DNA from: Mycolicibacterium cosmeticum | Lineage (GTDB): Bacteria; Actinomycetota; Actinomycetes; Mycobacteriales; Mycobacteriaceae | DNA length: 64,000 nucleotides | Reading direction: 5' to 3' | NCBI RefSeq assembly: GCF_000613185.1 | Contig: NZ_CCBB010000003.1 | Location: 2,232,001 to 2,296,000, forward strand | Part shown: piece by piece, positions 1 to 64,000 of the stretch | Position numbering within the stretch: the first letter of the stretch is position 1 | Layout of the letters: each line of letters starts with the position of its first letter | Translations under genes and position numbers: made by a program | The notes under the pieces: model-generated | The model's input: only the letters and a program-made list of their open reading frames with translations | The model's database searches: none | What the model was told of the DNA's origin: nothing

Positions 1-152
<152 letters not shown>

Positions 153-153
<1 letters not shown>

Positions 154-1109
154 TGAAACACCTTCTCTCGGCCGCTGACCTGTCCCGCGACGAGGCGACC
201 GCGATCCTCGACGACGCCGACCGGTTCCGTGAGGCGTTGCTGGGCCGCGAGGTCAAGAAGTTGCCGACGCTGCGCGGGCGCACCGTCATCACGATGTTCT
301 ACGAGAACTCCACCCGCACCCGGGTGTCCTTCGAGGTGGCCGGCAAGTGGATGAGCGCCGACGTCATCAATGTCAGCGCCTCGGGCTCCTCGGTGGCCAA
401 GGGCGAATCGCTGCGCGACACCGCCCTGACCCTGCGCGCCGCCGGTGCCGACGCGCTGATCATCCGGCACCCGGCTTCGGGTGCGGCCCAACAACTCTCG
501 AAGTGGACAGTGGAACCCGACGGGACCGGTCCGTCGGTCATCAACGCCGGCGACGGCACCCACCAGCACCCCACCCAGGCTCTGCTGGACGCGCTGACCA
601 TCCGGCAGCGGCTCGGCTCGATCGACGGCAGGCGGGTGGTCATCGTCGGCGACATCCTGCACAGCCGGGTGGCGCGGTCCAACGTCGAACTGCTGAGCAC
701 CCTCGGTGCGGAGGTGGTGTTGGTGGCACCGCCGACACTGCTGCCGGTCGGGGTCGCGGACTGGCCGGTCAGCGTGTCGCACGAGCTGGACGCCGAACTG
801 CCCGCCGCGGACGCCGTGCTGATGCTGCGGGTGCAGGCCGAGCGGATGAACGGTGGCTTCTTCCCGTCGGCCCGTGAGTATTCGGTGCGCTACGGGTTGA
901 GTGAGAAACGCCTGGCGCGGCTGGCCGAGGACACGGTGGTGCTGCACCCCGGCCCGATGCTGCGCGGCATGGAGATCGCGCACTCGGTGGCCGACGCGCC
1001 GCAATCGGCGGTGCTGCAACAAGTTTCCAATGGTGTCCATGTGCGGATGGCGGTGCTGTTCCACCTACTGGTGGGGGCAGAGTCCGAAAAGGCCGGGGTG
1101 GTTTCATGA
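153..1109 (+). CDS. pyrB: Aspartate carbamoyltransferase catalytic chain
   Basis: This enzyme condenses carbamoyl phosphate with L-aspartate to give N-carbamoyl-L-aspartate, the committed step of pyrimidine synthesis in the cytoplasm. At 318 residues it has the usual catalytic-chain length. The carbamoyl-phosphate loop STRTR is at residues 53-57 ([13 protein letters not shown]), the [10 protein letters not shown] and [14 protein letters not shown] segments follow mid-protein, and HPGPMLRG lies near the C-terminus. No pyrI-type regulatory chain is adjacent, as expected in actinobacteria. The ATG overlaps the pyrR stop by one base and the TGA overlaps the pyrC start (ATGA), so translation is probably coupled. 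Confidence 0.97.
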
Positions 1110-2389
1110 CGATTCTGATCAAGGGTGTGCGGCTCTACGGCGAGGGTGAGCCGGTCGATGTGCTGGTGTCCGACGGGCAGATCGCCGAGATCGGCACGGG
1201 CGCCTCGGGGGACACCGTGATCGACGCCGCCGGCCAGATCCTGCTGCCCGGTTTCGTCGACCTGCACACCCATCTGCGCGAACCCGGCCGCGAATACGCC
1301 GAGGACATCGAAACCGGTTCGGCCGCAGCCGCTCTGGGCGGCTATACGGCGGTGTTCGCGATGGCCAACACCGATCCGGTGGCCGACAGCGCGGTGGTCA
1401 CCGACCATGTGTGGCACCGCGGGCAGCAGGTCGGCCTGGTCGACGTGCACCCGGTGGGTGCGGTCACCGTCGGGTTGGAGGGCAAGCAGCTCACCGAGAT
1501 GGGCCTGATGGCCGCCGGGGTGGGGCAGGTGCGGATGTTCTCCGATGACGGCATCTGCGTGCACGATCCGCTGGTGATGCGCCGCGCGCTGGAATACGCC
1601 AGCGGGCTCGGGGTGCTGATCGCCCAGCACGCCGAGGAGCCGCGGCTGACCGTGGGTGCCGTCGCGCACGAGGGCCCCAACGCCGCCAAACTGGGACTGG
1701 CCGGCTGGCCGCGCTCGGCCGAGGAGTCCATCGTCGCGCGTGACGCGATCCTGGCCCGCGACGCCGGCGCCCGGGTGCACATCTGCCACGCGTCCACCGC
1801 GGGCACCGTCGAGCTGCTGAAATGGGCCAAGGGGCAAGGTATCTCGATCACGGCGGAGGTGACCCCGCACCACCTGCTGCTCGACGACGCGGTGCTGGCC
1901 GACTACGACGGGCGCAACCGGGTGAACCCGCCGCTGCGCGAGGCCAGTGACGTGGCCGCGCTGCGCCAGGCGCTGGCCGACGGTGTCATCGACTGTGTGG
2001 CCACCGACCACGCGCCGCACGCCGAGCACGAGAAGTGTTGCGAGTTCTCGCACGCGCGGCCGGGCATGCTCGGATTGCAGACCGCACTGTCGGTGGTCGT
2101 CGAGACGATGGTGGGACCGGGCTTGTTGAGCTGGCGCGACGTCGCCCGGGTGATGAGCGAGGCGCCGGCGGCCATCGTCGGGCTGCCCGATCAGGGCCGC
2201 CCGCTGGAGGTCGGCGAACCCGCCAACCTGACCGTCGTCGACCCGGACGCCACCTGGACCGTCAGCGGTCCGGCGCTGGCCAGCCGCTCGGACAACACCC
2301 CGTACGAGTCGATGACCCTGCCGGCCACGGTGACGCTGACCCTGCTGCGCGGCAAGATCACCGCACGGGATGGGCACGTCGCCTCATGA
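1106..2389 (+). CDS. pyrC: Dihydroorotase
   Basis: This enzyme cyclises carbamoyl aspartate to dihydroorotate. The 427-residue protein has the amidohydrolase-family metal motif [10 protein letters not shown] with the two histidines at residues 54 and 56. Further metal-site segments are [18 protein letters not shown] and the conserved CVATDHAPH. This is the long type-I form typical of Gram-positive and actinobacterial operons. The start overlaps the pyrB stop as ATGA, and its own stop overlaps the next start in the same way. Confidence 0.97.
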
Positions 2390-2889
2390 ACACCCCCACG
2401 CTCATCGCGTCGCTGATCATGGCCGCCGTGCTGGCGGTGCTGATCGGTTTCCTGATCCGGCAGATGCTGCGCGGCTGGCTGCATCGCGCGCAGCGCCAGG
2501 CCGAGCTGATCGGGACGTTGCCGGCACTGCCGGACACGGTGGGGCCGGCGCTGATCGGCCCGACCAAGGGGCTCTACGTCGGTAGCACCTTGGTGCCGCA
2601 CTGGAACGACCGGATCGCCGCCGGGGCGCTGGGTTTCCGTGCCAAGGGCGCGCTGACCCGCTACCCGGAGGGAATCATGGTGCAGCGCACCGGCGCCGGG
2701 CCGATCTGGATTCCCGACGAGTCGATCGTGGTGATCCGCACCGAGCGGGCCATGACCGGCAAGGCGCTCACCCACGAGGGCATCCTGGCGATCCGCTGGA
2801 AGCTGCCGTCGGGAACCGAGATCGATACCGGCTTCCGGGCCGACGACCGCAACGAGAACACCCAATGGGTCAGGGAGGAAGCAGCGTGA
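2386..2889 (+). CDS. Small membrane-anchored protein between pyrC and carA (Rv1382-like)
   Basis: This 167-residue protein starts with one hydrophobic helix at about residues 5-24, so it is probably an N-terminally anchored protein with a cytoplasmic domain. The body contains [20 protein letters not shown] and further strand-like segments ending in [16 protein letters not shown] protein of about this length occupies the same place (Rv1382) in the M. tuberculosis pyr operon, where its role is unknown. ATGA overlap with pyrC and GTGA overlap with carA make it an integral operon member. I do not assign a function. A role linked to the pathway or its membrane localisation is only a guess from position. 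Confidence 0.9.
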
Positions 2890-4009
2890 CCAGCCAGAAG
2901 GCAGTGTTGGTGCTGGAGGACGGCCGGGTTTTCACCGGCACCCCGTTCGGCGCGATCGGGCAGACCCTCGGCGAGGCGGTGTTCTCCACCGGCATGTCGG
3001 GCTACCAGGAAACCCTGACCGACCCGAGCTATCACCGCCAGATCGTCGTCGCCACCGCACCCCAGATCGGCAACACCGGCTGGAACGGCGAGGACGCCGA
3101 AAGCCACGGCGACAAGATCTGGGTCGCCGGCTACGCCGTCCGGGATCCGTCGCCGCGGGCGTCGAACTGGCGCGCGACCGGCACGCTCGAGGACGAGCTG
3201 GTGCGCCAGGGCATCGTCGGGATCGCCGGGATCGACACCCGCGCGGTGGTCCGGCATCTGCGCAGCGCCGGCTCGATGAAGGCCGGGGTGTTCTCCGGCG
3301 AAAGCCTGGCCGACACCGATGAGCTGGTGGCGCGGGTGCGCAGCCAGCCGTCCATGCTGGGTGCCGACCTGGCCGGTGAGGTGTCCACCGAAAGCCGGTA
3401 CGTGGTCGAGCCTTTCGGCGAGCGGCGGTTCACCGTGGCGGCCGTCGACCTCGGTATCAAAACCAACACCCCGCGCAACTTCGCCCGCCGCGGCGTACGC
3501 AGCCATGTGCTGCCGTCGGCGGCGACCTTCGACGAGATCGCCGACCTCAAGCCCGACGGCGTGTTCCTGTCCAACGGGCCCGGTGATCCGGCCACCGCCG
3601 ACCACATCGTCGGCGTCACCCGCCAGGTGCTCGAGGCCGGGATCCCGTTGTTCGGCATCTGTTTCGGCAACCAGATCCTGGGCCGGGCGCTGGGCCGGTC
3701 CACCTACAAGATGACCTTCGGCCACCGCGGCATCAACATCCCGGTGATGGACCATGCCACCGGAAGGGTGGCCGTCACCGCGCAGAACCACGGTTTCGCC
3801 CTGGAGGGTGAGGCGGGCGAGGAGTTCGACACCCCGTTCGGCCGCGGCATCGTCAGCCACACCTGTGCCAACGACGGGGTGGTCGAGGGCATCAAGCTGG
3901 TCGACGGGCGGGCCTTCTCGGTGCAGTACCACCCGGAGTCGGCCGCCGGTCCGCACGACGCCGAGTACCTGTTCGACCAATTCATCGACCTGATGGCAGG
4001 GGAGAAGTA

Positions 4010-4010
<1 letters not shown>
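2886..4010 (+). CDS. carA: Carbamoyl-phosphate synthase small (glutaminase) subunit
   Basis: CarA hydrolyses glutamine and channels ammonia to CarB. The C-terminal class-I glutamine amidotransferase domain has the nucleophile Cys259 in [11 protein letters not shown] and the His349/Glu351 pair in YHPES. I chose the GTG at 2886 because AGGGAGGAA lies 6 nt upstream, it overlaps the preceding stop as GTGA, and the resulting 374 residues match the family. An in-frame ATG at 2865 would add seven unconserved residues. The TAA overlaps the carB ATG by one base. Confidence 0.96.
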
Positions 4011-7350
<3,340 letters not shown>

Positions 7351-7354
<4 letters not shown>

Positions 7355-8172
7355 GCCCGTTCGGGACGCGGCTCGCCGAGGCCGTCGCGGCCCGGGGGCC
7401 GCTGTGCCCGGGCATCGACCCGCATCCCGAACTGCTCACCTCGTGGGGGCTGCCGGTGTCGGTGGACGGTCTGCGCCGGTTCGCCGGCATCTGTGTCGAG
7501 GCGTTCGGCGGGTTCGCGATCGTCAAACCGCAGGTGGCCTTCTTCGAAGCCTTTGGGGCGGCCGGGTTTTCGGTATTGGAAGAGACCATTGCCGGGCTGC
7601 GCGCCGCCGGTGTGCTGGTGCTCGCCGACGCCAAACGCGGTGACATCGGTTCCACGATGGCCGCGTACGCGCGCGCCTGGGTGGGCGACTCGCCGCTGGC
7701 GGCGGACGCCGTGACGGCCTCGCCGTACCTCGGCTTCGAATCGCTGCGCCCGCTGCTGGACACCGCCGCCGGCCACGGCAGGGGAGTGTTCGTACTGGCG
7801 GCCACCTCGAATCCGGAGGGCGCGACCGTGCAGCGGGCTCTGCTGGGCGGGCAGGCGGGCGGGCGCACCGTCGCCCAGTCCGTCATCGACGCGGCCGCGG
7901 CGGAGAATCGGGCGAATGCGTCCGGCGGCCCCGGCTCGGTGGGGGTGGTGATCGGCGCGACGCTGACCGAGCTGCCCGACCTGAGCGCCTTCGACGGTCC
8001 GGTGCTGGCCCCCGGGCTCGGCGCGCAGGGTGGCCGTCCCGAGGATTTGGGCCGGCTCGGCGCCAGGGTGCTGCCCGCGGTGTCCCGGGAGGTGTTGCGC
8101 GCCGGACCGGATGTGGCGGCGTTGCGGGCGCGCGCCGAGCAGTTGCGCGACGCGGTCGCCTACCTGGCCTGA
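7351..8172 (+). CDS. pyrF: Orotidine 5'-phosphate decarboxylase (actinobacterial type)
   Basis: PyrF decarboxylates OMP to UMP, the last step of the pathway. The catalytic array DAKRGDIG is clear, with Asp93, Lys95 and Asp98. At 273 residues it belongs to the longer OMP decarboxylase group 2 found in mycobacteria, not the short E. coli type. It starts with GTG overlapping the carB TGA. Dihydroorotate dehydrogenase (pyrD) and pyrE are not in the window. Its last 13 bases overlap the convergent stop of the minus-strand gene at 8160. Confidence 0.96.
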
Positions 8173-9221
8173 CGGCGGTGCCGGACGGCGACGATCAGTG
8201 CCGCCGCGGCACCCGCGACGAGCACACCCAGCAGCACCGCCCCGGTGAGGTCCCCGTGGTTGCGGGTGCGCAAGATCACCTGCTGGTAGTCGGTGTCGGT
8301 TTCGGCACGGGCGAACAGGTAGTCGTCGTCGATGTCCTGCGGGGCGTTCAGGTGATTGGTCCAGCGGGTCAGGTAGCGCCGGCCGTCCAGATACGGCGCC
8401 AGCACCGCACTGTCCACCGGACCCGCGAACTGCAGCGTGGGCGCGTTGCCGGCGACGGGCACCCGGATCGGATCCATCCGGTGCGCGGCCAGCAGGTAGA
8501 GGTCGACGGTCTGCGGGGCGGTGGCCGACCGGGACAGCCGCATCGGGTACACGACCTTGTCCGCCTTGTCCATGGCGAACGACAGCCGTAGCGGCTGCAG
8601 CGACCCGGTCAGTGCCGCGCCGGCGGCGCCGGGCACCAGCTGGACCGCGACGATCTCCCAGCCCTCGGCGACATACGGCGCCAGGTTGGCGTCGAGTCCG
8701 TCCGGGTGCGGGAAGCCCTTGTCGGCCAGCCACCCGGCCAGCGCGGCCGGATCGTCCCCGCGCAGTCTCGTCACGTCGAAAGGCCCGATGCGCTGGCTGG
8801 ACAGCACGTGCACCCCGGCACCGGGTGCCGCCCCGGCCGTCTCCACGGCCCCGGTCGCGCCCTGCTGCAGCCAGTCGAAGGTCGGCCACCAGCTGTCCCG
8901 GTATTCGACGCGTGGCGCGGTGAGCCGGGCCAGCTCGCCGAAGACGGCGGTGTCCCCGAGGCTGACCTGCGCGGCCGACGGCACCGGCATCACCCAGGCG
9001 GCCCGGTCCGAGCTGCCCGTGACACCTAGCGACATCAGGATGTCCTCCCGCGACCCGTCCCAGGCGACCAGCGCCCGCTCGTCGACCACGGCGGCTCCGG
9101 CCCGGTCGGGAATGTAGGCACCGCAACCGCAGGCCCACGCCGGTGCGGCGGTGTGCGCGACGAGCGCGGCCAGCAGCATCAGTGCGGCACAAAACGACCG
9201 GTGGGCGACCCGCATCGGCAT
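8160..9221 (-). CDS. DUF2330-type exported membrane protein
   Basis: This 353-residue protein (351 if the second ATG at 9215 is used) starts [20 protein letters not shown], a signal peptide ending near AAPAWA, followed by CGCGAYIPD as in DUF2330 proteins. A single hydrophobic helix near the C-terminus ([20 protein letters not shown]) is followed by basic residues, so most of it should face outside. The frame stays open further upstream to 9527, but those residues are arginine-rich and precede the signal peptide, so I exclude them. Function is unknown. In M. tuberculosis this place between pyrF and mihF holds a PE/PPE pair. Confidence 0.8.
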
Positions 9222-9641
9222 GAAACTACCGGTCGTGCGGCGCCGTGACGACCGGATCGACCGGCCGCCCGGCCCCCGTCGCACGGCCCCGACACGCCGA
9301 CGCGCCGTGACCAGCAAGAATTTCTTATCCGACCGCCAGAATCGCCGGATCGGCGACGGCGCCGCGCGGCGGCGATGAACAGGCGACGTCGTCGCCGTAA
9401 CGCGAAAAGCCCTGGATATGCAGGTAGATCGGGTGTCGGGGTTCTGACCCCGCGGTTGCCGCGGGCAGCCCCGGCTAAGGGCGGCATCCTCCCGCGCGCG
9501 CCCTACACGCTGGTCTTTTGGCCCCATTAGCCGGGGGTGGGGTTAGCTTTCGTCAGGATGCGTGGGTACGGTCGTCGTCGCTGGCTGGTTACGTAATCCA
9601 GCCGTGATGAAACAACAGATGGCGAGAGACGGAGGAACCCC
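9222..9641. other. 420-bp intergenic region upstream of mihF
   Basis: This gap separates the divergent DUF2330 gene and mihF and must hold both promoters. The one clear structure is a 7-bp inverted repeat, CCCGCGG-TTG-CCGCGGG at 9449-9465. Several TANNNT boxes occur in the last 110 bp before mihF (for example TACGGT in ggGTACGGTcg), too many to choose one. I see no convincing tRNA or reading frame. mihF has a good ribosome binding site (GGAGGAACCCC) just before its GTG. Confidence 0.6.
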
Positions 9642-9959
9642 GTGGCCCTTCCCCAGTTGACCGACGAACAGCGCGCGGCAGCGTTGGAGAAGGCTGCTGC
9701 CGCACGTCGAGCGCGAGCCGAGTTGAAGGACCGGCTCAAGCGCGGCGGCACCAACCTCAAGCAGGTGCTCACCGACGCCGAGACCGACGAGGTCTTGGGC
9801 AAGATGAAGGTCTCCGCGTTGCTGGAGGCGTTGCCGAAGGTGGGCAAGGTCAAGGCTCAGGAGATCATGACCGAGCTGGAGATCGCCCCGACCCGCCGCC
9901 TGCGCGGCCTCGGCGACCGTCAGCGCAAGGCCCTCCTGGAGAAGTTCGACTTCTCCTGA
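9642..9959 (+). CDS. mihF: Mycobacterial integration host factor mIHF
   Basis: mIHF is an essential actinobacterial nucleoid-associated protein unrelated to E. coli IHF, first found as the host factor for phage L5 integration. The 105-residue protein has a basic N-terminal helix (AALEKAAAARRARAELKDRL) followed by a helix-two-turn-helix fold with the helix-hairpin-helix segment LPKVGKVKAQEIMTELEIAP. GTG at 9642 is supported by GGAGGAA 5 nt upstream and the usual 105-residue length. It is followed 19 bp later by gmk, the conserved actinobacterial order. Confidence 0.96.
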   Translation: MALPQLTDEQRAAALEKAAAARRARAELKDRLKRGGTNLKQVLTDAETDEVLGKMKVSALLEALPKVGKVKAQEIMTELEIAPTRRLRGLGDRQRKALLEKFDFS

Positions 9960-9978
9960 GCACGGACCCAACGAATAA

Positions 9979-10557
9979 GTGAACACTGGTGGAGGGCCGG
10001 GCAGGGCTGCCGTGGTGGTGCTGTCCGGCCCGTCCGCCGTCGGGAAGTCCACGGTGGTGCGCTGCCTGCGCGACCGGATTCCCGACCTGTATTTCAGCGT
10101 GTCCGCGACGACACGCGCGCCGCGGCCCGGTGAGGTCGACGGCGTCGACTACCGGTTTGTCAGCGCCGAGCAGTTCCAGCATCTGATCGACGCCGGTGAA
10201 CTGCTGGAATGGGCCGAAATCCACGGCGGCCTGCATCGCTCGGGCACCCCGGCCGCGCCCGTCCGCACGGCCGTTGCCAACGGTGCGCCCGTCCTGATCG
10301 AGGTGGACCTGGCCGGGGCGCGCGCCGTCAAGGCGGCGATGCCCGAGGTCACGACGGTGTTCCTCGCGCCCCCGAGCTGGGAGGCGCTGGAGGAACGGTT
10401 GATCGGCCGCGGTACCGAGAGCCCTGAGGTGCAGGCCAGGCGGCTGGCCACGGCACGCGCCGAACTGGCCGCCCAGACCGACTTCGACGTGGTGGTGGTC
10501 AACAGCCAATTGGAGTCGGCGTGCGCGGAATTGGTATCCTTGCTGGTGGCCCGCTAA
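9979..10557 (+). CDS. gmk: Guanylate kinase
   Basis: It phosphorylates GMP to GDP with ATP. The 192-residue protein has the P-loop GPSAVGKST at residues 17-25 and the GMP-binding segment [19 protein letters not shown]. The lid and base-binding region ([12 protein letters not shown]) follow. The second and third loop residues are S-A where most homologues have S-G, a mild variation. The GTG start lies 19 bp after mihF. No strong Shine-Dalgarno sequence precedes it, so translation may depend on mihF. Confidence 0.95.
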
Positions 10558-10633
10558 CCGACTGGCTTTTCCGGCCGCCTCACGGCCACCAACTGCATCT
10601 TCTCTATCACCGATTACAGCCGGGAGAATCTCC

Positions 10634-10921
10634 GTGACCTCTGTCGAGAACCTCGACGCCGCCAACGCCTACGACACGCCGCTGGGCATCACCAACCCGC
10701 CCATCGACGAGCTGCTCGACCGGGCGTCGAGCAAGTACGCCCTGGTGATCTACGCCGCCAAGCGCGCCCGCCAGATCAACGACTACTACAACCAGCTCGG
10801 TGACGGCATCCTGGAGTACGTCGGCCCGCTGGTCGAGCCGGGTCTGCAGGAGAAGCCGCTGTCGATCGCGATGCGCGAGATCCACGGCGACCTGCTGGAG
10901 CACTCCGAGGGCGGCGAGTAA
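10634..10921 (+). CDS. rpoZ: RNA polymerase omega subunit
   Basis: Omega chaperones and stabilises the beta-prime subunit of RNA polymerase. The 95-residue protein contains the family core [31 protein letters not shown] and a C-terminal [10 protein letters not shown]. It is about 15 residues shorter at the N-terminus than the M. tuberculosis protein as I recall it, in the variable region. GTG at 10634 follows GGGAGAA at a normal distance. It lies 76 bp after gmk and 22 bp before coaBC. Confidence 0.96.
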
Positions 10922-10943
10922 GCGCACGGCGCCGGCGGGACAC

Positions 10944-12182
10944 ATGACCGAACGCAAGCGCATCGTCGTCGGTGTCGCCGGCGGCATCGCTGCCTACAAG
11001 GCCTGTACGGTCGTCCGCCAGCTGGCCGAGGCCGGGCATTCCGTCCGTGTCGTCCCCACCGAATCGGCGCTGAGATTCGTCGGCGCCGCCACCTTCGAGG
11101 CCCTGTCGGGCCACCCGGTGCACACCGGGGTGTTCGAGAACGTCGACGAGGTTCCGCACGTCCGGATCGGCCAGGAGGCCGATCTGGTGGTGGTGGCACC
11201 GGCCACCGCCGACCTGCTGGCCCGCGCCGTCGCCGGTCGCGCCGATGACCTGCTCACCGCGACCCTGCTGACCGCGCGCTGCCCCGTGCTGTTCGCTCCG
11301 GCCATGCACACCGAGATGTGGTTCCACCCGGCCACCGTCGACAACGTCGCGACATTGCGCCGACGCGGCGCGGTGGTCCTGGAACCGGCCTCCGGGCGGC
11401 TCACCGGCGCCGACACCGGGCCGGGCCGGCTCCCCGAGGCCGAGGAGATCACCACCCTGGCCGGGCTGCTGCTGGAGCGTGGCGACGCCCTGCCGTACGA
11501 CATGGCCGGGATGAAGGCGCTGGTGACCGCCGGCGGCACCCGCGAGCCGCTGGATCCGGTCCGGTTCATCGGCAACCGCAGTTCGGGCAAGCAGGGCTAT
11601 GCGATGGCACGGGTGCTCGCCCAGCGGGGCGCCGATGTCACGCTCATCGCGGGCAACACCTCCGGCCTGGTCGATCCGGCCGGCGTGCACGTGGTGCACA
11701 TCGGGTCGGCGGCCCAGCTGCGTGACGCGGTGTCCAAACATGCTCCCGACGCGAGCGTGCTGGTGATGGCCGCCGCCGTCGCCGACTTCCGGCCCGCCCA
11801 CGTGGCGACCGCCAAGATCAAGAAAGGTGCCGACGAGCCGACGTCGATCGAGCTGGTCCGCAACGACGATGTCCTGGCCGGCGCTGTGCGTGCCCGCGCC
11901 GACGGCCAGCTGCCCAACATGCGCGCCATCGTCGGGTTCGCGGCCGAAACCGGTGACGCCAACGGCGACGTGCTGTTCCACGCCCGGGCGAAGCTGCAGC
12001 GCAAGGGGTGCGACCTGCTGGTGGTCAACGCCGTCGGTGACGGCAAGGCGTTCGAGGTGGACGACAACACCGGATGGCTGCTGGGGGCCGACGGCACCGA
12101 GGCGGCTTTGCCACACGGCTCGAAGACTTTGATGGCCAGCCGTATCGTGGACGCGATCGGGGCGTTCCTGACAACGGAGTGA
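10944..12182 (+). CDS. coaBC: Bifunctional phosphopantothenoylcysteine decarboxylase / phosphopantothenate-cysteine ligase
   Basis: CoaBC carries out two consecutive steps of coenzyme A synthesis. The N-terminal flavin-dependent CoaC half (about residues 1-180) has VGVAGGIAAYKA, VVVAPATADLLA and the substrate clamp PAMHTEMW, where many homologues read PAMN. The CoaB half (about 190-412) has VTAGGTREPLDPVRFIGNRS, the SSGKQG loop and the AKIKK lysines. ATG at 10944 gives 412 residues, the family length. The frame is open further upstream, but that part lies inside rpoZ. Confidence 0.96.
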   Translation: MTERKRIVVGVAGGIAAYKACTVVRQLAEAGHSVRVVPTESALRFVGAATFEALSGHPVHTGVFENVDEVPHVRIGQEADLVVVAPATADLLARAVAGRADDLLTATLLTARCPVLFAPAMHTEMWFHPATVDNVATLRRRGAVVLEPASGRLTGADTGPGRLPEAEEITTLAGLLLERGDALPYDMAGMKALVTAGGTREPLDPVRFIGNRSSGKQGYAMARVLAQRGADVTLIAGNTSGLVDPAGVHVVHIGSAAQLRDAVSKHAPDASVLVMAAAVADFRPAHVATAKIKKGADEPTSIELVRNDDVLAGAVRARADGQLPNMRAIVGFAAETGDANGDVLFHARAKLQRKGCDLLVVNAVGDGKAFEVDDNTGWLLGADGTEAALPHGSKTLMASRIVDAIGAFLTTE

Positions 12183-12255
12183 TCCCGCCGGTATCAACCT
12201 GCGGATAAGGGTTGCGCCGGTCGGGGGTTGCGGGTTGGCTCGCAGTGAGCGCGTA

Positions 12256-12261
12256 TACGAT
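12256..12261 (+). promoter_or_regulatory. Candidate -10 box for metK
   Basis: TACGAT fits the mycobacterial SigA -10 consensus TANNNT and lies 33 bp before the metK GTG in a 112-bp gap after coaBC. A TTGGCT 15 bp upstream could be a weak -35. No SAM riboswitch fold is evident in this short leader. This is pattern matching only. Confidence 0.35.
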
Positions 12262-12294
12262 TCGACTACCTAACTATCTGGAGGAAAAGGCACT

Positions 12295-13503
<1,209 letters not shown>

Positions 13504-13528
13504 TCAGCACTCGCGACCAGGCACAGAG

Positions 13529-13560
13529 TCCCGCGTTCTCACCCGAGGGCGCGGGATTTT
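13529..13560 (+). terminator. Rho-independent terminator after metK
   Basis: A perfect 7-bp stem TCCCGCG/CGCGGGA encloses a 14-nt loop and is followed at once by TTTT. It begins 26 bp after the metK stop. The fit with a classical intrinsic terminator is good, and it separates metK from the metNIQ operon. Confidence 0.75.
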
Positions 13561-13638
13561 GCGTCTGCTGGGCGAACTTTCGAGCGCGCTGAATACAACG
13601 GTGGTGTGGGCGGCCGATATCGGCGCTAATAGGCGATC

Positions 13639-14631
13639 GTGTCCATCCACACCGAAGACCTGACCAAGATCTACGGGTCGACCCGCGCGCTGGACGGCGT
13701 GTCGATCTCCGTCGGGCAGGGCGAGATCCTGGGCGTCGTGGGGGCCAGCGGCTCGGGCAAGAGCACCCTGGTGCGTACCATCGCCCTGCTGGAACGTCCC
13801 ACCAGTGGCCGGGTGGTGCTGGACGGCCAGGATCTGACGGCGTTGTCGGAGAAGGAGTTACGTGGTGCCCGCCGGCGGCTGGGCAATGTGTTCCAGTCGG
13901 CCAACCTGCTCGACAATCGCACCGTTCGCGCCAATATCGAATATCCGCTGGAGATCGCCGGCTGGGACCGCAAGAAACGCTGGTACCGCGCGCAGGAATT
14001 GATCGAACTGGTGGGGCTGACCGGCCGCGGGGACGACTACCCGGCCCAGCTGTCCGGTGGCCAGCGCCAGCGGGTGGGCGTCGCCCGGGCGCTGGCGGCG
14101 CAACCATCGGTGATCCTGGCCGACGAGCCGACCAGTGCGCTGGATCCCGCCACCACCCAGGAGATCCTGGGTCTGCTGACCGATCTGCGTGACGAGCTCG
14201 GTGTCACCATCCTGCTGATCACCCATGACCTGGCGATCGTGCGGCAGATCGCCGACCGCGTCACCGTGCTGAGCCATGGCAAGGTGCTCGCCCAGGGCGG
14301 CCTGGCCGACGTGGCGGGCGATCCGGCCGCCGGCCTGTTGCCACCGCTGGAGGCCCCGCCGGCACCGGCCGGTGACGAGCTGATCGTCAACGTGCGCGCC
14401 GGCGCCGATGCGACCGCGTCCTTCATCAGCGCGCTGTCGCGCGAGCTGAACACCGATGTCCGCATCCTCGACGGCGAGGTGTTACGCCTTGGTGAGCAAT
14501 CGGTTTCGCAGTTCCAGCTGGGCCTGACCGGAGTGGACCACTCGGCCACCGAACGCTGCGACGCCTACGTGCGGTGGCTGCAGCGGCACGGCCTGACCGT
14601 CGTCGCTCCGGCGGTCGGGGCGCCGGTATGA
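13639..14631 (+). CDS. metN: Methionine ABC importer ATPase, MetN type
   Basis: This is the ATPase of a D/L-methionine importer. Walker A GASGSGKST is at residues 35-43, the signature LSGGQ at 138-142, Walker B ends in LADEPTSALDP and the switch is THD. Residues after about 250 form a NIL-type regulatory domain (SFISALSRELNTDVRILDGE and onward), which in MetN senses methionine and inhibits transport. GTG at 13639 gives 330 residues. The stop overlaps metI as ATGA. The NIL domain and partner genes separate it from generic amino-acid ATPases. Confidence 0.92.
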   Translation: MSIHTEDLTKIYGSTRALDGVSISVGQGEILGVVGASGSGKSTLVRTIALLERPTSGRVVLDGQDLTALSEKELRGARRRLGNVFQSANLLDNRTVRANIEYPLEIAGWDRKKRWYRAQELIELVGLTGRGDDYPAQLSGGQRQRVGVARALAAQPSVILADEPTSALDPATTQEILGLLTDLRDELGVTILLITHDLAIVRQIADRVTVLSHGKVLAQGGLADVAGDPAAGLLPPLEAPPAPAGDELIVNVRAGADATASFISALSRELNTDVRILDGEVLRLGEQSVSQFQLGLTGVDHSATERCDAYVRWLQRHGLTVVAPAVGAPV

Positions 14632-15329
14632 GCGGATCACTGCTGTTCACCACCGACGCGGTTCCGGTGGCCCTGTACCAGACGCTGCAGTTGGTGTTCA
14701 TCCCGTTCGTGTTCGTCATCGCGTTCGGCATCCCGCTGGGGGTGGTGCTGTACGCCACGGCGCCCGGCGGGCTGGCTCCGGTGCGTTGGCTCAACACCGT
14801 CCTGGGGGCCATCGTGAACGTCACCCGGTCGCTGCCGTTCCTGGTCCTGGTGATCGCGCTGTGGCCGTTGGGCCGGTTGCTGGTCGGCTCCAGCCTGGGC
14901 ACCGTCGCGGCGATGGTGCCGCTGACCATCGGCACCATTCCGTTCCTGGCCCGGCTGGTGGAGACCTCGCTGCGCGAGGTGGACGCCGGCAAGATCGACG
15001 CCGCCACGGTGGTCGGCGCCACCCGGTGGCAGATCATCACCAAAACGCTGCTGCCCGAGGCGATCAGCGGCATCATCTCGGCTTTGACCGTCACCGTCAT
15101 CGCATTGCTGGGCTTCTCGGCGCTGGCCGGCGTGATCGGCGGCGGCGGGCTGGGCGACCTGGCCATCCGCTACGGTGCACGGTCCTACGACGGCCCGGTG
15201 CTGTGGGCGACGGTGCTGCTGCTGATCGTGTTGGCGCAGATCTTCCAGGTGGTCGGCGACTATTTCGCGCGGCGCACCGACCACCGTGCCCCCAACTCCG
15301 CAACCGAACCACGAAAGGTAACCTCATGA
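14628..15329 (+). CDS. metI: Methionine ABC importer permease, MetI type
   Basis: This 233-residue membrane protein has about five hydrophobic segments and the MetI-family cytoplasmic loop AATVVGATRWQIITKTLLPEA, which docks on the ATPase. Near the N-terminus is ALYQTLQLVFIPF, and GFSALAGVIGGGGLGDLAIR closes the conserved core. The ATG at 14628 overlaps the metN stop, and the stop overlaps metQ (ATGA), so the three genes form a tightly coupled operon. Confidence 0.93.
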   Translation: MSGSLLFTTDAVPVALYQTLQLVFIPFVFVIAFGIPLGVVLYATAPGGLAPVRWLNTVLGAIVNVTRSLPFLVLVIALWPLGRLLVGSSLGTVAAMVPLTIGTIPFLARLVETSLREVDAGKIDAATVVGATRWQIITKTLLPEAISGIISALTVTVIALLGFSALAGVIGGGGLGDLAIRYGARSYDGPVLWATVLLLIVLAQIFQVVGDYFARRTDHRAPNSATEPRKVTS

Positions 15330-16159
15330 CCACCCCGGATGGACCACCGAAATCCCGTAAGCCGCTGTATCTCTCGCTCGGCGCCGTGGTGATCGTCGTG
15401 ATCGCCGTCGCCGCGTTCCTCACGCTGCGCGGCTCCGGTGACAAGCACAAGCTCACCGTCGCGGCCACCCAGGTGCCGCACGCCGAGATCTTGGAATTCA
15501 TCAAGAACGGCCCCGCCAAGGATGCCGGCCTGGATTTCGACATCCGGGTGTTCGACGACTACTCGCTGGGCAACCGCTGGCTGGCGGAAGGCGATATCGA
15601 CGCGAACTACTTCCAGCACAAACCCTATCTGGACGAGCAGGTCGCCGATTTCGGGTACAAGCTGCACGCCTTCCCCGGCGTGCACATCGAGCCGTACGCC
15701 GCGTTCTCGCAGAAGTTCACCTCCGCCGAACAGCTGCCCGACGGCGCCAGTATCAGCATCACCGATGACGGCTCCAACCAGGCCCGCGCGCTGAAACTGT
15801 TGGCTAGCAAGGGCTTGGTGACGCTGCCGGCCGGCGGACCGGTGAACGTGCACACCGTCGGCAACCCGAAGAACCTGCGGTTCGTGGAGGCTGCACCCGA
15901 CCTGCAGGCCAAGGCCGTCCCCGACGTGGATCTGGCGATCCTCAACGGCAACTACTTCCTGGATGCGGGCTACACCCTCAAGGACGCGCTGATCGTCGAG
16001 TCGCTGCAGGACAATCCATACGCGAATTTCCTCGTCAGCCGGGCGGACAACGCGAACAACGCCGATATCGCCAAACTGGACGAGCTGCTGCACAGCGACA
16101 AGACCCGGGAGTTCATCAAGCAGCGCTGGCCCGGCGGGGACGTCTCACCGGCGTTCTGA
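15326..16159 (+). CDS. metQ: Methionine-binding protein, NlpA/MetQ family
   Basis: This is the substrate receptor of the importer, 277 residues long. After a short basic start there is one long hydrophobic helix (about residues 16-34, LSLGAVVIVVIAVAAFLTL), then the periplasmic-binding fold with LTVAATQVPHAEILEF, IDANYFQHKPYLD and LAILNGNYFLDAGY. There is no lipobox and I see no cysteine anywhere in the protein, so unlike most MetQ proteins it cannot be lipid-anchored and probably stays on its N-terminal helix. AAAGG precedes the start. The final 15 bases overlap the minus-strand monooxygenase. Confidence 0.9.
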   Translation: MTTPDGPPKSRKPLYLSLGAVVIVVIAVAAFLTLRGSGDKHKLTVAATQVPHAEILEFIKNGPAKDAGLDFDIRVFDDYSLGNRWLAEGDIDANYFQHKPYLDEQVADFGYKLHAFPGVHIEPYAAFSQKFTSAEQLPDGASISITDDGSNQARALKLLASKGLVTLPAGGPVNVHTVGNPKNLRFVEAAPDLQAKAVPDVDLAILNGNYFLDAGYTLKDALIVESLQDNPYANFLVSRADNANNADIAKLDELLHSDKTREFIKQRWPGGDVSPAF

Positions 16160-17629
16160 ACCGAATTCGTAATCGTCGAGCGGGAAGCGGCGGCTGCGCC
16201 AGTACGCCTCGGGGGTGCTGGCCGGCCGCAGCGGTACGTCACCGTTGCGGTCGAAGTAGTAGCTGTTGGCGGTCGAACAGCTGTCCTGCCAGAAGATCTG
16301 GCGGTGCCGCTTGCGCATCATCTCGGCGAAGTAGCGGTCGTTGGCCTCCCGCCGAACCTCGACCCGGGTCGCACCGGCACTGCGGGCCCGGCGCAAACAG
16401 CGCACGATGTGGTGGGTCTGGGTTTCGATCAACGCGAAGAACGACGAGCCCACATATCCGTACGGGCCGCACACGTTGAAGAAGTTCGGGAAGCCGGGCA
16501 CGCTGACGCCCTCATAGGCCTGCATCCGCTGCGTCGACCAGAACTCGGCCAGTGATTGTCCGCCGGAGCCGAGCACGGGGAAGGTGCCCGAGTCGACGTC
16601 CATCACCTTGAAACCCGTTGCCAGCACCAGGATGTCGGCGTCGTGGACGGCACCGTCGGTGGTCGCGACGCCGTGCGGCCGGATCTGCGCGATGGGTTCG
16701 GTGACCAGCGTGACGTTGTCCCGGCTGAACGTGGACAGGTACGTGTTGTGGAATGCCGGCCGTTTGCAGCCCACCGCGTACGTCGGGGTGAGCTTGTCGC
16801 GCAACACCGGATCGGGCACCTCGCTGCGCAGATACCGGCGGCCCAGCGCCTCGGCACCCTTGGACAACGGGAACACCCCGTGATATTGCGCCGACAGCGG
16901 GAAGGTCACCTCGACATAGGCCTGGCTGAGGGCGCGCTGCACCGCGCTGCCGCCGGGCAGGCGCATCGCCCAGCGGGCCGGTGCGGGCAACGGCACGTCG
17001 AACTTGGGGAAGCACCAGATCGGGGTGCGCTGGAAGACCGTGAGCTGCTGGACGAGCGGGGCGATTTCCGGGATCAGCTGGACCGCGGAGGCGCCGGTGC
17101 CGATGACGGCCACCCGCTTGCCGGTCAGGTCGACGCGGTGATCCCAGCGTGCGGTGTGCACGGTGGTGCCGGCGAAGTCGCCGACGCCGTCGATATCGGG
17201 CAGCTTGGGGACGTTGAGGACGCCTGCGGCGTTGATCAGGTGCCGGGCGGTGACTGGTCCCGTGGAGGTCTCGACGCGCCACACGTCCTCGGTGTCGTCG
17301 AACACCGCACCCGTCACCTCGGTGCCGTAGCGGATCCTCGGGCCGATCCCGTACTTCGCCACGCAATGGTCGGCGTACGCCTTGAGCTCGTGCCCGTGCG
17401 CATAGGTGCGGGACCAGTCGGGGCTCTGCTCGAAGGAGAACTGGTAGGAGAACGACGGAATGTCCACGGCGATACCGGGATAGGTGTTCCAGTACCAGGT
17501 GCCACCGGCCTGCTCACCCGCCTCCACGATCAGGTGGTCCGACAGGCCGGCCTGGTCGAGTTTGATGGCGGCGCCGATGCCGGAGAAGCCGGCACCGACG
17601 ATCAGGGTGTGCACATCCGGATCCGCCAT
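16145..17629 (-). CDS. Flavin-containing Baeyer-Villiger-type monooxygenase
   Basis: Such enzymes insert one oxygen next to a carbonyl, turning ketones into esters or lactones with FAD and NADPH. The 494-residue protein has an FAD Rossmann motif GAGFSGIG (12-19), the Baeyer-Villiger fingerprint FAGTTVHTARWD (152-163) and a second GTGAS nucleotide motif near 177. Several paralogues are normal in mycobacteria and I cannot name the substrate. It is the last gene of a minus-strand operon behind two esterases, which could hydrolyse its ester products. The gap to the upstream esterase is 9 bp. Confidence 0.9.
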   Translation of the reverse strand: MADPDVHTLIVGAGFSGIGAAIKLDQAGLSDHLIVEAGEQAGGTWYWNTYPGIAVDIPSFSYQFSFEQSPDWSRTYAHGHELKAYADHCVAKYGIGPRIRYGTEVTGAVFDDTEDVWRVETSTGPVTARHLINAAGVLNVPKLPDIDGVGDFAGTTVHTARWDHRVDLTGKRVAVIGTGASAVQLIPEIAPLVQQLTVFQRTPIWCFPKFDVPLPAPARWAMRLPGGSAVQRALSQAYVEVTFPLSAQYHGVFPLSKGAEALGRRYLRSEVPDPVLRDKLTPTYAVGCKRPAFHNTYLSTFSRDNVTLVTEPIAQIRPHGVATTDGAVHDADILVLATGFKVMDVDSGTFPVLGSGGQSLAEFWSTQRMQAYEGVSVPGFPNFFNVCGPYGYVGSSFFALIETQTHHIVRCLRRARSAGATRVEVRREANDRYFAEMMRKRHRQIFWQDSCSTANSYYFDRNGDVPLRPASTPEAYWRSRRFPLDDYEFGSERR

Positions 17630-17638
17630 GTCGTTCCC

Positions 17639-18595
17639 CTAGGGGTGCAGGGCCGCCCGTAACGCGGCCAGCCCGCGCTCGGTGGCCTCGGTCGCGGCGG
17701 GGGAGGCCAGTGCCAGGCTGACGTAACCGTGCACCATCGTGGGCTCGTTGCTGCGCTGCACCGGAACGCCCGCCGCGCTGAGCAATTCGGCGTACCGGCC
17801 GCCGTCGTCGCGCAGCGGGTCGTGCTCGGCGGTGCCGATGAACGCCGGCGGCAACCCCTGCAGCGACGCCGCGTTGGCCGGTGCCACATCGGTGGGCAGC
17901 GCGGCCGGGTCGTCGAGGTTCATCCCCGGCAGATACCACTCCAGGAAGGCCTCGACCACCTCGTCGTTGAGGATGTAGGCGTTCGGGTTCTCCAGGAACG
18001 ACGGGGCGGTGCGGTCACCGACGGCCACCGGATACCACAGCAGCTGGAACACCAGCGGCGGCCCGCCGGCGTCGCGGGCCCGCAACGCCATCACCGCCGA
18101 CAGGTTGCCGCCGGCCGAATCGCCGGCCACCGCGATCCGGGCCGGATCCCCGCCCAGCTCCGCGGCGTGCTCGCCGACCCAGCGCAGCGCCGCCCAGGCG
18201 TCCTCGACCCCGGCCGGGAACGGGTGCTCGGGCGCCAGCCGGTAGTCCACCGACACCACGATCGCCTCGGCGCCCACGGCGTGGGCACGGGCCACGTGGT
18301 CGTGGGTGTCCAGATCGCCGATCGCCCAGCCCCCGCCGTGGTAGAAGACCACCACGGGCAGATTGTCGTGCCGATCCACCGGCGGCCAGTAGATGCGCAC
18401 CGGGATGTCGGTGAGTTCGCCGTAGGAGACGGTGCGCTCCTCGATCCGCAACTGCGGCAGCATCTCGGCCGGCGGGCGCACCGCGCGCATCCGCTCCCTG
18501 GCCACCTCCACCCCTTCGGCCTTGGTGAACACCATGGGCACGGCGTCCAGCAGCGCCTTGAGGATCGGGTCGACGTCGGGTCGGGTGGTGGTCAT
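17639..18595 (-). CDS. Alpha/beta hydrolase, HSL family esterase (paralogue 1)
   Basis: This 318-residue carboxylesterase of the hormone-sensitive-lipase family has the oxyanion motif HGGG at residues 86-89 and the nucleophile Ser160 in [23 protein letters not shown] is the typical linking segment. A C-terminal MVHGY provides the catalytic histidine, and EHDPLRDDG lies near the acid. There is no signal peptide, so it is cytoplasmic. It is 3 bp downstream of a close paralogue and 9 bp upstream of the monooxygenase, so the three are co-transcribed. Confidence 0.92.
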   Translation of the reverse strand: MTTTRPDVDPILKALLDAVPMVFTKAEGVEVARERMRAVRPPAEMLPQLRIEERTVSYGELTDIPVRIYWPPVDRHDNLPVVVFYHGGGWAIGDLDTHDHVARAHAVGAEAIVVSVDYRLAPEHPFPAGVEDAWAALRWVGEHAAELGGDPARIAVAGDSAGGNLSAVMALRARDAGGPPLVFQLLWYPVAVGDRTAPSFLENPNAYILNDEVVEAFLEWYLPGMNLDDPAALPTDVAPANAASLQGLPPAFIGTAEHDPLRDDGGRYAELLSAAGVPVQRSNEPTMVHGYVSLALASPAATEATERGLAALRAALHP

Positions 18596-18598
18596 GCC

Positions 18599-19528
18599 TC
18601 AGGCTAGCGCGGCCCGCAGCGCGGCCAGCCCACGATCGACCGCCTCGGTCGCCACCGGCACCACGCCGTGGTAGCCGAGGTACCCGTGCACCAGGGTGGG
18701 GGCGTGATCCACCTGGACGGCTACCCCGGCCGCGGCCAACAGCTCGCCGTAGCGCACGCCGTCGTCGCGCAGCGGGTCGTACCCGGCCACGGCGATATAG
18801 GCCGGCGCCACGTCGGCCAGCGAGTCGGCGCGGGCCGGCACCAGCGTGGCCGGCGGGTTCTTCAGGTCGGCGTCGCCGGCGTACAGCAGGGAGAAGCCGC
18901 CGACGGCGCGGCGGCCGAGGATCGGGGCGTCGGCGTTCTCGGTGAACGACGCCAAGGTGGTGTCCCAGGTGGTGGCCGGGTACCACAGCAGCTGCAGGCG
19001 CGGTTGCAGGCCGGCGTCGCGGGCCAGCAGCGCCACCACCGCGGCCAGGTTTCCGCCGGCCGAATCACCGGCCAGCGCAAGGCGTTCCGGGTCGGCGCCG
19101 AGCTCGTCGGCATGCGCGGCGACCCATTGCGTCACCGCCCACACGTCGTCGACGGCGGCCGGGTAGGGATGCTCGGGGGCCAGCCGGTAGTCCACCGACA
19201 CCACGACCGCACCGGCCCCGACGGCGTGCTCGCGGGCGGTGCCGTCATAGGTGTCGAGATCGCCGACCACCCAGCCGCCGCCGTGGAAGAACAGGACGAC
19301 CGGCGGGCGCGACTCGGCGGTGTCGGGCCGGTACACCCGGACCGGGACACCGGCGATGGTGCGGTCCTCGGTGCGCAGGTCCTGGTGCACCGGGCGGCGG
19401 GGCAGCGCACGGAACCGCTCGCGGGCGGCTTCGGCACCACCCTCGGTGGTCAATTGGAACGGCACCGCTTCCAGTACCTTTTCCAGAATGGCGTCCAGGG
19501 CGGGTCTGTCGGTACCGGGTTCAGGCAT
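18599..19528 (-). CDS. Alpha/beta hydrolase, HSL family esterase (paralogue 2)
   Basis: A 309-residue paralogue of the next gene, with HGGG at 82-85, nucleophile Ser156 in GDSAGG and a C-terminal LVHGY. The conserved [17 protein letters not shown] segment is nearly identical to its neighbour, so the pair probably arose by tandem duplication. ATG at 19528 begins [15 protein letters not shown]. The frame is open far upstream, but that stretch is antisense to the next gene and looks non-coding. The start codon shares two bases with the divergent ATG at 19527 (CATG). Confidence 0.88.
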
Positions 19529-20225
19529 GGCATCACCGTACGCAGCGCGCCCGACCCGGCTGCTGTGGGTGCTGGCGCTGCTGGCCGCCGCCGGATACGG
19601 CGTCTTCCTGATCACCGTGGCGCTGCGCGTGCCGGCCGGGGCCGAGCTGACCGGGCAGTTCGGCCTGCAGCCCGCCGTGAAGGCCGCCGCGGCGGTACTG
19701 CTGGCGGGCGCGGCGCTGTGGCACCCGGTCGGCCGGGAACGGCGCTGGCTGGTACCGGCGCTGATGTTCTCCGCGGCGGGTGACTTCCTGCTGGCGCTGC
19801 CCTGGTGGCCGCCGTCCTTCGTGCTCGGGCTGGGCGCCTTCCTGTTGGCGCACCTGTGCTTCCTGACCGCGCTGTACCCACTGGTCGGTCGCAGCACGCC
19901 GCGGCTGGCCGCCGCCGCGGTGGTGGTGGCCGCCTGCGTGGTGCTGCTGGTGTGGTTCTGGCCGGCGCTGCTGGAACAGGGCATGGCGGTTCCCGTGGTG
20001 GTCTACATCGGGGTGCTGGGTGCCATGGTCTGCGCGGCGCTGCTGGCGCGGCTGCCGACACCGTGGACGGCGTTGGGGGCGGTGTGTTTCGCGGTGTCCG
20101 ACGGGATGATCGGGATCAGCAAGTTCGTGTTGGGCAGCGAGCGGCTGGCCGTGCCGATCTGGTGGTTCTACGCCGCCTCGCTGCTGCTCATCACCGCGGG
20201 CTTCTTCTTCGGCCGACAGCGGTGA
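19527..20225 (+). CDS. YhhN/TMEM86-type integral membrane protein
   Basis: This 232-residue protein consists almost wholly of hydrophobic segments, about seven or eight membrane helices. It matches the YhhN family, whose animal member TMEM86B is a lysoplasmalogenase. Family landmarks are the acidic [15 protein letters not shown] and a second conserved acidic helix [13 protein letters not shown], which hold the presumed active-site aspartates. The ATG at 19527 overlaps the divergent esterase start. A GTG 14 codons in (TGG GTG CTG) is a fallback start. The stop overlaps priA (GTGA). Confidence 0.82.
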
Positions 20226-22222
20226 CGGCGAGCCCCCAGCCCGCCGAGCACGAGCCGATCGCGCGGGTGCTCCCGATGCTGTCGGTCCCGCACCTGGACC
20301 GCGAGTTCGACTATCTGGTATCGGCCGACCAGTCCGACGACGCCCAGCCCGGCGTGCGGGTGCGGGTGCGTTTCCACGGCCGCCTGGTGGACGCCTTCGT
20401 CCTCGAAAGACGCTCGGACACCGACCATTCCGGCAAACTCGGCTGGCTGGACCGGGTGGTGTCGGCGGAACCGGTGCTGACCCAGGAGGTGCGCCGGCTG
20501 GTCGACGCGGTGGCCGCCCGCTACGCCGGCACCCGCGCCGACGTGCTGCGACTGGCGGTGCCGCCCCGGCATGCCGCGGCCGAGAAACAGACGAGCCCCG
20601 ACCTGCCGCCGCTGGGCGAGCAGCCCGTCGATGCGTCGGGCTGGGCCGACTACGGTCGGGGGCCGCAATTCCTGGATGCCGTGCGGCAGGGCCGCGCCGC
20701 CCGCGCCGTGTGGCAGGCGCTGCCGGGGGAGCGGTGGCCGCAGCGGCTGGCCGAGGCGGCCGCCGTGGCGGTGCATTCCGGGCGAGGCGCCCTGCTGATC
20801 GTCCCGGACCAGCGCGACGTCGACGCACTGCATGCCGCCGCGTGTGAGCGCGTGGACGAGTCCAGGGTGGTGGCCCTGTCGGCGGGCCTGGGCCCGTCCC
20901 AACGGTACAAGCGCTGGCTGGCGGTGCTGCGCGGGCAGGCCCGGCTGGTGATCGGCACCCGCAGCGCGGTGTTCGCCCCGGTGGCCGACCTGGGACTGGT
21001 CGCCGTGTGGGACGACGGCGACGACTCCCTGGCCGAGCCGCGCGCCCCCTATCCGCACGCCCGCGAGGTCGCCATGTTGCGCGCGCACCAACTGCGCTGC
21101 GCGGCACTGCTGGGCGGGTACGCGCGCACCGCCGAGGCGCAGGCGTTGGTGCGCAGCCGCTGGGCACACGATCTGGTGGCCTCCCGCGCGGTGGTGCGGG
21201 CCCGGGCGCCGCGGGTGGCCGCGGTGGACGACAGCGCGTTCGACCAGGAGCGTGATCCGGCGGCCCGCACCGCCCGGGTGCCCTCGATGGCGTTGCGGGC
21301 CGCCCGCACGGCGCTGGCCGCCGGGCATCCCGTGTTGGTCCAGGTGCCGCGGCGCGGCTACATCCCGGCGCTGGCCTGCGCCCGCTGCCGCACCGTGGCC
21401 CGCTGCCGGCACTGCACCGGGCCACTGTCGTTGCCGGACCGCGACGCCCACGGTGCGGTGTGCCGATGGTGTGCCCGCACCGAGCTGTCGCTGCGATGCG
21501 TGAGTTGCGGGTCCGACGCGGTGCGGGCGGTGGTGGTCGGCGCCCGCCGCACCGCCGAGGAACTGGGCCGCGCCCTGCCCGGTGCGGTGGTCATCACCTC
21601 CGGTGGTGACAGCGTGCTCTCCGCGGTGCGGGCCGGGCCGGCCGTCGTCGTCGCCACCCCCGGCGCGGAGCCCACGGCGCCCGGTGGATACGGGGCCGCC
21701 TTGCTGCTGGACGGTTGGGCCCTGCTGGGCCGGCAGGACCTGCGCGCCGCCGAGGACACCTTGCGCCGGTGGATGGCGGCGACCGCACTGGTGCGCAGCC
21801 GCGCCGACGGGGGCATGGTGGCGGTCATCGCCGAGTCGGTGATCCCCACCGTGCAGGCACTGATCCGCTGGGACCCGTTGGGGCATGCCGAAGCGGAGCT
21901 GGACGCGCGTACCGAGGTCGGCCTGCCGCCGGCCGTGCACCTGGCCGTGCTGGACGGTGCCCCCGAAGCCGTCGCCGCCCTGGTGGACGCCGCGACGCTG
22001 CCGGCCGAGGCCGAACTGCTGGGACCGGTCGACCTGCCGCCCGGCGCGCGACGGCCGCCGGGGGTCGCGGTCGACAGTCCCATCAGCCGCATGCTGGTGC
22101 GGGTGCCGCGCAGCACCGGTCTGGAATTGGCGGCCGCGTTGCGCCGGGCGGTCAACGCGATGTCGGCCCGCCACGACCAGCAGCCGGTGCGGGTGCAGAT
22201 CGACCCGCTGCACATCGGTTAG
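20222..22222 (+). CDS. priA: Primosomal protein N' (PriA), actinobacterial form without helicase motifs
   Basis: PriA helps reload the replisome at stalled forks. The 666-residue protein has the N-terminal DNA-binding domain ([19 protein letters not shown]) and a zinc region with paired cysteines, [13 protein letters not shown], then CRWC and CVSCGS. The ATPase motifs are degenerate. In place of the GxTGSGKT Walker A there is [14 protein letters not shown], and the DEEH box reads VWDDGDDS, so it should not be an ATP-driven helicase. Loss of these motifs is known for actinobacterial PriA. GTG at 20222 overlaps the YhhN stop. Confidence 0.92.
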
Positions 22223-22225
22223 TCG

Positions 22226-22516
22226 TCACCACCACACCGCGGCGGCGCAGCCGATGCCGAGCGCGGCGGTCACTGTCCCGGTCACGGGAATCACCCACCG
22301 CGCCGGCGCGACGGCGCCCCGCCCGCAGGTGAGCTCTGCGCGCCGAACCCGGTGTGCGGCACCGGCGGCCAGCAGGGCGATGACGGCGAGTCCGTGCGCC
22401 CACCCGGGCAGTTCGCGGGCGCGGAAGGCCAGCAGGACGGCCACCGCCAGGAATCCGAACACCGTTCTCTCCCAGCTGAGTTGCGTGCGCTCATGCTGCA
22501 GGCCGTCGGCTTTCAC
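22226..22516 (-). CDS. DUF202 small membrane protein (second of a pair)
   Basis: A 96-residue protein starting with GTG, VKADGLQHERTQLSWERTVF, the charged DUF202 signature (ERTxLSWERT), then three hydrophobic helices. It overlaps the stop of the other DUF202 gene as GTGA and is the last gene of the oxidoreductase operon, ending 3 bp past the convergent priA stop. DUF202 proteins (E. coli YidH/YidG) are inner-membrane proteins of unknown function, often encoded in pairs. Confidence 0.85.
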   Translation of the reverse strand: MKADGLQHERTQLSWERTVFGFLAVAVLLAFRARELPGWAHGLAVIALLAAGAAHRVRRAELTCGRGAVAPARWVIPVTGTVTAALGIGCAAAVWW

Positions 22517-22887
22517 CCCGCCAGCACCGCCAGGATCAACACCGCCGCGCCGATGATGAGCAGAAACCCGGTCAACATCGCCGGCAGGTGTGTCGCCGGC
22601 AGGTCGGCGTCGGCTCGCATGGCCTGCTGCACGCGCTGCCAGCGCCGCACCGACGCGGCCGCCACCGCGGCTCCCGCCGCGATCAACGCGGTGGCCAGGC
22701 CGCGGCGTCCCCACGAGACGGCGAACGGTCCGAGCAGTTGCGCGACGGCGACGCCGCCGGCGATCAGGGCGAGCGCCGTCCGGATCCAGGCCAGGAACGT
22801 GCGTTCGTTGGCCAGGGTGAACCGGTAGTCGGGTTCGGTGCCGCCGTCTGCCGACGGCCGCGCGGCGGGCATGGCGGGCACCGTCAT
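22513..22887 (-). CDS. DUF202 / YidH-type small membrane protein (first of a pair)
   Basis: A 124-residue protein with the DUF202 signature RFTLANERTFLAWIRTALAL after a short variable N-terminus, and three hydrophobic helices (about residues 35-55, 63-82 and 102-122). ATG at 22887 overlaps the TGA of the oxidoreductase gene (ATGA), and its stop overlaps the next DUF202 gene. Translation of the three is therefore probably coupled, which hints that the oxidoreductase works with the membrane pair. Function is unknown. Confidence 0.87.
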   Translation of the reverse strand: MTVPAMPAARPSADGGTEPDYRFTLANERTFLAWIRTALALIAGGVAVAQLLGPFAVSWGRRGLATALIAAGAAVAAASVRRWQRVQQAMRADADLPATHLPAMLTGFLLIIGAAVLILAVLAG

Positions 22888-23924
22888 GCGCCGTACCGCA
22901 ACCAGATGGGCAGACACTTGTCGAGCTGCTCCATGAACTTCTCCAGCCCGACGCGGTGCTCCCCGAATCCGGTGGGGTCGACCCGGTAACCCGGAAAGGC
23001 GATGCCGATCCCGAACAGGCCGGGGGCGATGATGCCGTTGGCGGGGTTGTGCCGCAGCGGCCCCCACTGGGGTGCCGCGACCCGCCGCGGCTCGAAACCC
23101 ACCGTGTAGATCACCTGATCGCATCGGCCCAGCAACTCGTCGAACCGCGGGTCGTCCACGAGGCACCGGTGCAGCCGCTCGGGCAACCGTCCGTCCAGGT
23201 TGTCCCTGGCCCATTGGGCGGCATGGCCTTTCAGGCCGGTGTCGTCGAACAACGTCCAGTCACCGAAGTCGACGGCGTAGCGCAGCGGATGCTGGTAGAA
23301 GTTGATGATCTTCGCCACCGGCCGGCTCAGCAGATTGGGCAGCACCAGCATGGTCGAATGCGACGAGCCGAACACGGCGACCGTCGCACCGTCGAGCGGT
23401 TCGGCCGCCAGCTTGCGCGCATCGACCGCGACGTCGAGCGGAATCTCGCGCAGACCCGGGTAATCCAGGCTGCGGGCCTCGGATCCGATGGCCAGCACCA
23501 CGTTGTCCGAGGTGAGTACCGACCGCTCGGTGTGCACGGCCCAGCTGCGCCGGGTCAGCTCCAACCGGGTGGCCGTGGTCTTGTGGGTGGCGACCCGCTC
23601 GGCGAGGCGGCCGGTGATCCATTGCAGTGGTTCGGCAACCGCTCCCAGCGAGCACGTCTGGCGTGGGTCGAGGCCGCGGATCGGGAAGTCCGGCGCCTCG
23701 CGGAACTCGAACGCCGCGGGTGTCTCCAGGAAATCCAGGAAGCCACTGACCCGGGTGTTGCTGGACACCACCGACCACCGGGTCCCGAAATCGCCGACGG
23801 CGAATTCCGGGTCCACCCAGGCGATCTCGTCGGGACGGATGCCGGAGTCGATCAGCCGACCGACTGTGGCTATGCCGGCCGGACCGGCTCCGATGATCGT
23901 CCACCGATAGTGCGTCGGATGCAT
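22884..23924 (-). CDS. FAD-dependent oxidoreductase (pyridine-nucleotide type)
   Basis: This 346-residue flavoprotein opens with the FAD motif IIGAGPAGIATVGRLID (GxGxxG at about residues 12-17). A second nucleotide motif VAVFGSSHSTM lies mid-protein, and a late TVGFEPRR/GIGIAFPGY segment fits flavin contact. No CxxC redox pair of the thioredoxin reductase kind is visible. GAAGGAG lies 9 nt before the ATG. It is first in an operon with two DUF202 genes, follows a LysR gene on the same strand, and has a copy of the putative LysR operator about 100 bp upstream. Substrate is unknown. Confidence 0.82.
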   Translation of the reverse strand: MHPTHYRWTIIGAGPAGIATVGRLIDSGIRPDEIAWVDPEFAVGDFGTRWSVVSSNTRVSGFLDFLETPAAFEFREAPDFPIRGLDPRQTCSLGAVAEPLQWITGRLAERVATHKTTATRLELTRRSWAVHTERSVLTSDNVVLAIGSEARSLDYPGLREIPLDVAVDARKLAAEPLDGATVAVFGSSHSTMLVLPNLLSRPVAKIINFYQHPLRYAVDFGDWTLFDDTGLKGHAAQWARDNLDGRLPERLHRCLVDDPRFDELLGRCDQVIYTVGFEPRRVAAPQWGPLRHNPANGIIAPGLFGIGIAFPGYRVDPTGFGEHRVGLEKFMEQLDKCLPIWLRYGA

Positions 23925-24020
23925 GGCTGCGGGCTCCTTCGGATGTCTGTGTCGTGGTGCCGATCAGCACCACACACTCATCGTCGGCCCGGCCGTCGCC
24001 CGGCGGTACGGACCACATCG

Positions 24021-24047
24021 TTGTGAGCTCACAAACTCCGGTTGTGG
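24021..24047. promoter_or_regulatory. Putative LysR operator, copy A (upstream of the oxidoreductase operon)
   Basis: Two overlapping dyads are seen. TTGTGAGCTCACAA (24021-24034) is a perfect 14-bp palindrome, and TCACAAACTCCGGTTGTGG (24029-24047) matches copy B at 15 of 19 positions, including both arms except the last base. It lies 97-123 bp before the oxidoreductase start and just after the lysR stop. The T-N11-A type interrupted dyad is the usual LysR recognition form. Confidence 0.6.
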
Positions 24048-24055
24048 GCCGGCGG

Positions 24056-25000
24056 TCAGTGCGCCGCTTGCCGTGTGCCGATGTGCCCGAGCAGGTCACG
24101 AACCGCGCCCGCCGGCGGCGTCCGCCCGCCGACCCAGATGGCGCGAAGCTCTCTGTGCAGGTCCAGCTCCGGCGTCGGCACCTCGCGTAACCGCCCGAAC
24201 GCGAGATCGTCGGCCACCGCGAGCCGGCTCATCACGGCGGGGGCCTGACTGGCCAGCACCGCCGCCCGAACGGCCGCCGCGGAGGAAAGCTCCAGCAGGG
24301 GAGAGGCCTGCTCGGCGGGCTGGTAACCGGCCCGCCGCAGTGCGGCGATGAGGGAGTCGCGGGTACCGGAACCGGCTTCGCGGCAGATCAGCGGCGTCTG
24401 TGCCAGCTCCGCCGCACTCACCGGGCGTGACCGCCTGGCCCATTTGTGGCTGGGGGCCACCACGACCACCAGCTCGTCATGGGCCACCACCCTGGTTCGC
24501 ACACCCGACGGCACCGCCGGACTTTCGACGAAGCCCACATCGGCCGCCCCGCCGGTGACGTCGGCAATCGCGTGATCGCTGTTCGTGGCCGTCAGCGTGA
24601 CCTCCGGCGCGGGACTCCCGTTCTGTAGCGCGGCGGCGCGCAACGACACCAGCCAGCGCGGCAGCAACTGCTCGGCGATGGTCTGGCTGGCCGAAATCCT
24701 GATGCGGCTGCGGGTCTCCGCACGCAGCGACGCCAAACCGGCATCCACGTGGGTGGCGACGTCCAACAGTTGATGGGCCCACTCGGCAACCACCACCCCG
24801 GCCGGTGTCAACTGCGATCCGCGCGGTGTGCGGACCGCGAGCTTCACACCGGTCTGTGCCTCCATCGACGCCAGCCGGGCCGACACCGCCTGTTGGGTCA
24901 CCCCGATCTTGCGGGCGGCCGCGCCCAGACTGCCCGTCTCGGCCACGGCCATCAGCACCTCGAACTCGGTGAGGCCGGGCATCCGCGAACTCAAAGCCAT
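24056..25000 (-). CDS. LysR family transcriptional regulator
   Basis: A 314-residue regulator with an N-terminal winged helix-turn-helix (about residues 10-68; GSLGAAARKIGVTQQAVSAR contains the recognition helix) and a substrate-binding effector domain (about 95-300; contains SQTIAEQLLPRWL and GSGTRDSLIAALRRAGY). GAGG precedes the ATG at 25000. It reads away from a small secreted-protein gene at 25164 and towards the oxidoreductase operon. The same inverted repeat is found in both flanks, so it probably controls itself, the divergent gene and the operon behind it. The effector cannot be told. Confidence 0.92.
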   Translation of the reverse strand: MALSSRMPGLTEFEVLMAVAETGSLGAAARKIGVTQQAVSARLASMEAQTGVKLAVRTPRGSQLTPAGVVVAEWAHQLLDVATHVDAGLASLRAETRSRIRISASQTIAEQLLPRWLVSLRAAALQNGSPAPEVTLTATNSDHAIADVTGGAADVGFVESPAVPSGVRTRVVAHDELVVVVAPSHKWARRSRPVSAAELAQTPLICREAGSGTRDSLIAALRRAGYQPAEQASPLLELSSAAAVRAAVLASQAPAVMSRLAVADDLAFGRLREVPTPELDLHRELRAIWVGGRTPPAGAVRDLLGHIGTRQAAH

Positions 25001-25055
25001 GGCCTCGATGAAAGCACAGCACGACCCGTATCGGCCCGGGTGAGCGTGCCTCCGG

Positions 25056-25074
25056 TCACAAACGATGGTTGTGA
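25056..25074. promoter_or_regulatory. Putative LysR operator, copy B (lysR / small-protein intergenic region)
   Basis: TCACAAACGATGGTTGTGA is a dyad with perfect 6-bp arms TCACAA/TTGTGA around a 7-bp centre. It lies 56 bp from the lysR start and 90 bp from the divergent ATG at 25164, the standard geometry for a LysR regulator that represses itself and activates the divergent gene. A related site is copy A at 24029-24047. Confidence 0.65.
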
Positions 25075-25163
25075 ACCGACAGCAATCCAGCCACTACTGC
25101 GAGCTCCTATCACCGCGAAACATGAATGTCGTTCACACCCAACCGATACAGGAGGACGTAGAG

Positions 25164-25370
25164 ATGACCCACATGACCAAGGTGACGATGCTGAGCCTGG
25201 CACCGGTGGCCGCGGCCGTCGCGATGGCACTCGCACCCGCAGGCGGGGTGGGTGTCGATCCCCAAACGCCCTACGGCACCAACCCGGCAACCGGCACCGT
25301 GCCGACCTATCACGTCGACAACCAGGACGAGGTCGACACCTCCGGTGGATTCGTCGACCGGGCGTTCTGA
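25164..25370 (+). CDS. Small secreted protein of unknown function
   Basis: ATG at 25164 follows AGGAGG by 9 nt and gives a 68-residue protein. Residues 1-27 ([20 protein letters not shown] onward) look like a signal peptide with a probable cut near AMALA-PAGG. The mature part is about 40 residues, acidic and without cysteine, and includes VDPQTPYGTNPATGTVPTYH and a final DTSGGFVDRAF. An upstream start at 25065 would add residues with no ribosome binding site. It is divergent from lysR and shares its operator, so it may be a regulon member. I recognise no family. Confidence 0.65.
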   Translation: MTHMTKVTMLSLAPVAAAVAMALAPAGGVGVDPQTPYGTNPATGTVPTYHVDNQDEVDTSGGFVDRAF

Positions 25371-25457
25371 CCGGGCCAGGCCGGGTGCCAGGCCGTGTAT
25401 GGGCAAAACGGCGCGTTGCACATAAGGTAGTGCACAGCCGGCGCACAGGAGGTGAGG

Positions 25458-27269
25458 ATGGGACGACTGATCCGGTGGTCGATCCTGTTGGTACTCATCG
25501 CTTTTGGTTTCCTGTGGCCCGTGGTTTTCAGCGGCGGCTCCGGATCGGGCGACCCGGTCGACGACCCGGTACGGATCACCGATTACACCGCCTCCTACAC
25601 CGTCGACGCCGGTGGGCGCCTGGACGCGGTGGAAACCATCACCGGTGAGTTCCCCGAGGACCGGCACGGCATCTTCCGGTACTGGGACGTGGCCAACCCG
25701 AACAGCCCGCACGTGCGCCAGACGCCGAGGATCGACGCCATCGCGATGGACGGCCGACCGGCGCCCTACCAGATGCTGTGGGAGCGCGGTGAACGGTTCC
25801 GGGTCGCCAAGATCGGCTCCGCGGACGTCACCCTGGACGAGGGCACCCACGTCTTCGAGATCCGCTATCACATCGACGGCGTCCTGGACTCGGGAAAGGT
25901 GGGCGCGGACAAGCGGTTCGCGTCGAGCACCGGCGGTCGCCACGCCCCCACGGCCTTCTACTGGAACGTCATCGCGCCGTCCTGGAACAACGTCATCGAC
26001 CGGGTGAACATCACCGTGACGCTGCCCGCGAAGGTGGTCGGTGCGCAGTGCTCGGTCGGTTTCGGCGCAGGCCGGGGCTGCACCGATCTGGCGGTGCGCG
26101 GTGACACGGTGACGTTCCTGGCGAGCGGTCTGCAGCCGCGCACCCCGGTCACCCTGCGTGCCGGCATCGACATGCCCACCCCGGCCCGCACCGAAGTGCC
26201 GTGGCCGTTCCCGTTCGACCGGATCCTGGGGCAGTCGGTGACCCAGGTGGTGGTGCTGCTCGGGTTGTCGGTGCTGGCCGGTCTGGGTGCGGTGCTGGCC
26301 TACCGCACCACCGTGGAACCGTCGCCGGGTTTCCCGCTGCAGTACGCGCCGCCGCCCGGGTTGGGGCCCGTCCAGTGCGAGTACATCCGCACCGAGTCGA
26401 TGCCCAAGGACGGGCTGACCGCGACGCTGTTCCACCTCGCCGAGCGCAAACTCGTCGAGCTGCGGCAGGTGAACGACAAGCAGTGGAACATCCGCGGTAT
26501 CGCCGCCCCCGGCGCCTGGGCCGACGTCGACTATCCGAGCGCTGCGGTCGGCGGGGCGCTGAAGGTGATCGGCCAGGGCACCGAGTTCGAGGCCAAGAAG
26601 ACCGTGACGGCCGGTAAGAAACTCAACAAGGCCAAGACCGATCTGACCGCGGCCGTCCAGGACTGGGCGGTCAAGGACGGGCTGCTGGTCAAACGGCGCA
26701 AAGAGCTGTGGGTACGCACGGCCAACGCGGCGGCCGCCGTGCTGATGGTGTGCGGCTTCTTCCGGTGGGGATTCCCGATCACGCTGTGGGCGTTGCCCTT
26801 TGCGGCGTTCTTCCTGTTGTCGCTGGGTTCCTGGGCCGACGGGGTCGGCACCCGGCGCACCGAGGCCGGGCGGCAATTGTGGTCGCAGGCGGGCGGCTTC
26901 CACCGGATGCTGACCACCGATTCGGCCGAGAGCCGCTTCGACTTCGCCGCCCGCAAAGATCTCTACACCGCCTACGTACCCTATGCCGTGGCCGCCGGCG
27001 CCGCGGCACTGTGGGCGCAGAAGTACCAGGCGTCCACGGGAACGGTTGCCCCGCAACCGGAGTGGTACCACTCGGCATCCGACGACTCGTCCGGCTTCAC
27101 CGGTGGGTCGGGCGGGCCGAGTTTCGACAGCTTCGAATCGGCGCTGTCGTCGTCGATCGGGGCCTACACCGCATCGCAGTCGTCGTCGTCCTCGGGCAGC
27201 AGCAGTAGCAGCAGCTCCGGGGGCGGCGGGGGCGGCGGTGGCGGCGGCGGAGGAGGTGGATCATGGTGA
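25458..27269 (+). CDS. DUF2207 membrane protein with glycine-rich tail
   Basis: A 603-residue membrane protein. An N-terminal helix (LIRWSILLVLIAFGFLW) is followed by a large extracytoplasmic domain (about residues 35-250) with YTVDAGGRLDAVETITGEFP and FEIRYHIDG, typical of DUF2207. A helix near 265 leads to a cytoplasmic part, then two helices near 415-455, and a low-complexity C-terminus of serines and 14 glycines ending in SW. I chose ATG 25458 because AGGAGG is 5 nt upstream. A GTG at 25452 overlaps that site. The stop overlaps lemA by 7 bp. Such pairs are common, with unknown envelope roles. Confidence 0.87.
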   Translation: MGRLIRWSILLVLIAFGFLWPVVFSGGSGSGDPVDDPVRITDYTASYTVDAGGRLDAVETITGEFPEDRHGIFRYWDVANPNSPHVRQTPRIDAIAMDGRPAPYQMLWERGERFRVAKIGSADVTLDEGTHVFEIRYHIDGVLDSGKVGADKRFASSTGGRHAPTAFYWNVIAPSWNNVIDRVNITVTLPAKVVGAQCSVGFGAGRGCTDLAVRGDTVTFLASGLQPRTPVTLRAGIDMPTPARTEVPWPFPFDRILGQSVTQVVVLLGLSVLAGLGAVLAYRTTVEPSPGFPLQYAPPPGLGPVQCEYIRTESMPKDGLTATLFHLAERKLVELRQVNDKQWNIRGIAAPGAWADVDYPSAAVGGALKVIGQGTEFEAKKTVTAGKKLNKAKTDLTAAVQDWAVKDGLLVKRRKELWVRTANAAAAVLMVCGFFRWGFPITLWALPFAAFFLLSLGSWADGVGTRRTEAGRQLWSQAGGFHRMLTTDSAESRFDFAARKDLYTAYVPYAVAAGAAALWAQKYQASTGTVAPQPEWYHSASDDSSGFTGGSGGPSFDSFESALSSSIGAYTASQSSSSSGSSSSSSSGGGGGGGGGGGGGGSW

Positions 27270-27799
27270 GGTTCGTGCTGATTCTGGTGCTGCTCATCGC
27301 GGTGGCGGTGCTGATCGGATTCGTGGCCGGCTACAACAAGCTGCGCGGCGCGCAGGTGCGGGTGTCGGAGGCGCTGTCCGGGATCGACGTCGAGTTGACC
27401 CGGCGCGCCGCGCTGATCCCCGGCCTGGTGCACACCGTCGGGTCGTTCGCCGCCCACGAGAAGGCCATCCTGGATCGCGTCACCGATGCGCGGGCCCAAT
27501 TGACCGCCGCGACCGGCGGGGCGTCGGTGACCCAGCGCAGCGCGGCCGAACGTGTTCTCGACGACGCCGTCGGCCGGGTGCTGGCCCTCGGCCAGAGTTA
27601 TCCGCAGTTGAACTCGTCGAACAACTTCTTGGACCTGCAGCGCAACCTCGCCGACACCGAGAACAAGCTGGCCTTCGCCAGGCAGTACTACAACGACGCG
27701 GTGGCCACCCTGAACCGGCTGGTGGCCACCATGCCGTGGATGTTTGTCGCACCGCTGGCCGGGGTGACCGAGCAGGAGTTCTACCAGGCGCCGCGCTAG
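27263..27799 (+). CDS. LemA family protein
   Basis: A 178-residue protein with one N-terminal membrane helix (FVLILVLLIAVAVLIGFVAG), then the LemA coiled-coil body with YNKLRGAQVRVSEALSGIDV, RAALIPGLVHTV, the SYPQLNSSNNFLDLQRNLAD core and FARQYYNDAVATLN. LemA proteins form anti-parallel helical bundles on the outer face of the membrane. The role is unsettled. The ATG lies inside the end of the DUF2207 gene, whose glycine codons AGGAGGTGG also act as its ribosome binding site. Confidence 0.93.
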   Translation: MVRFVLILVLLIAVAVLIGFVAGYNKLRGAQVRVSEALSGIDVELTRRAALIPGLVHTVGSFAAHEKAILDRVTDARAQLTAATGGASVTQRSAAERVLDDAVGRVLALGQSYPQLNSSNNFLDLQRNLADTENKLAFARQYYNDAVATLNRLVATMPWMFVAPLAGVTEQEFYQAPR

Positions 27800-27806
27800 C
27801 GGGCCC

Positions 27807-27812
27807 TAGACT
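27807..27812 (+). promoter_or_regulatory. -10 box of a predicted leaderless fmt transcript
   Basis: TAGACT matches TANNNT and is separated from the fmt GTG by 6 nt, so the first transcribed base should be at or next to the start codon. No Shine-Dalgarno sequence lies between. This arrangement is common in mycobacteria. The box sits in the 19-bp gap after lemA. Confidence 0.45.
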
Positions 27813-27818
27813 GTCTCG

Positions 27819-28745
27819 GTGCGTCTCGTCTTTGCCGGTACCCCCGAACCCGCGCTGCCCTCGTTGCGCAAGCTCATCGAGTCACCCCGTCACGAGGTGG
27901 TCGCGGTGCTGACCCGTCCCGACGCGGCGGTCGGCCGGCGCGGCACCCCGGTGCCGTCACCGGTGGCCCAATTGGCCGCCGAGCACGGCATCCCGGTGCT
28001 GCGGCCGGCCAAACCCAACAGTGCCGAATTCGTCTCGGAGCTCACCGGATTCGCGCCGGAGGCGTGCGCCGTGGTGGCCTACGGCGCACTGCTGCGCGAC
28101 GAGTTGCTCGCGGTACCCACGCACGGCTGGATCAACCTGCACTTCTCCCTGCTGCCGGCCTGGCGCGGTGCGGCACCGGTGCAGGCCGCGATCGCCGCGG
28201 GCGACACCGTGACCGGCGCCACCACGTTCCAGATCGAACCGGCCCTGGATTCGGGACCGGTGTACGGGGTGGTGACCGAGACCATCCGCCCCACCGACAC
28301 GGCGGGGGATCTGCTTGACCGCCTTGCCGTCTCGGGTGCGGGGCTGCTGGCGGCCACCATGGACGGTATCGCCGACGGGACACTGGTGCCGGTGCCGCAG
28401 CCCGCCGACGGGGTCACCATCGCACCCAAGATCACCGTCGAGGACGCCCGGGTGCGCTGGGAGTCGCCGGCCCAGGCGGTCGAGCGCCGGATCCGGGCCG
28501 TCACCCCGAACCCGGGGGCCTGGACCACCGTCGGCGACACCCGGCTCAAGGTCGGCCCGGTGACCGTGGACGAGGACAAACGGCTGGAGCCCGGTTGCAT
28601 CGAGGTGGGGCGCCGCGACGTGTGGATCGGCAGCGCCTCACATGCCTTGCGGCTGGGCTGGATTCAGCCGCCGGGCAAGAAACCGATGGCCGCGTCCGAC
28701 TGGGCGCGGGGCGCGCGGCTGGACGAGGAGGTGCGGGCACAGTGA
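27819..28745 (+). CDS. fmt: Methionyl-tRNA formyltransferase
   Basis: Fmt formylates initiator Met-tRNA with 10-formyl-tetrahydrofolate. The 308-residue protein has the family N-terminus [19 protein letters not shown], the folate/catalytic segment [17 protein letters not shown], and [15 protein letters not shown] containing the catalytic aspartate, followed by the C-terminal OB-type tRNA-binding domain. GTG at 27819 aligns with the family start and lies 6 nt after a TAGACT box. The stop overlaps rsmB as GTGA. Confidence 0.96.
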
Positions 28746-30121
28746 GCCGCCACCACAATCCCCGCCAGCAGAAGGCGCCCCGGCGCAAGCCGCTGGACCC
28801 GGCCCGGCGGGCCGCCTTCGATGTGCTGCGCGCGGTCAGTGAGCGCGACGCGTACGCCAACCTGGCTCTGCCCGCCCTGCTACGCGAACGCGGCATCACC
28901 GGACGCGATGCGGCCTTCGCCACCGAGCTCGCCTACGGCACCTGCCGGACCCGCGGGCTGCTGGATGCCGTGATTGTCGCCGCGGCCGGCCGGCCGCTGG
29001 ACCGGATCGACCCGGTGCTGCTGGACCTGCTGCGGCTGGGCACCTACCAACTGCTGCGCACCAGGGTGGATCCGCATGCGGCCCTGGACACCACCGTCGA
29101 CCAGGCCGGCATCGAATTCGACACGGCCCGAGCGGGTTTCGTCAACGGGGTGCTGCGCACCATCTCCGAACGCGACGAAGCGTCCTGGGTGGCCGAGCTG
29201 GCCCCCGACGACCCGGTCGGCAGGGCCGCGTTCGTGCACGCCCACCCGCGGTGGGTGGCCCAGGCGTTCGTCGACGCCCTGGGCGCCGATGCCGGGGAAC
29301 TGGACGAGCTGCTGGCCAGCGACGATGCCCGCCCCGTCGTGCACCTGGCGGCCCGGCCCGGCGTGCTGACCGCCGCGGAATTGGCGGAGCAGGTGGACGG
29401 CACCGTCGGCCGGTATTCGCCCTACGCGGTGTACCTGACCGGCGGCGACCCCGGCGAGCTGGCCGCGCTGCGCGAGGGCGCGGCCCAGGTCCAGGACGAG
29501 GGATCGCAGTTGGTGGCCCGGGCGCTCACGCTGGCCCCGGTCGACGGTGCCGACGGCGGCAACTGGCTGGACCTGTGTTCGGGCCCGGGTGGCAAGACCG
29601 CGCTGATCGCCGCGCTGGCGGGCGGCACGGGCGCCCGGGTCACCGCGGTCGAGCCCGCGCCACACCGTGCCGAGCTGGTGGAGCAGAACACCGCCGGGTT
29701 GGGGGTGCCGGTGTTGCGGGTGGACGGCCGCGAACCCGGCCTGGAGCCGGGCAGTTTCGACCGGGTGCTGGTCGACGCGCCGTGCACCGGCCTCGGCGCG
29801 CTGCGGCGCCGTCCCGAAGCCCGGTGGCGGCGCCAGCCCGGGGACGTGCCGGCGCTGGGCAAGCTGCAGCGCGAACTGCTGGCGTCGGCGATCAGGCTGA
29901 CCCGGCCGGGGGGAGTGGTGCTGTACGCGACGTGCTCGCCGCACCTGGCCGAGACGGTGGGCGTGGTGGCCGACGCGCTGCGCCGGCAGCCCGTGCAGGC
30001 GCTGGACACGCGGCCGCTGTTCGAGGGCGTCGACCGATTGGGCGACGGGCCGTACGTGCAGTTGTGGCCGCACCGGCACGGCACCGATGCGATGTTCGCC
30101 GCCGCACTGCAAGTACGCTGA
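28742..30121 (+). CDS. rsmB: 16S rRNA cytosine-967 C5-methyltransferase (RsmB/Fmu)
   Basis: RsmB methylates C967 of 16S rRNA with SAM. The 459-residue protein has an N-terminal NusB-like RNA-binding domain (about residues 20-150; [20 protein letters not shown]) and a Rossmann methyltransferase domain with SAM motif [19 protein letters not shown], the general catalytic segment [18 protein letters not shown] and the nucleophile region [14 protein letters not shown] at 28742 overlaps the fmt stop. The fmt-rsmB pairing is conserved in many bacteria. Confidence 0.95.
30114..30119 (+). promoter_or_regulatory. Candidate -10 box for rpe
   Basis: TACGCT fits TANNNT and ends 8 nt before the rpe ATG. 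No ribosome binding site is present in between, so a leaderless or near-leaderless transcript is plausible. The box lies in the last codons of rsmB. Confidence 0.35.
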
Positions 30122-30127
30122 CGACCC

Positions 30128-30835
30128 ATGGCAGGTCAGTCTCCCGTCGATTCGCTCGTCCCGGCCCCGCTCATCGCCCCGTCCATTCTCTCCGCCGATT
30201 TCGCCAGGCTCGCCGACGAGGTCGCCGCGGTGCAGGGCGCGGACTGGTTGCATGTCGACGTGATGGACAACCATTTCGTGCCGAACCTGACGCTGGGCCT
30301 GCCGGTGGTGGAAAGCCTGCTCAAGGTCACCGACATCCCGATGGACTGCCATCTGATGATCGAGGACCCGGCGCGCTGGGCCCCGCCGTACGCCGAGGCG
30401 GGGGCCTACAACGTCACCTTCCACGCCGAGGCCACCGAGGACCCGATCGCGGTGGCCCGTGATATCCGGGCCGCGGGCGCCAAGGCCGGGCTGAGCGTGA
30501 AGCCGGGCACCCCGATCGACCCGTACCTGGAGATCCTGCGGGAGTTCGACACCCTGCTGGTGATGTCGGTGGAGCCGGGGTTTGGTGGGCAGAGCTTCAT
30601 CCCGGAGGTGCTGGCCAAGGTCGGCATCGTCCGCCGGCTGGTGGACGCCGGAGAACTGCGGGTCGTGGTGGAGATCGACGGCGGCATCAATGCCGACACC
30701 ATCGAGGCCGCGGCGGAAGCCGGCGTCGACTGTTTCGTGGCCGGTTCGGCCGTCTACAACGCCGACGATCCCGCGGAGGCGGTGCGGCGGTTGCGTGCCC
30801 AGGCGGCAGCGGCATCGGCCCATCTGACCCGATGA
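30128..30835 (+). CDS. rpe: Ribulose-phosphate 3-epimerase
   Basis: Rpe interconverts ribulose 5-phosphate and xylulose 5-phosphate in the pentose phosphate pathway. The 235-residue TIM barrel has [12 protein letters not shown], the metal and catalytic segment [16 protein letters not shown], the [10 protein letters not shown] motif, [12 protein letters not shown] and the C-terminal EIDGGIN. Catalytic Asp and metal ligands are all present. It supplies the pentose branch that feeds ribulose 5-phosphate to the riboflavin genes downstream. The stop overlaps ribD as ATGA. Confidence 0.97.
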
Positions 30836-31839
30836 CGTTCACGGCCGCCATGCGGCAGGCCATCGACGCGTCCGAGCGGGTGAAGGGCACGACGTACCCG
30901 AATCCGCCTGTGGGCGCGGTCATCCTGGACGCCTTCGGCCAGGTCGTCGGGGTGGGCGGCACCGAGCCGCCGGGCGGTGCGCATGCCGAGGTGGTGGCGC
31001 TGCGCCAGGCGGGGCAGCGGGCCCGCGGCGGCACCGCGGTGGTCACCCTGGAACCGTGCAACCACCACGGCCGCACCCCGCCCTGCGTGGACGGGCTGCT
31101 GGCCGCCGGTGTCACCCGGGTGGTGTACGCGGTCGGCGATCCCAATCCGGCGGCCGCCGGCGGCGCGCGGCGACTCGCCGATGCCGGCGTCGAGGTGGTG
31201 GCCGGCATCGCTGCGACGGAGGTCACATCCGGCCCGTTACGTGAGTGGTTGTACAAACAGCGCACCGGGTTGCCGTATGTCACATGGAAGTTCGCCACGA
31301 GCGTGGACGGCCGCAGTGCGGCGGCCGACGGCAGCAGCCAGTGGATCACCAGCGAGGCGGCCCGCCGTGACGTGCACCGGTTCCGTGCGGCCGTCGATGC
31401 CATCGTGGTGGGAACCGGCACGGTGTACATCGACGATCCCACGCTCACCGCGCGGCTGCCCGACGGCACGCTGGCCGCCAACCAGCCGCTGCGCGTGGTG
31501 GTCGGCGAACGGGAGATCCCGTCGGAAGCCAATGTGCTCAACGATGATTCGAACACCATGGTGATCCGCACCCGTGATCCGCGCGAGGTGATGCGGGCGC
31601 TTTCGGACCGGACGGCGGTGCTGGTGGAGGGCGGCCCGACGCTGGCCGGGGCGTTCCTGCGGGCCGGGGTGATCAACCGGATCCTGGCCTACGTGGCGCC
31701 GATTCTGCTGGGTGGCCCCATCACGGCCGTCGACGATGTCGGCGTGCTCAGCATCGCGGGCGCGCAACGCTGGCGGTTCGACGGTATCGACACCATCGGC
31801 CCGGATGTGCGGCTGAGCCTGGTGCCCAACGGTTCCTGA
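30832..31839 (+). CDS. ribD: Bifunctional riboflavin deaminase/reductase RibD
   Basis: RibD performs the deamination and side-chain reduction steps of riboflavin synthesis. The N-terminal cytidine-deaminase-like domain has the zinc site His51-Ala-Glu53 and [11 protein letters not shown] with Cys76 and Cys85. The C-terminal reductase (from about residue 145) has [20 protein letters not shown] and [13 protein letters not shown]. Length is 335 residues. It overlaps rpe by 4 bp, so it is probably expressed from the rpe promoter. Confidence 0.96.
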
Positions 31840-31908
31840 CACCCGGCGTGCGACGCCGCGGCACCTGGAGCTCCCCACCATTTTCCTGCACGCCGGTACA
31901 ATTCAAGC

Positions 31909-31918
31909 AAAGCGCTTT
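31909..31918. repeat. 10-bp palindrome AAAGCGCTTT before a small gene
   Basis: AAAGCGCTTT is a perfect palindrome 49 bp before the ATG at 31968, in an AT-richer stretch (CAATTCAAGCAAAGCGCTTTCG). It could be an operator or chance. No second copy was noticed nearby. Confidence 0.3.
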
Positions 31919-31967
31919 CGCAGACGAGTTGCGCAGTCAACGACGGTACCGACGAACGGATAAGCGC

Positions 31968-32117
31968 ATGACTCTGTTACACGACTGGCTCGGGATCTCC
32001 CCGCTGACCTCGCAGACCGTCAAGTCCCTGGTGTGGGGTGTGTTGCGGGGTGGTGAACCGGCGGAGCCGCCGCGCCGCAAGCCCAAGGCCATGCGGCGCG
32101 GCGTCGAACGCTGCTAG
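31968..32117 (+). CDS. Small basic protein of unknown function
   Basis: ATG at 31968 gives 49 residues with a hydrophobic first half (MTLLHDWLGISPLTSQTVKS) and a basic C-terminus (RRKPKAMRRGVERC). The open frame extends upstream to 31848, but those residues look random. No good Shine-Dalgarno sequence is seen. Its TAG directly abuts the TAG of the convergent MFS gene (TAGCTA), so the two genes end back to back with no space. That tidy boundary argues mildly for a real gene. No family recognised. Confidence 0.5.
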   Translation: MTLLHDWLGISPLTSQTVKSLVWGVLRGGEPAEPPRRKPKAMRRGVERC

Positions 32118-33701
32118 CTACTTCGCGTGCCGCGGCGCATTCGCCACGGGTTCGGTTGCGGTCACGTCGATTTCATCGGCGTGCTCGTTGCGCCCGCTGA
32201 CGAACAAGGCGCACAGGGCGCCCACCACGCACACGATCGCGGTGATCAGGAAGATGCTGGCGTACTGCATGGTGTAGGCCTGCCTGGTGGCCTCGGCCAG
32301 CCGGGCGCCCTGGGCGATCAGGATCCCGCCGGGGGTATCGGCTTTCGGTGCAGGCAGCGCTGCCAGCCGCTCCTGCAGGAACTGGTTGAACTTGTACAGG
32401 CCCCACGCGCTGAGCGCGGCGATACCGATCAGCATCCCGATCATCCGGGCGACCACCACCGCGGCCGAGGCGATGCCGTGTTCGGCCGCCGGGACCACGC
32501 GCAAGGTGGCCGAGGTCAGCGGGCCGATCACCAGGCCCAGCCCGATACCGGCCAGGGCTAGGTCGGTGCCGAAGGTCGGCAGCGCGACCACACCCAGATC
32601 GTGGTGAGCCGAAAGCACATTGGTGTCCCAGTGCGACACCAGCCAATAGGCGAACGCCGCGATCAGCAGACCCACCAGACCCACGATCCGGTCCCCGATG
32701 CGGGTGGCCACCCAGCCACCGACGAGCGCACCGATGGGCAGGGCGCCCAGGAACCACAGCAGCAGGAACACCGCTTCGTTCTGGCTCTTGCCCAGCACGC
32801 CCTGGCCGAACAGTTCGACGTTGACCAGCGTGACCATCAGGGCGGCACCGGCGCACAACGAGGCACCCAGCGCGGCCAGGAACGGTCGGAAGTGCACCCC
32901 GGCGGGCTCGATCAACCGGGTCTTGGCGAACTTCTCCCACACGAAGAAGCCGACGGCCACCACCAATGCCGCGATCAGCACCGGCGGGCCGTAGCTGGGC
33001 AACACCTGCTTGCCGTCCGGTGACTGGTTGTACATGCCCACCACGGCGAGCCCGAGTGCGACGGCCAGCAGCACCCCGCCGACCACGTCGACCTTCTCGG
33101 GCTCCTTGCTGCGATCGCGCGCCGGCAGGCTGACCTGAATCAGCACCATCGCCACGAGCACCAGCGGCACGTTGATCCAGAACACGTCGCGCCAGGTGCT
33201 GAGCGCCCACACCACGGCCAGGCCGTAGAGCGGACCCAGCACGCTGCCCAGCTCCTGGGCGGCGCCGATGCCGCCCAGCACGGTGGCGCGGTTGCGCGTC
33301 GACCAGAGATCGGCGGCCAGCGCGAGGGTGACGGGCAGCAGCGCGCCACTGGCGGTGCCCTGGATGATACGGCCGACGACCAGCATGGTCAGGTCGGTGG
33401 ACAGGGCGGTGACCACCGAACCCACCGCGAAGCCCAGCAGGCTGGCCTGCAGCAGCAGCTTGCGGCCGAAGCGGTCCGAGGCCCGGCCCAGCAGCGGCAT
33501 GGCCGCGATATAGCCCAGCAGGTACCCGGTGATGATCGGGGTGACCTGCTGGATCTGGTTGAGCGGGATCCCGATACCGGCCGGCGGGGCCGCCATGATG
33601 TCGCGGATCACCGCGATGACGACGTAGGTGTCCAGCGCGCCGAGCAGCACGGCAAGGCCACCCGCGCCGATGGCGAGACCGCGGTTGGTGCGGGCCGGCA
33701 T
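32118..33701 (-). CDS. MFS exporter of the P55 (Rv1410c) type, partner of LprG
   Basis: A 527-residue major facilitator with 14 predicted membrane helices. MFS signatures are [13 protein letters not shown] (motif A) and [17 protein letters not shown] (motif B/C region). In M. tuberculosis the lprG-Rv1410c operon exports triacylglycerides and related lipids to the outer membrane and affects drug tolerance. Here the same two-gene order is kept, with ATGA overlap between lprG and this gene. The assignment rests on that synteny plus family features. Confidence 0.92.
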
Positions 33702-34432
33702 CAGGCGGCGGGTTTGTCGACGGTGACGGTCTTACCCCAGTCCGACAGCGTCATCTGAATGTTCTTGCCCTGCTCGACGTCGAATTTCACCTGCTGCAGC
33801 TGGTGGTCGCCGTCCTCGCGGATCCAGGCGGTGCCGGGAATCGGACCGGTGACCTTGAGCGCCGGGGCGATCTTGTTCATGGCGTCCGCCGGCACGGTCC
33901 CGGTGATCTTGACGGCGTCGACGCCGTTGATCGACTCGCGGCCCTCGGCCTTGGGATCGGTGAAGCTGGTGAGGATGTTGGCCAGCCCGTTCTCCGGGCT
34001 CAGGATGGTGGAGATGTCGTAGATGTCGGCCGCGGGCCCGAAGTTCTCCATCGCGCCACCGGCGGTGATGGCCCCGTAGAGGTTGCCGTCGGAGACCACG
34101 AATTTCACGTCGGAGAGCTTCTGGCCGAGGAACATGATGTCGGCCTTGCCCTGCGCGGCGACCGCGGGCGTCAGCGTCATGTCGCCGGTGAGGACGGTGA
34201 TCGGGAGGGCCTTGATGTCGCCGGTGGTCGTGAGGACCACGTGCGCGCTGGTCTGCTTGCGAGTGGTGTCCGCGGACTGCTTGAGCAGCGTGGCGGCGTC
34301 GGGGAGTGGCGCGTCATTGGTCTTCGGCGACGACGAGCACCCGACAAGTCCCAGCGCGGCCAGGAATACGGCCAAGAAGGGGATCAGGAAACGGAAAGAG
34401 CTTCGGACTGCACGGCGTTGGCGCGTCTGCAT
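33701..34432 (-). CDS. lprG: Lipid-binding lipoprotein LprG
   Basis: LprG binds triacylated lipids and lipoglycans in a hydrophobic pocket and passes them to the outer envelope with the P55 exporter. The 243-residue protein has a basic N-terminus, a hydrophobic helix and lipobox LGLVGC at about residues 26-31, so the mature protein starts with lipidated cysteine. Family segments are [34 protein letters not shown] and a C-terminal [14 protein letters not shown]. An ATG three codons upstream (34441) is an alternative start. The stop overlaps the exporter start. Confidence 0.93.
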
Positions 34433-34492
34433 ACCCAGCATCGTAATGGGTGAGCCTGGGCGGCCCGGTTCTACGCCGATCAGGGTCCTCAC

Positions 34493-34498
34493 TAGCCT
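34493..34498 (+). promoter_or_regulatory. -10 box of a predicted leaderless ribE transcript
   Basis: TAGCCT fits TANNNT, ends 7 nt before the ribE ATG, and no Shine-Dalgarno sequence follows it. It lies in the divergent lprG-ribE intergenic region of 73 bp. There is no room for an FMN riboswitch. Confidence 0.45.
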
Positions 34499-34505
34499 GA
34501 TACCC

Positions 34506-35162
34506 ATGTTCACCGGAATCGTTGAGGAACTGGGCGAGATCGTCGGAATTGACAAGCTCGATGATTCGGCCCGGCTGGTCATCAAAGGCCCGGTCGTGAC
34601 GTCCGACGCGGGCCACGGTGACTCCATCGCGGTCAACGGCGTGTGCCTGACGGTGGTCGACGTGCTCGCCGACGGCGCCTTCACCGCGGATGTGATGGCC
34701 GAGACACTGAACCGGTCGAGCCTGAGCGCCATCGGGGTGGGCAGCCCCGTCAATCTCGAGCGTGCGGCGGCGGTGAACAGCAGGCTCGGCGGCCATATCG
34801 TGCAAGGCCATGTCGACGGCACCGGCCGGGTGATCTCGCGCACGCCGTCGGAGCACTGGGAGGTGGTGCGCATCGCGCTGCCCGCCGAGTTGTCCCGGTA
34901 CGTGGTGGAAAAAGGCTCGATCACCGTGGACGGGATCTCGCTGACGGTGTCGGGGCTCGGGACCGGGGCGAGCGAAGCGACGGGGAATGACGCCGGGGCG
35001 AGCGAAGCGACGGGGGGTGAGACCGGTGACTGGTTCGAGGTGTCGCTCATCCCGACCACCCTCGCGCTGACCACCCTCGGCCGGGCCGCCGTCGGGACCC
35101 CGGTCAATCTCGAGGTCGATGTCATCGCCAAGTACGTGGAGCGGCTGATGTCGGCCCGTTAG
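34506..35162 (+). CDS. ribE: Riboflavin synthase alpha chain (with a small repeat insertion)
   Basis: This enzyme converts two 6,7-dimethyl-8-ribityllumazine molecules to riboflavin. The 218-residue protein shows the duplicated lumazine-binding barrel: MFTGIVEELGEI and NGVCLTVVDV in the first half, GGHIVQGHVDGTGRV and VEKGSITVDGISLTV in the second. Between residues about 152 and 174, just after the second barrel's ISLTVSGL, two copies of a 30-bp repeat add GASEATG-containing sequence that riboflavin synthases normally lack. The frame is kept. Mycobacteria often call this gene ribC. Confidence 0.95.
   Translation: MFTGIVEELGEIVGIDKLDDSARLVIKGPVVTSDAGHGDSIAVNGVCLTVVDVLADGAFTADVMAETLNRSSLSAIGVGSPVNLERAAAVNSRLGGHIVQGHVDGTGRVISRTPSEHWEVVRIALPAELSRYVVEKGSITVDGISLTVSGLGTGASEATGNDAGASEATGGETGDWFEVSLIPTTLALTTLGRAAVGTPVNLEVDVIAKYVERLMSAR
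34963..35022 (+). repeat. 30-bp tandem repeat, two units, inside ribE
   Basis: Both units begin with the 23-bp core CCGGGGCGAGCGAAGCGACGGGG-type sequence (34963-34985 and 34993-35015), which is identical in the two. Only the last seven bases differ. The 30-bp spacing keeps the reading frame and encodes ten residues per unit. The GCGAGCGAAGCGA core was not noticed elsewhere in the window. Confidence 0.85.
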
Positions 35163-35214
35163 GGCCATTTCATTGCTAGTTGTCCGGGTGGTGTCACTTC
35201 AGCAACAGGAACCT

Positions 35215-35224
35215 GTTCTAGAAC
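35215..35224. repeat. Palindrome GTTCTAGAAC upstream of the large surface protein
   Basis: A perfect 10-bp palindrome preceded by ACAGG-AA-CCTGT (35206-35217, overlapping). It lies 169 bp before the GTG at 35383, in a 220-bp leader that also has TTGACG at 35286-35291, a candidate -35, with GACAGT 17 bp further as a weak -10. It may be an operator for the surface protein. Confidence 0.3.
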
Positions 35225-35382
35225 CAGCCGTCTGGCCTCCGGAAAGACTCGACTCAGTTTTTTCTCAGGAAAAGCTGGCCCTCTATTGACGCACGTGTTA
35301 ACTTTCGCGACAGTCAATTAAGAACCCGCTGGACATGCCGCTGCCCTGCGGCCACCCGGCTGGGGAGTCGGGAAGGAAAACC

Positions 35383-38300
35383 GTGGCGGCTCATCGCAAG
35401 AGTTCAGCGAAAACCCGGAAACGTGCTAGCGAGTTCGCAGTCGCTGCATTCCTGGGGTTGTCGGTCGCGGCCGCGCCCGCCATCGCGGCGGCGGACACCG
35501 GCGACAACACGCCGAACGGCGATGCCTCACCGGGGTCATCCGGCAGCACCGGCGGGACCACGGGCACCGGTAGCGGCACCGGCACTGCGGGAGCGGGGAC
35601 AAGTACCACCGGCACTGCCGGCTCCACCACCGGCACCAGCACCGAGACCTCGGGTTCGACCGGTGGTGGCACCACCGGGACCGGATCGGGCCAGACCGGT
35701 TCCACCACGCACGAGACGAGCACGTCCGGTTCCACCGGGACGACCACCACCACGAGTGTGAACGGCGGCCCCACCACGACGGTGAGCAGCTCGGGTGGCG
35801 CGCACACCGGGACGGCGGGCACGTCCGGCACCGGCACGAGCACGGGCACCGGCACGAGCACCGAAACGCCGGTTGTCGAGGAACCCGGTGCCGGGTCGAC
35901 CCCGACCACCGGCTCGACCCCGAGCACCGAACCCACGCCGACCCCCACGGCCGAGCCCACGCCGACCCCGACCACCGAACCGACCCCGAGCGCCGGCGCC
36001 GAGCAGCCGGCGGTGACCGGCACCTCGTCCTCCAGCACGCCCACCGCGTCCGGGGCCAAGACCACGACGGCTGCGACGGCACCGGCACTGTTCAGCGCGT
36101 CGGCCACCACCCCGACGCCCAATGCCCTGGCCGCGGTCACCGACCTGGTGCCCAAGCCGCCGACCATCCCGGCGTTCAACCCCTTCATGGGCATCATCAA
36201 CGCGATTGCCACCGGCCTGGAGAAACTGCTGCCGGCCTACGACGCCGACCCGATCCTGGCGCCCTCCCAGGTCGCCGCCGGCTGGGTGGTCGCGATCAAC
36301 CAGATCCTGGCGGGCACCTACTGGAACGGCGCCCCCACGCCGTTCACGGTGCCGGTCTACATCCTGATGGTCGCGGCCTACCAGCGCTACGAGAACCTGG
36401 CCACCAACCACCTGCCGGGCGCCCCGTCCGTCGTCGCCACCGGGCCGCTGCCGGGCACCTACAAGCTCACCAGCAACGATCCCGACGGCGACCCGCTGAC
36501 CTACTGGGTGGACAGCCAGCCCAGCCAGGGTGCGATCGTGATGATTCCCGACGGCTCGTTCAGCTATGTGCCCACCCTGGCCGGGCTGCGCGACGGCGCC
36601 GATGTCACCTTCACCGTGCGCATCAACGACAGCCTCGGCTTCCTCGCGCACCCGCTCACCCCGGACGGCAACGACGCGTACTACACGGTGAGCTTCCACT
36701 ACGCCGGCAGCGGGCTGAACAACCTGCCCGAGTTCGACTCCGACGGCGCCCCGACCGTCGTCGCGGTCAACCAGGTCACCGGCATCGTCACCGGCACCTC
36801 ACATGCCACCGATCCGGACGGCGACACCCTGACCTACTCCGGAATCGCCTTGTACGGCAACGTCGTCGTCAACTCCGACGGCTCGTTCACCTACACGCCG
36901 ACCGACCTGGCCCGGCACACCGCCGCCGGAGACCTGGCCGCCTCGCTCGGGTTGAACAAGGACCTGGTGACCATCACCGTCAACGACGGCCGTGGCGGTA
37001 TCGCGTTCAAATCCGTTGCGGTGGACGTGGTTCCGTCCAACGCGGGGCCGACCGTCGACAAGGTCACCGTGGGGGACCCGAATGCCCTGCTGGGCACCGT
37101 GATCGGCAAGATCACCGCGCACGACGACGACGGCGACATCATTTCCTACGGACCGGTGCTGCTCACCACGAGCAAGGGCGGCGTGGTCGCGGTCAGCCTG
37201 CTCACCGGCGACTTCACCTACACCCCGTCGCTGGCGGCGCGGCACGCCGCGGCCGCCGACGACGCCACCGACGACGACAAGTCGGACACCTTCACCGTCA
37301 CCCTCACCGACGGGCACGGCGGCAGCACCCAGGTCGAGATCACCGTGGGTGTCGCCCCCGGCCTCGATCTCAACTCGGCCCCGGTCTTCACCTCCAACCC
37401 GACGGTGACCAACACCAACCCGAGCACCGGCGTGGTGACGGGAACCTTCACCGTCAAGGACGACGACGGCGACACCCTGCACTATCTCGTGACGAACCTG
37501 CTGGGCCCGCTCACCGGTTCGGTGACGCTCAACGGTGGCACCTTCACCTACACGCCCACCGCCTCGGCCCGTCACCTGGCGGCCAGCATCCCGCTCACCG
37601 ACACGGTGACCATCACCGTCACCGACGGGCACGGCGGGATCACCATCAAGTCGGTGGCCGTCTCCATCCTGTCCGACAACTCGGCGCCCCAGGTCACCAA
37701 TGTGCAAGTGGGCAGCCCGAATTCGCTCGGCATCGTGACCGGCAAGGTCACCGCGGGCGACCCCGACGACGGCGACATCATCAGCTACGGGCCGATCACC
37801 TTCACCACCGGCAAGGGCGGCCTGGTCACCGTCGGCGCCCTCACCGGCACCTTCAGCTACGCCCCCTCGCTGACGGCCCGGCACCTGGCCGCCTCCACCA
37901 CGGCGACCGCGGACGACAAGTTGGACACCTTCACCATCACGGTGAGCGACGGCCACGGCGGCACCATCGACGTGCCCATCTCGGTGGACATCCTGGGCGC
38001 CAACACCGATCCGGCCGGCCTGCCCAGCATCAGCCTGCCCGACTCCAACGGCGTGGTGCGCGGCAGCATCATCGGCACCGACCTGGACGGCGACTCGCTG
38101 ACCTACAGCCTGGTCAACGGATCCAACCCGACGGGCGCCACCACCGGCTCGTCGTACTCGGTGGGCGGCGGCATCGTACAGCTGGCGGCCGACGGCACCT
38201 ACACGTTCATCCCGAAGCCGTCCACGGCGGTCATCCCGGGCCTGGACACCGACTCGTTCTACGTCACCATCACCGACGGCCACGGCGGGACCTCGACGGT

Positions 38301-40191
38301 GAAGGTGACCCCGCTGGCCAACCTCACCATCGGCACCTCCACCACCTCGACCGCGCCCAACGTGGAGAGCGGCAAGCTCAACGTCTCCAACGGCAACACC
38401 GGGCTGCTCACCTACAGCCTGGGTACCAACGCGGCCAAGGGCACCGTGGTGGTCAACGCCGACGGCACCTACACCTACACCCGGAACCCGGCGCTGGGTC
38501 ACAACATCACGGCCGCCGACACGTTCACGGTGCTCGGCACCGATGCGAACGGCCGCACCATCACGGTGGCGACCGTCAGCGTGTCCCCGCCGCTGGTCAA
38601 CACCGCGCCGTCGGCCGGAGGTGCCGGCACCACCATCTCGGACAGCAGCCTGATCGACCGCGGCATGATCGGCGGTGTCGCCGTCACCCCGGCCACCCAG
38701 ACCACCACCGGCACGTTCACCACGACCGACCCCGACGGCGATCCGGTGACGTTCGCCGGCGGGATCTACACCACCACCAAGGGCGGGACCGTCACGGTCA
38801 CCTCCGGCGGCGGCTTCCTGTACAGCTGGATCACCTACTCCGACGCGCACCACAAGGCCGCGGCCGACAACGCCCCGGTGTCCGACAAGTTCGACACCGT
38901 CACCATCAACGTGTCCGACGGTCAGGGCGGCACGACGGCCGTCACCTTCTCGGTGCCGATCATCGCCAGCAACGCCGGGCCGTCCTCGAACGTGTCGGTC
39001 GGGTCGGCCGACACCCTGGGTGTGGTGCGCGGGTCGGTCTCGGGGTCGGACAGCGACGGGGACTCCGTCACCTACAGCCTGGTCAACGCGGGCAATCCGG
39101 GCGGGGCCACCACCAACTCCACCTACACCACCAACGGCGGTGTGGTGCAACTGAAGCCGGACGGCACCTTCGTCTACATCCCGACCACCTCGGCGGCCGG
39201 CACCGACTCGTTCAAGGTCACCGTCTACGACGGGCACGGCGGCAGCAGCACCGCCACGGTCAGCGTCCCGATCGTGGCGCCCAGCACCACGACGCTGGGC
39301 ACGGGCACCAACGTGCAGAGCGGCAAGCTGAGCATCCCGACCGCCGACGTGGGTCTGCTGACCTACGGCAAGGGCTCCGACGGCGCCAAGGGCACCGTGG
39401 TGGTCAACGCCGACGGCAGCTACACCTACACCCGCAACGCCGCGCTGGGCCACTCCACCACGCCCAACGACACCTTCACCATCACCGGCACCGACGCCAA
39501 CGGCAAGACGGTGACATTCACGGTGAGCGTGGCGCCGCCGGTGGCCAACGCGGCGCCCACGGGTGGCAGCGTCACGATCACCAGTTCGTCGCTGAGCAAC
39601 TACGCGCTGATCTACAACCGCCAGTCGACATCGGGCTCGATCGGTGCATCCGATGCCGACGGCGACTCGGTGACGTTCACGGCGGTATCCGATCTCGACA
39701 CCACGAACGGCGGCAAGGTCACCGTCTACGCGAACGGGACGTTCTCGTACACGATCGACAAGCTGCTGGCCAGCTCCTACTACCACGACGCCGCCAAGAT
39801 CGGGGCCACCGGCAACACCGTCGCCGACTCCTTCACCGTGACGATCAAGGACGCGTTCGGCGGTAGCACCGACTATGTGGTGAAGGTGCCGATCTACGCC
39901 GTGAACAGTGCGCCCAGCCAACCCAGCTCCGGCGTGTTCTGGGGACTGGGCGCCAACGACTGGACCTCGGTGTCCTCCTCGGACGGTGACAATGACTCGC
40001 TCACCTACACGATCACCAAGGCGCCCCAGCACGGCTCGGCGTCGTATGACAAGACCCTGGCAATCCTCAACACCAGCAACACCCAGTCCGGTGACACCAT
40101 CACCCTCACCGTGACCGACGGCTACTACGTCGTGAACAACGGTGTGGTCACCTCGACGCCCGCCAGTGCGTCCAGGACCTACACCGTCTGA
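35383..40191 (+). CDS. Giant secreted VCBS/cadherin-like repeat protein
   Basis: A 1602-residue exported protein. Residues 1 to about 35 are a signal peptide with a basic start (AAHRKSSAKTRKRASEF) and cut near AIAAADT. A Thr/Gly/Ser- then Pro/Thr-rich linker fills about 38-245. A helical block follows at about 247-343 (includes NPFMGIINAIATGLEKLLPA), then about twelve beta-sandwich repeats to the end. These carry the calcium-site type motif DxDGDxLxY, NADGSFTYTP strands and a closing DxVTITVxDGHGG. No LPXTG or membrane anchor is visible at the C-terminus. I chose GTG 35383 because GGAAGGA precedes it. ATG 35335 would put 16 residues before the signal peptide. Likely a surface adhesin or matrix protein; partner unknown. 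Confidence 0.88.
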   Translation: MAAHRKSSAKTRKRASEFAVAAFLGLSVAAAPAIAAADTGDNTPNGDASPGSSGSTGGTTGTGSGTGTAGAGTSTTGTAGSTTGTSTETSGSTGGGTTGTGSGQTGSTTHETSTSGSTGTTTTTSVNGGPTTTVSSSGGAHTGTAGTSGTGTSTGTGTSTETPVVEEPGAGSTPTTGSTPSTEPTPTPTAEPTPTPTTEPTPSAGAEQPAVTGTSSSSTPTASGAKTTTAATAPALFSASATTPTPNALAAVTDLVPKPPTIPAFNPFMGIINAIATGLEKLLPAYDADPILAPSQVAAGWVVAINQILAGTYWNGAPTPFTVPVYILMVAAYQRYENLATNHLPGAPSVVATGPLPGTYKLTSNDPDGDPLTYWVDSQPSQGAIVMIPDGSFSYVPTLAGLRDGADVTFTVRINDSLGFLAHPLTPDGNDAYYTVSFHYAGSGLNNLPEFDSDGAPTVVAVNQVTGIVTGTSHATDPDGDTLTYSGIALYGNVVVNSDGSFTYTPTDLARHTAAGDLAASLGLNKDLVTITVNDGRGGIAFKSVAVDVVPSNAGPTVDKVTVGDPNALLGTVIGKITAHDDDGDIISYGPVLLTTSKGGVVAVSLLTGDFTYTPSLAARHAAAADDATDDDKSDTFTVTLTDGHGGSTQVEITVGVAPGLDLNSAPVFTSNPTVTNTNPSTGVVTGTFTVKDDDGDTLHYLVTNLLGPLTGSVTLNGGTFTYTPTASARHLAASIPLTDTVTITVTDGHGGITIKSVAVSILSDNSAPQVTNVQVGSPNSLGIVTGKVTAGDPDDGDIISYGPITFTTGKGGLVTVGALTGTFSYAPSLTARHLAASTTATADDKLDTFTITVSDGHGGTIDVPISVDILGANTDPAGLPSISLPDSNGVVRGSIIGTDLDGDSLTYSLVNGSNPTGATTGSSYSVGGGIVQLAADGTYTFIPKPSTAVIPGLDTDSFYVTITDGHGGTSTVKVTPLANLTIGTSTTSTAPNVESGKLNVSNGNTGLLTYSLGTNAAKGTVVVNADGTYTYTRNPALGHNITAADTFTVLGTDANGRTITVATVSVSPPLVNTAPSAGGAGTTISDSSLIDRGMIGGVAVTPATQTTTGTFTTTDPDGDPVTFAGGIYTTTKGGTVTVTSGGGFLYSWITYSDAHHKAAADNAPVSDKFDTVTINVSDGQGGTTAVTFSVPIIASNAGPSSNVSVGSADTLGVVRGSVSGSDSDGDSVTYSLVNAGNPGGATTNSTYTTNGGVVQLKPDGTFVYIPTTSAAGTDSFKVTVYDGHGGSSTATVSVPIVAPSTTTLGTGTNVQSGKLSIPTADVGLLTYGKGSDGAKGTVVVNADGSYTYTRNAALGHSTTPNDTFTITGTDANGKTVTFTVSVAPPVANAAPTGGSVTITSSSLSNYALIYNRQSTSGSIGASDADGDSVTFTAVSDLDTTNGGKVTVYANGTFSYTIDKLLASSYYHDAAKIGATGNTVADSFTVTIKDAFGGSTDYVVKVPIYAVNSAPSQPSSGVFWGLGANDWTSVSSSDGDNDSLTYTITKAPQHGSASYDKTLAILNTSNTQSGDTITLTVTDGYYVVNNGVVTSTPASASRTYTV

Positions 40192-40211
40192 TCGATCTCG
40201 GCCGCACGTAG

Positions 40212-40245
40212 ATGCCCGCCGTCCCTGCCCGGGGACGGCGGGCAT
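40212..40245 (+). terminator. Strong hairpin after the VCBS gene (no U-tract)
   Basis: A perfect 14-bp stem, ATGCCCGCCGTCCC pairing with GGGACGGCGGGCAT, around a 6-nt loop, 20 bp after the stop codon. It is followed by TAAAC, not a T-run. Mycobacteria are reported to use such U-less hairpins as terminators. It also sits 63 bp before ribBA and could shape that leader. Confidence 0.65.
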
Positions 40246-40308
40246 TAAACGTCGCGGTGCGGTGGTTCATACTGAGGTGGAAATGCGAACGCTAAAAGGT
40301 GGCATAAG

Positions 40309-42500
<2,192 letters not shown>

Positions 42501-42526
<26 letters not shown>

Positions 42527-42992
42527 CCTCGTCCGCGCCGCCGCCCTCGGCCGCGCAGACGACGAACCCCAAACTGTCGTAGACGGCGCGCGCACGGGCG
42601 TTGTCGACGTTGACCCGCAGCGTGACCCGCCGCACCCGCTGGGTGCGCGCCCAGCGCACCGCTTCGGCCACCAGCGTCCGGCCCAGGCCCAGCCCACGAA
42701 CGGACGGGTCGAGCCACAGCGAGTACAGGTAGACGGTCTCCGAACCCTGGCGCTGCGCGGCGATCAACCCGATCGGCCGGTTGTCCACCACGATGGCGAA
42801 CTGCGCATGCGCGCGCAGCCTGCGGCGCCACTGGGCGGCGGTGAAGGTGGACTCCCGCTGGAACTGGGGATCGTCGGTGCCCAGCGAGTCGGTGAGCGCA
42901 CGCAGCCGAACCCCGGCGAAGGCACGCCAATCGGTCTCGGTCAACCGGGCCACCCGCGCGTCGCCCATCTCCGTGCCCGTGCCGTGCGCCAT
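42501..42992 (-). CDS. GNAT family N-acetyltransferase
   Basis: A 163-residue acetyltransferase (155 if the ATG at 42968 is used). The acetyl-CoA motif is LWLDPSVRGLGLGRTLVAEA (R-G-x-G-x-G), followed by VTLRVNVDNARARAVYDSLG and GF. ARLTETDWRAFAGVRLRALTD at the start is typical of GNAT proteins acting on small molecules. It is divergent from the murL operon with 40 bp between starts. Substrate unknown. The frame is open further upstream, but that part is antisense to the divergent gene. Confidence 0.85.
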
Positions 42993-43022
42993 GGTGTCCA
43001 GTATCGCCGCTGCTGGCTGCGG

Positions 43023-43028
43023 TAGGAT
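43023..43028 (+). promoter_or_regulatory. Candidate -10 box for the murL-murD2 operon
   Basis: TAGGAT fits TANNNT and lies 4 nt before the ATG at 43033 and 10 nt before the in-frame ATG at 43039. No convincing -35 is seen. If transcription starts near 43036-43038, the second ATG would be the first codon used. Confidence 0.35.
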
Positions 43029-43032
43029 CGGC

Positions 43033-43773
43033 ATGTCGATGACTACTCCCGCGTTCGTATCCACCTCGGCTGACGGCCTCTCCGGAAGCGACACACCGCT
43101 CGTCTCGGCCACCGCACTCATCGGGGGTCTCGGTACCCAGCCCACCGTCACGCTCCCGGTCGTGACCCGCCGCGAACCCGATCACGACGCCATCTGGCAC
43201 TGGCTGGCCGAGCCCGCGGAGTTCTTCGGCGTCGCCATGCCCGCCGTCGACGGGTTGCGCCGAGCGATCACCGACGTCATCGACGAACTGCGGCGCACGC
43301 ACGGCACCGCCACCGCGGCGCTCACCGTCCTGGTCGCGGACGTGGCCGGGGCGCCCCACTTCGTGGTCACCGGGACGCCGATCGAACCGGTCCGCGCGCG
43401 GGCGGTCGGCCTGGCCACCCGGCCCGGCGCCGCGGCGCCGCCGTACTGGCAGCGGATGGCCGCCCGCACCACCAGCCGGGCCGATGCACTGCTGACCGAA
43501 CGCGAGCTGGCCGGCGCCGGCCTCGCCGACGCGGTACCGGCCGACGGGCAGCGGATCGGGGTGCCGCTGTTGGGGGCGCTGTTGTGCGAGACCGGTGCTG
43601 GTCGGATCGGGCTGGGCACCGACCGGCTGCGCTGGCTGCGCGCGGCCGGGCTGCTGGACACCGACACCGTCACCGACGACCCGGTCGACCTGGACGCCGT
43701 GCGGCGGGCGTGGTGGGTGTCGCCGGTGTTCGAGACCCATCCGGTGAGCGCGATCGGGGACCGCCGGTTATGA
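43033..43773 (+). CDS. Lysine-free protein upstream of murL, possibly a degenerate class-IV aminotransferase fold
   Basis: A 246-residue protein (244 from the ATG at 43039). Segments such as WLAEPAEFFGVAMPAVDGLR, a middle TVLVADVAGAPHF and a C-terminal WWVSPVFETHPVSAIGDRR resemble the layout of class-IV aminotransferases and aminodeoxychorismate lyases. However, I find no lysine in the whole protein, so it cannot hold pyridoxal phosphate as a Schiff base. It may be a non-catalytic relative, or the resemblance may be chance. Its stop overlaps murL (ATGA), so it belongs to the MurL/MurD2 operon. Confidence 0.7.
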   Translation: MSMTTPAFVSTSADGLSGSDTPLVSATALIGGLGTQPTVTLPVVTRREPDHDAIWHWLAEPAEFFGVAMPAVDGLRRAITDVIDELRRTHGTATAALTVLVADVAGAPHFVVTGTPIEPVRARAVGLATRPGAAAPPYWQRMAARTTSRADALLTERELAGAGLADAVPADGQRIGVPLLGALLCETGAGRIGLGTDRLRWLRAAGLLDTDTVTDDPVDLDAVRRAWWVSPVFETHPVSAIGDRRL

Positions 43774-45089
43774 GCGCCTTCCGTCCCGAGACCTTCGACG
43801 CGCTGGTGATCGACGGGTACCAGTCCAGCGATGGCACGCTGAAACTGCAGTACACCCTGCGCGGCCCCGATCCGGTCAGCTTCACCGAGGTGATCGATTT
43901 CGGCGCGAGTCTGGCCGGCGCCCAGCCGCATCCGCTGTTGGCCCGGTTGCTGGCGCTCACCTGCTCGCTGAGCTACTACAAGGCCGCCGCCCCGCCGCGA
44001 ATCGAAATCGCCTTTCCCACCTACGAATTCGAGAAGGTGTACCTGCGCCGGCTGGTCGAGGGTGGGTTGGGGGAGTTCGCGTACCGCAACGACCTGCCCG
44101 CCGCGCTGAGCCCGGAGGTCACCGGCCCGCAGGACGAGGTGACCGAGATCGCCACCGACACCTGGGATCCGGGCGCCACTCCGCTGGTGCCCGTCGGCGG
44201 TGGCAAGGACTCGGTGGTGAGCATCGAGGCGTTCCGCCGGCACGGGGTCAAGCCGGTGCTGTTCAGCGTCAACCGGTATGACCCGATCGACCGCTGTATC
44301 GAGGTCAGCGGACTGGACAGCGTGCACGTGCGGCGCAGCATCGACCGTCGGTTGATCGAGGCCAACGCCAACGGCGCCCACAACGGCCATGTCCCGGTGA
44401 CCGCGATCAACAGTGTGATCGGCCTGATCGTGGCCGACGCCAACGGTTTCGGGCCGGTGGTGCTGTCCAACGAACGCTCGTCCAATGTGGGCAACGTCGA
44501 GTGGCTGGGCCGGGACATCAACCACCAGTGGTCCAAGAGCATCACCTACGAGACCTTGCTGCGGGACACACTGGCGCAATACGGGCTGAGCCCCGACCGG
44601 TACTTCTCGCTGCTGCGCGGGCTGTCCGAATCGCAGATCGCCGACCGGTTCGCCACCTGCACCGACTATTTCGGCGTCTTCACCAGTTGTAACCGGCTGT
44701 TCGCGCTGGATCCCGCCCGCCGTGCCACGTCGTGGTGCGGGCACTGCCCGAAATGCCAGTTCGTGTTCGTATTGCTGGCTCCCCGGCTCGGCCGCGCCCG
44801 TCTCGAAGAGATCTTCGGCACCAACCTGTTCGGTGACCCCGGCCAGCGGGACGGTATCGCCGACATCCTCGGCCTCGGTGTGCACAAACCGTTCGAGTGT
44901 GTGGGGGAGTACTACGAGGCGGCCGAGGCGATGCTGACCGTGCTGGACGACGACAGCTGGCACGGTCTGCCCCTGATCGACGAATTCGGCTCCCATCGCA
45001 GCGAATTGGAGGCTGTCGCGGCCGGGCAGGACAGCACGCCGGCCGAGCATCACATCCCGCCGCGCTACGCGAAACTGCTCGATGACTGA
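43770..45089 (+). CDS. murL: UDP-MurNAc-L-Ala-L-Glu epimerase MurL
   Basis: MurL epimerises the terminal L-Glu of UDP-MurNAc-L-Ala-L-Glu to D-Glu in an ATP-dependent way. The 439-residue protein has a PP-loop-like GGGKDS at residues 143-148, ANGAHNGHVPVTAINSVIGL, LSNERSSNVGNV, DINHQWSKS, FTSCNRLF, the cysteine cluster CGHCPKC at 323-329 and KPFECVGEYYEA. These are landmarks of the MurL family as I remember it. The call is strengthened by the overlapping MurD2 gene. It starts at ATG 43770 over the preceding stop and overlaps murD2 by 8 bp. Confidence 0.88.
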   Translation: MSAFRPETFDALVIDGYQSSDGTLKLQYTLRGPDPVSFTEVIDFGASLAGAQPHPLLARLLALTCSLSYYKAAAPPRIEIAFPTYEFEKVYLRRLVEGGLGEFAYRNDLPAALSPEVTGPQDEVTEIATDTWDPGATPLVPVGGGKDSVVSIEAFRRHGVKPVLFSVNRYDPIDRCIEVSGLDSVHVRRSIDRRLIEANANGAHNGHVPVTAINSVIGLIVADANGFGPVVLSNERSSNVGNVEWLGRDINHQWSKSITYETLLRDTLAQYGLSPDRYFSLLRGLSESQIADRFATCTDYFGVFTSCNRLFALDPARRATSWCGHCPKCQFVFVLLAPRLGRARLEEIFGTNLFGDPGQRDGIADILGLGVHKPFECVGEYYEAAEAMLTVLDDDSWHGLPLIDEFGSHRSELEAVAAGQDSTPAEHHIPPRYAKLLDD

Positions 45090-46383
45090 CCTGGCGGGTC
45101 GGGTCGTCGGCATCTGGGGGCTGGGCAAGGAGGGGCTGTCGATGGCCCGCACCGCGGCCGCGCACGGCGCCCAGCGCATCGTCGCGGTCGACGACCGGGC
45201 CACCGAGTTGCCGGCCACCGACATACCGGGGATGACAGCACATTTCGGTCCCGACGCGGTGCACCTGTTGCGCGACGTCGACATCGTCTTCGTCAGCCCC
45301 GGGGTGCCGTGGCGGCATCCGGTGTTCGAGGAGTTGCGCCGCGGCGGGCCGCAGGTGTCCAGCGCCGCCGACTGGTTCCTGAGTGCGCACGGGGGGCGCA
45401 CCATCGGCGTCACCGGCACCAAGGGCAAGAGCACCACCGCGGCGTTTCTGGCCCACCTGCTGACCAGCCTGGGCGCCTCCGCCGTGGTGGCGGGCAACAT
45501 CGGCACGCCGCTGTCGGATTTGTCGGGGTCGGACCTGGACGCTGAGCCCGGCCGCTGGGTGGTCGCCGAACTGTCCAGCCAGCAGTGCGCGCTGCTGAGC
45601 ACCTCACCGGCGGTGGCCGTGATCACCAACCTCTACCAGGACCACCTGGATTTCCACGGCGACGTCCCGAACTACTACGCGGCCAAGGCGCACATCTTCG
45701 ACCACGGGGCGCGGGCGCTGATCACCACGCCGGAGGTGGTCGCGGCGCTGGACGGCATCGGGATCACCGCGCTGCCACCGGTGCTGCGGCTGGTCGACCC
45801 GGCGACCGCGCGGGCACCGGGTTCTGGCGGCGTGATGTGCTACCCGCACAACGTGGCCAACGCCGCGCTGGCCGCCCACGCCGCCGCCGAGGTGCTCGGC
45901 AGGCCGGTCACCGACGCGGAACTGGACGCGGCCGCCGCCACTTTCGCCGGACTGCCGCACCGGCTGCAGACGGTACGCACCACCGGGCCGACCCGCTGGA
46001 TCGACGACACGCTGGCCACCACGGGCGAGAGCGTGGTCGCCGCGCTGCGCGCCCTGCCGGCCGGCGAGCACGTGGCGCTCATCGTCGGCGGCATGGACCG
46101 CCGGCTCGACTACCGCCCGCTCGACGACTACCTGTGCAGCGGGCAGCGCCGGGTGACGCTGATCCAGGGACCGTCCAACGGCGCGCTGATCGGGGCCCGG
46201 TTCGCCCGGTCGCATCCCGACCGCACCCACCCGGTGCAGACCCTGGAGCAGGCCGTGCGGCTGGCCGCGGGCCTGCCCGGCGTCGATGTGGTGCTGTTGT
46301 CGCCCGGCGCGGCCAGCTACGACATCTACCGCAATTACGAAGCCAAGGCCGCGGCGTTCTGCGGTTACATCGACACGCTCTAA
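45082..46383 (+). CDS. murD2: UDP-MurNAc-L-Ala:L-glutamate ligase MurD2
   Basis: MurD2 is a Mur ligase that adds L-Glu, not D-Glu, to UDP-MurNAc-L-Ala. The 433-residue protein has an N-terminal Rossmann domain (VVGIWGLGKEGLSMARTAA), the central ATPase loop GTKGKSTT at residues 112-119, the ligase segment NLYQDHLDFHGDVPNYYAAK with the ADP/Mg ligands, and the C-terminal domain with WIDDTLATTGESVVAALRAL and SPGAASYDIYRNYEAK. The L-Glu specificity is inferred from its pairing with murL. Canonical murD lies in the dcw cluster, not here. Confidence 0.88.
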   Translation: MTDLAGRVVGIWGLGKEGLSMARTAAAHGAQRIVAVDDRATELPATDIPGMTAHFGPDAVHLLRDVDIVFVSPGVPWRHPVFEELRRGGPQVSSAADWFLSAHGGRTIGVTGTKGKSTTAAFLAHLLTSLGASAVVAGNIGTPLSDLSGSDLDAEPGRWVVAELSSQQCALLSTSPAVAVITNLYQDHLDFHGDVPNYYAAKAHIFDHGARALITTPEVVAALDGIGITALPPVLRLVDPATARAPGSGGVMCYPHNVANAALAAHAAAEVLGRPVTDAELDAAAATFAGLPHRLQTVRTTGPTRWIDDTLATTGESVVAALRALPAGEHVALIVGGMDRRLDYRPLDDYLCSGQRRVTLIQGPSNGALIGARFARSHPDRTHPVQTLEQAVRLAAGLPGVDVVLLSPGAASYDIYRNYEAKAAAFCGYIDTL

Positions 46384-46386
46384 CCT
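46381..46386 (+). promoter_or_regulatory. -10 box of a predicted leaderless uvrC transcript
   Basis: TAACCT fits TANNNT, lies 6 nt before the uvrC GTG and includes the TAA stop codon of murD2. No ribosome binding site is present. It suggests uvrC has its own promoter independent of the murL operon. Confidence 0.45.
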
Positions 46387-46392
46387 GGACCC

Positions 46393-48447
46393 GTGCCCGA
46401 TCCAGCGACGTACCGGCCTGCGCCGGGTTCCATCCCGGTGGAACCCGGTGTCTACCGTTTCCGGGATCCGCACGGCCGGGTGATCTACGTCGGCAAGGCC
46501 AAGAGCCTGCGCAGCCGGCTGAACTCCTATTTCGCCGATATCGCGGGGCTGGCGCCGCGGACCAGGCAGATGGTGATGACGGCGGGCAGCGTCGAGTGGA
46601 CCGTGGTGTCCACCGAGGTCGAAGCGCTGCAGTTGGAATACAACTGGATCAAGGAGTTCGACCCGCGGTTCAACATCCGCTACCGCGACGACAAGTCGTA
46701 CCCGGTGCTGGCGGTGACCCTCAACGAGGAATACCCGCGGTTGTTCGTCTACCGCGGCCCCCGCCGCAAGGGTGTGCGCTACTTCGGCCCCTACTCGCAC
46801 GCCTGGGCCATCCGCGAGACCGTCGACCTGCTCACCCGGGTGTTCCCCGCGCGCACCTGCTCGGCGGGAGTGTTCAAGCGGCACAGGCAGATCGACCGGC
46901 CCTGTCTGCTGGGCTACATCGACAAGTGCTCGGCGCCGTGCATCGGCCGGGTCAGCGCCGAACAACACCGCCAGATCGTGCTGGACTTCTGCGACTTCCT
47001 GGCGGGCAAGACCGACCGGCTGGTCCGCGACATGGAGCGGCAGATGAACGCCGCGGCCGAGGAACTCGACTTCGAGCGGGCCGCGCGGCTGCGCGACGAC
47101 ATCGGGGCGCTCAAACGCGCGTTGGAGAAGCAGACCGTGGTTTTCGGCGACGGCACCGACGCCGACGTGGTGGCCTTCGCCGCCGACGAGCTGGAAGCAG
47201 CGGTGCAGGTGTTCCACGTCCGAGGTGGCCGGGTGCGCGGTCAGCGGGGCTGGGTGGTGGAGAAGACGGCCGAACCCGAGGCGGCCGAAAATGGCTCGGA
47301 CGCCGGGCAATCGGCCGAGGCGCAGCTGGTCGAACAATTCCTCACCCAGTTCTACGGTGACCAGGCCGAACTCGGCGACGGCGCCGCCGACCAGGACGAG
47401 GCCACCAATCCGGTGCCCAAACAGGTACTGGTGCCGGTGCTTCCGGACAATGCCGACGAACTCGCCGACTGGCTGTCCGGATTGCGCGGGTCGCGGGTGT
47501 CGCTGCGGGTTCCGGTCCGCGGCGACAAGAAGGCGCTGGCCGAGACGGTGGCCCGCAATGCGAAAGAGGCACTGGCGCAGCACAAACTCAAGCGTGCCGG
47601 TGACTTCAACGCGAGATCCGAAGCGCTACAGAGCATCCAGGATGCGCTGGCGCTCAACGACGCTCCGCTGCGCATCGAATGCGTGGACATCAGCCACGTG
47701 CAGGGCACCGATGTGGTCGCCTCGATGGTGGTGTTCGAGGACGGGCTGCCGCGCAAGTCCGATTACCGGCATTACGCCATCCGGGAGGCCGCCGGCGGCG
47801 GCCGCTCCGACGACGTGGCCTCCATCGCCGAGGTGACCAGGCGCCGGTTCGCCCGGCACATCGCCGACGCCGAGCGGCCGATGGTGGCCGAGGGCCGGTC
47901 ACGGCGCTTCGCCTACCCGCCGAACCTGTACGTCGTCGACGGCGGCGCACCGCAGGTGAACGCCGCCGCCACCGTGCTCGACGAACTGGGCATCACCGAC
48001 GTCGCGGTGATCGGTCTGGCCAAACGGCTGGAAGAGGTGTGGGTGCCTTATGAAGCGGATCCGGTGATCTTCCCGCGCAACAGCGAGGGCCTGTACCTGC
48101 TGCAGCGCGTCCGTGACGAAGCCCACCGATTCGCCATCACCTATCACCGCAGCAAGCGTTCCAAGCGGATGACGGCCTCGGCGCTGGATTCGGTCCCCGG
48201 ACTGGGGGAGCACCGGCGCAAGGCCCTGGTCACCCATTTCGGATCGGTGTCCCGGCTGTCGGCGGCCAGCATCGAGGAGATCACCGCCGTGCGCGGCATC
48301 GGAGTGGCGACCGCGCGGGCGGTGCTGGAGGCACTGGGCGCCACCGGAGGCGACGCGGGCGCTGCCGATTCGGGCGCGGCAGCCGCCGTTATCGACAATG
48401 ATCGACACCACCAAGATCAACCCAGTAACCAACAGGCATCGGGGTGA
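46393..48447 (+). CDS. uvrC: Excinuclease ABC subunit C
   Basis: UvrC makes both incisions of nucleotide excision repair. The 684-residue protein has an N-terminal GIY-YIG nuclease ([20 protein letters not shown]), a UVR/UvrB-binding helix pair ([20 protein letters not shown]), an RNase-H-like C-terminal nuclease ([34 protein letters not shown]) and terminal helix-hairpin-helix repeats. All catalytic regions are intact. GTG at 46393 starts MPDPATYRP. The stop overlaps rapZ as GTGA. Confidence 0.97.
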
Positions 48448-49334
48448 CAGACCAACATATGAGTGACGAATCTGGTATCGAGGTTGTCCTCGTGACGGGA
48501 CTCTCCGGCGCGGGACGCGGTACCACCGCCAAGGTGCTCGAAGACCTGGGTTGGTATGTGGCCGACAACCTGCCGCCGGAACTGATCGCCAGAATGGTCG
48601 ACCTCGGGTTGGACGCCGGATCTCGGATCACCCGGCTGGCCGTCGTGATGGACGTGCGGTCCAAGGGATTCACCGGCGATCTGGACTCGGTGCGCACCGA
48701 ACTCGGAACCAGGGGCATCCGACCGCGGGTGCTGTTCATGGAGGCCTCCGACGAGACGCTGGTCCGCCGCTACGAACAGAACCGGCGCAGTCATCCCCTG
48801 CAGGGCAATCAGACGTTGGCCGAAGGCATCACCGCCGAACGGGCCATGCTCGCGCCGGTGCGCGCGGCCGCCGACCTGGTGATCGACACCTCCACCCTGG
48901 CGGTGCCGGCGTTGCGGGAGAGCATAGAACGCGCCTTCGGCGGCGAGACCGTCGCGCACACCAACATCACCGTCGAATCGTTCGGCTACAAGTACGGTCT
49001 GCCGATGGACGCCGACACCGTGATGGACGTGCGGTTCATCCCCAACCCGCACTGGGTCGACGAGCTGCGTCCGCACACCGGCCAGCATCCGGCGGTGCGG
49101 GACTACGTGCTGGGCCAGAAGGGCGCCGCGGAGTTCCTCGACACCTACCATCGGCTGCTTGAGGTGGTGATCGACGGTTATCGCCGGGAGGGGAAGCGGT
49201 ATATGACGGTGGCCATCGGCTGCACGGGTGGCAAGCACCGCAGCGTGGCGATCGCCGAGGCGCTGGCCGGCCGGCTGCAGGGCGGCGACCAGTTGACGGT
49301 GCGGGTGCTGCACCGCGATCTGGGGCGCGAATGA
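48444..49334 (+). CDS. rapZ: RNase adapter / nucleotide-binding protein RapZ
   Basis: RapZ-family ATP/GTP-binding proteins control small-RNA decay and amino-sugar synthesis in enterobacteria. The actinobacterial role is less clear. The 296-residue protein has a Walker [11 protein letters not shown] near residue 20, [28 protein letters not shown] and the highly conserved C-terminal [22 protein letters not shown] at 48444 overlaps the uvrC stop. ATG 48459 is an alternative. It sits in the universal actinobacterial order uvrC-rapZ-yvcK-whiA. Confidence 0.95.
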
Positions 49335-50437
49335 CGGACCCGCACGCGACCAGCGACGTCCCGCACGGGAGGCGGCCGGCCGACCCCCGGGTGGTTGCCC
49401 TCGGCGGCGGGCACGGCCTGTACGCCACCCTGTCGGCGGCCCGCCGGCTCACCCCGCACGTGACCGCCGTGGTCACCGTCGCCGACGACGGCGGCTCCTC
49501 GGGGCGGCTGCGCAGCGAGCTGGACGTCGTGCCACCCGGAGATCTGCGAATGGCGTTGGCCGCGTTGGCCTCTGACACTCCGCACGGCAGACTGTGGGCC
49601 ACGATCATCCAGCACCGGTTCGGGGGCAGCGGGGCGCTGGCCGGGCATCCGATCGGCAATCTGATCCTGGCCGGGCTCAACGAGGTGCTGACCGACCCGG
49701 TGGCGGCGCTCGACGAACTCGGCAAGATCCTGGGCCTCAAGGGCCGGGTACTACCGATGTGCCCGATCGCGCTGCAGATCGAGGCCGACGTGGCCGGTCT
49801 GGAGACCGACCCGCGGATGTTCCGGGTGATCCGCGGCCAGGTGGCGGTGGCCACCACCGTCGGTAAGGTGCGCCGGGTCCGGCTGCTGCCGGGTGATCCG
49901 CCGGCCACCCGACAGGCGGTGGACGCAATCATGGCCGCCGACCTCGTGGTGCTCGGTCCCGGCTCCTGGTTCACCAGCGTGATCCCGCATGTGTTGGTGC
50001 CGCAGCTGGCGGCCGCCCTGCAGGCCACCACCGCCCGGCGGGCCCTGGTGCTCAACTTGGCCGCGGAGCCGGGCGAGACGGCCGGGTTCTCGGCCGAGCG
50101 GCACATCCACGTGCTGGCTCAGCACGCTCCCGGCTTCACCGTCGACGACATCATCGTGGACTCGGCGCGGGTGCCCAGCGACCGGGAGCGCGAGCAGCTG
50201 ATGCGCACGGCGACGATCATCGGCGCGAAGGTGGAGTTTGCTGACGTGTCCCGGCCTGGTACACAGTTACATGATCCATCGATGCTGGCCGCCGCACTGG
50301 AGCGGGTCCGGCTGAGGGGCAGGGCATCACGTCCGGATGACAGCGATTCCACCGCTCCCACCCCGGCCCGGCCGGTCGAGGGAGTACACGGGCAATCGAC
50401 GGTGAACGTATCGAGGGGTGACGAGTCGTGGCGATGA
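49331..50437 (+). CDS. yvcK: YvcK/CuvA family protein
   Basis: YvcK proteins bind UDP-sugars and are needed for cell shape and for growth on gluconeogenic carbon sources. The mycobacterial homologue CuvA localises to growing poles. The 368-residue protein has the nucleotide loop [34 protein letters not shown] and [23 protein letters not shown] sequence, typical of the CofD/YvcK fold. ATGA overlap with rapZ and a 10-bp overlap with whiA. The proline/threonine-rich last 40 residues are variable. Confidence 0.94.
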
Positions 50438-51411
50438 CCGCTGAGGTGAAGGACGAACTGAGCCGGCTGGTCGTGAACTCGGTCAGTGCCCGCCGGGCCG
50501 AGGTGTCCTCGCTGCTGCGCTTCGCCGGTGGGCTGCACATCGTCGGCGGCCGGGTGGTGGTGGAGGCCGAGGTGGACCTGGGCATCATCGCGCGGCGGTT
50601 ACGCAAGGACATCTTCGACCTGTACGGGTACAACGCGGTGGTGCATGTGTTGTCCGCCAGCGGCATCCGCAAGAGCACCCGCTACGTGGTGCGGGTGGCC
50701 AAGGACGGTGAGGCGCTGGCCCGGCAGACCGGCCTGCTCGACCTACGGGGCCGTCCCGTGCGCGGGCTGCCCGCCCAGGTGGTCGGCGGCAGCATCAACG
50801 ACGCCGAAGCAGCTTGGCGGGGTGCGTTTCTGGCGCACGGTTCGCTGACCGAGCCGGGCCGCTCGTCGGCCCTCGAGGTGAGCTGCCCCGGCCCGGAGGC
50901 CGCCCTGGCCCTCGTCGGCGCGGCGCGCCGGCTCGGGGTCAGTGCCAAAGCCCGTGAGGTCCGCGGCAGCGACCGGGTGGTGGTCCGCGACGGTGAGGCG
51001 ATCGGTGCCCTGCTCACCCGGATGGGTGCCCAGGACACCCGGCTGACGTGGGAGGAACGCCGGATGCGGCGCGAGGTGCGCGCGACGGCGAACCGGCTGG
51101 CCAATTTCGACGATGCCAACCTGCGCCGCTCGGCGCGGGCGGCGGTGGCGGCGGCCGCGCGGGTGGAGCGGGCCCTGGACATCCTCGGTGAGTCGGTGCC
51201 CGACCATCTGGCCCAGGCGGGCCGGTTGCGGGTGGAGCACCGGCAGGCCTCGCTGGAAGAACTGGGCCGGCTGGCCGAGCCGCCGATGACAAAGGACGCG
51301 GTGGCCGGCCGGATCCGCCGGTTGCTCTCGATGGCCGATCGCAAGGCCAAGCAGGAGGGCATCCCCGATACCGAGTCGGCCGTCACCCCGGACCTGCTCG
51401 ACGACGCCTGA
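50428..51411 (+). CDS. whiA: Sporulation/cell-division regulator WhiA
   Basis: WhiA is a DNA-binding regulator, partner of WhiB in Streptomyces, with a LAGLIDADG-like N-terminal domain and a C-terminal helix-turn-helix. The 327-residue protein has [60 protein letters not shown] and the C-terminal recognition part [22 protein letters not shown] at 50428 lies inside yvcK, giving MAMTAEVKD as in other mycobacteria. It is the last gene of the uvrC operon and is followed 9 bp later by a convergent gene. Confidence 0.97.
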
Positions 51412-51420
51412 GCCCGCGCG

Positions 51421-52929
51421 TCAGGCGGCCTGGCGGTGCCGGTGCGCGGCGTGCCGCGACGCTGATCGTCCTGTCGAGGTGTCCTGTCGCACAACATGTT
51501 TCGCGGTGATGGCGGCGACGGTGGCCCCTGCGGGAACGGCATGTGTGGTCTTGACAGCGGCCACCTCGGCGGTCGGGCCGGCCTCGGCCGAAGCCGCGGT
51601 GACTTTGCGTGCGGTGGGCAGGGAGGTGAGCGCGTTGCGCACCGCGGTCACCATGCCGGTGGCGAGCCGGCGCACCGCCGTGATGGCGCCGCGGACCAGT
51701 GTGGTGATCCCGACGACGACGGAGTGCACCGCCTGGGCCACCGCGGCCGCCAGCCGGCCAAGGACCTGAGCCGGCGTGGACACCCCGGTGGTGACCGGAT
51801 GCGCGGCGATCCAGGCCTTGATGACCGCCACTGCCTGTTTGGCGGCCCAGGTGTCGGTGAAGACGCCCAGGTTGTCCTCGGCCGTGCTCGACCCGGTTGC
51901 GGTGTCGATCAAGGAGTAGATGAACGACGGTCCGGCCCCCGACAGGGTCGCCCATGTCGTCAGGAAGTCCTGGATGTAGGCGGCCTGGTTCGCCTCGCCC
52001 GCCTGCGTGGACGGTTCACCGTACTCGGTGGCCCAGATCAGTTTGGCCGCATCCCCATTCGCTTCCATCACCGCGCGCATCTGCTCGAGTTGCTGCAGGG
52101 CGGAGTTGACGAAGGTCGCGCCCGCGGAGAACAGGCTGGTGTAGTTGTACGGGTGGAACGCCAGAGCGTCGAAGTAGCCGGCCGCGCCGTCGGCGTACAT
52201 CTCGGTGAGGAAGGTGACCGGGTCGACGGTCGCGGTGCCGATGCTGATGCCCGCCCCGAGCACACCGCCGACCACCGTCGCCTTCGGGTCGACCGCCTTG
52301 ATCGCGGTATACGCCGCCTTGAGCAGCGCGGTGTAGGCGGCCGCGTCCGGGGTCGGGTACCACCCGGTGAAGCCGTTGGGCTCGTTCCATATCTCGTACG
52401 CCGCGATCTTCGCCTCACCATTGTTGGCGGCCGTCCCGTAGCGCGATGCGACCGCCGCGACGAAGGAGGCGTAATCCGATGCCGCGCGGGGTGCGCCGTC
52501 GGCCACCAGGCCACCGTAGGGCGACGCCCACGTCGGGGTGCTGGTGATGGCCGCATCGACGGCGATGCCGTAGGAGGCCGCCGTGTTCAGCAGCTGGTCG
52601 GCCTGAGCCCAGTTGTAGGTGCCGTCGGCGGGTTCCATTGCACGCCAGGGCAGGAACACCCGGATCTGGGTCACACCCATCGACTGCAGTTGCTGCATCG
52701 CGGTGTCGAGGTCGGCCTGGCTCATGAAGTAGAGGCTGGAGTCGGCCATGCCCACCGTCGTCGAGGAGGTGTCGATCGACGCGGTCAGCTCGACCGGCTC
52801 GGCGACCGCCGTCGGGTGGACAGGCCCGGGGACGGCGAATCCCGCCGAGGTGGCCAGCACGGCCGTCGCCAGCAGCGGAACGGTCATGGTGTGCAGCACG
52901 GACGTGATGTGGTGGCGGTTCAGCGGCAT
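51421..52929 (-). CDS. Secreted clan-A glycoside hydrolase (cellulase / xylosidase-like)
   Basis: A 502-residue exported enzyme. A signal peptide (about residues 1-43, with MTVPLLATAVLATSAGFAVP) precedes a TIM-barrel glycosidase domain to about residue 370. The clan GH-A pair is clear, with acid/base Glu183 in YEIWNEPNG and nucleophile Glu302 in ATEYGEPS. GVTQIRVFLPWRAMEPADG is typical of GH5/GH39-like barrels. The last 130 residues are helical, Ala/Val/Thr-rich and end in a basic RSASRHAAHRHRQAA. GGGAG lies before the ATG. Substrate cannot be told from sequence. Confidence 0.85.
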   Translation of the reverse strand: MPLNRHHITSVLHTMTVPLLATAVLATSAGFAVPGPVHPTAVAEPVELTASIDTSSTTVGMADSSLYFMSQADLDTAMQQLQSMGVTQIRVFLPWRAMEPADGTYNWAQADQLLNTAASYGIAVDAAITSTPTWASPYGGLVADGAPRAASDYASFVAAVASRYGTAANNGEAKIAAYEIWNEPNGFTGWYPTPDAAAYTALLKAAYTAIKAVDPKATVVGGVLGAGISIGTATVDPVTFLTEMYADGAAGYFDALAFHPYNYTSLFSAGATFVNSALQQLEQMRAVMEANGDAAKLIWATEYGEPSTQAGEANQAAYIQDFLTTWATLSGAGPSFIYSLIDTATGSSTAEDNLGVFTDTWAAKQAVAVIKAWIAAHPVTTGVSTPAQVLGRLAAAVAQAVHSVVVGITTLVRGAITAVRRLATGMVTAVRNALTSLPTARKVTAASAEAGPTAEVAAVKTTHAVPAGATVAAITAKHVVRQDTSTGRSASRHAAHRHRQAA

Positions 52930-53578
52930 GTCCCACTCCCGGCGCTCAAGTGCCTCCCAGCTGGAGTCAGAGGACTTTAACGCACCGATTCGGCGATCAA
53001 CCGACGACGATTTTCAGGTAGCCCCGGTGAATTGACAGCAACGGCAATTTCGGACCGGCGTAGTGCGCCATTCGTGCAATGGTCGCAAATTGCCGCTGGG
53101 TGACACCGCGGAGTCTGCGCAATTCTTCATGACATCGGAATACTCTCTCGCACAGAGTGTTTCGTTCCAGCCCGGAATGGTCGACGGACCGCCGGAATGC
53201 AATGACAGCCAACAGATGAGGCGGGTAATCCGGCACGCCCGCAACTGCATTGCCTTGACCGCCAGCGATTTCGCTGCGCGGACGACAAACGTGCCGGCAC
53301 GGTGAATTCGTGCACCGGTTCGCCGCCGGCCGGGAACTGCGTTTTCCGACCGGGACGACCGGTGTCGGCAATGCCCTCGGCCGGCGCGCACCGGCTGTCC
53401 GCGCGACCAGCGAATCGTGGGAAAAGGCACAGGTGTTGCGCAGCACGCCGCGGCGTTCCCGCCATGATCGGACGCTCGCTCGCATGTCACTCCCGCGTCA
53501 ACCTGACGTTGTACTGTGTGGCGACAAACTTCGACGTCAACCCAACCAGGGTCATCCCACACAGAGGCGGCGGTCGCG
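52930..53578. other. 649-bp gene-poor intergenic region
   Basis: This stretch is visibly less GC-rich than its surroundings and lies between divergent genes. A minus-strand frame at 52997-53485 (162 codons) and short forward frames exist but lack signal sequence, domain motifs or a ribosome binding site. The minus-strand segment near 53060-53110 reads like a short helix (RLRGVTQRQFATIARMA), so a decayed regulator gene is possible. It must hold the promoters of the glycosidase and the ABC exporter. Confidence 0.5.
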
Positions 53579-55354
53579 ATGAGGCTGATCCTTGAGTTGA
53601 TCCGCCCCTACCGGTGGTTGGTCGCCGGCATCTTCGGGGTGCTGCTGATCCAGATCGCGATGGGCCTGGCCGCGCCGTGGCCGTTGAAGGTGGTGCTCGA
53701 CAGCGTCGTCGGCGACCACCCGCTGCCGGGCTGGTTGCACGGGCTGTTGCAGCCGATGCTCGGCGGCGAGGGCCGGATGCACATCGCCGGGCTGGCGGCG
53801 ATCATGGTCATCGTCATCGCGGTGATCGCCGCCCTGGCCACCTACGCCGCGAACTACCTGACCGAGACGGTTGGCCAGCGCATCGGCAACGACCTGCGGA
53901 CCCGGGCATATCACCATCTGCAGCAGCTCTCGCTGAACTACTTCGACACCCATCGCGTCGGGCCGATCCTGAGCACCCTCACCGACGACGTCGACACCAT
54001 CCAGGATTTCGCGTCGGCCTCCACACTCGGTATCGCGACCGATCTGCTGACCATCTTCGGCATGTTGGTCGTGATGCTGTGGCTGCAGTGGGATTTCACC
54101 CTCGTCGCGCTCGCGGTGGCGCCGCTGCTGCTGCTGTTCGTCTCCCGCATTCGCAAGGCCGTCAAGGCGGCCACCCACGAGGTGCGCCGCCGGGAATCCG
54201 ACATCGTCGCGGTCGCCGAGGAAGGGCTGCAGTCCATCCGGGTGGTCAAGGCGTTCGACCGGGAGGACCTCCAGGAACGCCAACTCGCCCTGGCCGGCCA
54301 GCAGGCGGTGGACGCGGCACTGAACGCACGGCGGGTGAAATCGGTGGTGTCGCCGATCGTCGCCGTCGTGGTCGCCGCCTGCACCGCGCTGGTCTTGTGG
54401 CGCGGCTCGGCGCTCATCCTCGCCGGGGCGATGACGGCGGGCACCCTGACCGTCTTCATCTCCTATCTGGTGTCGTTCTTCAAACCGGTTCAAGACCTGG
54501 CCAAGCTCACCAACACCATCGCCATGGCCTCGGTCGGGGTGGACCGGGTCAACGAACTGCTGACCGCCCAGACCTCGGTCGAGGAGAAGCCGGACGCCGT
54601 CGAACCGGCCCGGATCAAGGGCGCCATCGCCTTCGAGCGGGTGGCGTTCAGCTACAACGCGGAAACACCGGTGCTGCGTGATGTCACCTTCGAGGTGGCG
54701 CCGGGCCAGCTGGTGGGCGTCGTCGGGCATACCGGCAGCGGAAAATCCAGCCTGGTCAGCCTGATTCCCCGGTTCTACGACCCGAGCGTGGGCACCGTCC
54801 GGATCGACGGTGTCGACCTGCGCGACTACAAACTGCACGAGTTGCGCCGCCAGATCGCCTACGTGCTGCAGGACACCGTGCTCTTCCGCGGCACCATCCG
54901 CGACAACATCGCCTTCGGCAGGCCCGACGCCGACCACGACGAGATCGTCGAGGTGGCCAAACTGGCCAACGCCCACGAGTTCATCTCCGAGATGCCGCAG
55001 GGCTACGACAGTGCGGTCGGCGATCGCGGGCTCACCCTGTCCGGCGGGCAGCGCCAGCGCATCGGCATCGCCCGCGCCCTGATCCGGGACAGCCCCATCC
55101 TGATCCTCGACGAACCCACCGCCGCGCTGGACGCGGAATCCGAGCGCCTGGTGATGTCGGCCCTGCAACGGCTGATGGCCGACCGCACCGTCATCACGAT
55201 CGCCCACCGGCTGTCCACCATCCGCGACGCGGACAAGATCGTCGTGCTCGAGGAGGGCCGCGTCGTCGAGGAGGGCACCCACAACGAGCTGCTGACCGCG
55301 GGCGGCAGATACGCCGACCTGCACCGCATCCAATACGAGGACCAGACACCGTGA
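53579..55354 (+). CDS. ABC exporter, fused permease-ATPase
   Basis: A 591-residue half-transporter with six membrane helices in residues 1 to about 310, the second-loop segment LSLNYFDTHRVGPILSTLTD, and an ATPase domain with Walker A GHTGSGKSS (383-391), signature LSGGQ (487-491), Walker B ILILDEPTAALD and switch IAHRLST. It is probably a homodimeric exporter of MsbA type. ATG at 53579 starts MRLILELIRPYRW. The 21 extra residues from 53516 do not look conserved. GTGA overlap with the phospholipase-D-like gene suggests a linked function. The cargo is unknown. Confidence 0.92.
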   Translation: MRLILELIRPYRWLVAGIFGVLLIQIAMGLAAPWPLKVVLDSVVGDHPLPGWLHGLLQPMLGGEGRMHIAGLAAIMVIVIAVIAALATYAANYLTETVGQRIGNDLRTRAYHHLQQLSLNYFDTHRVGPILSTLTDDVDTIQDFASASTLGIATDLLTIFGMLVVMLWLQWDFTLVALAVAPLLLLFVSRIRKAVKAATHEVRRRESDIVAVAEEGLQSIRVVKAFDREDLQERQLALAGQQAVDAALNARRVKSVVSPIVAVVVAACTALVLWRGSALILAGAMTAGTLTVFISYLVSFFKPVQDLAKLTNTIAMASVGVDRVNELLTAQTSVEEKPDAVEPARIKGAIAFERVAFSYNAETPVLRDVTFEVAPGQLVGVVGHTGSGKSSLVSLIPRFYDPSVGTVRIDGVDLRDYKLHELRRQIAYVLQDTVLFRGTIRDNIAFGRPDADHDEIVEVAKLANAHEFISEMPQGYDSAVGDRGLTLSGGQRQRIGIARALIRDSPILILDEPTAALDAESERLVMSALQRLMADRTVITIAHRLSTIRDADKIVVLEEGRVVEEGTHNELLTAGGRYADLHRIQYEDQTP

Positions 55355-56349
55355 CGCGTTCGTTGATCATCCTGCCCGACGACTCCGCGCAGCCGGTGCT
55401 CGACGCCATCCATGCGTCCACCCGTTCGGTGCGCATCAAGATGTTCGCCTTCAGTCATCGGCCGCTGCTGGACGCGGTGGTGGCGGCCCACCGGCGCGGC
55501 GTCGACGTCAAGGTCATGCTCAACCCGGAACGGCGCGACGGCGAGACCGACAACGACGTCGCCCGGGAGATGTTGCAGCGGTTCGGCATCGAGGTGCGGG
55601 AGAGCAATCCCGCCTTCGACCTGACGCACGAGAAGTCGATGGTGGTCGACGACGAGCACGCCTTCGTCGAATCGCTGAACTGGACCGAGGAGAACTTCAC
55701 CCTCACCCGCGACTACGCCGTCGTCACGCCCAGCGCCTACGAGGTCGCCGAGATCATCGACTGCTTCGAGGCCGACTGGGCACGGCAAGACTTCGATCCC
55801 GGCACCGGCGCCCACCTGATCTGGTGCCCGTCCAACGGACGGCACCGGATCGCCGACTTCATCGACAGTGCCAAGCACACCTTGTTCCTGCAGAACGAGC
55901 GCTACCAGGACCCGGTGATCATCGAACGGCTGGTGCGGGCGGCCCGTCGCGGCGTCAAGGTGCACGTGATGGCCCGCGCCGCGCACCACCTCAAGGACGG
56001 GAAGCTGGTCGAAGGCGTCAGCGGCATGCGCATCCTCGACGACGTCGGCATCAAGATCCACCGGCTCAAGCACATGAAACTGCACGCCAAGATGATCCTG
56101 GCCGATCACGAACGGGCCGTCGTCGGCTCGATCAACTTCTCCCCGGGCAGTTTCGACCACCGCCGGGAACTGGCCATCGAGGTCACCGATCACGAGATCA
56201 CCAAGCGGCTCAACGAGGTGGCTCACCATGATTGGAAGCACTCCGCGCCGATGGACCTGTCCGATGCCGGTTTGATCGCCGACCTGACCGGCCGGGGGCG
56301 TGACGCACACGACATCGACCAGCTCGCCCTGCACGACCCGGACGCCTGA
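55351..56349 (+). CDS. Phospholipase-D-like (HKD) protein
   Basis: A 332-residue PLD-superfamily protein with two HKD half-sites: HEKSMVVDD at residue 93 onward (His93, Lys95) and HAKMILADHERAVVGSINFS with His245 and Lys247. NWTEENF and NFSPGSF are the matching Asn/Ser segments. The two sites together form one active centre for phosphodiester transfer, as in cardiolipin synthases and PLD nucleases. There is no signal or membrane helix. GTG at 55351 overlaps the ABC exporter stop. Whether it acts on phospholipid or nucleic acid is open. Confidence 0.9.
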   Translation: MTRSLIILPDDSAQPVLDAIHASTRSVRIKMFAFSHRPLLDAVVAAHRRGVDVKVMLNPERRDGETDNDVAREMLQRFGIEVRESNPAFDLTHEKSMVVDDEHAFVESLNWTEENFTLTRDYAVVTPSAYEVAEIIDCFEADWARQDFDPGTGAHLIWCPSNGRHRIADFIDSAKHTLFLQNERYQDPVIIERLVRAARRGVKVHVMARAAHHLKDGKLVEGVSGMRILDDVGIKIHRLKHMKLHAKMILADHERAVVGSINFSPGSFDHRRELAIEVTDHEITKRLNEVAHHDWKHSAPMDLSDAGLIADLTGRGRDAHDIDQLALHDPDA

Positions 56350-56379
56350 CCAGCCCGCACGCGACGAAAGCCACACCAC

Positions 56380-56385
56380 TAGGCT
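56380..56385 (+). promoter_or_regulatory. Candidate -10 box for the gap-pgk-tpiA operon
   Basis: TAGGCT is a very common mycobacterial -10 sequence. It lies 43 bp before the gap GTG in a 79-bp gap and would give a leader of about 35 nt containing the ribosome binding site AAGGAG. No TTGACA-like -35 is seen. Confidence 0.4.
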
Positions 56386-56413
56386 GACGTGCGAGCAGTG
56401 CACCGCCGACTAG

Positions 56414-57448
<1,035 letters not shown>

Positions 57449-57457
57449 TTCGCGATC

Positions 57458-58681
57458 ATGGCGATCAAATCACTGTCTGACCTGCTCGCCGAAGGTGTTG
57501 AAGGTCGGGGCGTGCTGGTGCGCTCCGACCTGAACGTCCCCCTCGACGACAGCGGGAACATCACCGACCCGGGCCGCATCATCGCCTCGGTCCCGACGCT
57601 GAAGGCGCTGGCCGAGGCCGGGGCCAAGGTCGTGGTGACCGCGCACCTGGGCCGCCCCAAGGGCGAGCCCGACCCGAAGTTCTCGCTGGCCCCGGTCGCC
57701 GCGGCGCTGGGGGAGCGGCTGGGCAGGCACGTCCAGCTGGCCGGCGACGTGGTCGGCACCGACGCGTTGGCGCGCGCCGAGGGCCTGACCGACGGGGACG
57801 TGCTGCTGCTGGAGAACATCCGCTTCGACCCGCGCGAGACCAGCAAGGACGACGCCGAGCGGCTCGGGTTGGCCAAGGCGCTGGCCGGGCTGGTCGAGGG
57901 CGCCGACGGGTCGCCTGGTGCGTTCGTCTCCGACGGGTTCGGGGTGGTGCACCGCAAGCAGGCCTCGGTGTACGACGTGGCCACCCTGCTGCCGCATTAC
58001 GCGGGCACGCTGGTGGCCGCGGAGGTCAAGGTGCTGGAGCAGCTGACCACCGCCGGCGAGCGGCCGTACGCGGTGGTGCTCGGCGGGTCGAAGGTGTCCG
58101 ACAAGCTGGCCGTCATCGAGAATCTCGCCACCAAGGCCGACAGCCTGATCATCGGCGGCGGCATGTGCTTCACCTTCCTTGCCGCGCAAGGGGTTTCGGT
58201 GGGCACCTCGCTGCTGCAGGAGGAGATGATCGACACCTGTAAGAAGCTGCTGGAAACCTACGGTGACGTGATCCACCTGCCGGTGGACATCGTGGTGGCC
58301 GACAAGTTCGCCGCCGACGCGGCGGCCGAGACGGTGGCCGCCGACCAGATCCCCGCCGGCAAGATGGGCCTGGACATCGGGCCGGGGTCGGTGAAGCGGT
58401 TCACCGCGCTGCTGTCCAACGCCAAGACGGTGTTCTGGAACGGCCCGATGGGCGTGTTCGAGTTCCCGGCCTTCGCCGCGGGCACCAAGGGCGTGGCCGA
58501 GGCGATCATCGGGGCCACCGAAAAGGGCGCGTTCAGCGTCGTCGGCGGCGGCGACTCGGCGGCCGCGGTCCGGTTGCTCGGGTTGCCCGAGGACGGCTTC
58601 TCGCACATCTCCACCGGCGGCGGCGCGTCGCTGGAATACCTCGAGGGCAAAACCCTGCCCGGCATCGACGTTCTGGACTAA
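57458..58681 (+). CDS. pgk: Phosphoglycerate kinase
   Basis: Pgk transfers phosphate from 1,3-bisphosphoglycerate to ADP. The 407-residue protein has the substrate-binding [58 protein letters not shown] and the ATP-binding end [15 protein letters not shown] and [13 protein letters not shown]. It starts 9 bp after gap without an obvious Shine-Dalgarno sequence, so it is probably coupled to gap translation. Confidence 0.98.
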
Positions 58682-58689
58682 GGACATAC

Positions 58690-59475
58690 ATGGCCCGTAA
58701 GCCGCTCATCGCCGGCAACTGGAAGATGAACCTCAACCATTTCGAGGCCATCGCGCTGGTGCAGAAGATCGCATTTGCCTTGCCGGACAAGTACTTCGAC
58801 AAGGTCGATGTCACCGTCATCCCGCCCTTCACCGATCTGCGCAGCGTGCAGACCCTGGTGGACGGGGACAAGCTGCGCCTGACCTACGGCGCCCAGGACG
58901 TGTCCCAGCACGATTCCGGCGCGTACACCGGTGAGATCAGCGGTGCCTTCCTGGCCAAACTGGGCTGCACCTTCGCCGTCGTCGGCCATTCGGAGCGCCG
59001 CACCTACCACGCCGAGAGCGACGAACTGGTGGCCGCCAAGGCCAAGGCCGCGCTCAAGCACGGGCTCACCCCGATCGTGTGCATCGGCGAGGGACTGGAC
59101 ATCCGCGAGACCGGTGAGCACGTCGCCTACAACGTGAACCAGCTCAAGGGTTCGCTGGCCGGGCTGTCCGCCGAGCAGATCGGCCAGGTGGTGATCGCCT
59201 ACGAGCCGGTGTGGGCGATCGGCACCGGCCGGGTGGCCAGTGCGGCCGACGCCCAGGAGGTCTGCAAGGCCATCCGCGACGAGCTGGTGACGCTGGCGTC
59301 GCCGGACGTCGCCGCCTCGGTGCGGGTGCTCTACGGCGGTTCGGTGAACGCCAAGAACGTCGGCGAGATCGTGGCCCAGCCCGACGTGGACGGTGCCCTG
59401 GTCGGCGGCGCCTCGCTGGACGGGGAGCAGTTCGCCACCCTGTCCGCGATCGCGGCCGGCGGCCCCCTGCCCTGA
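58690..59475 (+). CDS. tpiA: Triosephosphate isomerase
   Basis: TpiA interconverts the two triose phosphates. The 261-residue barrel has the N-terminal GNWKMNLNH with the catalytic Lys, His100 in VVGHSERR, Glu172 in [10 protein letters not shown] and the phosphate loop [10 protein letters not shown]. The C-terminus (IAAGGPLP) is complete. The IS3 element begins 5 bp after the stop. In M. tuberculosis secG follows close downstream, but it is not present in this window. Confidence 0.98.
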
Positions 59476-59480
59476 CCCTG

Positions 59481-59499
59481 GAGTGATTTCGGCGCGGTT
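59481..59499 (+). repeat. Left terminal inverted repeat of the IS3 element
   Basis: GAGTGATTTCGGCGCGGTT, the exact reverse complement of 61018-61036. The next base differs between the two ends, which fixes the inner limit at 19 bp. Confidence 0.92.
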
Positions 59500-59519
59500 A
59501 TCCGTGCTGGCCCTCTTTG

Positions 59520-59556
59520 CCAGGCTGGTTGTGAGTCAGTTTCGCAACCAGCCTGG
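59520..59556 (+). promoter_or_regulatory. Hairpin at the transposase ribosome binding site
   Basis: CCAGGCTGGTTG pairs perfectly with CAACCAGCCTGG (12 bp) around a 13-nt loop. Its 3' arm runs into GGAGGGG, the ribosome binding site of the first transposase frame. RNA made by read-through from tpiA would contain the full hairpin and hide the site, a known safeguard in insertion sequences such as IS10 and IS50. Confidence 0.6.
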
Positions 59557-59564
59557 AGGGGTGT

Positions 59565-59996
59565 GTGTCGATTAGTCCGGGGTTCACGACTGAGGAGATC
59601 GTGGAGTTTGTCGCCGAGTATCACCGGCAGCCGTGGGGGCAGAAGGGCTCTTGGCTTGCCGAGAAGGGCTTTTCCAGTGACCGGATGAGGCGGTGGCAGT
59701 CGGCTCTTTTTGATGGTGATCTCGACCGGGGCTTGATTCCGCGAGAGGGTGGTCCCAGGACTGCTCAAGGGAAACGGATCTCGATGGCCAAACAGCGTGA
59801 CGCGCGGATCGCCCGCGACGAAGCCGAGATCGCACGCCTGCACGCTCGGGTGCGCGAACTCGAAGCGAGCAACGACGCGTTGGGAAAAGCTATCGGGCTC
59901 TTGCACGAGATGAACGTGCCCGAGCCCGACGCTACCCCGACGATCACCGATCTCGACGATTCCTCGACCTGGAGAACCGACTCGTCGTCGAGCTGA
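59565..59996 (+). CDS. IS3-family transposase OrfA
   Basis: A 143-residue protein with an N-terminal helix-turn-helix region (residues about 8-50; FTTEEIVEFVAEYH, SDRMRRWQSALF) and a C-terminal leucine-zipper-like helix (AEIARLHARVRELEASNDAL). It binds the terminal repeats in IS3 elements. GTG at 59565 follows GGAGGGG. A canonical -1 slippery heptamer G-GGA-AAA is in frame at 59882-59888, and the -1 frame is open from there into OrfB, so an OrfAB fusion could be made. Another possible join is at the shared LDD codons near 59955-59962. Confidence 0.85.
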   Translation: MSISPGFTTEEIVEFVAEYHRQPWGQKGSWLAEKGFSSDRMRRWQSALFDGDLDRGLIPREGGPRTAQGKRISMAKQRDARIARDEAEIARLHARVRELEASNDALGKAIGLLHEMNVPEPDATPTITDLDDSSTWRTDSSSS

Positions 59997-60004
59997 CCGC
60001 GGCG

Positions 60005-60997
60005 TTGGGGTCCCAGCGTCAGGCGTTGACGATGATCGAGTTGTCCCGGTCTAGCTGGTACTACCGATCGCACCCGCGCAGCAGGGTCTGCGATCCGGTG
60101 CCGCAGAAGGATCGGGGGTACCCCTCACGCATCGGTTCCGCTGAGCGCGCGAGGATCGAAAGCGAGATCCTGGCTGGCTGGATGGCTGGGGTCTCGGTCG
60201 ATCACGCCTTCGCCACGGCGTGGGATGCCGGGGTGCTACTGGCCTCGCGGCGATCGTGGTGGCGCATTGCGGCGGCGATCAACGATCAAAGTGCACGTCC
60301 GCTCGCGCCGACCCGCAGGAAGAACACCACACCCCGTCCGGTGCCGGTGCTCAAAGCAACTGGTCCCCAACAGGTTTGGAGTTGGGACATCACCGACCTG
60401 CGTACCCCGTGGCGAGGTGTGGCGTTCAAGGCGTACTCGATCATCGACATCTACTCCCGCAAGATCGTGGGCTGGCGGGTCGAGGAACGTGAATGCGATG
60501 ACCTGGCCGTGGACATGTTCGAGGCGGCGTTCGCCGATCACGGACTGCCCGCTGTGGTGCACGCCGATTCCGGGCCGGCGATGCGTTCGAGCGCACTCAA
60601 GGACCTGCTGGCCGACCTCGGCGTCGGACAGACCCACAACCGGCCCCACGTGAGTAACGACAACCCGTTCTCCGAATCGGAGTTCCGGACCATGAAGTAC
60701 CGGCCCAACTACCCCGGTGTCTTCGATCATCTCGATGCCGCCCGAGCCTGGGTGAGCGCCTATATCGGCTGGTACAACACCCACCACCGCCACAGTGGCA
60801 TCGCGCTATTCACTCCCGACCAGGTGCACAGCGGAGCGTGGACCCGGCAATGGGAACGCCGCGATCACGCTCTCCAGACCTACTACAACACCCATCCCGA
60901 ACGGTTCCGAAACCGCCCGCACACCAAGACGCCCAACCTCGTCGTTGGGATCAACCTGCCCGCCGAAAACGAGCACAACCGACTCCACGCAGCTTGA
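60005..60997 (+). CDS. IS3-family transposase OrfB (DDE catalytic domain)
   Basis: The catalytic transposase, 330 residues from the TTG at 60005. DDE residues are Asp128 in WSWDITDL, Asp188 in VHADSG and Glu224 in NDNPFSESEFRTMKY, with the D-35-E spacing of IS3-family rve domains. The coding frame clearly extends upstream of the TTG (RFLDLENRLVVELTAALGSQ), so the native product is probably a frameshift fusion with OrfA. The catalytic triad is intact. Confidence 0.9.
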   Translation: MGSQRQALTMIELSRSSWYYRSHPRSRVCDPVPQKDRGYPSRIGSAERARIESEILAGWMAGVSVDHAFATAWDAGVLLASRRSWWRIAAAINDQSARPLAPTRRKNTTPRPVPVLKATGPQQVWSWDITDLRTPWRGVAFKAYSIIDIYSRKIVGWRVEERECDDLAVDMFEAAFADHGLPAVVHADSGPAMRSSALKDLLADLGVGQTHNRPHVSNDNPFSESEFRTMKYRPNYPGVFDHLDAARAWVSAYIGWYNTHHRHSGIALFTPDQVHSGAWTRQWERRDHALQTYYNTHPERFRNRPHTKTPNLVVGINLPAENEHNRLHAA

Positions 60998-61017
60998 CAA
61001 CGCCCGTGGGCGCGGCC

Positions 61018-61036
61018 AACCGCGCCGAAATCACTC
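61018..61036 (-). repeat. Right terminal inverted repeat of the IS3 element
   Basis: AACCGCGCCGAAATCACTC, the exact reverse complement of the left repeat. The TCA at 61031-61033 serves as the TGA stop codon of the minus-strand hydrolase gene. Confidence 0.92.
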
Positions 61037-62230
61037 GGGCCGGGTGGCCCGCGCCCAGTCCAGGAACCGCTCCACGGCCGATGCGGTGTAGTGCCCGCGC
61101 GCCGATCCGAAGATGTCGAACGCGTGCTGTGCGTAGGGAATCTCGGCGTAGATCACCGGCGCCCGCGACACCGCACGCAACTTCTCGACGAACTCGCGCG
61201 CCTCCTCCACCGGGATCAGTGTGTCGTGGGTGCCGTGCAGGACGAAGAACGGCGGGGCGTCCGGGCCGACATGTGTGATCGGAGAGGCGTCGAGATAGAG
61301 CTGTCGGTTGTCGGTGAACGGCAGCTTGACGATCAGCCGTTCCAGCACCGACCCGAATTGCCGGCGCTCCGGGAAGCCGTCGGTGATCCAGTCGTAGCGC
61401 CCGTAGATGGGCACGGCACCGGCCACCGAGGTGTCGGCATCCTCGAAGCCCGGCTGGTACGCGGGCACATTGGGGGTCAGCGCGGCCAGTGAGCTCAGGT
61501 GCCCGCCCGCCGAACCGCCGGTGATGTACACGGCGTCCGGATCACCGCCGTAGGCGCCGATATTGGCCTTCACCCACGCCAGTGCGCGTTTGACGTCGAC
61601 GATGTGCGCCGGCCACGCGTGTTTTGGGCTGATCCGATAGCCGATGGACACGCAGATCCAGCCGTGGTCGGCCAGCTGGGACATCAGCGGATAGGCCTGC
61701 GGCCGGTTCATCCCGATCATCCAGGCCCCGCCGGGGACCTGCAGCAGCACCGGCGCTTTGGCGTCCTTGGGAAGGTCCGGACGCACCCAGATGTCGGCGA
61801 CGTTGGAGCGGTAGGGGCCGTAGCGCACCGTCTTCTCCACGAACCTGCGCCGGGTCCGCCCGGTGGCCCACACCCCACCCGGTCGCGGCGGCACCGGAGG
61901 GAACTCCGGGCCGAGCACCTCGCTGAGAGGCTCTTCGAAATACGGCCGCGATGTCACCCCGCGGCGATGCACAACCAGCAGCAGTACCCAGGAAACGGCC
62001 TTGAGCAGCAACGAGATCCGGCCCGAGGGCGATCGGTACTCGCCGCGCAGCGCGCGCCGCAGCGCCCCGAGCGCCGACCCGGCGATCACCAGGGGAGCGT
62101 TCTCCGAGGTCGGCCACCCGAATGCGAACACCCCGATCGCCGGGTAACCACGGCGGGTCAGCGGGGTGAAGGCGTTGGTGGCGTTGATCAATTCGGCGAC
62201 GGCGCCGAGCAGGGGGCGGCGGTTACCCAC
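61031..62230 (-). CDS. Alpha/beta hydrolase, esterase/lipase (LipO-like)
   Basis: A 399-residue esterase with an N-terminal extension of about 140 residues holding a hydrophobic segment (LLLKAVSWVLLLVVHRRG), then the hydrolase domain with oxyanion segment VPGGAWMIG, YRISPKHAWPAHIVDVKRAL, nucleophile Ser in GGSAGGHLS, acid region LHGTHDTLIPVEEA and catalytic His in AQHAFD. I prefer GTG 62230 because AGGAG lies 7 nt upstream and the start overlaps the fadD12-like stop. GTG 62251 is possible. M. tuberculosis pairs lipO and fadD12 in the same way. The stop codon lies in the IS3 repeat. Confidence 0.87.
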   Translation of the reverse strand: MGNRRPLLGAVAELINATNAFTPLTRRGYPAIGVFAFGWPTSENAPLVIAGSALGALRRALRGEYRSPSGRISLLLKAVSWVLLLVVHRRGVTSRPYFEEPLSEVLGPEFPPVPPRPGGVWATGRTRRRFVEKTVRYGPYRSNVADIWVRPDLPKDAKAPVLLQVPGGAWMIGMNRPQAYPLMSQLADHGWICVSIGYRISPKHAWPAHIVDVKRALAWVKANIGAYGGDPDAVYITGGSAGGHLSSLAALTPNVPAYQPGFEDADTSVAGAVPIYGRYDWITDGFPERRQFGSVLERLIVKLPFTDNRQLYLDASPITHVGPDAPPFFVLHGTHDTLIPVEEAREFVEKLRAVSRAPVIYAEIPYAQHAFDIFGSARGHYTASAVERFLDWARATRPE

Positions 62231-63848
62231 CGGCACGCTCCTGGAGTTCACGGCGCACGATCTTGCCGGTGCTGTTGCGCGGCAATTCGTCGAGCAGCGT
62301 GATCTCCCGCGGCACCTTGTAGTTGGCCAGGTTGTCGCGCACGTATTGCTTCAGATCGTCGGCCGTGACGCGGTTGTCCCCGGACGGCACCACGAAGGCG
62401 GCCAGCCGCTGGCCGAACTGTTCGTCGTCCACCCCGATCACGGCCGCCTCGGCGACGTCGGGATGCGCAACCAGCATCTTCTCCACCTCGATCGGATACA
62501 CGTTCTCCCCGCCGGACACGATCATCTCGTCATCGCGGCCCACCACGAACAACCGGCCCGCGCCGTCCAGATACCCGATGTCGCCGGAGTTCATGTATCC
62601 GTCGTGAAAAGCCTTGGTGCTCCCGGAGGTGTAGCCGTCGAACTGGGTCGAATTGCGCACGTAGATGGTGCCCACCTCGCCGGTCGGCAGCTCGTGCAGA
62701 TCGGCGTCCAGGATGCGGATCTCGGTGCCCTCGGCCGGTTTACCCGCGGTGTCCGGGGCGGCGCGCAGGTCGGCCGGCGTGGCGGTGGCGATCATGCCGG
62801 CCTCGGTGGCGTTGTAGTTGTTGTAGATCACGTCGCCGAACTGATCCATGAACTTGATGACGACGTCGGGGCGCATCCGGGAACCCGACGCCGCGGCGAA
62901 CCGCAGGGTGCGCCCGCTGTAGCGGTTGCGGATCTCGTCGGGCAGTTCGACGATGCGGTCGAACATCACCGGCACCACGCACAATCCGGTGGCCCGGTGG
63001 GTGTCGACCAGGGCGAGGGTGGCCTCCGGGTCGAACTTGCGCCGGGTGACGATGGTGCAGGCCATCGACGCCGCGAACGCCAGTTGGGAGAAGCCCCAGG
63101 CGTGGAACATCGGCGCGACGATGACGACGGTCTCCTCGGTGCGCCACGGCGTGCGATCCAGGATGGCCTTGAGCACCTCCGGTCCGCCGCCGGAATGCTT
63201 GGCGCCCTTCGGACTTCCGGTGGTGCCCGAGGTCAGCAGGATGACCTTGCTCTTCGCCTTGGCGCGCACCGGGGTCTTGCCCGCGTGGTCGCGGATCAGC
63301 TTCTCGACGGTGAGATCGGGTTCGGCGGTGTCGGTCCAGGCGATCACCCGGGTGACCTCCGGGGCGTGGGCCAGAGCCCGGTCCACGGTCGCGCTGAACT
63401 CCTCGTCGTAGATGACGGCGGCATCCCTGTTTGCCGTCTCACGGCCGAGAACGTCGGCCATGGCCGGACCGGCGAACGAGGTGTTCAGCAACAACACGTC
63501 GGCGCCGATCCGGGTGGCGGCGATCAGCGACTCGACGAAGCCACGATGGTTGCGGGCCATGATGCCGACCACCTCGGGGGCGCCGATGGCTTGCAGGCCG
63601 GCGGCCAAAGCGTCTGCACGCCGGTCGATTTCACGCCAGGTGAGCGACCCCAGTTCGTCGATCAAGCCGAGCCGGTCCGGGCAGCGCTGCGCGGCCGCGG
63701 CGAATCCCGAGGTGATGCTCATGTTCTCGCGGGCCATGGCCGCGGCTATGCGCAGATACTTGTCCGGACGCAGCGGGGCGATCACACCGGCCCGTGTCAT
63801 CGTGCTCAGCAGCCCGACGGTGCCGGCGACCGGATCGAGGAGGCCCAT
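62223..63848 (-). CDS. Fatty-acid-CoA ligase (FadD12-like)
   Basis: An acyl-adenylating enzyme that activates fatty acids to acyl-CoA. The 541-residue protein has the AMP-binding loop LLTSGTTGSPKGAKHSGGG, MFHAWGFSQLAFAASMA, NNYNATEAG, the hinge GRDDEMIVSGGENVYPIEVE and the C-terminal lysine in NSTGKIVRREL. The neighbour pair with a LipO-like esterase supports the FadD12 group. Together they could hydrolyse an ester and activate the freed acid. An upstream gene on the same strand ends 12 bp before it. Confidence 0.9.
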   Translation of the reverse strand: MGLLDPVAGTVGLLSTMTRAGVIAPLRPDKYLRIAAAMARENMSITSGFAAAAQRCPDRLGLIDELGSLTWREIDRRADALAAGLQAIGAPEVVGIMARNHRGFVESLIAATRIGADVLLLNTSFAGPAMADVLGRETANRDAAVIYDEEFSATVDRALAHAPEVTRVIAWTDTAEPDLTVEKLIRDHAGKTPVRAKAKSKVILLTSGTTGSPKGAKHSGGGPEVLKAILDRTPWRTEETVVIVAPMFHAWGFSQLAFAASMACTIVTRRKFDPEATLALVDTHRATGLCVVPVMFDRIVELPDEIRNRYSGRTLRFAAASGSRMRPDVVIKFMDQFGDVIYNNYNATEAGMIATATPADLRAAPDTAGKPAEGTEIRILDADLHELPTGEVGTIYVRNSTQFDGYTSGSTKAFHDGYMNSGDIGYLDGAGRLFVVGRDDEMIVSGGENVYPIEVEKMLVAHPDVAEAAVIGVDDEQFGQRLAAFVVPSGDNRVTADDLKQYVRDNLANYKVPREITLLDELPRNSTGKIVRRELQERAGG

Positions 63849-63860
63849 ACCGGTTGCCCT

Positions 63861-64000
63861 CTAACCGATCACCGGCAGGCGGCGCTCGGCGGCCAGCCCG
63901 TCCAGCGCGCGTTGCATCACGTGGCGGACGTGGGCGTCCACCTCGTCGATGTCCGGGTTCTCGCCGAACTCCTTGTCGATGTGCACCGGTGGCAGCACCT
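63861..64000 (-). CDS. C-terminal fragment of a gene running off the window
   Basis: The minus-strand frame is open from the window edge to a TAG at 63861. It ends with PPVHIDKEFGENPDIDEVDA, then HVRHVMQRALDGLAAERRLP and VIG. The ending resembles C-termini of mycobacterial lysophospholipid acyltransferase-type proteins as I recall them, and M. tuberculosis has Rv1428c next to fadD12. With only 45 residues the family cannot be fixed. It lies 12 bp upstream of the fadD12-like gene and so heads the operon seen here. Confidence 0.7.
   Translation of the reverse strand, partial: VLPPVHIDKEFGENPDIDEVDAHVRHVMQRALDGLAAERRLPVIG

Follow-up and report, generated by a model that had tools for sequence, protein, structure and literature searches.

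The 64,000-nucleotide stretch of Mycolicibacterium cosmeticum DNA analysed here, referred to below as the window, was found to carry a set of three adjacent genes which has very probably taken the place of murI and murD in a single lineage of rapidly growing mycobacteria. The set consists of murL, murD2 and a third gene encoding a transaminase-like protein, and the three would form an operon in which the third protein may support the other two. The evidence for this reading is the presence and conservation of the genes, their co-occurrence across the genus, the absence of matches to the glutamate racemase (MurI) model over its cut-off and of canonical MurD from the genomes that carry them, and a relic of the displaced murD.

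Gene organization of the locus

The three genes are located on the forward strand and overlap one another. The third gene occupies positions 43033-43773, with an alternative start at 43039, and shares 4 bp with murL (43770-45089), which in turn overlaps murD2 (45082-46383) by 8 bp. The sequence-only reading of this DNA had described the murL and murD2 reading frames, their overlap and the MurL motifs GGGKDS (the PP-loop motif, 44196-44213), CGHCPKC (44736-44756) and KPFECVGEYYEA (44886-44921), and all of these were found on the forward strand as described. Its start at 43033 is that of the third reading frame, which it did not mention, and not that of murL.

The placement of the pair between a PH-domain gene and uvrC is also borne out, as the locus is flanked upstream by a bPH_6 gene at 42050-42526 and downstream by uvrC at 46393-48447. 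A divergent GNAT gene (about 42501-42993) lies between the PH-domain gene and the side of the locus where the third gene begins. The corresponding place in M. tuberculosis is presumably occupied by lprH and Rv1419. The PH gene and uvrC were observed to flank the cassette in 31 of the 32 mycobacterial loci; locus L015 stops short of uvrC, and in L012, L013 and L035 uvrC is found about 2 kb further along. A scan of positions 42450-46500 for promoters and terminators found none, and the three genes are presumably transcribed together.

The third protein

No Pfam or NCBIfam family was matched at threshold by the product of the third gene, and Pfam Aminotran_4 was found below threshold only. The predicted structure of the protein (pLDDT 88.6) matches the fold of PLP fold-type IV (D-amino acid) transaminases, and a profile match to CpuTA1 was obtained with an E-value of 8.7e-7. 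Unlike CpuTA1 and Rv0812 of M. tuberculosis, which are PLP fold-type IV transaminases, the protein does not have the Schiff-base lysine. The residue aligned with the CpuTA1 lysine is an arginine in the window (codon 43465-43467, forward strand), and among 104 rows this position was observed to be arginine in 102, aspartate in one, glutamine in one and lysine in none. Therefore, the protein is not classed as a transaminase, and from its sequence and model it looks like an inactivated one.

In a sample of 297 genomes drawn evenly from the genus, the third gene was observed in the same 32 genomes as murL, and it is adjacent to murL, on its upstream side, in all 32 mycobacterial loci. We tentatively suggest that the protein may serve MurL and MurD2 without PLP catalysis, either as a scaffold or as a sensor of glutamate or of the product. 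There is a considerable chance, if somewhat less than an even one, that the gene is a passenger which was brought in together with the cassette or inserted next to it and is unrelated to the glutamate step. An examination of 47 further MurL loci, among them Gordonia, did not find it, therefore MurL and MurD2 function without it elsewhere, and in loci L006-L031 and L033-L035 its product is conserved less well (34-52% identity) than MurL (64-80%). Against a passenger stand the shared distribution and constant adjacency, the overlap with the start of murL in the window and the 19 positions which are invariant over 30 members.

Conservation of MurL

MurL matches NF041275, the NCBIfam model for MurL that is named for Xanthomonadales, with an E-value of 6.4e-95 and 318 bits, a score which is under the curated cut-off of 700 and counts against the replacement. 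The same model was matched by all 39 MurLs in our alignment, which covers mycobacteria, other actinobacteria, Xanthomonadales and candidate phyla. A total of 42 columns were found to be invariant, including PP-loop residues and five cysteines, and the MurL of the window has the invariant residue in all 42. The sequence-only reading had named membership of a different PP-loop family as the outcome that would overturn its assignment; the invariant residues, shared with Xanthomonadales, uphold the MurL family as far as sequence can indicate. The nearest named relatives are from Mycolicibacterium cosmeticum (97%) and M. canariasense (95%).

The AlphaFold model of MurL (pLDDT 94.6) resembles PP-loop ATPases. 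Among the structural matches listed, the best is QatC (9y01, E 3.6e-7, TM-score 0.42 by query length), and TtuA (5b4f, E 2.0e-3, TM-score 0.21) and QueC (3bl5, E 5.6e-3, TM-score 0.30) were also found, so that the model shares the fold of these enzymes at modest TM-scores. A search of PDB sequences gave no match at E<=1. Adenylation and AMP formation by the Xanthomonas MurL are reported in the excerpted text of PMC8788868, and the PP-loop-like fold predicted here would suit such chemistry.

MurD2 and its glutamate-site residues

MurD2 is a UDP-MurNAc-L-Ala ligase homologue which is predicted to add L-Glu. It scores 256.8 bits against the general MurD model TIGR01087 (cut-off 212) and, like the MurDs of mycobacteria and E. 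coli, has the Mur ligase domains and belongs to the same step, whereas it differs from them in its clade, in its residues at the glutamate site and in being located outside the dcw cluster. The sequence-only reading had taken clustering with canonical MurD as evidence against MurD2. In a quick tree of 56 rows, in which long branches were flagged, all 14 mycobacterial MurD2 rows were instead found to form one clade within the MurD2s from MurL loci and apart from canonical MurD, with Gordonia and then a Propionibacteriaceae MAG as their closest relatives.

Two of the glutamate-site residues are of the MurD2 type. Arg340 (codon 46099-46101, forward strand) is located at the place of X. oryzae MurD2 Arg358 and E. 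coli MurD Lys348, and a leucine (codon 46012-46014, forward strand) occupies that of E. coli Lys319. All MurD2 rows with a residue present have arginine at 348 and leucine or isoleucine at 319, whereas the 12 canonical mycobacterial MurDs have lysine at both. Thus neither Lys319 and Lys348 nor the dcw place between murX and ftsW, which mark a canonical MurD, were observed for MurD2.

The third position does not follow this pattern. At the place of E. coli Asp182 and X. oryzae Glu197, the window MurD2 has Asp187 (codon 45640-45642, forward strand) and not glutamate, and the aspartate is conserved in all 33 mycobacterial MurD2 rows (the window and 32 loci) and likewise in the MurD2 of Gordonia and of loci L053, L070, L073 and L079. 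A further difference from the X. oryzae enzyme is alanine for proline at 414/433. According to the excerpted text of PMC8788868, either E197D or R358K alters the stereospecificity of X. oryzae MurD2 and the double mutant turns to D-Glu, while K319T allows E. coli MurD to accept L-Glu. Of the observations made here, Asp182 speaks most strongly against simply carrying over the function of X. oryzae MurD2. We treat it as a natural variant, as glutamate may not be needed at this position outside Xanthomonas. Since the enzymes of X. oryzae, Micromonospora and Salinispora do so in the literature, we infer that in M. cosmeticum MurD2 would add L-Glu and MurL would epimerise it.

Distribution of MurI and canonical MurD

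The M. cosmeticum genome, rated 100% complete, gave no match to the MurI model TIGR00067 at E<=1e-3. Only the MurD2 adjacent to murL passes the MurD cut-off in this genome, no canonical murD was found, and in its dcw cluster ftsW comes next after murX, with no murD in between. Two PF01177 proteins of the genome were considered as MurI and rejected, as neither matches a glutamate racemase model. By eye, the neighbours of the PF01177 genes resemble a transporter and an allantoinase-type amidohydrolase.

The same pattern was observed across the genus. At a cut-off of 147 bits, MurI was found in 261 of the 297 genomes, these being 261 of the 265 without MurL and none of the 32 with it. Matches under this cut-off (67-109 bits) occur in four MurL-positive genomes (G070, G251, G290 and G295). 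The four MurL-negative genomes lacking MurI over the cut-off include three with no match (G003, G259 and G274, which are 72, 55 and 80% complete) and one, G252 (97% complete), with a partial match below it. Canonical MurD at E<=1e-70 is present in 257 of the 297 genomes, namely 257 of the 265 MurL-negative ones and, among the matches listed, none of the 32 MurL-positive ones. Its absence from eight MurL-negative genomes was seen in the table for G086, G097 and G126 and follows from absence among the matches listed for G188, G212, G259, G267 and G278.

Eleven mycobacterial genomes were also reached by name: M. canariasense, M. neoaurum, M. frederiksbergense, M. bacteremicum, M. llatzerense, M. 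arenosum, M. hodleri, M. yunnanensis, M. sediminis, M. aurum and Mycolicibacterium sp. P9-22. None has MurI over the cut-off, M. sediminis giving a weak match of 104.8 bits below it, and in all eleven the single MurD-class gene over the cut-off is located at murL. Outside the mycobacteria, Gordonia alkaliphila has MurL and MurD2, no second MurD over the cut-off and a MurI match of 160 bits, which is over the cut-off, and is perhaps an intermediate state. A MurI match was found in none of the Propionibacteriaceae MAG, Dactylosporangium fulvum and Asanoa ishikariensis.

It is unlikely, but deserves some weight, that an Rv0812/PabC-type transaminase, or else a PF01177 racemase, still makes free D-Glu in these species and that MurD2 uses it, with MurL only correcting L-Glu added in error. 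The excerpted text of PMC8105722 reports that Rv0812 interconverts D-Ala and D-Glu and that the M. smegmatis orthologue, when overexpressed, rescues the growth of a murI deletion; Asp182 is moreover the residue of MurD type, and the genome has its two PF01177 proteins. However, these two lack any match to the racemase models, Arg348 and Leu319 are of the type seen in all MurD2 rows that have a residue at these places, and the genes retained are murL and murD2, canonical murD and murI having been lost.

The murX-ftsW interval

FtsW was found in 79 of the 80 genomes searched, the exception being G008 (70% complete), and dcw stretches were obtained from 31 MurL-positive genomes (30 and the M. cosmeticum genome itself) and from 30 of the 48 MurL-negative genomes in that search. 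The interval between murX and ftsW is without murD in all 31 of the former and contains it in all 30 of the latter. Its length was observed to be 205-403 bp in 26 MurL-positive genomes and 1109-1213 bp in the other five, as against 1508-1718 bp in all 30 MurL-negative genomes. Two of the five longer intervals were seen by eye to contain a lipoprotein-like reading frame.

A short stretch corresponding to the 3' end of murD was found on the sense strand in all 31 MurL-positive intervals (tblastn, 33.5-52.4 bits), while the best of 310 shuffled intervals reached 30.4 bits. Therefore, a murD inherited from the ancestor was deleted, leaving its end behind. That murI and murD are present but were missed, through assembly gaps or divergence beyond the models, is highly improbable: a divergent racemase could escape the models, and weak matches do occur in four MurL-positive genomes, but the M. 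cosmeticum genome is rated complete, the junction of murX and ftsW could be inspected directly in 31 MurL-positive genomes and the same searches recover MurI and MurD in nearly all MurL-negative genomes.

The sequence-only reading had allowed for a glutamate racemase that is either redundant or replaced. We favour replacement because the MurL-positive genomes are without MurI over the cut-off and without canonical MurD, and the murD relic is kept. A redundant second route to D-Glu was considered but rejected, canonical murI and murD being absent.

Number of origins

One origin of the swap is favoured rather than demonstrated, and it was probably one event. A quick IQ-TREE analysis of MurX and FtsW placed the 31 MurL-positive genomes on one side with a support of 87, not starred, and FastTree on the same alignment divided them into two groups. 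The simplest reading is a single gain of the cassette with a single loss of each old gene. As the MurL-positive genomes probably form one clade, the counts given above are not independent and represent one history in 32 genomes, not 32 trials.

Relation to the known route and implications

The MurL/MurD2 route itself is already known. The excerpted text of PMC8788868 describes the same two families side by side as MurD2/MurL of X. oryzae (XOO_1320/XOO_1319) and likewise as Micromonospora and Salinispora orthologues. M. cosmeticum has in common with this route the invariant residues of MurL, Arg348 of MurD2 and the absence of a murI-model match and of canonical murD, and the mycobacterial locus differs from it in the third gene, which is always upstream, and in the relic of the displaced murD. 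The actinobacterial holders named in the excerpted part of that review are Micromonospora, Actinoplanes, Verrucosispora and Salinispora. Mycobacterium is not among them, and the word does not occur in the excerpted text of PMC5808125 either. In open-licence PMC texts, no paper on the route in mycobacteria was found.

Some mycobacterial proteins are automatically named MurL in UniRef and JGI, and some MurD2s are named L-glutamate ligase in JGI and in one NCBI MAG record. The identity of mycobacterial murL is therefore not new. What is new, as far as the literature found extends, is the full swap, together with the murD relic, the Asp182 variant and the third gene. In the NCBI-named records listed, MurL is a hypothetical protein and MurD2 is mostly a D-glutamate ligase or a Mur ligase family protein, so that the swap is easily overlooked.

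In mycobacteria, the MurI and MurD steps are regarded as a fixed part of peptidoglycan synthesis, and both enzymes are regarded as drug targets. A lineage which includes M. neoaurum, M. canariasense, M. frederiksbergense, M. llatzerense and M. hodleri has seemingly swapped both for another route, and therefore compounds aimed at MurI would be expected to miss these species, while MurL and MurD2 could be selective targets in them. The natural combination of Asp182 with Arg348 provides a ready test of the choice between L- and D-Glu in MurD enzymes, and the third protein, with its likeness to transaminases, is a candidate cell-wall factor that has no name as yet.

The interval between murX and ftsW, where canonical murD sits in genomes that lack MurL, retains a murD relic (a short sense-strand stretch resembling the end of MurD) in all 31 of the MurL-positive intervals compared (L110 and L148-L177). 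The relic was observed to be alike in both position and extent among these intervals, and such uniformity is odd for the end of a dead gene. Five of the genomes (L173-L177) have a longer interval of about 1.1-1.2 kb and, when read by eye, two of these (L173 and L175) were seen to carry a lipoprotein-like ORF ahead of the relic. The murD relic may overlap control DNA of ftsW.

Two ORFs of the window were also noticed by eye. The ORF at 35335-40191 encodes 1618 residues with long Thr/Ser/Gly-rich and repeated stretches and looks like a large surface protein. The ORF at 60005-60997 resembles the integrase-type transposase of an insertion sequence.

In Dactylosporangium fulvum (L038), the sole MurD-class gene above the cut-off is located several hundred kb away from murL and therefore, the pair is not always linked. 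Four MurL-positive genomes (L142, L144, L145 and L146) gave weak matches to the model of the glutamate racemase MurI (67-109 bits; cut-off 147 bits), which are taken to represent a different racemase-like family. In Gordonia alkaliphila (L032), a MurI above the cut-off (160 bits) occurs alongside both MurL and MurD2, and no further MurD besides MurD2 was found above the cut-off in this genome. G. alkaliphila possibly represents an intermediate state.
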